DNA of 37,982 nucleotides from Saprospiraceae bacterium (GTDB taxonomy: Bacteria > Bacteroidota > Bacteroidia > Chitinophagales > Saprospiraceae). The notes under the pieces are model-generated. The model was given only the letters and a program-made list of their open reading frames with translations, had not been told where the DNA came from and did not search any database. The position numbers and the translations under genes are program-made. Below, piece by piece: positions 1 to 37,982 of this stretch. The stretch spans positions 1 to 37,982 of the forward strand of contig JANWVR010000044.1 in assembly GCA_025056735.1 (NCBI GenBank), read 5' to 3'. Positions within the stretch are counted from its first letter, which is position 1, and every line of letters begins with the position of its first letter.

Positions 1-330
1 GAGCTGACGCTGCCGCCTAAGCCGCTGCTGTCTTATGCCTATTGCAGCGATACGGCGCCATCGGAGGCGGTAGCGGAGGCAGTGCGCGGCGTCAGCCTGC
101 TCTATCACGAAGCCACATTTACCGACGAGCACCGTGAGGAGGCTGCGGCGGCGTTGCACTCGACGGCGCGCCAGGCCGCCGAGGTGGCCCGTGCGGCTCA
201 GGCGGGCCGGCTGTTGCTGGGCCATTTTTCAGGCCGATACACGGACACTCAGCAACATGTGCGTGAGGCGCAAGAGGTTTTCCCTGCTGTCGAGGCTGCC
301 GTTGAGGGTGTTGAATATGCGGTAGGGTAG
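1..330 (+). CDS. rnz: Ribonuclease Z, C-terminal part (5' end outside window)
   Basis: The frame is open from base 1 to a TAG at 328-330 and gives the last 109 residues of a tRNA 3'-processing endonuclease of the metallo-beta-lactamase fold. RNase Z removes the 3' trailer from tRNA precursors in the cytoplasm, using two zinc ions. Visible family marks, in order, are a CSDT segment carrying the bridging-metal aspartate, YHEATF, an HST segment, and a closing GHFSGRY whose histidine is a metal ligand. The order and spacing match the end of bacterial RNase Z (about 300 aa in full). The gene runs towards the leftward metalloprotease gene, with only 11 bp between the two stop codons. The N-terminal HxHxDH motif lies outside the window. 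The family assignment is firm from these motifs. Confidence 0.85.
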   Translation, partial: ELTLPPKPLLSYAYCSDTAPSEAVAEAVRGVSLLYHEATFTDEHREEAAAALHSTARQAAEVARAAQAGRLLLGHFSGRYTDTQQHVREAQEVFPAVEAAVEGVEYAVG

Positions 331-341
331 CCGTGGGCAGT

Positions 342-1580
342 TCAATGAGACAGCACCACTGGCGTCTTCAGGGTGCGCACCTGCCCGTACTGCCCTTTGC
401 GCTCTTGCACGAAGATGCCCGCCCATTTTTGCCCGCAGGCGTTGTGGATATAGCAGCCATCGAGCCAGAGCGTGCCGCCGGGTTGCACAACGATGCGCCC
501 TCCGGGCGGCATCGAAAGGCGGCATCCAAGGCGCAGGCTGCCGCCGGGAGCGATGATGAGGTCGCCCTCTAAGTCCCGTGCGCCGAGCCACGCTACCGTG
601 TCGGTGATGGTCAGGGTGCGTTCGGGTCGGTAGGTGCACCAGGTGGGCACTAAACATCGGCGGATGCTGGAGCGCTCATTGGCCAGCGTAACATGAATCT
701 TGCCTATCTGGCACGGGGTGAGGGCTATCTGATGGGCGTTGTAGTCCATCATGTTGTTGGTAGCTAAGTCGCGGCAGGGCGGGTCGGGTGTCCAATCCCA
801 GCATTTGTTGGGGTGGTCATCGGTATCGGCACATCCGTCGTAGAGCCAGGCATGGCTGAGGCCCAGGACATGGCCGATTTCGTGGTTGAGCAGGCCCACG
901 CTGGCCTCTGGGCCGAAGGATCGCTCTAAGGCGCCGGCGATTTTGACTGCCGTACCCAGCGCAATGCCCTGGCCGTCGGCCTTGTATGTGGGCGAAGCGA
1001 CGCTATCGGGATGGTGCACTAAGATGAAGATGTTGATGATGGAGTCTGCGCCAATGGCGTATCGCTCGATGACGTCGCGCGTGTAGTTGTTCTGGTTCTG
1101 GCCTTTGGAGACGAAGAAGTACAGGTCGTCGTCGTAGTGGTAGTAGATGCCGTCATCGTTGGGGCGGTTAGGCTGCGGCGTCAGTACGTAGCGGTAGCGT
1201 TTGGGCAGGGGCAGCGTGCCGGCGGGCGAGCGCCAGTTGACGACGTTGGTATCTAAGGCTGCGTTGGCCAGGCGGATGAGCTCTCGGGCGAAATGGCGTG
1301 CCGAGTCGGGCGGGCGGTGGGCCGTGCCGCTGCCATTGTCCAAGATGTGGACGTTGACGCGCAGGTAACGCATAGGCAGGTGCTCGGGACGCCGATAGTC
1401 GGGCATATAATTTTCCCAGGCAAAACAGGCAGGATTGGGGCGCGTATAGGCAGAGTCGCGCCACTCGGGCAACGAATAGGGGCGTGTGCGCACCCGCGGA
1501 GTACAGCTCACGAGGGCGGCCAGAAAGACCAGGACTCCAAGCCAGTGCCAGGCGCGCCGCAGGGCCTCAGCGTTGTACAT
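342..1580 (-). CDS. M43 (pappalysin-like) zinc metalloprotease lipoprotein
   Basis: This is a 412-residue secreted metalloprotease of the metzincin type. The ATG at 1580 was chosen because it directly precedes a lipoprotein signal peptide (hydrophobic stretch about 13-25, lipobox LVSC, Cys26). The frame stays open further upstream but runs through the rhodanese gene. Zinc-binding HEIGHVLGLSH is at residues 233-243 and the Met-turn NNMMDY at 275-280, as in pappalysin-like M43 peptidases. Residues about 320-390 form a glycine-rich tail (LIIAPGGSL, RIVVQPGGTL, ending CGQKWAGI) of a kind seen at the ends of secreted Bacteroidota proteins. No type IX sorting domain follows. The start lies inside the rhodanese gene (14 bp overlap), so the two are probably co-transcribed. 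The natural substrate is unknown. Confidence 0.82.
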   Translation of the reverse strand: MYNAEALRRAWHWLGVLVFLAALVSCTPRVRTRPYSLPEWRDSAYTRPNPACFAWENYMPDYRRPEHLPMRYLRVNVHILDNGSGTAHRPPDSARHFARELIRLANAALDTNVVNWRSPAGTLPLPKRYRYVLTPQPNRPNDDGIYYHYDDDLYFFVSKGQNQNNYTRDVIERYAIGADSIINIFILVHHPDSVASPTYKADGQGIALGTAVKIAGALERSFGPEASVGLLNHEIGHVLGLSHAWLYDGCADTDDHPNKCWDWTPDPPCRDLATNNMMDYNAHQIALTPCQIGKIHVTLANERSSIRRCLVPTWCTYRPERTLTITDTVAWLGARDLEGDLIIAPGGSLRLGCRLSMPPGGRIVVQPGGTLWLDGCYIHNACGQKWAGIFVQERKGQYGQVRTLKTPVVLSH

Positions 1581-1878
1581 CGCCAAATGTGCTGCGCCAG
1601 GCCAGCATGCCGCCGATGAGGTTGCGCACCTTGCTAAAGCCTTGCGCCTGCAAAATGGCCTGGGCAGTAGCGCTCCGCACGCCCGAGCGACAATAAACCA
1701 CCACCTCATGGTCTTTGTGTGCGTCTAATTCCCACCAGTTGTTGGGTAGAGTAGCCACCGGCATCAGGTGGCCGCCGATGTTAAATTCTTCGTGCTCCCA
1801 CGGTTCGCGCACGTCCACGAGCACAACTGGCTCGCCGGCGCGTAACTTTTCGCGTAGTTCCTGAATGGTGATGTCCAT
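1567..1878 (-). CDS. Rhodanese-like domain protein
   Basis: A 103-residue single-domain rhodanese. Such proteins transfer a sulfane sulfur from a persulfidated cysteine to an acceptor. The active-site loop CRSGVRSA contains the catalytic Cys in the usual CxxGxR setting, and the N-terminal DVREPWEHEEFNIGGH segment is the classical start of the fold. The ATG at 1878 (MDITIQEL) was chosen because it opens the conserved domain; an in-frame start at 1932 would add 18 low-complexity residues. The 3' end overlaps the start of the metalloprotease lipoprotein by 14 bp on the same strand. Small stand-alone rhodaneses of this size are common in Bacteroidota. The physiological acceptor cannot be told from sequence. 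Confidence 0.85.
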   Translation of the reverse strand: MDITIQELREKLRAGEPVVLVDVREPWEHEEFNIGGHLMPVATLPNNWWELDAHKDHEVVVYCRSGVRSATAQAILQAQGFSKVRNLIGGMLAWRSTFGDVQR

Positions 1879-1897
1879 GAAATGCGTCGAGTAGGTA

Positions 1898-1929
1898 AAG
1901 GCGGCCCGACCTCGCCGACAGGCCGCCTT
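1898..1929 (-). terminator. Hairpin between secreted protein and rhodanese genes
   Basis: Perfect 9-bp arms AAGGCGGCC (1898-1906) and GGCCGCCTT (1921-1929) enclose a 14-base loop. On the minus strand the stem follows the stop of the gene at 1944-2642 but is trailed by only three T residues, so it is a weak terminator or an mRNA 3'-end stabiliser. Confidence 0.4.
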
Positions 1930-1943
1930 CAAACGTTTTTTGC

Positions 1944-2642
1944 CTATTTGGAAAACTTAGTCAGCTCCATGCGGCTTTCTACATTGCCTTTGTTGTCGTA
2001 AGAAACCGATTTCACTGTGCCCACCGAGGGCGCGTACCAGACTTCGTTGCGCGAGGTGCGCGTGCCCATCAGCTGGTATTCAAAATTGTAACTGATTTTG
2101 TAGCATTTGAACGTCCCGGCAGGTGTGCTAACGGTCTCCTCTGCCTCTACTTTTCGGTCCTTGATGGCATATCGGCTCCGTAGGAGCTGAATGTTGCCCA
2201 TGCGCACAGCGATTTCCATTTCGCTGTCGGGCAGCTTCTGGCCCACCTGGACACTTCTCGGAAACGCCAGATCGCCACCGCTAATTTCCATCTGCATATC
2301 CGGACTCTGGCCCGCCTCGTTGGTGGGTACCATGCCTCGCATGCTCATGAACAGGACGCCTTCGTGGCATTTGATAGGCACGGAGTAGGAATAGGTTTCC
2401 TTGCCGTCTTTGGCACGCGAGACGGTGACATCAGTTTGGGCAATCAGGGTGTCCCGGCTTCGCTCGATGCGTTTGATGCGGTGGGTCGAAATCGTCTCCG
2501 CCTTGCCTTTTTTGTCGTAGTGCATGTACTCGATCAGAACGCCCTCTCGGAAAAAGTCGAATATTTCCGAGCAGTTTTGCGCAGCAAGGGAACGGGCCAG
2601 CAACAGGCTGCCCAGCATCAGGAATGCTGTAAATCGGAGCAT
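1944..2642 (-). CDS. Secreted TapB/DUF3108-like protein
   Basis: This 232-residue protein has a clear signal peptide (hydrophobic residues 4-20, cleavage probably after LAAQ). The rest is beta-rich with no catalytic motif that I can name. The part around residues 165-232 (VEAEETVSTPAGTFKCYKI, then a bulky-residue strand, NEVWYAPSVGTVKS and a closing strand) is typical of the TapB/DUF3108-like proteins of Bacteroidota, whose job is not established. The full-length start at 2642 gives a well-formed signal peptide, so no shorter start is needed. The protein is probably periplasmic or surface-exposed. Family placement is from the overall pattern and is moderately sure; function is unknown. Confidence 0.62.
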   Translation of the reverse strand: MLRFTAFLMLGSLLLARSLAAQNCSEIFDFFREGVLIEYMHYDKKGKAETISTHRIKRIERSRDTLIAQTDVTVSRAKDGKETYSYSVPIKCHEGVLFMSMRGMVPTNEAGQSPDMQMEISGGDLAFPRSVQVGQKLPDSEMEIAVRMGNIQLLRSRYAIKDRKVEAEETVSTPAGTFKCYKISYNFEYQLMGTRTSRNEVWYAPSVGTVKSVSYDNKGNVESRMELTKFSK

Positions 2643-3260
2643 GGGTAGAGGATTGTTTTAATAAGTGAACAGTTCGATGTAAGTAAACCTCAGGCGTAGC
2701 ACAACGACTCATTCCGGCTGCGTAAACATCCGCAAAAATCCACAGACTCGAGCCATAAAGCGCCCAAAAGGCGTGGTGTAAAGTTACAACTGATGTTACG
2801 CACGGTCGGAATGGAGCGCCTTGTAAGCGTCCCATCTGCCCAGTCAAAGCCCTTTCCTCGAGACACCCCATTCTTCTGACAGAGCCTCCACCCGGTATTG
2901 ACACTCCCCCATGCTGTGTGTTTGTCAGGATGTTCGATGAGATGTAGGAGAAGCCTTGCCCTGTTCCACCCGATAATCGGGCAGTTACAGGATGTTGGAT
3001 GCGCCTTATTCAACCGAACGAAAAGCCGTCAGGAGAACAGTATTCCACCTCGCCTGGGTAAATTCTGTTACAAGGCTTCTCGACGGCAACTTGCGCAAGC
3101 CAGCGGTCTTATGCGTTCTTAGTAGTTAAAAAAAGTGAGAACGGCACGAAATGCTGCCTCCCCTCGCGAAGCAGACCGCTCCCACCGCGTGGGCTCTCCT
3201 CAGCGCCGCCTCACGGCGTCTGCGCCTTCATAAAGACGACCATTTGGTCATAAAAAAGCA
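2643..3260. other. Gene-free stretch, nothing recognised
   Basis: About 620 bp lie between the leftward secreted protein and the L31 promoter. Open frames on both strands here (for example 2690-3013 minus and 2898-3122 plus) are short, rich in Cys, Trp and Arg, and resemble no family. I looked for signatures of RNase P RNA, tmRNA and SRP RNA and saw none. A perfect palindrome CCCGATAATCGGG lies at 2969-2981. The stretch may be decayed coding sequence. Confidence 0.4.
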
Positions 3261-3293
3261 TTTGCAAAAAATGCCGATGCTGTTTTACCTTTG
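3261..3293 (+). promoter_or_regulatory. Bacteroidota-type promoter of rpmE2
   Basis: TTTG at 3261-3264 and TACCTTTG at 3286-3293 are separated by 21 bases and match the phylum's -33 (TTTG) and -7 (TAnnTTTG) elements. Transcription would start near 3299, leaving a leader of about 28 bases before the L31 ATG, with no obvious Shine-Dalgarno sequence, as is usual in this phylum. Confidence 0.7.
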
Positions 3294-3326
3294 CGCCCAC
3301 TTTTGAGGTCAACTATTTTTGAAGTC

Positions 3327-3587
3327 ATGAAAAAAGATATCCATCCGAAGAATTACCGCATTGTGGTGTTCAAAGATATTTCTACCGACGAGGCCTTCTT
3401 GGGTCGTTCGTGCGTCAACACGAAGGAAACCATCGTTTGGGAAGACGGTCAGGAATACCCGTTGGTTAAAATGGAGATTTCGGCGTATAGCCACCCGTTT
3501 TTCACGGGCAAAATGAAATACGTGGATACGGCGGGCCGTATTGACAAGTTCAATAAGAAGTTTGCGAACACGAAGTTTGCCAAATAA
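3327..3587 (+). CDS. rpmE2: Ribosomal protein L31, type B
   Basis: An 86-residue protein of the large ribosomal subunit. [11 protein letters not shown] at the start and the RIDKFNKKF segment near the end are characteristic of L31. The length and the lack of the CxxC zinc-binding cysteines mark it as the type B (zinc-independent) form, the one normally found in Bacteroidota. ATG 3327 was chosen because it begins the conserved MKKDIHP sequence; the open frame upstream overlaps the promoter. The gene is flanked by its own promoter and a strong terminator, so it appears to be a single-gene transcript. Confidence 0.95.
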
Positions 3588-3626
3588 GTGGCGGTTAGGA
3601 GTGCCGCTTTCCCACTTATTGGGTTG

Positions 3627-3672
3627 ACCGCGGAGGCGAGCAGGAAAAGCGCGCGCCTCCGCGGTTCTTTTT
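3627..3672 (+). terminator. Intrinsic terminator after rpmE2
   Basis: Perfect 12-bp arms ACCGCGGAGGCG (3627-3638) and CGCCTCCGCGGT (3654-3665) enclose a 15-base loop and are followed by TCTTTTT. This is a strong rho-independent terminator 40 bases after the L31 stop. A TACTTTTG sequence (3672-3679), possibly the -7 element of the next gene, starts directly at its T-run; no clear -33 element is present. Confidence 0.8.
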
Positions 3673-3706
3673 ACTTTTGCGCCTGACGAAACGGCTCGAC
3701 GGCTCA

Positions 3707-4918
3707 ATGCAAAACCTTATTCTGTTCGACTCCGACGCGCGCAATCACCTGCTGCCGCTGACCGCTACTCGCCCAATGGGCGAGCTCCGGCTGGGCATTT
3801 TCACCATACGCGGCAAATGGGAATGCTATCTGAATGCCTTCGCTTCCTACATCACGCAGGAGCACCTGCAAGAGAAATATCCCATCCGGATTGAAAGCGA
3901 GAACTTAGTGCTAAATGCTGGCATTTTGCCCAACGAACTGCTCTGCCGCCGCGTCGAGCAGCTGGGCTTTAGCGAAGCGCTCCTGATGAACGGCGAGCTT
4001 ATTGCTGCGCGCTTAGATGCGTTTCAATTCGAGACGCTTATCGAAGACGAAGAAGTGCGTGAGTTGAACGGCATCGAGCTGGACCCCGACATCCCGGTGG
4101 CGAGCATTCAGCGGCTGTGGGACCTGACGCAGCAAAACGGCGCGGCCATAGCGGCTGATTTCCGCTGGATTACGCGCGACCGCGAGTCGGCGCCGCTGCC
4201 CGAGTCTAACCGGCTTATTGGCCCGCCGGAGCGCCTATTCCTCGAGCCGGGCGCACGCATCGAAGCCTGCACGCTCAACACGCTCGAAGGGCCTATCTAC
4301 ATCGGCAAGGATGCCGAAATCATGGAAGGCTGCCTGCTGCGCGGCCCCATCGCCGTGTGCGACGGCGCTCAGCTGAAAATGGGCGCGCGCATCTACGGCC
4401 CTACCACCATCGGCCCGGGCTGTAAGGTGGGCGGAGAAGTAACGCGCTCCATTTTCATAGGTAACTCCAACAAAGCGCACGAGGGTTTCATCGGCGACTC
4501 CGTTATCGGCGAGTGGTGCAACCTCGGCGCCGACACCAACAACTCGAACCTCAAAAACAACTACGGCGAAGTCAAACTCTGGGACTACGCCGAAGGCCGT
4601 TTCGTCAAAACGGGCACTCAGCTGTGTGGCCTGTTCATGGGCGACCACGCGAAATGCGGCATCAATACCATGTTCAATACCGGCACAGTCGTCGGCGTAT
4701 TCGCTAACGTCTTCGGTTCGGGCTATCCGCGCAATTTCATCCCTGATTTTGCCTGGGGCGGCCCAGAGGCGGGCTTTCGCACCTACGACTTCGCCGAGGC
4801 CTGCGAAACGGCTCAGCGCGTGTTGCAACGACGCAACCAAACCCTCACGGACTTAGACAAAGCCATCCTGCACCGTATCTACGAGCAAACCGCTCCGCTG
4901 CGCACCTGGGAGAAATAG
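3707..4918 (+). CDS. Alternative GlmU: sugar nucleotidyltransferase/acyltransferase
   Basis: A 403-residue protein matching the Bacteroidota alternative GlmU family (TIGR03991 type), predicted to make UDP-GlcNAc for peptidoglycan and other envelope glycans. The N-terminus (LFDSDARNHLLPLTATRPMGELRLG) is the family's characteristic opening. The C-terminal half, from about residue 180, consists of hexapeptide repeats of a left-handed beta-helix (IYIGKDAEIMEG, IYGPTTIGPGCKVGG, FIGDSVIGEWCNLGADTNNSNL), the acetyltransferase part. Canonical GlmU N-terminal motifs (LAAGxGTRM) are absent, as expected for this family. ATG 3707 is chosen over an upstream TTG. The next gene, purM, starts 36 bp downstream, so the two probably share a transcript. 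Enzyme activity is inferred from the family only. Confidence 0.85.
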   Translation: MQNLILFDSDARNHLLPLTATRPMGELRLGIFTIRGKWECYLNAFASYITQEHLQEKYPIRIESENLVLNAGILPNELLCRRVEQLGFSEALLMNGELIAARLDAFQFETLIEDEEVRELNGIELDPDIPVASIQRLWDLTQQNGAAIAADFRWITRDRESAPLPESNRLIGPPERLFLEPGARIEACTLNTLEGPIYIGKDAEIMEGCLLRGPIAVCDGAQLKMGARIYGPTTIGPGCKVGGEVTRSIFIGNSNKAHEGFIGDSVIGEWCNLGADTNNSNLKNNYGEVKLWDYAEGRFVKTGTQLCGLFMGDHAKCGINTMFNTGTVVGVFANVFGSGYPRNFIPDFAWGGPEAGFRTYDFAEACETAQRVLQRRNQTLTDLDKAILHRIYEQTAPLRTWEK

Positions 4919-4954
4919 CGCGCTGCAACCGGCAAAAAGGCGTTTATAGACAGC

Positions 4955-6133
4955 ATGGCCACTACCTCTAAATACGACCAGCGCGGTGTATCTGCCTCCA
5001 AAGCAGACGTGCATGCCGCCATCCGCCACTTAGATAAAGGTCTGTATCCGGACGCCTTCTGCAAAGTATTGCCCGACGTGGCCGCCGGCAACCCGGCCTA
5101 CTGCAACGTATTGCACGCCGATACAGCCGGCACTAAAGCAGCCCTGGCTTACCTCTACTGGCGCGAAACGGGCGACCTTTCAGTGTGGGCTGGCATCGTG
5201 CAGGATGCTATTGTCATGAACTTAGACGATATGGCCTGTGTGGGCTGCACCGACCATGTCGTGCTGTCGAACACCATCGGACGCAACCGCCACCACATCC
5301 CCAGTGAGGTATTGCAGGCGCTCATCGAAGGCGCTTCCAGCTTCGCGGAGGCCATGCGCTCCTGGGGTATCCGCCTCCATCTGGCCGGCGGCGAAACCGC
5401 CGACGTAGGCGACTTAGTGCGCACGGTGGACGTGGGCTTCACTGCGTTCGCGCGCATGCTGCGCAGCGAGGTCATCGTCAACCACATACAGCCAGGCGAT
5501 ATCGTCGTTGGGCTGGCTTCCTTTGGGCAGGCCGCCTATGAAAACCAGTACAACAGCGGCATCGGCAGCAACGGCCTCACCGCCGCCCGCCACGATGCGC
5601 TCGCCAAAGAATACGCAACACGATACCCGGAAAGCTACGACCCGGCCATGCCTCCCGAACTGGCCTACAGCGGGCGCCACCGCCTGACGGAAGAAGTGGA
5701 AGTAGAAGGCCACCGCCTGACGGTAGGCCAGCTGCTGCTCTCTCCCACGCGCACCTACACACCTGTGCTGCGCACTTTCTTAGAGCACTGCCGCGATCAG
5801 GTGCATGGACTCATCCACTGCACCGGCGGAGGGCAAACCAAAGTGCTGAAATTCCTACGAAACGCCCACGTCATCAAAGACAACCTCTTCGACCCACCGG
5901 CGGTATTCCGCCTCATCCAGGCCAGTGGCCAGACCCCCTGGGCGGAAATGTACCGCGTGTTCAATATGGGCCACCGCATGGAGGTCTATACCTCAGAGGC
6001 CGGCGCGGGCGAGCTCCTGCGCATTGCTGCCGATTTCGGCATCGCCGCACAGATGATCGGCCGGGTAGAGGCGCATGCCGGCGCCCGCGTTACCGTTCAC
6101 AGCCCGTTTGGCGTCTTTGAATACGCCGAATAG
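4955..6133 (+). CDS. purM: Phosphoribosylformylglycinamidine cyclo-ligase (AIR synthetase)
   Basis: A 392-residue protein of the PurM/AIR synthase family that closes the imidazole ring in purine biosynthesis (FGAM + ATP to AIR). The opening YDQRGVSASKADVHAAI and the HADTAGTKAALAYLYW segment (residues 55-70) are those of the long Bacteroidota PurM. Next come an acidic VMNLDDMACVG stretch (metal-ATP binding), HLAGGETADVGDLVRT, and late HCTGGGQTKVLKF and NMGHRMEVY segments of the C-terminal domain. The ATG at 4955 gives the expected N-terminus. It follows the alternative glmU gene by 36 bp and is followed by a terminator-like hairpin. The length is somewhat above that of the E. coli enzyme (345 aa) but normal for this phylum. 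Confidence 0.88.
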   Translation: MATTSKYDQRGVSASKADVHAAIRHLDKGLYPDAFCKVLPDVAAGNPAYCNVLHADTAGTKAALAYLYWRETGDLSVWAGIVQDAIVMNLDDMACVGCTDHVVLSNTIGRNRHHIPSEVLQALIEGASSFAEAMRSWGIRLHLAGGETADVGDLVRTVDVGFTAFARMLRSEVIVNHIQPGDIVVGLASFGQAAYENQYNSGIGSNGLTAARHDALAKEYATRYPESYDPAMPPELAYSGRHRLTEEVEVEGHRLTVGQLLLSPTRTYTPVLRTFLEHCRDQVHGLIHCTGGGQTKVLKFLRNAHVIKDNLFDPPAVFRLIQASGQTPWAEMYRVFNMGHRMEVYTSEAGAGELLRIAADFGIAAQMIGRVEAHAGARVTVHSPFGVFEYAE

Positions 6134-6208
6134 GCCTTTAGCCCGTTCACAAGCATCGCTTGAAGGGCCCTTGAAGTCAGGTAAATCCGTATTTTTTTTA
6201 AAATAATG

Positions 6209-6230
6209 ACGGCATAAGCCGCCGTTTTTT
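6209..6230 (+). terminator. Terminator-like hairpin after purM
   Basis: ACGGC (6209-6213) pairs with GCCGT (6221-6225) and runs into six T residues (6225-6230), 75 bases after the purM stop. The stem is short but the T-run is good, and it separates purM from the next lipoprotein gene. Confidence 0.5.
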
Positions 6231-6248
6231 ATCAAAAAAAACAGGCAA

Positions 6249-7127
6249 ATGAGTGCAAAGCAGTTGATGTACTTAGCCGCTATATGCGTAGCGCTGGCGG
6301 CGTGCGGAACGCCTTACGAGAAAAAAATCCAGGCGTTAGAGGGTAAGCTTTCGGCAGGCGCCGATCCTAAAGTTGTTGCCGAATTGATCGCTCTGTATCA
6401 GGAGGCGGTGAACGCCCATCCCGACCGGCATGCCGATAATGCGCGCTATCGGACGCGGGCTGCGGAGCTGAAGTTTGTTAACGAACGCGACAATGTGGGC
6501 GCTGTGCGGCTGGCAGCAGCAGCCCTCAAAGACCACGGCGCCCAGGCCGATGTCGCGGATGCTGCAGGCCTGTTGGCGCGCGTCTGGCGCCTGTACAAAA
6601 ACCGCGCAACGCCCGACCTATCGCGCAACCCGGACGATATTGACCTGATGCGCTTCACCTTAGAGCAAAATACGCGTTGGCTGGACTCTTGCTTAGCCCG
6701 ATTAGACCGCCAACTGATGGCAGCCAGCGAACCCGATCGCGCCTCAGCCGAAAAGTTCATCCAAACCGCCGAAGGATACGCCATCCTGATTGAAGCCACC
6801 GACCCCAACAAGGCCGCCAGCCTCTACACACAAGCTGCCGGACTGGCGCGCTCCATGGGAGAGCCCAACACCGCCCTGCGCCTTTATTACTACGTAGCCG
6901 AAAATATGCCTCAGCAGCGCAGCGCTCCGCTTGCCCTGTTCATGATGGGCATCATCTACGAAGACGACCTCAAAGACATAGAGCGGGCAAAACAAACCTA
7001 CGAGGACTTCCTGAAGCGCTATCCGAACGACCCTGAATACACCGACGACGTGCAGGCGGCGCTGAAAAACTTAGGCACGCCGTTAGAAGAGCTCATCAAG
7101 CGCTTCGAGCAGAACAAACCGCAGTAG
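6249..7127 (+). CDS. Helical-repeat (TPR-like) lipoprotein
   Basis: A 292-residue lipoprotein: MSAKQLMYLAAICVALAACG is a type II signal sequence with lipobox LAAC (Cys19). The mature part is almost entirely alpha-helical. Residues about 160-285 show a TPR-like pattern (SAEKFIQTAEGYAILIEATDP, NKAASLYTQAAGLARSM, NTALRLYYYVAENMPQQ, RAKQTYEDFLKRYPNDPEY). The FLKRYPNDP segment is typical of YbgF/BamD-like outer-membrane-associated TPR proteins. It probably scaffolds a protein complex in the periplasm. The following synthetase gene starts 9 bp after its stop, so the two are co-transcribed, although no functional link is obvious. No more specific family can be named. Confidence 0.75.
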   Translation: MSAKQLMYLAAICVALAACGTPYEKKIQALEGKLSAGADPKVVAELIALYQEAVNAHPDRHADNARYRTRAAELKFVNERDNVGAVRLAAAALKDHGAQADVADAAGLLARVWRLYKNRATPDLSRNPDDIDLMRFTLEQNTRWLDSCLARLDRQLMAASEPDRASAEKFIQTAEGYAILIEATDPNKAASLYTQAAGLARSMGEPNTALRLYYYVAENMPQQRSAPLALFMMGIIYEDDLKDIERAKQTYEDFLKRYPNDPEYTDDVQAALKNLGTPLEELIKRFEQNKPQ

Positions 7128-7136
7128 CCTGCCGCT

Positions 7137-8048
7137 ATGGAGCGCCCGGCTGTGGCTTTTGCCGAAAAATGGGCAGCCTTCGCACGCACCCTCGGGCCGC
7201 AAAGCCGCCTGCGCATGGCGCCTACGCCCTCTGGCTTCTTGCACGTGGGCAACGCTGTAAACTTCACCCTCAACTGGTTAGCCGCACGCCTCCACCCGCA
7301 AGGGCGGCTTCTGCTGCGCATAGACGACTTAGACGCCGAGCGCAAACGGCCCGAGTACGTGCAGAACATTTTCGACACGCTGCACTGGCTGGGCTTAGAC
7401 TGGGACGAAGGCCCGCGGTCGCCTGAAGACTTAGAACGCCAGTGGTCGCAACGCCATCGCCTGCCCCTGTACGAAACGCTTCTGCGCACACTCCGCGAAC
7501 GCCAGTACCTGTTTGCCTGCGCCAAATCACGCCGCGACCTGGCGCCCTTTGGCAGCCATTACCCGGAAGCCTTTCGACAACAGCCTTGCTCCTTGGACGA
7601 CGCCGATGTCGCCTGGCGCATCCGAACGCCGCTGCCCCACAGGCCAGAGCATATGCCGCCCGACTTTGTGGTGCGCCGCCGCGACGGCATCCCGGCTTAC
7701 CAGGTGGTGTCGGTGGCCGATGACGTCTTTTTCGGCATCACGCACGTCATCCGGGGCGAAGACCTGAGCGCCTCCACCCACGCGCAGGAGTACCTGGCCC
7801 GGTGCGCGGAGCTACCTGCCTTTGAGCGCATCGTTTTTTTGCACCATCCCCTGCTGACCGATGCGCAGGGCAACAAGTTGTCGAAGTCTGCCGGGGCGCA
7901 GGCGTTGCACGCTCAGCAGGCGAGGAGCACTGTGTCGCCTGCCGATGTGTTTGGCCTCGTGGGCCGATGGTTGGCCTTAGAGGAGCCTGTCAGCACTGCC
8001 GCTGCGCTGCTATCGGCAGCCCGGCAGAAGGCGTGGGTCAGGCTTTGA
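7137..8048 (+). CDS. Glutamyl-tRNA synthetase-like protein (GluQ-RS type)
   Basis: A 303-residue class I synthetase catalytic core without an anticodon-binding domain, the size of glutamyl-Q tRNA(Asp) synthetases, which attach glutamate to queuosine in tRNA(Asp). APTPSGFLHVGN (28-39) is the HIGH region, LLLRIDDLDAER (58-69) the glutamate-binding region, DGIPAYQV...FFGITHVIRGEDL (183-210) the core, and KLSKS (247-251) the KMSKS loop. GluQ enzymes usually carry zinc through a CxC...Y...C set. Here the first pair reads CAK (Cys128-Ala-Lys130), so one ligand is missing, while Cys151 remains. It could therefore have lost zinc or act differently. ATG 7137 follows the upstream lipoprotein by 9 bp. 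Confidence 0.8.
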   Translation: MERPAVAFAEKWAAFARTLGPQSRLRMAPTPSGFLHVGNAVNFTLNWLAARLHPQGRLLLRIDDLDAERKRPEYVQNIFDTLHWLGLDWDEGPRSPEDLERQWSQRHRLPLYETLLRTLRERQYLFACAKSRRDLAPFGSHYPEAFRQQPCSLDDADVAWRIRTPLPHRPEHMPPDFVVRRRDGIPAYQVVSVADDVFFGITHVIRGEDLSASTHAQEYLARCAELPAFERIVFLHHPLLTDAQGNKLSKSAGAQALHAQQARSTVSPADVFGLVGRWLALEEPVSTAAALLSAARQKAWVRL

Positions 8049-8098
8049 GCGCCTGCCCCCAGCGCGAGGAAAGGACTGGCGAGCAAGCCGCTGTTTGT

Positions 8099-10057
8099 TT
8101 ACCAGACTTCAAACTCGGTGCGCCGGTTTTGGGCGCGGCCTTCGGGCGTGTCGTTGGGTTGGATGGGCTTGCTTTCACCGAAGCCGCGGTAGCGCAAGCG
8201 TTCGGGCGCAATGCCTTTGCCGACCAAATAGTCGTACACGGCCTTAGCGCGGCGTTCGGAGAGGGTCTGGTTGCTGGCGTCGTCGCCGACGTTGTCGGTG
8301 TGGCCATTGATCTGGATGCGCAGGCGTGGGTTTTCCTTGAGCAGGGCCGCCAATTGGTCGAGCTCGACGGCAGAGGCGGGCTTGAGTTCGGCAGAGCCGG
8401 TTTCAAAGAAGACGTTGCGCAACACTATGGGTTGGGCAGGGGGCGGTGTTGGAGCGGCTTCGTCCGCAGGCGTTAGCGGCTGTAGGGCAATGCGCAACAG
8501 GAAGGGCTGGTCGAAAGAGGCCGTTTGGGCCAAATTGAAGTGCTCGGAGTGGAAGAGATAGTTTTCCTTCGAGACGTTTAGGGCGAAGTCTTTGCCGGCC
8601 TGCAGGCAGATGAGGAACGAGCCATCAGCCTGAGTATAGGCGGCAACGTACTCCTGGCCGGTGGTCAGGTCGGTGCACACCGCGCGCGCGATGAGCGGCT
8701 GCCCGGTAACGGCGTCGGTAACGATGGCTTTGACGTAAGTAACCGGTTTTGGCCGTGCATGGGCGGGCATATCGAACGAATAAATGTCTGCCCCGCCGGC
8801 GCCGCCGGGCAGTATAGCGGCATAGTAGGCCGTGGCGCCGTCTAAGCTGACGATGAGCGTACCTTCATGGCCTTTGGTGTTGATGGGGTAGCCCAGGTTT
8901 TGCGGCGTGCTCCAGGAGCCGTCCGGGTTTCGGCGGCTGAAGTAGAGGTCGTTGTTGCCCATGCCGGGCAGGCCGTCGGAGGTGAAGTAGAGCGTCTGGC
9001 CATCGGGATGCAGGAAGGGCGCCTGCTCGTCGCCGGGGGTATTGATGGGCGTGCCGAGGTTTTGCGGTTCGGTAAAGCGTCCATTGGGCAGCCGGGTGGT
9101 GAACCACAGGTCTTTGCCGCCCTGTCCGCCGGGGCGTTCGCTGCTGAAGAAGATGGTTTTGTTGTCGGGGCTGATGGCGGGCTGGGCGTCCCAGTGCGGC
9201 GAATTGACGGCGGCGCTGAAGGGCACGGGTTTCGTCCAGGCGCCGTCTTTAAGTTGGGACCAGTAGAGGTCGCAGCTGCCTTGCGAGCCGTCGTCGCGGC
9301 GGTTGCAGGCGGTGAAGACCAGCCAGCGTCCGTCGGCGTTGATGGCTTGCGCGCCTTCGTTTTGCCGGCTGTTGACGTTGTTCAGGTATTCGGCGCGCCC
9401 CCAGCTGCCGTCGGGTTGGCGCACGCTTTTATAGAAGTTTTCGTCGTAGCCGTCGCGGCGGGTGAAAATCATAGTATTGCCGTCGGCGGTCAACGCGGGC
9501 AGGTACTCGTCGGTGGGCGTATTGATAGTGGGCCCCACCGAACGCGGTGCAAAAGGCACGGGATTTCGGACGGCCTCGGCGGCAAATCGGCTGTTTTCGG
9601 CCAACCGACGCGCCTGGTAAAGCCGGCGCGCATCTTTGACGCCCGCTTGCAAGAACATTTCAATGTAAGCGCTGGCCTCATCGAAACGGTCTAAATTCCA
9701 CTTGCACAGCGCCATGTTAAACGATGCCGAAGGGTGATACGTGGGGTTCAGCTGCAATACCTTCGCGTAGCCGCGCGAGGCAGTTTCCCACTGTTCCTGG
9801 TCGAAGTGCACTTCGGCCCACAGCATGTACGCATCAATCAGGGTGGAGTCTTCGCGAAGGGCGTCCTCCAGAAAGCGCAAGCCGCGAAAGGCATTGCCCT
9901 CGCGCAGATAACGGCGACCTTCTAAGTACGCCGCTCGCGCCTTAGGCGACGTGCTCTCCACAGTGGTGTATTTTTGAGAAAAAAGCGGCCATGCCAGCCC
10001 CAGAAATCCGGCCAGCAGTAAGAAGTGTTTTTTGATGAAAAAAGATAAAACAAACAT
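8099..10057 (-). CDS. PD40 beta-propeller/OmpA-family outer membrane protein
   Basis: A 652-residue envelope protein. ATG 10057 begins a good signal peptide (MFVLSFFIKKHFLLLAGFLG, cleavage near FSQ); the upstream extension is unlikely. Domains in order are TPR-like helices (about 30-150), a propeller of PD40/WD40-like blades (about 165-440, with repeated DGxTxxFTSD-type motifs such as PDNKTIFFSSERPGG and PDGQTLYFTSDGLPG), a carboxypeptidase-regulatory-like beta domain (about 445-540), and a C-terminal OmpA peptidoglycan-binding domain (about 555-652). The last contains NGHTDNVGD at 584-592 and QNRRTEF at 643-649, with the Asp and Arg that bind peptidoglycan. The architecture matches PorE-like and other anchoring proteins of Bacteroidota, including type IX secretion components. 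The exact role is not determined. Confidence 0.87.
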   Translation of the reverse strand: MFVLSFFIKKHFLLLAGFLGLAWPLFSQKYTTVESTSPKARAAYLEGRRYLREGNAFRGLRFLEDALREDSTLIDAYMLWAEVHFDQEQWETASRGYAKVLQLNPTYHPSASFNMALCKWNLDRFDEASAYIEMFLQAGVKDARRLYQARRLAENSRFAAEAVRNPVPFAPRSVGPTINTPTDEYLPALTADGNTMIFTRRDGYDENFYKSVRQPDGSWGRAEYLNNVNSRQNEGAQAINADGRWLVFTACNRRDDGSQGSCDLYWSQLKDGAWTKPVPFSAAVNSPHWDAQPAISPDNKTIFFSSERPGGQGGKDLWFTTRLPNGRFTEPQNLGTPINTPGDEQAPFLHPDGQTLYFTSDGLPGMGNNDLYFSRRNPDGSWSTPQNLGYPINTKGHEGTLIVSLDGATAYYAAILPGGAGGADIYSFDMPAHARPKPVTYVKAIVTDAVTGQPLIARAVCTDLTTGQEYVAAYTQADGSFLICLQAGKDFALNVSKENYLFHSEHFNLAQTASFDQPFLLRIALQPLTPADEAAPTPPPAQPIVLRNVFFETGSAELKPASAVELDQLAALLKENPRLRIQINGHTDNVGDDASNQTLSERRAKAVYDYLVGKGIAPERLRYRGFGESKPIQPNDTPEGRAQNRRTEFEVW

Positions 10058-10167
10058 CGTTGAAGCGGGGAGAAAAAAGATGGAATTGCCCCAAAAACGC
10101 CAAACCAGCCCGCGTGTTTTGCGAGCGGGCAACGATTGGCTGTAGAAAGGCGTTAGGTAAATGCGCC

Positions 10168-10338
10168 ATGAAACGATTTTTCCTGTTTTTTACCGTCAGT
10201 TTCTGCCTGCACGCTGCGCTTTCGGCGCAGCCGAGCGTAGGCCTTTCCTCAGGCGAGCACTGGGCCAATCGGGCGTGGCGCAGCCGTTTAAGCGCCGCAG
10301 GCGTCAATGTGGGGCTGACATATGCGCTGAAGCCGTGA
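10168..10338 (+). CDS. Small predicted secreted protein or remnant of a larger one
   Basis: A 56-residue frame starting at ATG 10168 opens with a convincing signal peptide (MKRFFLFFTVSFCLHAALSAQ). It continues for only 35 residues (PSVGLSSGEHWANRAWRS and so on) to a stop at 10336-10338. It is transcribed away from the OmpA-family gene and ends 12 bp before the Nudix stop. The signal peptide suggests a real translation start. The short mature part could be a genuine small exported peptide or the 5' stump of a truncated outer membrane protein. No family is recognised. Confidence 0.45.
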   Translation: MKRFFLFFTVSFCLHAALSAQPSVGLSSGEHWANRAWRSRLSAAGVNVGLTYALKP

Positions 10339-10350
10339 GATCGGATTTCG

Positions 10351-10938
10351 TCAGGCGAGGTTTGCAGGAGGATTGTCCTCTTGAGGGCATCCTTTTTCCG
10401 CCAACCACCGCCACAGTGCTGCGGCGTGAATGGCCTGAGCCATGCCTTCGTGGCGGAGTGCGTGCAGCAGCTCGTTACGCGTGAGCAAACAGACGCGGAG
10501 GTCTTCAGTGGGCTCTGAGTCAGGCGGTTGCAAGGGTTCTACGTCTGTGGCCAAAAAGAGGTGGCACCAGTTGGTGTGTGTACCTGGGTTGGCGCAGGCG
10601 CGGAAGTAGAACTGCCATTGTCCGCCGCCAAAGCCCGTTTCTTCGAGCAGTTCGCGTTGGGCGTTTTCCAGCAAGGACACCCCCTCATCGGCTACGCCAG
10701 CGGGTAGTTCGTAGTGCACTTGCCGGAGGCCATGCCGGTACTGGCGGATGAGCACGAAGCGCTCGTCGCGTGTTACGGCCAACACAGAAACCCAGTCCGG
10801 GTACTCAAAAACGAAATAGTTCGGGATGCGCGCGCCCGTAGGCAAGAGGACGCTGTCCTCCCGCAGGCACATGTAGGGCCGACACTCATAGACATATCGG
10901 CTGCTCTCGATGAGCCAGGGCTGTGGGTCAGACGACAT
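10351..10938 (-). CDS. Nudix hydrolase (ADP-ribose pyrophosphatase-like)
   Basis: A 195-residue Nudix protein that would cleave a nucleoside diphosphate linked to another moiety, ADP-ribose being the usual substrate of this subgroup. The Nudix box is GVADEGV...AQRELLEETGF (around residues 97-119). The catalytic REUxEExG part is intact, but the first glutamate of the G-x5-E pattern is Val. The strand preceding it (VLIRQYRHGLRQVHYELPAG) is typical of ADP-sugar pyrophosphatases. ATG 10938 was chosen because the fold begins soon after; the frame is open to 11022. It lies 162 bp downstream of mazG on the same strand. Specificity cannot be fixed from sequence. Confidence 0.82.
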   Translation of the reverse strand: MSSDPQPWLIESSRYVYECRPYMCLREDSVLLPTGARIPNYFVFEYPDWVSVLAVTRDERFVLIRQYRHGLRQVHYELPAGVADEGVSLLENAQRELLEETGFGGGQWQFYFRACANPGTHTNWCHLFLATDVEPLQPPDSEPTEDLRVCLLTRNELLHALRHEGMAQAIHAAALWRWLAEKGCPQEDNPPANLA

Positions 10939-11100
10939 AGAGAATGGACAGTAGTGATGGAATGCGTTCGGCAGTAGTGCTGCGAGAGCGCCCTTGAAGG
11001 AAGCAGCGCTCAGATTGCCCAAATCAGAAAATCGGTTTATCCTCGCCTGCTGTACGGCGAATAAGATGGACGGGCAGGTTGCAAGAGAGTGTTGTCCGTC

Positions 11101-11934
11101 TCACTCTCCGAGCGGGCGAGCAGGAGCGTTGCCGTCATCGGGTGCTGCGGAGCGTTTTTTCTCTGTCCGTTTCGCTTCGTCCCACAATGCGTCCATTTCG
11201 GCCGGCGTCATTTCGGCTAAAGGACGAGGAGCATGGGCTTCAATATACTCGAAGCGATATTTAAACTTTCGGTTGGCGCGTTCCAGAGCGGCTTCGGGTT
11301 CGATGCCAATGAAGCGAGCGAAGTTGACTAAGGTGAAGAGCACATCGCCCAGTTCGTCCTCCGTTTCGCTAGGCGGAGCGTTGTTCTGGATGTTGTACTG
11401 CAATTCGGCAAGTTCTTCCTGGATTTTTTCCCAGGCCTGTTCGGTGTTGTCCCATTCGAAGCCGATCTGGCTGACTTTTTCCTGCATTCGGAAGGCTTTG
11501 ACCATGGCGGGCAGACTATTGGGCACACCAGACAGCAGCGATCGTTTGCCTTCGCGGAGTTTGAGTTGTTCCCAGTTGCGCTTGACCTCCTCGTCATCGG
11601 CCACCTGCACGTCGCCGTAGATGTGCGGGTGGCGGGCTATGAGTTTATCACACAGGGCATGGAGGGCATCGGCAATATCAAAAGCGCCCTGCTCAGAGGC
11701 AATTTTGGCGTAGAAAACCATGTGTAGCATAAGGTCGCCGATTTCTTCGCGCACGCCGTTGAGGTCGTTGCTCAGGATGGCATCGGCCAGTTCGTAGGTC
11801 TCCTCGATGGTCAGGTGTCGGAGCGATTGGAGCGTTTGTTTGCGGTCCCAGGGGCATTTTTCGCGCAATTCATCCATGATTTGGAGCAAGCGACCGAAGG
11901 CCTGGAGCTTTTCCTCGTAGGAAGCGTTGGGCAT
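11101..11934 (-). CDS. mazG: Nucleoside triphosphate pyrophosphohydrolase MazG
   Basis: A 277-residue all-alpha NTP pyrophosphatase that hydrolyses (d)NTPs to monophosphates and helps clear abnormal nucleotides. CPWDRKQTLQSLRHLTIEETYEL (28-50) is the MazG signature, followed by EEIGDLMLHMVFYAKIA (61-77) with the metal-binding Glu and Asp. A second MazG repeat (AWEKIQEELAELQ...EDELGDVLFTLVNFARF) occupies residues about 165-215. The last 35 residues are a charged, proline-rich tail. The ATG at 11934 gives the expected N-terminus, and a TACCTTTG promoter element lies 30 bp upstream. Two tandem domains and about 270 residues are normal for the family. Confidence 0.93.
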   Translation of the reverse strand: MPNASYEEKLQAFGRLLQIMDELREKCPWDRKQTLQSLRHLTIEETYELADAILSNDLNGVREEIGDLMLHMVFYAKIASEQGAFDIADALHALCDKLIARHPHIYGDVQVADDEEVKRNWEQLKLREGKRSLLSGVPNSLPAMVKAFRMQEKVSQIGFEWDNTEQAWEKIQEELAELQYNIQNNAPPSETEDELGDVLFTLVNFARFIGIEPEAALERANRKFKYRFEYIEAHAPRPLAEMTPAEMDALWDEAKRTEKKRSAAPDDGNAPARPLGE

Positions 11935-11964
11935 GGCGATAAAAATTTAAGCTGAGTTTTGCCA

Positions 11965-11972
11965 CAAAGGTA
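11965..11972 (-). promoter_or_regulatory. -7 element upstream of mazG
   Basis: TACCTTTG on the minus strand matches the Bacteroidota -7 consensus TAnnTTTG, 30 bases before the mazG ATG. No convincing -33 TTTG element lies at the expected distance. Confidence 0.55.
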
Positions 11973-12087
11973 GCGCTGCCGGCGAGCAGTTGACATTAAG
12001 TAAAAAGAATGCGCCGCATTGAGGGAAAGTTGCCACTTTTGCCAGCGTAATCCAATGGTCTTTTATCCTGTAAAAACGATAACGCAC

Positions 12088-12879
12088 ATGCGCCATCTGA
12101 CTCTTCTGGCCCTTCTGGCAGGGCTATGCGCTCCGGTGTTGGGGCAGCAATACACCTTCAAACATTCGTCGCTGCCATGTCTGGACAAGACGTTTACCAT
12201 TGTGGCGCACGTTTTTCCGGATAGTTTGAACGGCGCTTATCATATATCCGAAGCCCAAGTGCGGCAGGCGGTAGCCAGTGCCAATTCGTTTTTTGCACCG
12301 ATTTGCGCGCGGTTTGAAATCTGCGAATTTCGCTACCATGAAAACTGGCAGTACGACACGTTGCGTTCTACGGCGGCGCAAATAGCTGAGATTACGACGA
12401 AGTACAACGTGGAGCGCCGTATTAATATGTATTTAGTGGATTCCTTCGTCAATCCGTACGCCCGGTGTGGGTTAGCTACCTTAAACGGCATCAACGACCC
12501 GGTTTCCTCCTACATTTTGTTGCGCAAAAGCTGCCTCAATGCGCGGGCAATAGCGCATGAGCTGGGGCACTTTTTCAACCTGAAGCACACGTTTGAAGGC
12601 AACGGCGCCGAATTGGTGGATGGCTCGAATTGCACAGTCGCGGGCGACGGCATCTGTGACACTCCGGCAGATCCTTATGTGCCGGGCGAACCGTTTGAGT
12701 TTTACATCACGGGTCAGTGCCGGTTCATCAACGGCAAGCGCGACGCCAAAGGGGACTACTACAACCCGGACGTGGGCAACATCATGTCGTATTATCCGTG
12801 CGACACCTGCGGCTTCACCTGGGGTCAACTAAACGCCATGGCCGAGGCATACCTGTCGTCGGCTATCAAGTTTTGGTAG
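12088..12879 (+). CDS. Secreted M43 (pappalysin-like) zinc metalloprotease
   Basis: A 263-residue exported metalloprotease, the second M43-type enzyme in the window. ATG 12088 begins a clear signal peptide (MRHLTLLALLAGLCAPVLGQ, residues 1-20); the frame upstream has no export signal. Zinc-binding HELGHFFNLKH is at 157-167 and the Met-turn NIMSYY at 231-236, with the family's CDTPADP segment at 190-196. Paired cysteines suggest disulfides. Unlike the lipoprotein at 342-1580 it ends shortly after the Met-turn helix, so it is a bare catalytic domain. It has neither a lipobox nor a type IX sorting domain, and is probably periplasmic or released. It is transcribed divergently from mazG. Confidence 0.87.
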   Translation: MRHLTLLALLAGLCAPVLGQQYTFKHSSLPCLDKTFTIVAHVFPDSLNGAYHISEAQVRQAVASANSFFAPICARFEICEFRYHENWQYDTLRSTAAQIAEITTKYNVERRINMYLVDSFVNPYARCGLATLNGINDPVSSYILLRKSCLNARAIAHELGHFFNLKHTFEGNGAELVDGSNCTVAGDGICDTPADPYVPGEPFEFYITGQCRFINGKRDAKGDYYNPDVGNIMSYYPCDTCGFTWGQLNAMAEAYLSSAIKFW

Positions 12880-12915
12880 AAGTTAGAGGGCTGGCGGCGG
12901 GTCGGCGGCGAGTTT

Positions 12916-13500
12916 TTATTCGTCGTCGTCGTCGAGTTTCTGCGTGGTGTAGCCCTCGGCGTTTTCCATGGCTTCGCTGCTGATTTCCCATTCGTCGCCC
13001 GCCTCAGGGGAGCGGAGCGTATTGGGCAAGCGCACGCGGTCTCCGATAGGGCGGGTGGGTGCTGGGCGTTCGCTATCGTCTTCGAAGAGCGATTGAGCTT
13101 CGTCGCTACTGGGTATGGTGCGCTGGTTGGCGATGGTTTTGCCTTCCAGACTTTTGGTAGCATGCGGCACTAAACGAAGGCGATTTTTATCAATAAGTTT
13201 GCCTGTTACTGTACAGACGCCATAGGTCTTGTTTTGAATGCGTAAGAGGGCGTTTTTCAGGTCCTGGATGTGGCGCTGTTGGCGTTGGGCCATGCGTTGC
13301 AGCAGCTCTAAGTCGGCGTGGGCAGAGGAGTCATCGTACCAATCACCACCTTGCTGGTGGAAGCCCACCTCGTTCAGTTCATCAATCTGCTTTTGCGTGA
13401 AGGCGAGTTCTTCTTCAGCCTTGGCCAATTTCTCCATAATAAGGACACGGAACTCTTCTAATTCTTCGTCGCTGTATCGAACGATGGGCTCTTGTGCCAT
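12916..13500 (-). CDS. DksA/TraR-like protein lacking the zinc finger
   Basis: A 194-residue protein whose N-terminal two-helix coiled coil (about 10-90) and YGVCTVTGKLIDKNRLRLVPHAT segment (93-115) match the DksA/TraR family. That family binds the RNA polymerase secondary channel and modulates promoters. The canonical zinc finger has four cysteines; only Cys96 is present here, so zinc binding is lost, as in several Bacteroidota homologues. Beyond residue 120 comes a polar extension ending in an acidic tail (KLDDDDE). ATG 13500 is preferred over an upstream start at 13554 because a -7 element at 13552-13559 would place the transcript start inside the longer version. A role in transcription is inferred from the family. 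Confidence 0.78.
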   Translation of the reverse strand: MAQEPIVRYSDEELEEFRVLIMEKLAKAEEELAFTQKQIDELNEVGFHQQGGDWYDDSSAHADLELLQRMAQRQQRHIQDLKNALLRIQNKTYGVCTVTGKLIDKNRLRLVPHATKSLEGKTIANQRTIPSSDEAQSLFEDDSERPAPTRPIGDRVRLPNTLRSPEAGDEWEISSEAMENAEGYTTQKLDDDDE

Positions 13501-13551
13501 GATATCGGGTTCTTTTTGAAAAACGATCTGGATAATGTTTGTTTCGGCGGG

Positions 13552-13559
13552 CAAAAGTA
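13552..13559 (-). promoter_or_regulatory. -7 element upstream of the DksA-like gene
   Basis: TACTTTTG on the minus strand fits TAnnTTTG and lies 51 bases before the chosen ATG. It supports the shorter protein start. No -33 element is evident. Confidence 0.5.
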
Positions 13560-13778
13560 GGAGAAAAAGTGCGGTTGCGAGTATGGAATAATAAAATTAG
13601 CTTGAAGCGACCGGAGCGGCAGCGGTTTCCATGGGCCAAGCTAGGCCGGAGAAGTTGGTTTTAAGGATTGCCATTACCTTCGCCCTTGCGGCCTTTTGCC
13701 GGGTTAATGGGGGCCTACTGGTTGCCTTACGTGCGCGCGCCCTTATTTTTTGATGGTTGTTCTGCGTTTCTTTTTCCT

Positions 13779-14339
13779 ATGCCAGCTTACACTCATAGCG
13801 GCGATCATGTGCAGTTGCACGATTTGCTTTTCGTTTCTTTATTCAGCGAGGCTCAAGTGAGCGCTCGCGTACGCGAGTTGGGCGCGGCGCTTGCACAGCG
13901 TTATGGCGACAAGCAGCCGCTGTTCGTCAGCATCCTAAGCGGGGCATTCGTATTTGCCGCCGACCTTATTCGAGCCTTTCACGCGCCCTGTGAAATCAGC
14001 TTCGTCAAACTGACCTCATACAGCGGCATGCAGTCCACGGGCGCAGTGCAAACGGTCATGGGCATAGACGCCGCCTTAGAGGGCCGACATATCATTGTGA
14101 TAGAGGACATTGTGGACACCGGTCGCACCCTGCATTTCTTCTTGGAATACTTGCGCAGCCAGCAGCCCGCTAGCCTATGCACAGTGGCATTCCTGCGCAA
14201 GCCCTCGGCAGCCGTCTTTCCTGTAGAAGTGGACTATGTGGGCTTCGACATCCCCGACCGCTTCGTGGTAGGTTACGGCTTGGACTACAACGGCCTGGGG
14301 CGCAATCTACCCGGCGTGTACCAATCGGCGGAACCGTAG
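13779..14339 (+). CDS. hpt: Hypoxanthine phosphoribosyltransferase
   Basis: A 186-residue purine salvage enzyme that joins hypoxanthine (and often guanine) to PRPP. The PRPP-binding motif VIEDIVDTGRTL lies at about residues 107-118. ILSGAFVFAADLIR (about 52-65), KLTSYSGMQSTG (about 77-88) and the C-terminal VGYGLDYNGLGRNLPGVY are diagnostic of the Hpt branch. ATG 13779 gives the normal length; the frame is open upstream to 13668 but that extension is hydrophobic and unconserved. The FAD oxidoreductase begins 14 bp after the stop, so the two genes are probably co-transcribed. Confidence 0.93.
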   Translation: MPAYTHSGDHVQLHDLLFVSLFSEAQVSARVRELGAALAQRYGDKQPLFVSILSGAFVFAADLIRAFHAPCEISFVKLTSYSGMQSTGAVQTVMGIDAALEGRHIIVIEDIVDTGRTLHFFLEYLRSQQPASLCTVAFLRKPSAAVFPVEVDYVGFDIPDRFVVGYGLDYNGLGRNLPGVYQSAEP

Positions 14340-14353
14340 GCAGCAACAGACTT

Positions 14354-15490
14354 ATGGAAAGTCGGTACGATGCAATCGTCATTGGCGGCGGTATCTTCGG
14401 CTGCTATTCAGCGCTCTACTTAGCGAGCAAGGGCTGGCGCGTAGCCCTTTTGGAAAAGGAAGCACGCCTTTTTCAGAAAGCCTCTTTAGTCAATCAGGCG
14501 CGCTTGCACGGCGGCTACCACTACCCGCGTTCTGTGGCCACAGCCGTCATGAGCGATGCGCACAAGGAGCGCTTTACCGCAGAACACCGGCCCTTCATCC
14601 ACGCTTCCTTTGAAAAGTACTACGCTATTGACCGTTATGGGTCGTTCACCGATGCCAGCCAGTTTGAGCGCTTCTGCCAGTACCTGCGCATTCCGTGCGA
14701 ACGCATCGAAGCGCACCCGCTGTTCAACTTTGAGCGCTTAGAAGCCCTCTTTCGCACGGTAGAACACTCGTTCGACCCCGTCCTGCTGGCCGCCTGGTAT
14801 CGGCAGCGCATAGAGGCCGAACGCAACATCGCTCTGCTGTTGCAAACGCAGGTGGCCGCTGCCACCGCCGACGGCGATGAATGGAGAATACAGACGCAAA
14901 CAAACGACGGCGCCCCCGCCGGCCTGCTCCAGGCGCCCATCGTCATCAACGCCACCTACGCCGCTACCAATGCCGTCAATCGCCTCTTCGGCGTGCAACC
15001 CTTAGCCCTCACCCACGAAATCTCGGAAATCGCCTTTGCCGCATCGCCCCAACTGCGCAACATCGGCCTCACCGTCATGGACGGCCCTTTCGGCTCCATC
15101 ATGCCTTACGGCCTCAGCGGCCTGCTGTCCATCTCCTCCGTAGCCTACACCCACCACAGCATCTCCTACGACGACCTGCCTACCTTCGACTGCCAACAAC
15201 CCCACACCGACCCACGCTGCCAACCGCAGGCGCCAGGCATCTGTACCACCTGCCCGCGCCGACCACCCACCAACGCCCGCAAAATGATTGCGCAAATGCG
15301 TCAATACCTCGCCAACAACGTCCAATTACAATACCTCTTTTCCTATTTTACCATCAAAACCAAACTCAAAGCCAGCTACATTGACGACGGACGGCCTACC
15401 GAAATCGCGCTCCTGCGCACGCAACCGCGCTTCTATTGCCTCTTTGCCGGCAAGGTGAATTCGATCTATGAAATCGAAAAAATGCTGTAA
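14354..15490 (+). CDS. FAD-dependent oxidoreductase (DAO-like)
   Basis: A 378-residue flavoprotein. The Rossmann FAD-binding motif is immediate (IVIGGGIFGCYSALYLASKG, residues 8-27), followed by the acidic end of strand 2 (LLEKE). An NQARLHGGYHYPRS segment resembles the substrate/FAD region of D-amino-acid-oxidase-type enzymes, which oxidise amines or hydroxy acids. A late cysteine cluster (ICTTCPRR, about residues 297-304, plus a Cys a few residues upstream) is unusual for this fold and may bind metal. ATG 14354 lies 14 bp after hpt. The real substrate is unknown, and adjacency to hpt does not indicate one. Confidence 0.75.
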   Translation: MESRYDAIVIGGGIFGCYSALYLASKGWRVALLEKEARLFQKASLVNQARLHGGYHYPRSVATAVMSDAHKERFTAEHRPFIHASFEKYYAIDRYGSFTDASQFERFCQYLRIPCERIEAHPLFNFERLEALFRTVEHSFDPVLLAAWYRQRIEAERNIALLLQTQVAAATADGDEWRIQTQTNDGAPAGLLQAPIVINATYAATNAVNRLFGVQPLALTHEISEIAFAASPQLRNIGLTVMDGPFGSIMPYGLSGLLSISSVAYTHHSISYDDLPTFDCQQPHTDPRCQPQAPGICTTCPRRPPTNARKMIAQMRQYLANNVQLQYLFSYFTIKTKLKASYIDDGRPTEIALLRTQPRFYCLFAGKVNSIYEIEKML

Positions 15491-15495
15491 AACAC

Positions 15496-15540
15496 ATCCA
15501 GAAACTCCCGTAAAATGTATCCGGAAACTCCAGTTTCCGG
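15496..15540. repeat. Duplicated 13-mer ending in a perfect palindrome
   Basis: ATCCAGAAACTCC (15496-15508) recurs as ATCCGGAAACTCC (15519-15531) with one mismatch. The second copy forms a perfect inverted repeat, CCGGAAACT (15521-15529) and AGTTTCCGG (15532-15540) around CC. It lies just after the FAD oxidoreductase stop. There is no T-run, so it is not a standard terminator. Confidence 0.6.
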
Positions 15541-15840
15541 AAGCCGATGGTATCTCTCCTGGCAGGAGGCCCCGTCTTGACTGCGGGTGGATGTAATGCT
15601 CGTCAGGGCAGTAGATGTGTTTTTGGGCGGGCGCTTTTACCCTCTGCGTTCTCGGAGGTTAAAAAATTAAAAACTGCACAGGTCCGCAGAGAAATTGACC
15701 TGAGGCGACCTCATCAAGAGGGGGAATTGTGCGACTTTGCATTTCTGCATGACCTCAGCCGAGTCGCCGTTCTCAACTTTTCAGGGTTTTGCTAAAAGTT
15801 TGATTGCTTTGCGGTGCTTTTGCAGCAGGCGCCCGGGCCG

Positions 15841-15887
15841 AACAAGTTTGGCGGGCACTGGGCCAAACAAGTTTGGCCGTTACTGGG
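15841..15887. repeat. Tandem 22-mer with internal palindrome before antiporter gene
   Basis: AACAAGTTTGGC....ACTGGG occurs at 15841-15862 and again at 15866-15887 (period 25, differing only in the middle four bases). The junction forms a perfect palindrome, GGCCAAAC (15861-15868), AA, GTTTGGCC (15871-15878), ending 9 bases before the antiporter ATG. It could be an operator or an mRNA hairpin covering the ribosome binding region. Confidence 0.65.
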
Positions 15888-17117
<1,230 letters not shown>

Positions 17118-17340
17118 ACAGCATAGCTTACCTCAGAGACATATCGGCAAAACCTTGTATTTTCGCAGCAGGGTTCAGAGGATAGGGTAATTTCTGGCGG
17201 AAGGGATAGATGGTTTTGCAAAAGTGCTTGATAGCCGTTGTTTTTATTGCAGATATTTTATGCGATATTTAGAGACCATAATCCAATTACTTGCCCGTAT
17301 AATTGACAGAATAACATCACTAAAACAAGTTCTAAAGAAC

Positions 17341-19149
17341 ATGAAAAAGGTTTTATGCTCATTCGCTGTGCTGTTTCTTTTCTTTTGCCCTCTTCTTTGG
17401 GCTCAACAGCCAGAGGAGGAAGTTTTGCCTCGCTACATGACCCTATCAGAGCAGTTGCTGCTGGAAAAGTATTGGAGCGTTCCTCGCTTTCTTGGAGAGA
17501 ATACCTCCCCTCCTCCCAGACCCGTACGCGCGATGGCCGAATGGGAAGAATTGCAGGCAATAGCCATTACCTGGCGCGGCTTTTGGCCCATATTGACTGA
17601 AATTGTTCGCGCCTCTCAGAAGGAGTGTCGCGTGCTGATCACGTGTCCGGATAGCACAAGTCTCACCAACGCTCGCAATTACCTGTCGAGCCGCGGCATA
17701 AACCTGCAACACAACCTCGACTTTCTGGTAACTCCAAGCAATTCGCTGTGGATCCGCGACTATGGCCCGAATACGGCTTACATGGGCATGGTGGATTCGA
17801 TGTGTATCATTGATTGGATATACAATCGCCCGCGGCCTTTGGATGACTCCATGCCTGCCGTTATCGCTCAGCGCCTGAATGTGCCCTTTTACAACGCTGC
17901 TCAGGCGCCGGATGACTTAGTCAATACAGGCGGTAATTTCATGTGCGACGGCATGGGCACAGGGTTCTCCTCTAAACTCGTGTTACATGAAAATGCGCCA
18001 GGCAATGGATTTGGAGTAACCCCCAAAAGTGAAGCGCAAATTGACCGCATCATGCGCGAATACATGGGCCTGAAGCGTTACATCAAAATGGAGGTGTTGC
18101 CGTACGACGGCATCCACCACATTGACATGCACATGAAACTGCTGGACGAAGAGACCCTGCTCGTGGGCCAGTATCCGACAGGGGTATCTGACGGCCCTCA
18201 GATTGAGGCCAACATTCAGTACGTATTGAGCAACTTTAAAACCTATCTGGGTACGCCATTCAAAGTCATTCGCATTCCAATGCCACCCCACGACGGTAAG
18301 TACCCGAGTCAGGGAGGCCATTATCGCACCTATTTGAACGCTGTTTTTGTCAATAAAACCGTGATCGTGCCCTTCTATGAAGAAAAATACGACACAACCG
18401 CCAGGCGCATCTGGCAAGAGGCGCTGCCCGGTTACAACATTGTAGGGATTGATTGCAACCACATTATCCCGGCATATGGCGCTATTCATTGCATCACGAA
18501 AGAGATAGGGGTATCCGATCCGTTGCTTATTTTGCATCAGCCGCTGTCTAATCAAGTGTCTTCCTGCATGGTTAACAACGCTGCTACTACAGGCTACACC
18601 ATCTGGGCCAGCGCTCATCACCGCAGCGGCATTGACACGCTCAAGGTGTGCTACGCCACCAATCCCAATGGCCCATGGACGTGCACACCACTGCCGCTCC
18701 ACAAGCCGGATGACACCCTCTGGACGCATCGAGGATTGATCCCGCGCCAACCCGCAGGAACCACCATTTATTACTATTTGGAAGCCGTAGCTAAAAGCGG
18801 TAAACGCATGGCGCGCCCCATGCCTGCGCCTAAAGGCTACTGGAAGTTCTGCGTGCAGGATGAAAGCGTCAACGTTCGGCCCGAGCTGCCGAATGTTTCG
18901 CTGCGCTCCATCTATCCCAACCCGGCGTCGGCCATCACCGTCGTGCCGCTCTACGCTGAAAACGCCACCTTCGCCACGGTCAGCGTCCACAACGCCATGG
19001 GCCAGACGGTACAGACGCTGTTCGAGGGCGAACTGCCTGCCGGCGAAAAGAACCTCTTCCTCCACGCCGACCAGTTGCCTGCCGGAACCTACTGGGTAAC
19101 GGTGCGCACCCCTCATCAGGCGCTGACGCAAAAACTGCTGGTGCGCTAA
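17341..19149 (+). CDS. Secreted PPAD-like deiminase with type IX sorting domain
   Basis: A 602-residue exported protein of the agmatine deiminase/porphyromonas-type peptidylarginine deiminase family. ATG 17341 begins a signal peptide (MKKVLCSFAVLFLFFCPLLWAQ). The catalytic domain spans about 60-395 with the family's residues in place: Asp140 in WIRDYGPN, His260 and Asp262 in HHIDMHMK, Asn333 in YRTYLNAVFVN and Cys384 in GAIHCITKEIG. An Ig-like domain (about 400-505) follows. The C-terminal sorting domain (about 520-602, SIYPNPAS...LPAGTYWVTV...KLLVR) directs type IX secretion to the cell surface or medium. This order is that of P. gingivalis PPAD, which citrullinates protein C-terminal arginines. 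Whether this enzyme uses peptides or free agmatine is not shown. A 223-bp gap separates it from the antiporter gene. Confidence 0.85.
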   Translation: MKKVLCSFAVLFLFFCPLLWAQQPEEEVLPRYMTLSEQLLLEKYWSVPRFLGENTSPPPRPVRAMAEWEELQAIAITWRGFWPILTEIVRASQKECRVLITCPDSTSLTNARNYLSSRGINLQHNLDFLVTPSNSLWIRDYGPNTAYMGMVDSMCIIDWIYNRPRPLDDSMPAVIAQRLNVPFYNAAQAPDDLVNTGGNFMCDGMGTGFSSKLVLHENAPGNGFGVTPKSEAQIDRIMREYMGLKRYIKMEVLPYDGIHHIDMHMKLLDEETLLVGQYPTGVSDGPQIEANIQYVLSNFKTYLGTPFKVIRIPMPPHDGKYPSQGGHYRTYLNAVFVNKTVIVPFYEEKYDTTARRIWQEALPGYNIVGIDCNHIIPAYGAIHCITKEIGVSDPLLILHQPLSNQVSSCMVNNAATTGYTIWASAHHRSGIDTLKVCYATNPNGPWTCTPLPLHKPDDTLWTHRGLIPRQPAGTTIYYYLEAVAKSGKRMARPMPAPKGYWKFCVQDESVNVRPELPNVSLRSIYPNPASAITVVPLYAENATFATVSVHNAMGQTVQTLFEGELPAGEKNLFLHADQLPAGTYWVTVRTPHQALTQKLLVR

Positions 19150-19301
19150 AGCCGCCTGTTACTTCAGCAAGGGCGTGCGTCTCAGGGAGCGCTTAACTGT
19201 CGCAAAGCTCCAATCGCGGCAGAACTAAAACGCATTTGACGGCGTTTATACCACTGTCAGCATCCGAAAATCTGAAAAAACGACACTTCCCTCGAAACAT
19301 C

Positions 19302-19333
19302 TTGACACCGCCCGCTCGAAAGCTGTATCTTTG
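19302..19333 (+). promoter_or_regulatory. Promoter of the primary sigma factor gene
   Basis: TTGACA (19302-19307) and TATCTTTG (19326-19333), with 21 bases between TTG and the -7 element, match the Bacteroidota promoter pattern. The ATG of the sigma gene lies 30 bases downstream. Confidence 0.7.
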
Positions 19334-19363
19334 CGGGCTAAAAAATAACGGATATATTGTGCC

Positions 19364-20233
19364 ATGAGGCAGCTGAAGATTACGAAGTCTATTACGAACC
19401 GCGAAAGCCAGTCGTTAGAGAAGTACCTGCAAGAAATCGGCAAGGTGGACCTGCTGACGCCGGAGGAAGAGGTAGAACTGGCCAAGCGCATTAAGCAAGG
19501 CGACCAGGCGGCTTTGGAGAAATTGACTAAGGCCAATCTGCGCTTCGTGGTGTCGGTGGCCAAGCAGTACCAAAACCAGGGCCTGAGCCTGTCGGACCTC
19601 ATCAACGAGGGCAACTTAGGCCTGATAAAAGCCGCCCAGCGCTTCGACGAAACGCGGGGCTTTAAGTTCATCTCTTACGCTGTGTGGTGGATTCGCCAAT
19701 CCATCCTGCAGGCGTTGGCCGAGCAAAGCCGCATCGTGCGCCTGCCGCTGAATAAGGTGGGTTCGCTCAATAAAATTAATAAGGCGTTTTCGGAATTGGA
19801 GCAGACCTACGAGCGTGAGCCCAGCGCAGAAGAACTGGCCGAGATGCTGGAGATCACACCTGAAGAAGTAGAGACCACGCTGGGCGTAGCCGCCCGCCAC
19901 GTCTCGATGGATGCACCCTTCGTGGAAGGCGAGGACAACTCGCTCATTGACGTGCTCGAAAACAAAGATGTGCCCGGTACCGACCAGCATTTGGAGTACA
20001 TGGACTCGCTGCGCCGCGAGATCGAGCGCTCGCTGAGCACGCTGACCGACCGGCAGGCCGACGTCATTAAGTTGTACTTCGGTATTGGGGTGGATCACCC
20101 CCTGTCGTTAGAAGATATCGGCGACCGCTTCGGCCTCACGCGCGAACGGGTGCGCCAGATAAAAGACAAGGCCATCAACAAACTGCGCGCTACCAGCCGC
20201 AGTAAACTCCTTCGCTCTTACTTAGGCGCCTAA
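19364..20233 (+). CDS. rpoD: Primary RNA polymerase sigma factor (SigA/RpoD)
   Basis: A 289-residue housekeeping sigma factor of the short Bacteroidota type (no region 1.1). Region 1.2 is [20 protein letters not shown]. Region 2 includes [38 protein letters not shown] and the -10-recognition helix [16 protein letters not shown] (about 97-112). Region 3 follows, and region 4 ends with [29 protein letters not shown], the -35-type helix-turn-helix. This protein is what reads the TTTG/TAnnTTTG promoters seen across the window. Its near-identity to the phylum consensus is the strongest taxonomic marker here. ATG 19364 gives the conserved MRQLKITK start. Confidence 0.97.
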
Positions 20234-20259
20234 CGTCGGGTCAGGTATCAGAGCATAAA

Positions 20260-20294
20260 AGAGGGCGCGCTATCCGGATGGAAGCGCGCCCTCT
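20260..20294. terminator. Bidirectional terminator between sigma factor and lipoprotein genes
   Basis: Perfect 11-bp arms AGAGGGCGCGC (20260-20270) and GCGCGCCCTCT (20284-20294) with a 13-base loop sit between two convergent genes. The minus-strand read continues into TTTATG after the stem and the plus-strand read into GCCTTT, so it probably serves mainly the leftward gene. Confidence 0.7.
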
Positions 20295-20325
20295 GCCTTT
20301 CAGGCTGCCACGATGCAGGCAAGAT

Positions 20326-20775
20326 TTATTGTTTCGTGAATTCGATGCGAACGGCTTGTTTGCCAAAGTCCACCACACTGCCCGGTGTCGGGGCGTTCGG
20401 GTTGACGAGTTTAATGGAGGTGGCCGAGTACAGCTCTACATCCCACGTGCCGACAATCTCATCCAACAGGGCCGGCGGGTTTTCCATACCGATGGAGAGC
20501 TTGGTGTCGTTCGTGTGTCGGCGCCACTTGCCCTCCTTGAGGCTACCGTTGGGCTGGCGTACGACGAGCAGGTCGCCGCTCTGGAATTCAAACGAATAAC
20601 CTGCAAAACGCTGGGTGTCGTCGTTGAAGGTTTGATCAGTGCCTGGCTTAAGGTCTACGAACTTAGTAACCACCCACACGTCAGAGCTTTCGGGCTGAGG
20701 ATTGTCTTTGCCGCACTGGACAAGGAAGAGCGAAACGGCGAAAAGAAGCAGGGCGGGTAGAAGCGATTTTTGCAT
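20326..20775 (-). CDS. Lipoprotein, lipocalin-like
   Basis: A 149-residue lipoprotein. ATG 20775 starts a signal peptide (MQKSLLPALLLFAVSLFLVQC) with lipobox LVQC and Cys21. The mature part (about 128 residues) alternates short beta-strands: WVVTKFVDL, YSFEFQSGDLLVVRQPNGSLKEGKWR, and WDVELYSATSIKLVN, ending in VRIEFTKQ. This is the pattern of lipocalin-like Bacteroidota lipoproteins that begin with W-x-V-T and contain G-x-W. No ligand can be proposed. An in-frame ATG four codons earlier is possible. It is convergent with the sigma gene and separated from it by a strong hairpin. Confidence 0.7.
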   Translation of the reverse strand: MQKSLLPALLLFAVSLFLVQCGKDNPQPESSDVWVVTKFVDLKPGTDQTFNDDTQRFAGYSFEFQSGDLLVVRQPNGSLKEGKWRRHTNDTKLSIGMENPPALLDEIVGTWDVELYSATSIKLVNPNAPTPGSVVDFGKQAVRIEFTKQ

Positions 20776-20811
20776 GATGTGAGTCAATTAAGATAAGGTG
20801 AACGAATACGG

Positions 20812-21453
20812 TTACAACAATTGCTCAAGTCGTTGGATGTCGGCGTTGATTTTACTGACCATCGCCTCACAGGCGGCTAAATAGCCGCGCTGCACCTGTT
20901 CAATTTTGTTTTTTTCTTGCTCGATTTCGCGCTGGAGTTGCTCCATGCGTTGCTCAGCGGCCGCGATCTCTTGTTGCAGTTGGGCTATTTGATGCTGGCG
21001 TGCTTCGTTTTGCTGCTTTAGCGTCTGCCATTCGGTCTGTCGGCCCGCGATTTCTGCCTCTGCTTTGCCTTGCAAGGCGGTTTCAAAGTTGGCCTTGTCG
21101 CGCAACACCACGTCGCGGTACTGGGCTGCAGTGTGGAGGAGTTTGGCTTTGTCCAAGCCCTGCACCTGCAGCGAGGCAAACGCCGCTTTTATACGGGCGT
21201 TCTCGTCGGGGATATGCGCTTCGAGCGCTTCCATCGTTCGCCAGAACTCGAAATAGTCCGGCCCGGGCAGGTTGGCATTCTCGAACAGCTGCTCAAAATG
21301 GCGCTCGTATTTGTCCAAGTCTTCCGCCGACATGGTAGGCTGGGCCCTGGCCGCCGGCGCGGCAGCGGGTGCAGGAGCAGCATTTTCCGGTTTGCTGGCC
21401 GGCTCGTCTAAGATGACGAATAGGCTGAGAGCTTTGCGAAATAGAGAAGACAT
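20812..21453 (-). CDS. Cytoplasmic coiled-coil protein of unknown function
   Basis: A 213-residue protein with no signal peptide. It begins MSSLFRKALSLFVILDE, followed by an Ala/Pro-rich linker (about 20-40), a compact helical region (about 43-110; HFEQLFENANLPGPDYFEFWRTMEALE), and a long coiled coil to the end (about 120-213) rich in Gln and Glu heptads. This layout (short FRKAL..FV start, small helical domain, C-terminal coiled coil) is widespread in Bacteroidota as a conserved protein without assigned function. ATG 21453 is preferred over one three codons upstream. It is divergent from the DUF1573 gene. Confidence 0.65.
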   Translation of the reverse strand: MSSLFRKALSLFVILDEPASKPENAAPAPAAAPAARAQPTMSAEDLDKYERHFEQLFENANLPGPDYFEFWRTMEALEAHIPDENARIKAAFASLQVQGLDKAKLLHTAAQYRDVVLRDKANFETALQGKAEAEIAGRQTEWQTLKQQNEARQHQIAQLQQEIAAAEQRMEQLQREIEQEKNKIEQVQRGYLAACEAMVSKINADIQRLEQLL

Positions 21454-21573
21454 AGCGAGCAAGAGGCCTTGAGTAGCAGGCGCTAAGGTAGCGCAGATTG
21501 GGCAAAACGTCGGCTGCGTTAACTATTTGCAAACGAACTTCTCCCATAAAAGGCGTCTGCAAGCGCGGGAGCT

Positions 21574-21581
21574 TACCTTTG
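21574..21581 (+). promoter_or_regulatory. -7 element upstream of the DUF1573 gene
   Basis: TACCTTTG fits the TAnnTTTG consensus and lies 42 bases before the ATG at 21624. No -33 element is clear at the usual distance. Confidence 0.5.
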
Positions 21582-21623
21582 TGGCCCATTACATGCTTTT
21601 CACACAAAAAATACTACTGTAAT

Positions 21624-22187
21624 ATGGACAAGAGTAAAAAAATCCAACTGGGTCTGTTGGTCTTAGTGGCAGCCTTATTAGTCGCCAACTTTGCTCTGGG
21701 CGGCTTCGACGTCTGGTTTGGCAAATCGGAAGCCGACAAGATCCGCGAAGCTGCCGAGGCCAGCACGCCTCAGGCGCCTTCGCCCTTCAGCATGGGCAAC
21801 ATTCCGGGTACCAACCAGGCAGCCACAGCGCCGCCTAACGTACCGACGACCACCATCAAGTACGACCAGACGGTCTATGACTTTGGTGTGGCCGACGAAG
21901 GCACTATCGTGAAACACATCTACAAGTTCACCAACACGGGCAAAGAGCCGCTCATCATCTCCAACGCCAAGGGCTCGTGCGGCTGCACAGTACCCGTATG
22001 GCCCAAGCAGCCTATCCCGCCCGGCGGCAGCGGCGAAATTGCCGTCGAGTTCGACACTAAGGGCAAGCCTGGCCGCCAAACCAAACACGTAACCGTTACG
22101 GCCAACACCACGCCGGCTGAGACACACTTAGAAATCACCGGCGAAGTGCGCAGCAAAGAGCGCCCCGCGGCAAAAGGCGGTAAGTAA
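21624..22187 (+). CDS. DUF1573 domain protein, membrane-anchored
   Basis: A 187-residue protein with an N-terminal membrane anchor (hydrophobic residues 9-27), a Pro/Ala-rich linker (45-75) and one DUF1573 beta-sandwich (about 78-175). The domain shows its usual marks: YDFGVADEGTIVKHIYKFTNTGKEPLIIS, then GSCGCTVPVWPKQPIPPGGSGEI and a closing EITGEV strand. DUF1573 domains resemble ASPM/SPD-2/hydin Ig-like folds and are abundant in the Bacteroidota periplasm, but their role is unknown. ATG 21624 is placed by the anchor; the open frame upstream has no such feature. A strong terminator follows. Confidence 0.85.
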   Translation: MDKSKKIQLGLLVLVAALLVANFALGGFDVWFGKSEADKIREAAEASTPQAPSPFSMGNIPGTNQAATAPPNVPTTTIKYDQTVYDFGVADEGTIVKHIYKFTNTGKEPLIISNAKGSCGCTVPVWPKQPIPPGGSGEIAVEFDTKGKPGRQTKHVTVTANTTPAETHLEITGEVRSKERPAAKGGK

Positions 22188-22212
22188 ACAGAGCAAGATC
22201 AAGCTGCCTCAG

Positions 22213-22258
22213 ACGCCTCTTCGGCTGGTGGATGCACCGGGTGAAGAGGCGTTTTTTT
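22213..22258 (+). terminator. Intrinsic terminator after the DUF1573 gene
   Basis: Perfect 10-bp arms ACGCCTCTTC (22213-22222) and GAAGAGGCGT (22243-22252) with a 20-base loop lead into TTTTTTT (22252-22258), 26 bases after the stop codon. Confidence 0.85.
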
Positions 22259-22271
22259 AATGCGAAAAAGA

Positions 22272-22293
22272 AATTCATGCCTTTCAGAAAGGC
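22272..22293 (-). terminator. Possible terminator of the leftward methyltransferase transcript
   Basis: GCCTTTC (22279-22285) and GAAAGGC (22287-22293) form an inverted repeat. On the minus strand it is followed by ATGAATTTCTTTTTC. The stem is short once a realistic loop is allowed, so this is a weak call. Confidence 0.35.
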
Positions 22294-22343
22294 GTACAGC
22301 AGTGTGCCTATTTAATCGTACAGCTGCCGCAAAATACCTCGAG

Positions 22344-22516
22344 CTACCTGCCCCTCTGAAGACGCTCAATTTCAGCCGTTATATCGTCTAGGATTGCCAA
22401 ATTGACAACCTCCCCATCTAAGCTGAACACAATAAACACTTTGCCGCCAAAACGGTCTGTGAAGTCCTGAAAGCTGGCGCCTTTTTGCCGAAGTCAAGGG
22501 AGTATCTCTTAGCCAT
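22344..22516 (-). pseudogene. Small frameshifted gene overlapping the methyltransferase stop
   Basis: An ATG at 22516 overlaps the methyltransferase stop (ATGGCTAA, 8 bp) and reads MAKRYSLDFGKK before the frame fails after 32 codons. Switching by -1 at the A-run (GGCAAAAAGG, about 22481-22490) gives a protein-like continuation KGASFQDFTDRFGGKVFIV...DDITAEIERLQRGR, ending at TAG 22344-22346. One extra base in the A-run would make a single 57-residue protein. So this is either a gene broken by a 1-base deletion, a sequence error, or a recoded gene. Neither half resembles a family that I recognise. Translational coupling to the methyltransferase is implied by the overlap. Confidence 0.55.
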
Positions 22517-23807
22517 TTTTTGCCAATTCATTAAATTTTTGCTGATAGCGATACGCTCTGGAGTTATCCACCCTGGCTAGGCCTTGTTTGAGCAGATGTG
22601 CGTTGAGGAAGGTTTTATTTTCTAAATAGAGGTAAACCATAGGCGTCTGCTGTTCGTCGCGTTGAACGTCGTCGTCGAGGCGCAGGAATACGCGCTTGCC
22701 TTTGGTTTTTTGGCGCAGGAAGTCTACGGCGTCGTTGAGTCGGGCCGGGTCGGCTTGAATGCCGATGAGGCGCACGGTATCGCCATTAGACAGGCGCACT
22801 CGTTCGGGCGAGAGGACGTCGCGCACAGTAAAGAGCGTCTCGCGTGGGTGGTCGCTCTCGGCGTCTATGCGGGAGCCGAAGGTGCGTTTCTTGACGTCCA
22901 CCTGTTTGTCTAAGCGATGCGGATCGCGGAAAACATAAGGTAGCCGGGCAATTTCCTCTGCGAAAGGGATGTCCAGCGGTCTTTGTTCTTCAAAGCAGAA
23001 GGCTGCTTCGGCGAAGAGCGAGCGCTCGTGGGCGGTCAATTTTTTGCGAATAATGGGGATGAATGCCGGGTTTATCTCGTATCCGCAAGAGTTGCGTCCG
23101 AGTTTCAAGGCTGCCAGCGAAGTAGTGCCGCTGCCAAGGAAAGGGTCGAGTATCCATTCGCCTGGGAAGGAGAACATGCGGATGAGGCGGCGTGGGATTT
23201 CCTCGGGAAACATGGCCAGATGTCCTTCCTGCCGTATGCCTGGAATGTTCCAGTGGCCGTGGAAGTAGGTATTCCACTCCTCGGTGGTCATGGCCGCCTG
23301 GGCTTTTTGCTCGGGTGTGGGCTTGGGCGCTTCTCCGGGTTTTTTGAACAGCAGAATGTACTCAAAGTCTAATTTGACGACGCCGTTGCGCGGGTAGGGG
23401 AAGCTGCCCATGACGCTGGCGCCGCCTGTGGTGTTGGTAGTAGTGGTTTTTTGCCAGATGATGCTGCCCATAAAGTCGAAGCCCGCCGTTTCGCAAAAGC
23501 GGATGATCTCGCTGTGGATGGGAATGACTTTATAGCGGCCATAGTAGACGGCGCGGGCGAACTGGTCGCCGATGTTGACGCACAGGCGGCATCCGGGCTT
23601 AAGGACGCGGAAGCATTCGCTCCACACCAGGTTCAGGTGGTTGACATACGTCTCGTAGTCGTCGTGAAAACCAATCTGGCCCTCGGCGCCGTAGTCTTTC
23701 AGTTGCCAGTACGGCGGCGAGGTAATGACTAGGTGCACGCTGTCGTCCTCGAGCTCGCGCATCCAGCGGCTGTCGCCTCGAATAATCCGGTGGGTCGTCT
23801 TTTCCAT
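22509..23807 (-). CDS. DNA methyltransferase (N4-C/N6-A) fused to SNase-like domain
   Basis: A 432-residue protein in two parts. Residues 1-265 are an alpha-amino DNA methyltransferase using S-adenosylmethionine: catalytic TSPPYW at 29-34 and SAM-binding DPFLGSGTT at 221-229, a beta-class order. Residues about 322-428 resemble the staphylococcal nuclease (thermonuclease) fold: GDTVRLIGI at 342-350, KGKRVFLRL and LNAHLLKQGLARV at 402-413. Against nuclease the arginine of the VRLIGI strand is kept, but the positions of Asp40, Glu43 and Arg87 read Gln, Pro and Thr, so this domain is probably non-catalytic. No restriction gene is nearby. The start could also be ATG 23813; the frame beyond that runs past a promoter-like site. 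Target specificity is unknown. Confidence 0.83.
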   Translation of the reverse strand: MEKTTHRIIRGDSRWMRELEDDSVHLVITSPPYWQLKDYGAEGQIGFHDDYETYVNHLNLVWSECFRVLKPGCRLCVNIGDQFARAVYYGRYKVIPIHSEIIRFCETAGFDFMGSIIWQKTTTTNTTGGASVMGSFPYPRNGVVKLDFEYILLFKKPGEAPKPTPEQKAQAAMTTEEWNTYFHGHWNIPGIRQEGHLAMFPEEIPRRLIRMFSFPGEWILDPFLGSGTTSLAALKLGRNSCGYEINPAFIPIIRKKLTAHERSLFAEAAFCFEEQRPLDIPFAEEIARLPYVFRDPHRLDKQVDVKKRTFGSRIDAESDHPRETLFTVRDVLSPERVRLSNGDTVRLIGIQADPARLNDAVDFLRQKTKGKRVFLRLDDDVQRDEQQTPMVYLYLENKTFLNAHLLKQGLARVDNSRAYRYQQKFNELAKNG

Positions 23808-23831
23808 AAGCATCGGCAAAATTGCCGCAAG

Positions 23832-23839
23832 CAAAGATA
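23832..23839 (-). promoter_or_regulatory. -7 element upstream of the methyltransferase gene
   Basis: TATCTTTG on the minus strand fits TAnnTTTG and lies 24 bases before the ATG at 23807. It argues against the longer upstream open frame being translated. A TTG occurs only 14 bases further upstream, closer than usual. Confidence 0.5.
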
Positions 23840-23951
23840 AGCGAAGCACCCTCAACCGATGGAAGGGCTGTGAGGCGAGCGTGTGCACATCCGATTTGTA
23901 GGGAACATTCGCGGGGCGGGGAGCCTGCGCTGATAGAGGGTATTTTCTCGG

Positions 23952-24023
23952 TGGCCCCGACAGGAATCGAACCTGTATCAAAGGTTTAGGAAACCTCTAT
24001 TCTATCCGTTGAACTACGGGACC
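23952..24023 (-). tRNA. tRNA-Arg (anticodon CCT)
   Basis: A 72-base cloverleaf on the minus strand. Acceptor GGTCCCG pairs with CGGGGCC (one T-G pair). The D-arm contains GTTCAACGGATAGAAT. The anticodon stem GAGGT/ACCTT holds loop TTCCTAA, so the anticodon is CCT, reading AGG (Arg). The T-arm is CAGGT-TCGATTC-CTGTC with the standard TTCGA. The discriminator is A and the CCA end is not encoded (ACC then G). It lies between the phosphoesterase and methyltransferase genes on the same strand. Confidence 0.95.
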
Positions 24024-24064
24024 GGTGTCTTTTTTTGCGCGGCAAAGGTAAGGGGTCGGCAGGG

Positions 24065-24574
24065 TTACGTCAAAGCGCCGCGTGGCCCTAATTCGATGAC
24101 TTCGACGCCTTGAATGGCGCCAGCCTCCACTCGGACGCGGACGAGGGTTTTTATTTTATGCCAGCCCTCGTTGCCGCAGGCGCCCGGGTTGATATGCAGA
24201 AAGTCTAAATCCCGGTCGGGCATCACCTTGAGGATGTGCGAGTGGCCGCAGATGAACAGGCCTTTTCGCGGTGGGTCGGCCTGCAGGATTTTTCGCACGC
24301 GCGGGGTGTACCTACCCGGATAGCCGCCGATGTGGGTCATGAACACTGGCACGCCTTCGCAGGTAAAGCGCAGGTCTTCAGGCATTTCAGCCCGGATGTG
24401 CGCGTCGTCAATGTTGCCGTACACGCCGCGCAAGGGCTTGAAGGCACGCAGGCGTTCCACCACTTCGAGGCTGCCAAAGTCGCCGGCATGCCATATTTCG
24501 TCGCAGGTGGCGAAGTGCTCGAAGATGCGCTCGTCCAATGCGCCGTGGGTGTCCGACATCACTCCGATGAGCAT
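24065..24574 (-). CDS. YfcE/MJ0936-type metallophosphoesterase
   Basis: A 169-residue calcineurin-like phosphodiesterase. All the metal-site motifs are present in order: SDTHG (7-11), GDFGS (31-35), GNIDD (53-57), THIGG (80-84), GHSH (about 110-113) and a final HINPGA (about 128-133). The size equals the YfcE/MJ0936 group, which hydrolyses phosphodiester bonds with Mn2+ or another divalent metal; natural substrates are poorly known. ATG 24574 begins the fold directly. The LuxE-like gene ends 15 bp upstream on the same strand, so the two probably form an operon. Confidence 0.9.
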   Translation of the reverse strand: MLIGVMSDTHGALDERIFEHFATCDEIWHAGDFGSLEVVERLRAFKPLRGVYGNIDDAHIRAEMPEDLRFTCEGVPVFMTHIGGYPGRYTPRVRKILQADPPRKGLFICGHSHILKVMPDRDLDFLHINPGACGNEGWHKIKTLVRVRVEAGAIQGVEVIELGPRGALT

Positions 24575-24589
24575 GCTCGAATAAACGTT

Positions 24590-25603
24590 TTATTCGACCA
24601 TCAGGTTGCAGCCGCGCCATTCGGCGGCGTCTAAGCGGCCCAATACCTCGAACGAGCCGTCGGCGTAGACGCGCCCTACGTCTTCTGTAGCAATGAAACT
24701 ACAGGTGTCTAAGTTTGCTAAGTCCATGAAACACAGGACACCCGTGCGCCCGGGCGCCGTTCGGGTGAGCGGGTCATACACCTCCACCGCGGCTGCGCGC
24801 AGTGTGGGCGCTGGCCAGAAGCGCGCGGGCTGCCCAAGGTGCGGCTGGCTGTAAGCCTGCGAAAACAGCTCCGTCATGCCGTACTCCGAGTGCACGCCTT
24901 CCAAGCCAAATGCCTGGCACAAAAGGGCATGCAGCGCCTCGCGTGTCAGTTCCTGCCGCCGACCCTTCATGCCGCCCGTCTCCATAACCACCACGCCCGG
25001 CAGGGGCATAGGATGCCGTTCGGCGAAGTCCAGCAGGGCAAAGCTGACGCCCAGCAACAGGGTCGGATGGCGCCGCTCCTGGCAAATAGCAATTGCCTGC
25101 AGCAGCGCCTCGTCGCTTCGCAGAAAAAAGCCGCTTTCCGCATAGCGAGACCGGCGAATGAAATCGTCCACCATCGCCACCAACGACGAGCCCGGCCGCT
25201 CCAGATAGGCAGGAAGCAGGGCAAGGGTGCACCATTCAGAAGGGTCGCCATAAAAGTGGGCGAAGCCGCGCCGCGCATTTTCCAAATAAAACCGGCGCTC
25301 GCGAACCGCATGGCGCGAGGGTTGTTGTCCCGTTGTGCCGCTGCTGGTGAAAACCTCCTGAGGCTTCCAGCGACCGCTCTGAACGAGATGCGTTTTAAAC
25401 AGGCCAATGGGCAAAAAAGGAATGTCGTCAGGCCTTGTGATGCGCGCCGGCAGGCGTCCCAGCAATTCAAGAAAACGCGCGTACAGCGGATTGTGCGCCG
25501 CCTGGTAGCGGAAGACGCTCATGGCAACCTCTTCCCAGGAAAAAGCGTCAAGGCGAGCAATTTTTGACAATAATTCGGAGCGGCGCGGTGTGCGAGACGA
25601 CAC
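24590..25603 (-). CDS. LuxE/PaaK-like acyl-activating protein
   Basis: A 337-residue member of the LuxE (acyl-protein synthetase) branch of adenylate-forming enzymes. In luminous bacteria LuxE activates fatty acids as acyl-AMP and passes them to LuxC. Here TSSGTTG at 86-92 is the phosphate-binding loop. PFLPIGLFKTH (62-72), an HSEYGMTELFSQAY segment (about 235-248) and a C-terminal DVGRVYADGSFEVLGR are also family marks. There are no luxA, luxB, luxC or luxD genes nearby, so a role in light emission is not supported. Bacteroidota carry such solitary genes, often with polysaccharide or surface loci. The start is a GTG at 25603; no better ATG precedes the conserved FRYQAAHNPLY segment. Confidence 0.83.
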   Translation of the reverse strand: MSSRTPRRSELLSKIARLDAFSWEEVAMSVFRYQAAHNPLYARFLELLGRLPARITRPDDIPFLPIGLFKTHLVQSGRWKPQEVFTSSGTTGQQPSRHAVRERRFYLENARRGFAHFYGDPSEWCTLALLPAYLERPGSSLVAMVDDFIRRSRYAESGFFLRSDEALLQAIAICQERRHPTLLLGVSFALLDFAERHPMPLPGVVVMETGGMKGRRQELTREALHALLCQAFGLEGVHSEYGMTELFSQAYSQPHLGQPARFWPAPTLRAAAVEVYDPLTRTAPGRTGVLCFMDLANLDTCSFIATEDVGRVYADGSFEVLGRLDAAEWRGCNLMVE

Positions 25604-25636
25604 GTGAATACGTTTTTTGTGGCAAAATAAGCGGTT

Positions 25637-26140
25637 ATGAAAAAAACGATGGGCGCGCTGGCGCTACTGTTCGCTTTGGGCGGCATAACCTGGCAATGCG
25701 TAGAGCCGCCGGATTACCCCATAGAGCCGGTGATTGAATTTATTAGCTTTTCTAAAAACACGCTTCGCCAGACGCCCTTGGGGGCCGATAGCGTGATTAT
25801 TACCATCGGCTTCACCGATGGCGACGGCGATTTGGGCTTTCAGGGCGCCGAGCCGAGTATCTTCATCGTGGACGGGCGCGACTCATTTTCCAAGCCGCCT
25901 TATCGCATTCCCTATATTGATCAGCAGGGGGCGGGTAACGGCATTTCGGGCGAAATCTCTATCCTGCTGCCTACCACATGCTGCATTTACACCGACCCGC
26001 TGACGGGCTTCAAACTCTCGTGCGAAAACGTGCCGGTGCAATTTGACAGCGTGTACTACTACATCCAGATTCGCGACCGGGCCGGGCATTACAGCAACCA
26101 GATTGCTACGCCAAAACTGCGGCTTATTTGCCGGCTTTAG
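25637..26140 (+). CDS. Predicted lipoprotein with DGDGDLG motif
   Basis: A 167-residue exported protein. MKKTMGALALLFALGGITWQC is a signal sequence ending in a cysteine, though the residues before Cys21 (TWQ) are not an ideal lipobox, so lipidation is likely rather than certain. The mature part is beta-rich and contains GFTDGDGDLGF (about 58-68), a short aspartate-rich motif common in Bacteroidota surface lipoproteins. A late segment, FDSVYYYIQIRDRAGHYSN, suggests an Ig-like sandwich. Four further cysteines may form disulfides. It is divergent from the LuxE-like gene with only 33 bp between the starts. Function is unknown. Confidence 0.65.
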   Translation: MKKTMGALALLFALGGITWQCVEPPDYPIEPVIEFISFSKNTLRQTPLGADSVIITIGFTDGDGDLGFQGAEPSIFIVDGRDSFSKPPYRIPYIDQQGAGNGISGEISILLPTTCCIYTDPLTGFKLSCENVPVQFDSVYYYIQIRDRAGHYSNQIATPKLRLICRL

Positions 26141-26242
26141 GTGTGTTTTTTCCTTTGGACACAGGCGTTGCATGCAATACCCGTACAGGGTTTTGGCGAC
26201 AACAGCACGAAGATCTGCGGCTTTTTTCGGGTTACGTTTGCA

Positions 26243-27277
26243 ATGATACGACTATTTTTATTGATGGTTTCTTTGACATTTCGAGGCTTATATCTGGCGG
26301 CTCAGAGTGCTCCCTATCCCGGTCAGCCGGCTTCAGGGCCGGGTGGAGCGGATTACCGGCATCGGAGTGTGGCGTTTTACGATGGGGCTGCGCGGGCCGA
26401 TGGTTTCTGGTTGTTTGAGCCGGCCGATCCGAAGCCTGACTCAGCGCCGGTGGTAGTGTTTTTACATGGATATGGCGCCTACAATCCGATGGTGTACGGC
26501 AAGTGGATGAAGCACTTGGTGGCGCGCGGCAACATTGTCATCTACCCGCGCTATCAGATGAACCTGATAACGCCAGGGCCGGAGCGTTTTCCGGCGAATG
26601 CGGCCAAGGGCATCCGGGATGCGCTGGCACTGTTGCAAACGGGCGACCACGTGCGGCCCATTTTAGAGGGTGTGGGCTATTTCGGCCACTCGTACGGAGG
26701 TGCCATTGCGGCTAACTTAGGCGTGCACTGGGCGCAGCACCGTATTCCGAAGCCGGCGGCGATGTTGCTTTGTCAGCCGGGCACCGGCCCGCTTAAGGGC
26801 GCTCGTTTAGCAAATTATGCAGGACTGCCCGCCGACCTGAACCTGCTTGTCATCGTGGGTGAAGACGACTACGTGGTGGGCTACGAATTCGGTAAATTGG
26901 TATTCGAGACCGCCATCCACACGCCTAACCGAAACTTCGTCATGCACCGGCGCGATACCGACGGCCAGCGCTGGATACAGGCTTCGCATGCCGAACCCTA
27001 CTGCTACGATTTAGACTTCGACAACGGCGTGCGCAATTACACCGCGCTGCGAGTGCTCCAGGTAGGGCGATTGGACGAAGTAGACTTCCATTGCTATTGG
27101 AAGCTCGGCGATGCTCTGCTGGAATACAGCCGCACAGGCCGCTACGGCGATGTGGCGTTTGGAAATACGCCTGCCCAACGCTCGCTGGGCCATTGGGCCG
27201 ACGGGCGACCTATACGACCGCTTGAAGTGTTTCTGCCCAAAGCGGCCAAAGCTGCCTCAGCCGCGGCGCACCCCTGA
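26243..27277 (+). CDS. Secreted alpha/beta hydrolase
   Basis: A 344-residue exported hydrolase. ATG 26243 starts a signal peptide (MIRLFLLMVSLTFRGLYLAAQ); the frame continues upstream but without export features. The fold's marks are FLHGYG (oxyanion region, 73-78) and the nucleophile elbow GHSYGG at 148-153 with Ser150. An aspartate (IVGEDDY, about 217-223) and a histidine (ASHAEPYCYD, about 257-266) are in plausible positions for the triad. The family resembles the dienelactone/chlorophyllase-like esterases of Bacteroidota. The substrate is not predictable. A strong hairpin lies downstream, before asnS. Confidence 0.78.
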   Translation: MIRLFLLMVSLTFRGLYLAAQSAPYPGQPASGPGGADYRHRSVAFYDGAARADGFWLFEPADPKPDSAPVVVFLHGYGAYNPMVYGKWMKHLVARGNIVIYPRYQMNLITPGPERFPANAAKGIRDALALLQTGDHVRPILEGVGYFGHSYGGAIAANLGVHWAQHRIPKPAAMLLCQPGTGPLKGARLANYAGLPADLNLLVIVGEDDYVVGYEFGKLVFETAIHTPNRNFVMHRRDTDGQRWIQASHAEPYCYDLDFDNGVRNYTALRVLQVGRLDEVDFHCYWKLGDALLEYSRTGRYGDVAFGNTPAQRSLGHWADGRPIRPLEVFLPKAAKAASAAAHP

Positions 27278-27289
27278 AATGCTTTGCCT

Positions 27290-27324
27290 TTTGCCGGCCA
27301 ATCCACGCGGCCTTCCTACCTTTG
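27290..27324 (+). promoter_or_regulatory. Predicted promoter of asnS
   Basis: TTTG (27290-27293) and TACCTTTG (27317-27324) are 23 bases apart, close to the phylum pattern. Transcription would start near 27330, at the foot of a terminator-like hairpin (27328-27363). Confidence 0.6.
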
Positions 27325-27327
27325 CCC

Positions 27328-27363
27328 GCCCTTTCGTCGGGCTGGCAGACGAAGGGCTTTTTT
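27328..27363 (+). terminator. Strong terminator hairpin in the asnS leader
   Basis: GCCCTTTCGTC (27328-27338) pairs with GACGAAGGGC (27348-27357) with one bulged T, followed by TTTTTTCTTTT. It can end the upstream hydrolase transcript. Because a promoter overlaps its upstream edge, it would also lie at the very start of the asnS transcript. Confidence 0.75.
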
Positions 27364-27402
27364 CTTTTCAGTGCACCTGCCAGCAGTGTATGTAAAACGA
27401 AT

Positions 27403-28851
27403 ATGAAACGGACGAAAATCGCTGAAATCTTGACGAAGGAGCCTGTTGGCCAGGAAGTTACCGTAATGGGTTGGGTTCGGGCCTTTCGCAACAATCAGTT
27501 TATTGCGCTCAACGACGGTTCTTGTGCCCGGCATTTGCAGGTGGTGATAAATGCCGAGCAAGTAGGCGAGCAAACTCTGCAGCGCATCAAGTTTGGCGCG
27601 GCGATTGGCGCCGTGGGCCGCGTGGTCGAGAGTCAGGGCAAAGGCCAGCGGGTGGAAGTAGAGGCCCGCGAAATCACCATTTATGGCGACTGTGACCCGG
27701 AAAAGTATCCGCTCCAACCTAAGAAGCAATCGCTGGAGTTCCTGCGCGAGCATGCGCATTTGCGCTTCCGCACCAACACGTTTGGCGCCGTGTTTCGCGT
27801 ACGGCATGCGCTGGCTTATGCCGTCCATCAGTTCTTTCACGAACGCGGCTTTTTTTATCTGCACACGCCCATCATCACCGCCAGCGATGCCGAAGGCGCA
27901 GGTGAGATGTTTCGCGTTACCACCTTGCCTTTAGAAAACGTGCCCCGAACCCCCGATGGTCAGGTGGACTACACCCAGGACTTCTTCGGCCGCTCTACCA
28001 ACCTGACCGTCTCCGGCCAATTGGAGGCCGAATTGGGCGCGCTGGCGCTGGGCGAAGTCTATACGTTCGGCCCAACCTTTCGCGCCGAAAACTCCAATAC
28101 CACACGGCATTTGGCCGAGTTCTGGATGATTGAACCCGAAGTGGCCTTTGCCGACTTAAACGACAATGCCGACTTAGCCGAGGCCATGCTCCAATACGTC
28201 TGCCGCTATGCGCTGGAGCACTGCGCCGAAGACCTCCAACTTTTAGAGGAGCGCCTCATCGAAGAGGAGAAGGCGAAACCTCAAGACCAGCGCTCGCCTA
28301 TGCCGCTGCGCGAAAAAATCCGCTTCGTCGTGGACAATCGCTTCGAGCGCCTAACCTACACGGAAGCCATCGAAATCCTGAAAAATTCGCCGCCCAATAA
28401 AAAAGGCAAGTTTCAGTTTCCCATCGAGCGCTGGGGCGCCGACCTGCAGAGCGAACACGAGCGCTATTTAGTGGAAAAACACTTTCAGAAGCCGGTCATT
28501 CTGACCAACTACCCGGCAGCCATTAAGGCCTTTTACATGCGCTTAGATGACCCCAAAGAGGGCGTGCCCGGCCCAACCGTGGCGGCCATGGATATCCTCT
28601 TTCCGGGCATCGGCGAAATCGTGGGCGGCTCGCAGCGCGAAGAGCGCTTAGACGTCTTGCTGCAAAAAATGCGCGACATGCACATCCCGGAAGACGAGCT
28701 GTACTGGTTTCTGGATACGCGCCGCTTTGGCACATGCCCGCACGCGGGCTTTGGGCTGGGCTTCGAGCGCTTGGTGCAGTTTGTTACGGGCATGAGCAAC
28801 ATCCGAGATGTGATTGCTTTCCCGCGTTATCCAGGGAGTGCGGAATTTTGA
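27403..28851 (+). CDS. asnS: Asparaginyl-tRNA synthetase
   Basis: A 482-residue class IIb synthetase charging tRNA(Asn). The N-terminal OB-fold (about 15-125) recognises the anticodon (VTVMGWVRAFRNNQFIALNDGS). The catalytic core contains motif 1 (VRHALAYAVHQFFHERGFFYLHTPIITASDAEGAG), motif 2 (FGPTFRAENSNTTRHLAEFWMIEPE) and motif 3 (GFGLGFERLVQFVTG). The AENSNT and MIEPE forms mark it as AsnRS rather than AspRS. ATG 27403 gives the expected start, MKRTKI. It is about 15 residues longer than the E. coli enzyme. panC begins 6 bp after the stop, so the two genes are co-transcribed. Confidence 0.96.
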   Translation: MKRTKIAEILTKEPVGQEVTVMGWVRAFRNNQFIALNDGSCARHLQVVINAEQVGEQTLQRIKFGAAIGAVGRVVESQGKGQRVEVEAREITIYGDCDPEKYPLQPKKQSLEFLREHAHLRFRTNTFGAVFRVRHALAYAVHQFFHERGFFYLHTPIITASDAEGAGEMFRVTTLPLENVPRTPDGQVDYTQDFFGRSTNLTVSGQLEAELGALALGEVYTFGPTFRAENSNTTRHLAEFWMIEPEVAFADLNDNADLAEAMLQYVCRYALEHCAEDLQLLEERLIEEEKAKPQDQRSPMPLREKIRFVVDNRFERLTYTEAIEILKNSPPNKKGKFQFPIERWGADLQSEHERYLVEKHFQKPVILTNYPAAIKAFYMRLDDPKEGVPGPTVAAMDILFPGIGEIVGGSQREERLDVLLQKMRDMHIPEDELYWFLDTRRFGTCPHAGFGLGFERLVQFVTGMSNIRDVIAFPRYPGSAEF

Positions 28852-28857
28852 GCCGCC

Positions 28858-29742
28858 ATGCACATTTTTGAAAAAATCGCCGACCTGCGGGAATGGCTCG
28901 CCCGGCAGCGAAAGTCGGGGCGCAGCATTGGTTTTGCCCCTACTATGGGCGCACTGCACGAGGGGCACCTCAGCTTAGTGCGCGCTGCTAAGGCGGCGGG
29001 CGACGTTTCGGTGGTCAGTATTTTCGTCAATCCTACCCAGTTTAACGATCCCGAAGACCTGCGCCGATACCCGCGCATGCCAGAGCACGACATCGCCCTG
29101 CTGCAACGGGCTGGCTGCCAGGCGCTGTTCATGCCTGAGTTAGAAGAAATCTATCCACCTGGCCAGGACCTGACCGTGCTCTTAGATTTTGGCCCCCTGA
29201 CAGAAGTTATGGAAGGCCAGTTTCGGCCCGGTCACTTTCAAGGCATGGCTACCGTAGTGAAGCGCCTGTTGGACATCGTCGAGCCTCAGCGGCTGTATAT
29301 GGGTCAGAAGGATTTTCAGCAATTGACCATTGTTCGCCGGATGCTGCAGCTGCTGGCCATGCCTGTGGAGCTGGTCATGTGTCCTACTGTTCGGGAGTTG
29401 GATGGGCTGGCCATGTCGAGCCGCAACCTGCGTCTGACACCACCGATGCGCGCTGCCGCGCCGGCCCTTTTCCGCGCCCTGACGGCAGCGCGCGAAGATT
29501 TTGTGGCGGGCAAACCCGTTGCCGATATCCGAGAGGCGGCACTGGCAACCCTGCGCGAGGCCGGCCTTCAGCCGGAGTATTTTGAAATCGTGGACGGCTA
29601 CACACTGTTGCCTGTGGAAACGCAGGAAGCAGGGCCATTTGTCGTGGCCTGCGTAGCCGCCTGGGCGGGCCAGGTGCGGCTGATTGATAACCTCATCCTG
29701 ACAGGAGAGGGAGATGGCGCGTTTCAGACGCCTGCCGGATAG
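28858..29742 (+). CDS. panC: Pantothenate synthetase
   Basis: A 294-residue enzyme joining pantoate and beta-alanine with ATP in the pantothenate/coenzyme A pathway. APTMGALHEGHLSLV (about 25-39) is the ATP-binding signature with its HxGH pair, and FVNPTQF (about 58-64) the pantoate region. YMGQKDFQQLTIVRRM and the KMSKS-like MSSRN segment (about 180-185) follow. The length is normal (about 280). It starts 6 bp after asnS and is followed, 117 bp on, by nadC, giving a small group of cofactor genes. Confidence 0.95.
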   Translation: MHIFEKIADLREWLARQRKSGRSIGFAPTMGALHEGHLSLVRAAKAAGDVSVVSIFVNPTQFNDPEDLRRYPRMPEHDIALLQRAGCQALFMPELEEIYPPGQDLTVLLDFGPLTEVMEGQFRPGHFQGMATVVKRLLDIVEPQRLYMGQKDFQQLTIVRRMLQLLAMPVELVMCPTVRELDGLAMSSRNLRLTPPMRAAAPALFRALTAAREDFVAGKPVADIREAALATLREAGLQPEYFEIVDGYTLLPVETQEAGPFVVACVAAWAGQVRLIDNLILTGEGDGAFQTPAG

Positions 29743-29762
29743 GAGCGCCTGTGGTCCTGCTG

Positions 29763-29791
29763 TTGAAATTCCCGCTTTCTTGCTTCCTTTG
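29763..29791 (+). promoter_or_regulatory. Possible promoter of nadC
   Basis: TTG (29763-29765) and TTCCTTTG (29784-29791) are 18 bases apart. The -7 element differs from TAnnTTTG at its second base, so this is a weaker match than the others in the window. Confidence 0.4.
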
Positions 29792-29859
29792 TGCGCAAAT
29801 CCGCTTATTTTATTTCACAAAAAAATGCTGGAGCGGCTAATACCGCCCAACTGCCCTAC

Positions 29860-30729
29860 ATGCGACCTGCCAATATCACCGACGAACAGATTCACGCCTT
29901 TGTGGTCGCCGGCCTGCGCGAAGACATTGGCCCGGGCGACCACACTTCGTTGGCCACCATACCGCCTGACCATCGCAGCCGGGCCGTGCTCAAAGTCAAA
30001 GACTACGGCGTGCTGGCCGGCGTCGAACTGGCCGAACATATCTTTCGCCACTTAGACCCGGAAGTGCGCTTCACCGTCCATAAGGCCGATGGCGCCGACG
30101 TCTTCTATGGCGACGAGCCCTTCGAGGTGGAGGGCCGCACGCGCGCGCTGCTGCAAGGCGAGCGACTGGCGCTCAACGCCCTGCAGCGCATGAGCGGCAT
30201 TGCCACCTTAGCCAGTCGCTTTGCCTTCGAGGTAGGCGACCTGCCCGTCAAGGTACTCGATACGCGCAAGACGACGCCGCTTATCCGCTTTTTAGAAAAA
30301 TGGGCCGTCCACATCGGCGGCTGCGACAACTACCGCTGGGGCCTCTACGACCGCATCATGATCAAAGATAACCATGTGGACGCCTGCGGCGGCATCCGGC
30401 CCGCCATCGAGCGCGTGCATCGGTATCTGCAGGAAAACCAACTCAACTTAGAAATCACCGTCGAAGTGCGCAACTTAGTCGAGCTTTATCAGGTGCTCGA
30501 GGTCGGTGGTATTCAGCGCATTATGTTCGACAACTTCGAACTGCCTATCCTGATAGAGGCCGTGGCTGTAGTAGCTCGCCGCTTCGAGACCGAAGCCTCC
30601 GGCGGCATCACGCTCTTCAACGTACGCCGATATGCGCTCACAGGGGTGGACTACGTCTCCTCCGGCGCGCTTACCCACTCCGCCCAGCCCTTAGATATGA
30701 GCCTGAAAATCAAGGGCGCCACCGGGTAA
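29860..30729 (+). CDS. nadC: Nicotinate-nucleotide pyrophosphorylase (quinolinate PRTase)
   Basis: A 289-residue enzyme making nicotinate mononucleotide from quinolinate and PRPP in NAD biosynthesis. LREDIGPGDHTS near the N-terminus, GERLALNALQRMSGIATLA (about 105-123), DTRKTTPLIRFLEKWAV (about 138-154), and IMIKDNHVDACGG (about 170-182) with the catalytic Lys are diagnostic. The late IMFDNF and ALTGVDYVSSGALTHS strands complete the barrel. ATG 29860 is preferred because it opens the conserved ITDEQIHAFV helix; an ATG 23 codons upstream adds an unconserved stretch. The 3' end overlaps the convergent acyltransferase gene by 20 bp. Confidence 0.95.
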   Translation: MRPANITDEQIHAFVVAGLREDIGPGDHTSLATIPPDHRSRAVLKVKDYGVLAGVELAEHIFRHLDPEVRFTVHKADGADVFYGDEPFEVEGRTRALLQGERLALNALQRMSGIATLASRFAFEVGDLPVKVLDTRKTTPLIRFLEKWAVHIGGCDNYRWGLYDRIMIKDNHVDACGGIRPAIERVHRYLQENQLNLEITVEVRNLVELYQVLEVGGIQRIMFDNFELPILIEAVAVVARRFETEASGGITLFNVRRYALTGVDYVSSGALTHSAQPLDMSLKIKGATG

Positions 30730-31975
30730 CTCCGGGCGGCAGACCTTTCTTCTTAGCACGGCAAAACATCCGTTCTATCCGAAGGGCCTCCCAATACCAC
30801 TCGACGAAAAGCCCTAACGCTGTGAGCGCCGTCAACGCTGCAACAGCCGCTCCCGCCGAAAGCCCGGCCCAGCGGGCTACCCGAAAGGCCGCCCATCCGT
30901 AGAGAGGGAACACTACTATGCCCGCCACTACCATCACGGTAGCCGAATAGCCGACATACAAGTTGAGCCGCCGATTGAGCCAGTAGGGAATAAAACAGGG
31001 TAAAAACCAGAAAACCGCACCCACTGCAAACAGTGGAGAGCCCAACAGCAATCCTATCCAGCGTTGGAGCCGTCTCTTCCGCTGGCGCGGGCTAAAAGCA
31101 GCATCGGACAGACCCGCCTGCTCCAACGCCTGGCGATAGGCCAGCGTTTGGCGCACGGCCTCAGCGTCGTGCAGCAGGGTGTGGGCCAACCGTTGCGACC
31201 GCTCAAAGGCCGCCCGTTGCGGCAGAGGCTCGTCATTCTGCAAAATTTCCTCCCACATCGTCAGCGCCTGCTCGCCCGCCTCGTCGCCGGTGTGGATGCT
31301 TAACTGCTTCAACTGCCCTTCTAAGTATTGCGTCAGCCCTTCAATGGCTGCCGCCGGGTCGGTCTCCCATACCGCGCGCCATTCGGCAGCATACACCGCC
31401 GGGCCGGCATTCACCACTACCTCGCTGCGAAAGCGGTGCGGCGCTGAGTACGACAGCCCAACAGGCACAATTTTTACGCCCAGCTGCCAGTTGTTGCGTG
31501 CTTCGGCGCCTAAGGCTATGCGTGCTGTCCCTGTCTTGAGCGGGCGCACAAAGCGGTTCATCCAGCTCGTGCCCTCCGGAGCGATAAACAGCACGCCGCC
31601 GCGCTCCAAGTGCTGAAACGACGCCTCAAACGCCCGGCTGTTGTCGCGCTCCTCGCCCGGACGCACATCCTCAGGCCGCATCACTGGAATGCAAAACAGG
31701 CGCGTCAGCAGCCAGCGACTCACCGGATGCCGAAACAGGCCGTAGTTGGCCAGAAAAAACATCTCCTGGCAAATCTCCAACGCCGGATTGAGCACGTCCA
31801 TCAGCGTGCTGGGGTGGTTCGCCACTACAATCGCCGGCCCGTCAAACCGAAAATGCTCGCGCCCCAACACCAACCGCTTGCGGTAAAACACTCGAACGCT
31901 CACCCACACCACTACGCGCAGCGCAGCGTAAATCAAACGCAACAGAATGGGAGTCGGTGCATTCTTACAAGCCAC
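30710..31975 (-). CDS. PlsC-type 1-acyl-glycerol-phosphate acyltransferase, membrane protein
   Basis: A 421-residue membrane acyltransferase. NHPSTLMD at 53-60 is the catalytic HX4D motif and PEGTS at 133-137 the glycerol-phosphate-binding motif of the PlsC/LPLAT superfamily. The N-terminus has a hydrophobic helix (about 9-30). The C-terminal third contains several membrane spans (about 305-330, 340-360 and 365-395), which a minimal PlsC (about 245 aa) lacks. Larger two-part acyltransferases of this kind are common in Bacteroidota and may act on phospholipid or glycolipid acceptors. The start is a GTG at 31975; no ATG precedes the catalytic motif. The last 20 bp overlap nadC on the other strand. 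Confidence 0.82.
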   Translation of the reverse strand: MACKNAPTPILLRLIYAALRVVVWVSVRVFYRKRLVLGREHFRFDGPAIVVANHPSTLMDVLNPALEICQEMFFLANYGLFRHPVSRWLLTRLFCIPVMRPEDVRPGEERDNSRAFEASFQHLERGGVLFIAPEGTSWMNRFVRPLKTGTARIALGAEARNNWQLGVKIVPVGLSYSAPHRFRSEVVVNAGPAVYAAEWRAVWETDPAAAIEGLTQYLEGQLKQLSIHTGDEAGEQALTMWEEILQNDEPLPQRAAFERSQRLAHTLLHDAEAVRQTLAYRQALEQAGLSDAAFSPRQRKRRLQRWIGLLLGSPLFAVGAVFWFLPCFIPYWLNRRLNLYVGYSATVMVVAGIVVFPLYGWAAFRVARWAGLSAGAAVAALTALTALGLFVEWYWEALRIERMFCRAKKKGLPPGVTRWRP

Positions 31976-32059
31976 AGGACGAATGGGGGTGGTGGTGAGT
32001 GATTAGTTGTTCGGTGGAATTGTTCTTCGTGCTTCAGCCATTTAAAAAAGCCGTCTGAA

Positions 32060-33124
32060 TTATCCGATAGCCAGCTCCACTTCGTCGCTGACGGCGTAGC
32101 CGATACAGGTGTTCACGAGTGCGCCCGGCCCTTCGCGTCTGGTTTGCTCTACAAACTGTACATCCACTTCGCCGCGCACGCAGCGGGCCAAGCACGACAG
32201 GCATACGCCGCTTTTGCACGTATAGGGCAGCGCGATGCCCTGTCGCAGGGCTGCTTGTAGGATAGTTTCGCCCTCGAAGGTGTCAAAGGCGACGCGCTGG
32301 CTGTCGGGCAGGGCAACTACGATGTGATGTCGGCGCGATGGGTCAGGCTGGCGGCGTTGCAGGCGCGGGTCTGGGGTAAACGTCTCCTGGAGGATGCGTT
32401 CATCAGGGAAGCCGAGCGTTCGCATCGTCATGCGGGCCATGCGCATCAGCGGGGTAGGTGCGCACAGGTACGTGAGCAAGCTGCTGCGGGCGCTTGCATT
32501 TGCCCTACCCCCTACAAAGTCGAGCAAGTGCCGCTCCAACAGGGCGTTGTTCAGGTGCGCGTGTTCGGCGTGAGCGGCGCCGCGCTCCCGGCTGAAGAAA
32601 TACGTTGCCTCAAAGCGCTCTGGCCAGGCGGCTATCCAGTCGTCTATTTGTTTTTTAAAAATCGTGTGTGCGCTGTCTCGGTTGGCGTACAGCAACCGCA
32701 ATGGCACGTCTGACCAGTCTTTTTTTTGAAAAATGGCCTTTAAATGGCTCAAAATGGGGGTGATGCCGCTGCCGGCAGCCACATACAGCAAGCGCTCTGG
32801 CCTTTGGGCGGGCAAAAGAAAGCGGCCGGCGGGCTCTGCCGACTCCAGCATGTCGCCCGCGCGCGCCTGTCGCACCAGCCACGTTGAGAACAGGCCGTTT
32901 GGGATGCGCTTCACCGTGAGCGCCGGCAGTACATCCACTCCTGGGCAGCTGCTGAACGAATACGCCCGGCGCTCCTCGCGCGAACCAAATGTCCGGATGA
33001 GCGGCAGATACTGGCCCGGTTCGTACGCAACGGTCTCGCCACCAACGGGTTCCAGCACCAGCGTAACGGCTTCGGGCGTTTCCTCGCGCTTTTTCGCAAT
33101 GCGCCAGAGTAGTCGTCTCTCCAT
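32060..33124 (-). CDS. Ferredoxin-NADP reductase-like protein with C-terminal 2Fe-2S domain
   Basis: A 354-residue electron-transfer protein of the PaaE/HmpX type. An N-terminal FAD-binding barrel (1-105) carries RAYSFSS (53-59). The NAD(P)-binding domain (106-240) has GSGITP (118-123) and CAPTPLMRM. A C-terminal plant-type 2Fe-2S ferredoxin domain (267-354) has Cys303, Cys308, Cys311 and Cys340 in the C-x4-C-x2-C...C pattern. It would pass electrons from NAD(P)H through FAD to the iron-sulfur cluster and on to an oxygenase or similar partner, in the cytoplasm. ATG 33124 starts the domain; the frame opens ten codons earlier. No phenylacetate (paa) gene is nearby, so the partner is unknown. 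Confidence 0.88.
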   Translation of the reverse strand: MERRLLWRIAKKREETPEAVTLVLEPVGGETVAYEPGQYLPLIRTFGSREERRAYSFSSCPGVDVLPALTVKRIPNGLFSTWLVRQARAGDMLESAEPAGRFLLPAQRPERLLYVAAGSGITPILSHLKAIFQKKDWSDVPLRLLYANRDSAHTIFKKQIDDWIAAWPERFEATYFFSRERGAAHAEHAHLNNALLERHLLDFVGGRANASARSSLLTYLCAPTPLMRMARMTMRTLGFPDERILQETFTPDPRLQRRQPDPSRRHHIVVALPDSQRVAFDTFEGETILQAALRQGIALPYTCKSGVCLSCLARCVRGEVDVQFVEQTRREGPGALVNTCIGYAVSDEVELAIG

Positions 33125-33240
33125 GAAAAGTGGGTTTTTACCACGCAGACACAAAGATTAGACGCTCCCGCACGAGAATTTGCCTCAAAGACGCGAAGTT
33201 TTTTTGGAGCCGCTCTGAAGCAGAGCGTATCCGAGTAGCC

Positions 33241-35019
33241 TCATCGCGCAGCGTTGGTCTGCAGGGCGTATTGCGCCAGTTCGTCTTCGTTGCCGGTGCA
33301 TACCTGGTCGCAGGCATCTACGGCCTGCTGGTTGCTGAGGAAGAAGTTTTCAGGTCCGATTTTTTCGATCAAGCCAGCCCGGGCCATGGCATCGCGCACT
33401 GGGCCTTTGACGCTGACGAAGAAGACCGACACGCCTTGCTGGCGGAAGCGCCGGAGGAGTTCTTCGATAGCGTGGGCGCCCGAGCTGTCCAGATTGCTGA
33501 TGCTCTCTGCATTGATCACTAGCACCCGAAGAGCACTTCCCCTTTGTGCTGCCAGCGTGTCGAGGGTATCTAAGAAATAATTCACGTTGGCAAAGTATAG
33601 GTCGGCATCGAAGCGTACAATGAGCACATCGGGGCGCTGCTCTAAGTTGCTGAAGCGCTCTACGTTGCGGTAGAAAAACGTGCCCGGCACGCGGCCCAGC
33701 ACGGCGATATGTGGTTTTGTCGTGCGGTAGATAACTAAGGCTAAGGAAAGAATGACGCCCAAGGCAATTCCTTGCTCAATGCCCACAAACAGGGTGGCGA
33801 CAAATGTAACTGCCCACAGAGCGAAATCGCCGCGGTTGCTGTGCCAGAGGTGTCGGGCTTCTTTGTGGTCAATCAGCCCATAGACGGCTACGATGATGAC
33901 GGCGGCCAGCACAGCGTTGGGCAGGTAGTAAAAGAGTGGTGTCAGGAACAGGAGCGTTACAACGATGAGCGCAGCGCTGATGAGCGAGGCCAGCCCTGTG
34001 CGCGCGCCTGCCTGGTCGTTAACGGCCGTACGCGAAAACCCGCCCGTTACCGGAAAAGAAGAGAAGAACGAGCCGCCTATGTTGGCCATGCCCAATGCAA
34101 TCAGCTCCTGGTTGGCATCCAAAGCGTAATCGCGGTGTCGAGCCTGCATGGCTTTTGCTACAGCGATGCTCTCCATAAAGCCCACTAATGCAATCGCCAG
34201 GGCAATGGGCACGAGTTTTTGCACACTCGGCCAATCCAGCAGAGGCATGCTCAGGGCTGGAAGGCCGCTGGGTACCTCGCCCACAATCTTCACGCCGTAT
34301 TCCGACAGGCCAAGACCTCCCACGGCTACGATGCTCAGGGCCACCACAACCAACGCGCCCGGAAAAGCTGGTCTCCACTTTTTGAACAGCTGGATGAGCA
34401 CAATGGCGCCTAAGCCAATGCTCAGTGTCAGTCCGTGCGTCTTGCCGATGTTTTGGGCGGCAGCCACTAAGATTTCATGCACGTGTTCGCTGCGCGGCAT
34501 CGGAATGCCCAGCAGGTGTTTCAGCTGGCTCAGGGCGATCACGATCGCTGCCGCTGACGTGAAGCCGCTGATGACCGGATGCGACAAAAAATTGACCATG
34601 AAACCCAGCCGAAACACGCCTAACGCCAGCTGAAAGGCGCCTACTATGAACGCCAGCGCCAACACTAAACCTATGTATTCGGGCGAGCCCACCTCAGCCA
34701 TGGTGCTTACTCCTGTAGCCGTCAGTAGCGACACCATCGCCACCGGCCCTACAGCCAGCTGGCGCGAAGTACCCAGCAGCGCGTAGAGCACTAAGGGTAC
34801 GGTGGCTGCATATAAACCGTAGATGGGCGGCATGCCTGCCAGCATAGCGTAGGCCATTCCCTGTGGCACCAGCATCACACCCACTGTGAGCCCTGCTGTT
34901 AGATCGCCGCGCAAATAACTTTTTGGGTAGTGAGGCAGCCACGCCAGAAACGGCAAAAAGCGCTGCCATGCTGCAGGTTTGTTTCTACGAACGGTTGAAG
35001 AGGAGACGTCGGTCATCAT
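33241..35019 (-). CDS. SulP family inorganic anion transporter
   Basis: A 592-residue inner-membrane anion transporter (SLC26/SulP). The membrane part (about 35-420) begins with the family signature DLTAGLTVGVMLVPQGMAYAMLAGMPPIYGLYA. The later FSSFPVTGGFSRTAVNDQAGART is the second substrate-site half. The C-terminal cytoplasmic STAS domain is about 440-570 (VLIVRFDADLYFANVNYF, then VLVINAESISNLDSSGAHAI with its conserved Asp-Ser-Ser-Gly). SulP proteins carry sulfate, bicarbonate or other anions, and the substrate here is not determinable. The start is the first of two ATGs; a purine-rich AAGGA lies at a suitable distance upstream, which is unusual in this phylum. Confidence 0.93.
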   Translation of the reverse strand: MMTDVSSSTVRRNKPAAWQRFLPFLAWLPHYPKSYLRGDLTAGLTVGVMLVPQGMAYAMLAGMPPIYGLYAATVPLVLYALLGTSRQLAVGPVAMVSLLTATGVSTMAEVGSPEYIGLVLALAFIVGAFQLALGVFRLGFMVNFLSHPVISGFTSAAAIVIALSQLKHLLGIPMPRSEHVHEILVAAAQNIGKTHGLTLSIGLGAIVLIQLFKKWRPAFPGALVVVALSIVAVGGLGLSEYGVKIVGEVPSGLPALSMPLLDWPSVQKLVPIALAIALVGFMESIAVAKAMQARHRDYALDANQELIALGMANIGGSFFSSFPVTGGFSRTAVNDQAGARTGLASLISAALIVVTLLFLTPLFYYLPNAVLAAVIIVAVYGLIDHKEARHLWHSNRGDFALWAVTFVATLFVGIEQGIALGVILSLALVIYRTTKPHIAVLGRVPGTFFYRNVERFSNLEQRPDVLIVRFDADLYFANVNYFLDTLDTLAAQRGSALRVLVINAESISNLDSSGAHAIEELLRRFRQQGVSVFFVSVKGPVRDAMARAGLIEKIGPENFFLSNQQAVDACDQVCTGNEDELAQYALQTNAAR

Positions 35020-35058
35020 CTCAAATCCTTGTTAATCAATTTAATAAAAAAAGATTGG

Positions 35059-35066
35059 CAAAGTTA
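35059..35066 (-). promoter_or_regulatory. -7 element upstream of the SulP gene
   Basis: TAACTTTG on the minus strand matches TAnnTTTG, 39 bases before the ATG at 35019, within an AT-rich leader. No -33 element is evident. Confidence 0.5.
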
Positions 35067-35199
35067 GGATGGCCAGCCTCGGTACATGAGTGACTCGTGT
35101 CACGTTTGCTAAATTCGTGGTACTACCCTCATACAGAAGGCCGTATGCCGGTTTGGGGGCAGAGGGCTTATGGCGCGGCAGGTGTCGGTTTCCTGCGGT

Positions 35200-36474
35200 T
35201 CAGAAGCGCCCTTCAGCCGCTCGCTGAAGGATACTCAGGTAGGGCAAGAAATGCACCTCCAAGGCGTGGCGCGGGCGCTTGAGGAAGGTTTTCTCGATGC
35301 GTTCAGCCTCTTGCATAGCGCGTTGTGGCCAGTCGGCGGGCAGCCGCACTTTTCCAGTAAGTACGCGGGCCACCAAGCGCGCCTGCACTTCGGACAGCGG
35401 CCAGATGCATCCTTGAGGCTGCACCAATCCAATAAAGAATAGCGTTGGATAGTCAGGGTGAAATACGCGCAAGTACAGCGGTATGCGCATGGTCTCTTCC
35501 CAACAAATGAGGTCGGGCCGGAAGAAGGGAAAGTGCACCCGATAGCCGGTGGCTGCTACGACGACGTCGTACTCCGAGGCTGTGCCGTCGGAGAAGTGCA
35601 CTGTCTGGCCTTCGACGCGCTCGATGGCTGGGCGAGGGCGCACTTTGCCGTGTCGGATGCGGTCGAGCAGTTCCGAATTGACCGTCGGGTGCGCGCGCGT
35701 GGGCGAAAAAGTAGGTTCGGGCAGCCCATAGTCGCGGTATCGGCCAATCTGAATGCGCAGGCTCAGGCGCTGAAGCGCGTCCTGGAGTGGGCGTGGCAGC
35801 CAGCGCATCTTAGCCGCGAAAGTATCCGTTGGGTGACCCAAGAAAAACTTGGGCACGATGTACTGCGGTGTGCGCAGGCTGAGATCCACCCGCTCGGCTA
35901 CGCGGCTGGCCTCTACGGCGCAGTCGCAGCCCGAATTGCCGGCCCCTACGACCAGCACGCGCAGTCCTTCCAACCCGCGGGCGCTCTTCATGGCGTGGGC
36001 ATGCAGGTAACGCCCCGTAAAGGCGTCCTTCCACTCCGGGTGGCGCGGCGCTGAGTGATGACCGTTGGCCACCAGCAGTGCATCGAACACCTCCTCTGCA
36101 CCATTCGACAGTTGCAACCGCCAGCGCTCACCCAACGCAGGCTCAGCCGCCACCACCGCTGTGTTGTATTGAATGTACTTCTCCAAGCCAAATTGCCGCG
36201 CATACGCCTCAAAGTAGGCCAATATCTGCCGATGACTGGGGTAGTCTGGATAATCGTCGGGCATCGGAAAGTCGCTGAATTGCGACATGGACTTGCTAGA
36301 GATGAGGTGCGTCGTTTCCATGACGCTGCTGTGCCCTTCCTCCGGCGTAAACGCCCAGTTGCCTCCCAGTCGGTCGCTTTTTTCAAAGCAAACCACGTCG
36401 GTCAGACCGGCTTCGATTAAGCCCTTGATGGCCGTCAGCCCAGAGCATCCGGCGCCAATAATGGCTATGCGCAT
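35200..36474 (-). CDS. Flavin-containing monooxygenase-like protein
   Basis: A 424-residue class B flavoprotein monooxygenase. The FAD site GAGCSG is at 7-12, the FMO fingerprint FTGRYLH (FxGxxxH) at 152-158, and the NADPH site GAGNSG at 177-182, followed by the late ATGYRVHFPF motif. These enzymes use NADPH and oxygen to oxygenate soft nucleophiles (N or S) or ketones. ATG 36474 opens the Rossmann fold directly (MRIAIIGAG); an ATG 14 codons upstream adds only an unconserved leader. It is the last gene of the leftward block before the AT-rich segment. The substrate is unknown. Confidence 0.9.
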   Translation of the reverse strand: MRIAIIGAGCSGLTAIKGLIEAGLTDVVCFEKSDRLGGNWAFTPEEGHSSVMETTHLISSKSMSQFSDFPMPDDYPDYPSHRQILAYFEAYARQFGLEKYIQYNTAVVAAEPALGERWRLQLSNGAEEVFDALLVANGHHSAPRHPEWKDAFTGRYLHAHAMKSARGLEGLRVLVVGAGNSGCDCAVEASRVAERVDLSLRTPQYIVPKFFLGHPTDTFAAKMRWLPRPLQDALQRLSLRIQIGRYRDYGLPEPTFSPTRAHPTVNSELLDRIRHGKVRPRPAIERVEGQTVHFSDGTASEYDVVVAATGYRVHFPFFRPDLICWEETMRIPLYLRVFHPDYPTLFFIGLVQPQGCIWPLSEVQARLVARVLTGKVRLPADWPQRAMQEAERIEKTFLKRPRHALEVHFLPYLSILQRAAEGRF

Positions 36475-36614
36475 AGCAAAGTGAAGCGTGTTGGTGAGTT
36501 TCCTATTTGCCGGCAAAAGAGATGAGATGAGCCCTAAAATTAAGTGCGGTTCTTATTCGCTTTTTTAGATAATCTCGTCTTGCCGATATTACATCCATCC
36601 TGCATTAGCAGTAG

Positions 36615-37394
36615 TTAATTTTCCTCCAGCAGAAAAGGTAGGTATTTTTTTTGTTTTTCATATTCACTCCTTAACATTTTCTTGAGATTTTCATTGTTTG
36701 CCATGAGTATAAAAATCACTCCCTGTGCTCTTGACAATTTTTCATCTTCATTTACTCCGAGGTTCACCTTATAAAGTTCTTGTATCGCCTTTGAAAATTC
36801 ACCACATATATCATACTCCTCACTATTGCAATGTTTTAAGATAGATGAGAATGAAAACGCCTCTAAGAATGGTTGTCTTTCAATTTCTGTTTTTTCGACC
36901 TCATTCAAGCCAATACAAACTCTTCCAATATAATTCCCTTCTTCATTAAATCCAACAATAGAAAAGTATTTCACTGCCACGTTTAACAATTTTTCCATCG
37001 AAACAATTTCTTTCGGAGTTTTATTGTCAATGGTTTTGTTAACTAAATCTACCATGATAGCATTGAATGCACTATCTCTTTTCAGGCTGTTGAAATACCT
37101 GTCCTTTATTTCTATACTATCCGTAAATTCTAACAGATTTTTAGAATTCGTTCTCGACGCAAAATTTATCAATAAATAGTCAATAAACAAAGGATTGTTG
37201 TTCACCAACCCCGAGAAACAGATTTCCTTCTGTGTTTTATGCGCCCTTACTGTCAGATAGACTTCGTGATTAAAAGTGGATTTCTTTATTGAAATGAAAT
37301 CCTCATAATGATTGATAATATCACAAGGTTTTTGTCCATGACCTTGAATTGCAATGATAGTCAAAATGATTGCATTTAAGATGCTCTTTTTCAT
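36615..37394 (-). CDS. AT-rich predicted secreted protein, unknown family
   Basis: A 259-residue protein. ATG 37394 begins a signal peptide (MKKSILNAIILTIIAIQGHG) and is chosen over the longer open frame, which runs through the neighbouring gene in another frame. The mature part is charged, Lys- and Asn-rich and mostly helical by eye, with several cysteines and no motif that I recognise. Base composition is very unlike the rest of the window: two 60-base lines counted (36901 and 36961) have 30% and 33% G+C, and codons end mostly in A or T. This points to recent acquisition from an AT-rich relative. Function is not inferable. Confidence 0.7.
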   Translation of the reverse strand: MKKSILNAIILTIIAIQGHGQKPCDIINHYEDFISIKKSTFNHEVYLTVRAHKTQKEICFSGLVNNNPLFIDYLLINFASRTNSKNLLEFTDSIEIKDRYFNSLKRDSAFNAIMVDLVNKTIDNKTPKEIVSMEKLLNVAVKYFSIVGFNEEGNYIGRVCIGLNEVEKTEIERQPFLEAFSFSSILKHCNSEEYDICGEFSKAIQELYKVNLGVNEDEKLSRAQGVIFILMANNENLKKMLRSEYEKQKKYLPFLLEEN

Positions 37395-37471
37395 GGTTAT
37401 GTCGTTAATAATTTGCGAAGAATATTGGTTCTGAATGCGCTCTTGGGCCCAAAATAGTACCGCGGCGCTCT

Positions 37472-37982
37472 TCACTCGCGGCGCATTTCTTCGGCCACCC
37501 AGCGCTCGATGTTGCGCTTCTGGGAGGAAAACTGCACGCCCACGCCTACCACCGGTTTGCCCAGATGCCACCAGGCCTCGTAGTATCGCTTTTGGCGTAT
37601 CTGCTCCAAAGCCGCCTCTGCCGGCTCGTCTAACTTGAACTCCAAGATGTACACCCGGCGCGACGTTTCCACGGCGCAGTCCATCCGGCCGTCGGCGGTG
37701 CATACCTCGCTGTGCGCGCGAACGCCCAGATACCGAAACAGCAGGTGTATGGTCGCATGGTAAAACCGCTCCGGCCATTTTTCGTACAACTGGTACGGCA
37801 CACCGCTGAACACGCCGCGCAGCGTGCGGAATACCTGCTCTAAATCGTCGGCCTCGAAGGCTTCCTGAAGTTTCATGACCAACGCGGTGCCGTGCTCGGT
37901 CTCCACGCCGGCAAAGGCCTCCAGCAGCTGCTTGAGCATGGAGTCTCGCACTTCTTTGTTCGGGTAGTCCAGCGTGAGCAGT
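37472..37982 (-). CDS. AAA-ATPase-like protein with PD-(D/E)XK nuclease domain, C-terminal part
   Basis: The frame is open from the window's right edge to the stop at 37472, giving the last 169 residues. It matches the C-terminal half of the AAA-ATPase-like/PDDEXK_9 (DUF1703) family: a LDYPNKEVRDSM linker, a helical region (FRTLRGVFSGVPYQLYEKWPERFYHATIHLLFRYLG), and then the nuclease core EV...DGRMDCAV...RVYILEFKLD, which supplies the catalytic Asp and ExK. It closes with the family's YYEAWWHLGKPVVGVGVQFSSQKRNIERW. Such proteins are abundant and multi-copy in Bacteroidota and behave like mobile or defence-associated genes, with no settled function. The ATPase half lies outside the window. Confidence 0.82.
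   Translation of the reverse strand, partial: LLTLDYPNKEVRDSMLKQLLEAFAGVETEHGTALVMKLQEAFEADDLEQVFRTLRGVFSGVPYQLYEKWPERFYHATIHLLFRYLGVRAHSEVCTADGRMDCAVETSRRVYILEFKLDEPAEAALEQIRQKRYYEAWWHLGKPVVGVGVQFSSQKRNIERWVAEEMRRE

Follow-up and report, generated by a model that had tools for sequence, protein, structure and literature searches.

The window, a stretch of 37,982 nucleotides from a Saprospiraceae bacterium analysed as a whole, carries an intact open reading frame for a two-domain DNA methyltransferase, two scraps of a restriction gene that adjoin it, and a tRNA gene at the edge of the block in which they lie (Table 1). The N-terminal domain of the methyltransferase belongs to PF01555 and has motif IV (TSPPYW) ahead of motif I (DPFLGSGTT), the order of Type II beta-class enzymes, with the motifs retained. 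In PADLOC the protein is matched from residue 4 to 425 by MTase_II (PDLC03259; 587 bits), and we infer that it would methylate DNA through its beta-class domain. In a tree of 79 methyltransferase cores the window protein pairs with that of locus L009 (100/100). Branches in this tree are long, so the position of the rows lacking the C-terminal domain is unsure, and that domain may have been gained or lost once or more than once.

Table 1. Features of the methyltransferase locus (positions in the window).
Feature	Position	Strand	Basis or remark
Beta-class DNA methyltransferase with C-terminal SNase-like domain, 432 aa	22512..23807	-	
Methyltransferase core, residues 1-257 (TSPPYW, DPFLGSGTT)	23037..23807	-	
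SNase-fold domain, residues 322-432, catalytic positions replaced	22512..22844	-	
First 12 codons of MjaI-type restriction gene; ATG overlaps methyltransferase stop	22481..22516	-	reading frame; E 0.13 alone
Last 45 codons and stop of MjaI-type restriction gene, different frame from first piece	22344..22481	-	tblastn E 5.5e-13, 62% identity
Block missing from two same-genus relatives, presumed inserted cassette	22188..23950	.	alignment stops 22187, resumes 23951
tRNA-Arg (CCT), edge of block	23950..24023	-	ARAGORN; also in relatives

Restriction-gene remnants and the presumed insertion site

The start codon at 22516 opens 12 codons that resemble the starts of intact relatives of the restriction gene, a piece that is non-significant by itself (E 0.13). 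Directly 3' of it and in another frame lies the 45-codon piece, which 38 of 44 intact relatives match at E <= 1e-3 and whose best score is 58.9 bits, vs 31.6 in 20 shuffled windows. Measured against the 233-aa protein of L047, about 170-180 codons are gone, a deletion that is read from the assembly. No intact restriction gene was found in the window, only the two fragments; the fragment beside the methyltransferase is the sole match to the restriction family in the genome assembly, and at E <= 1e-5 the window genome has no match to the Pfam family PF09568. The earlier note had called the methyltransferase an orphan with no restriction gene adjacent, which holds for its present state only. Since these fragments are still readable, the loss looks recent.

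In two genomes of the same genus (G035 and G011) the genes for a DUF1573 protein and a metallophosphoesterase are adjacent, with tRNA-Arg(CCT) between them, and the same two protein genes flank the cassette in the window. Where the window has 1,763 bases (1.76 kb), G035 has 66. Either the block inserted next to the 3' end of tRNA-Arg, or both G035 and G011 have lost it; insertion is the simpler reading. At E <= 1e-60 the methyltransferase occurs in four of 36 same-genus genomes. The restriction gene is present over most of its length in two of them (G009 and G019), as its first 40 codons in G007, and not at all in G035, where the methyltransferase is 81% identical to the window's and lies on another contig. 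The closest relative's copy is at a different site. A gene found in four of 36 genomes, two of them with the restriction gene, does not have the distribution of a conserved orphan, carried lineage-wide without a restriction partner as CcrM and Dam are. No plasmid record among the 1453 with a match covers 80% of the fusion, and the one phage record of 546 that does (S-CAM3) was set aside, as its match spans separately annotated genes. ARAGORN also called a tmRNA at 23950-24472, over tRNA-Arg and the metallophosphoesterase gene; this call is probably false.

The restriction partner in relatives

The search for relatives used six peptide patterns taken from the window protein and found 80 loci; as three patterns come from beyond residue 257, this sample favours SNase-bearing copies. 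A survey for the same C-terminal domain, as the earlier note had suggested, found it in the open reading frame read at 66 of the 80 loci. The 65 of these with at least 700 bp downstream make up the partner count, from which seven loci without the domain (L070-L073, L082, L083, L085), seven fragments or disrupted copies (L052, L054, L055, L058, L075, L081, L088) and L079 (47 bp downstream) were left out. Within the 65, the open reading frame read for L084 and L087 is without the methyltransferase N-terminal part, and an internal stop interrupts L045. Residue counts use 65 of the 80 loci plus the window (66 proteins), leaving out the same domain-less and fragmentary loci together with L045. A second survey started from the restriction gene, was independent of the window-protein patterns and covered the order only.

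In 47 of the 65 SNase-bearing loci a second gene family adjoins the methyltransferase over at least 0.91 of its length, and in 40 of those 47 it forms one open reading frame of at least 195 aa. Five loci (L038, L041, L044, L066, L084) match it in two pieces, so some of the 47 may also be broken. Remnants occur in three of the 65 (L016, L068, L074), and within the fetched downstream DNA the gene is absent from the other 15. Pfam assigns the scanned representatives of the family to RE_MjaI, PF09568 (six complete proteins and one piece; E 3.1e-29 to 1.3e-65), and both partner proteins tested in PADLOC are named Type II restriction enzymes. The restriction-first survey covered 298 genomes from the order and found PF09568 in 17. 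In 13 of these carriers the methyltransferase next to it aligns with the window's as far as residue 425 or further. Of the other four, one carries a shorter methyltransferase that matches up to residue 257, one a scrap of 25 residues, and two none within the fetched stretch. On two points these results do not support the earlier note. The C-terminal domain is common to the window's relatives, and neither an unusual design nor a role that is epigenetic rather than defensive finds support where the equivalent locus usually holds a restriction gene. That gene, whose presence in relatives the note had said would mark an ordinary restriction-modification pair, was looked for and is there in 47 of 65.

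As read from the sequences, the restriction gene was lost by different routes in L016 (which retains about 19 codons from the start and 24 from the end), in L068 with L074 (last 45 codons) and in L093 (first 40). Four Planctomycetota-type loci without it (L056, L057, L064, L078) share their neighbouring genes, which suggests a copy retained in place without a restriction gene, and they are candidates for a true regulatory orphan methyltransferase. Another type of restriction gene beside methyltransferase copies that lack the PF09568 gene found no support: the scanned neighbours were a protein without a Pfam family in L017 and a nucleotidyltransferase in L046, and some other loci of this kind were inspected as lists of open reading frames. 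Comparison of neighbours found no other partner gene recurring beside the methyltransferase. The L017 reading frame (L017:1329-2003), without a Pfam or PADLOC match, occupies the usual restriction-gene position and is possibly a replacement partner.

Methyltransferases without the SNase domain also adjoin PF09568 genes (L070-L072, L082), so the domain is dispensable for the pair. Three of these loci (L070:4895-8609, L071:1893-5601, L072:4676-7830) each hold two tandem methyltransferases of the window's kind, of which the second differs in its C-terminal part, where Pfam finds no match. The tandem genes face PF09568-type genes, two in L070 and L071 and one found in L072. Survival of SNase-domain DNA beside domain-less relatives was rejected: with 43 domain sequences as queries, tblastn on 14 loci gave one 16-residue match (E 0.010, L072).

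The SNase-like domain and the target sequence

The fold and the fusion are shown by sequence or model: the window's C-terminal domain has the SNase fold, as the earlier note had proposed, and PF00565 was detected in 30 of 40 scanned family members. Staphylococcal nuclease sequences are 16-20% identical to the window domain, among the matches listed. Positions were mapped with the numbering that we take to hold for that enzyme (Asp40, Glu43, Arg87, Arg35). The window has Q351, P354 and T388 at the catalytic Asp40, Glu43 and Arg87. In the alignment of 66 proteins with the SNase-like domain, the position corresponding to Asp40 holds K in 44 proteins, R in six and D in two. At Glu43, 29 proteins have P, 18 a gap and one D, while none has E; at Arg87, 35 have N, 10 have T, eight H and one R. 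None has all three catalytic residues together, and the nuclease activity has very probably been lost, much as the earlier note had suspected. At the position of Arg35, 62 of the 66 have R or K.

Two alignments were used: A1 joins the window with 39 of the 80 loci, A2 with 42. Across the 40 sequences of A1, residues G349, N397 and N402 of the SNase-like domain are invariant. The domain has a net charge of +5, a modest value equal to the median of 43 domains, and the core has -1. Simple pairwise estimates of dN/dS are about 0.09 in both domains for L056 vs L078, which lack the restriction gene and have common neighbours, about 0.13 in both for L068 vs L074, which have the same remnant, and 0.07 (core) and 0.20 (domain) for the window vs L009. 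The window and L009 copies are at different sites, so in this last pair the restriction gene was possibly present for part of the divergence time. The SNase-like domain is constrained by purifying selection also where the restriction gene is absent.

In 178 kb of the window genome no 4-base palindrome is scarcer than CTAG (28 vs 341 expected). Among four same-genus genomes without the gene it is equally scarce in one and low in two more, so its scarcity does not discriminate and was dropped as proof of the target. Pooled over the loci with the restriction gene, CTAG stands at 0.21 of expectation and ranks as the scarcest palindrome in 30 of 47; for the loci without that gene the values are 0.28 and 8 of 15. 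According to PMC6471742, CTAG is under-represented across prokaryotes generally. GATC is nearly absent from the sampled DNA of G009 and G007 (L127-L139; 0.04 and 0.05 of expectation) and AGCT is at 0.03 of expectation in G034, which points to strong avoidance of other motifs in the genus.

Kinship is what points to CTAG. On plasmid pFZ1 a related methyltransferase, with a core 36% identical to the window's over residues 3-258, adjoins an annotated MjaI-family restriction endonuclease, and the family search picks out Methanocaldococcus jannaschii among 14 control genomes. The pFZ1 enzyme is presumably M.MthZI, an identity supported by the title of a reference, which names a plasmid-encoded mthZIM gene. 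M.MthZI, M.MjaI and M.BfaI are described as beta-class 4mC enzymes of 303-364 aa acting on CTAG (PMC5867850). CTAG is thus the likely target of the window enzyme.

Origin of the locus and comparison with known systems

With the restriction gene in most relatives, fragments of it here and an empty site in close relatives, we are highly confident that the window gene is the modification component left over from a decayed MjaI-type (PF09568) Type II system. A mobile restriction-modification cassette of this type would have landed beside the tRNA-Arg gene, and an internal deletion would later have removed the restriction gene. The N-terminal domain would methylate DNA, most likely at N4 of cytosine in CTAG, and the SNase fold, its nuclease catalysis lost, would act as an accessory DNA-binding clamp, much as CcrM grips the non-target strand with an unrelated C-terminal domain of its own. 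In this full form the account has our moderate confidence.

An orphan by design is rejected on the frequency of the restriction gene in comparable loci. Recruitment of the methyltransferase as an epigenetic regulator after that gene was lost would fit the intact reading frame and motifs, and finds a parallel in the syntenic, purifying-selected Planctomycetota-type loci; the gene is, however, patchy in the window's genus, the closest relative has it elsewhere in the genome, and the readable fragments speak of recent loss, all of which make this fate unlikely for the window copy. A broader proposal, to which we give limited credence, is that the dead domain is a standard DNA-handling module of this methyltransferase family across many bacterial phyla and some archaea, kept as part of an epigenetic writer in lineages that drop the restriction gene, such as the Planctomycetota-type.

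For the domain itself, constraint without the restriction gene together with a basic charge favours binding of DNA in the service of the methyltransferase, a role we regard as about evenly poised. Its constraint would also suit protein contacts (dimerisation or a partner), and non-catalytic SNase folds serve as interaction modules in extended Tudor domains (PMC7641849); the domain is basic, however, and no neighbour gene except the restriction gene recurs, and we hold protein contacts to be a tentative alternative. That the domain is still a nuclease, making the protein a fused restriction-modification enzyme, is very improbable: the fold is intact and the Arg35 position is mostly basic, but the replaced catalytic residues speak against it and a separate restriction enzyme usually lies alongside. 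What seemed an oddity thus becomes a clear case of restriction-modification decay, and the overlooked feature is the family's nuclease-dead SNase tail, constrained even after loss of the restriction gene.

Searches of open-access literature found no description of a methyltransferase-SNase fusion or of a role for the dead tail. The protein is already covered end to end by a known Type II methyltransferase model, PDLC03259 (423 positions), which includes the SNase region and also spans L060 and L056 end to end; the model is silent on the C-terminal domain, and the window copy has lost its restriction gene. MjaI/MthZI-type CTAG systems, which pair PF09568 with a beta-class 4mC methyltransferase, have the same restriction family as the window's relatives, but the C-terminal part of the 355-aa pFZ1 methyltransferase has no similarity to the SNase-like domain, and a hidden SNase domain there was rejected (hhalign probability 0.4, E 0.15). 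The match to TTHA0409 of Thermus thermophilus HB8 (2zie/2zif/2zig; deposited chain of 297 residues) ends at window residue 257-277. Staphylococcal nuclease (PF00565) differs in that the window domain's catalytic residues are replaced. CcrM is likewise a beta-class methyltransferase with a separate C-terminal DNA-binding domain, which according to PMC6787082 binds DNA without specificity; that domain is, however, described as SAND-like rather than SNase-like, and CcrM is a cell-cycle regulator.
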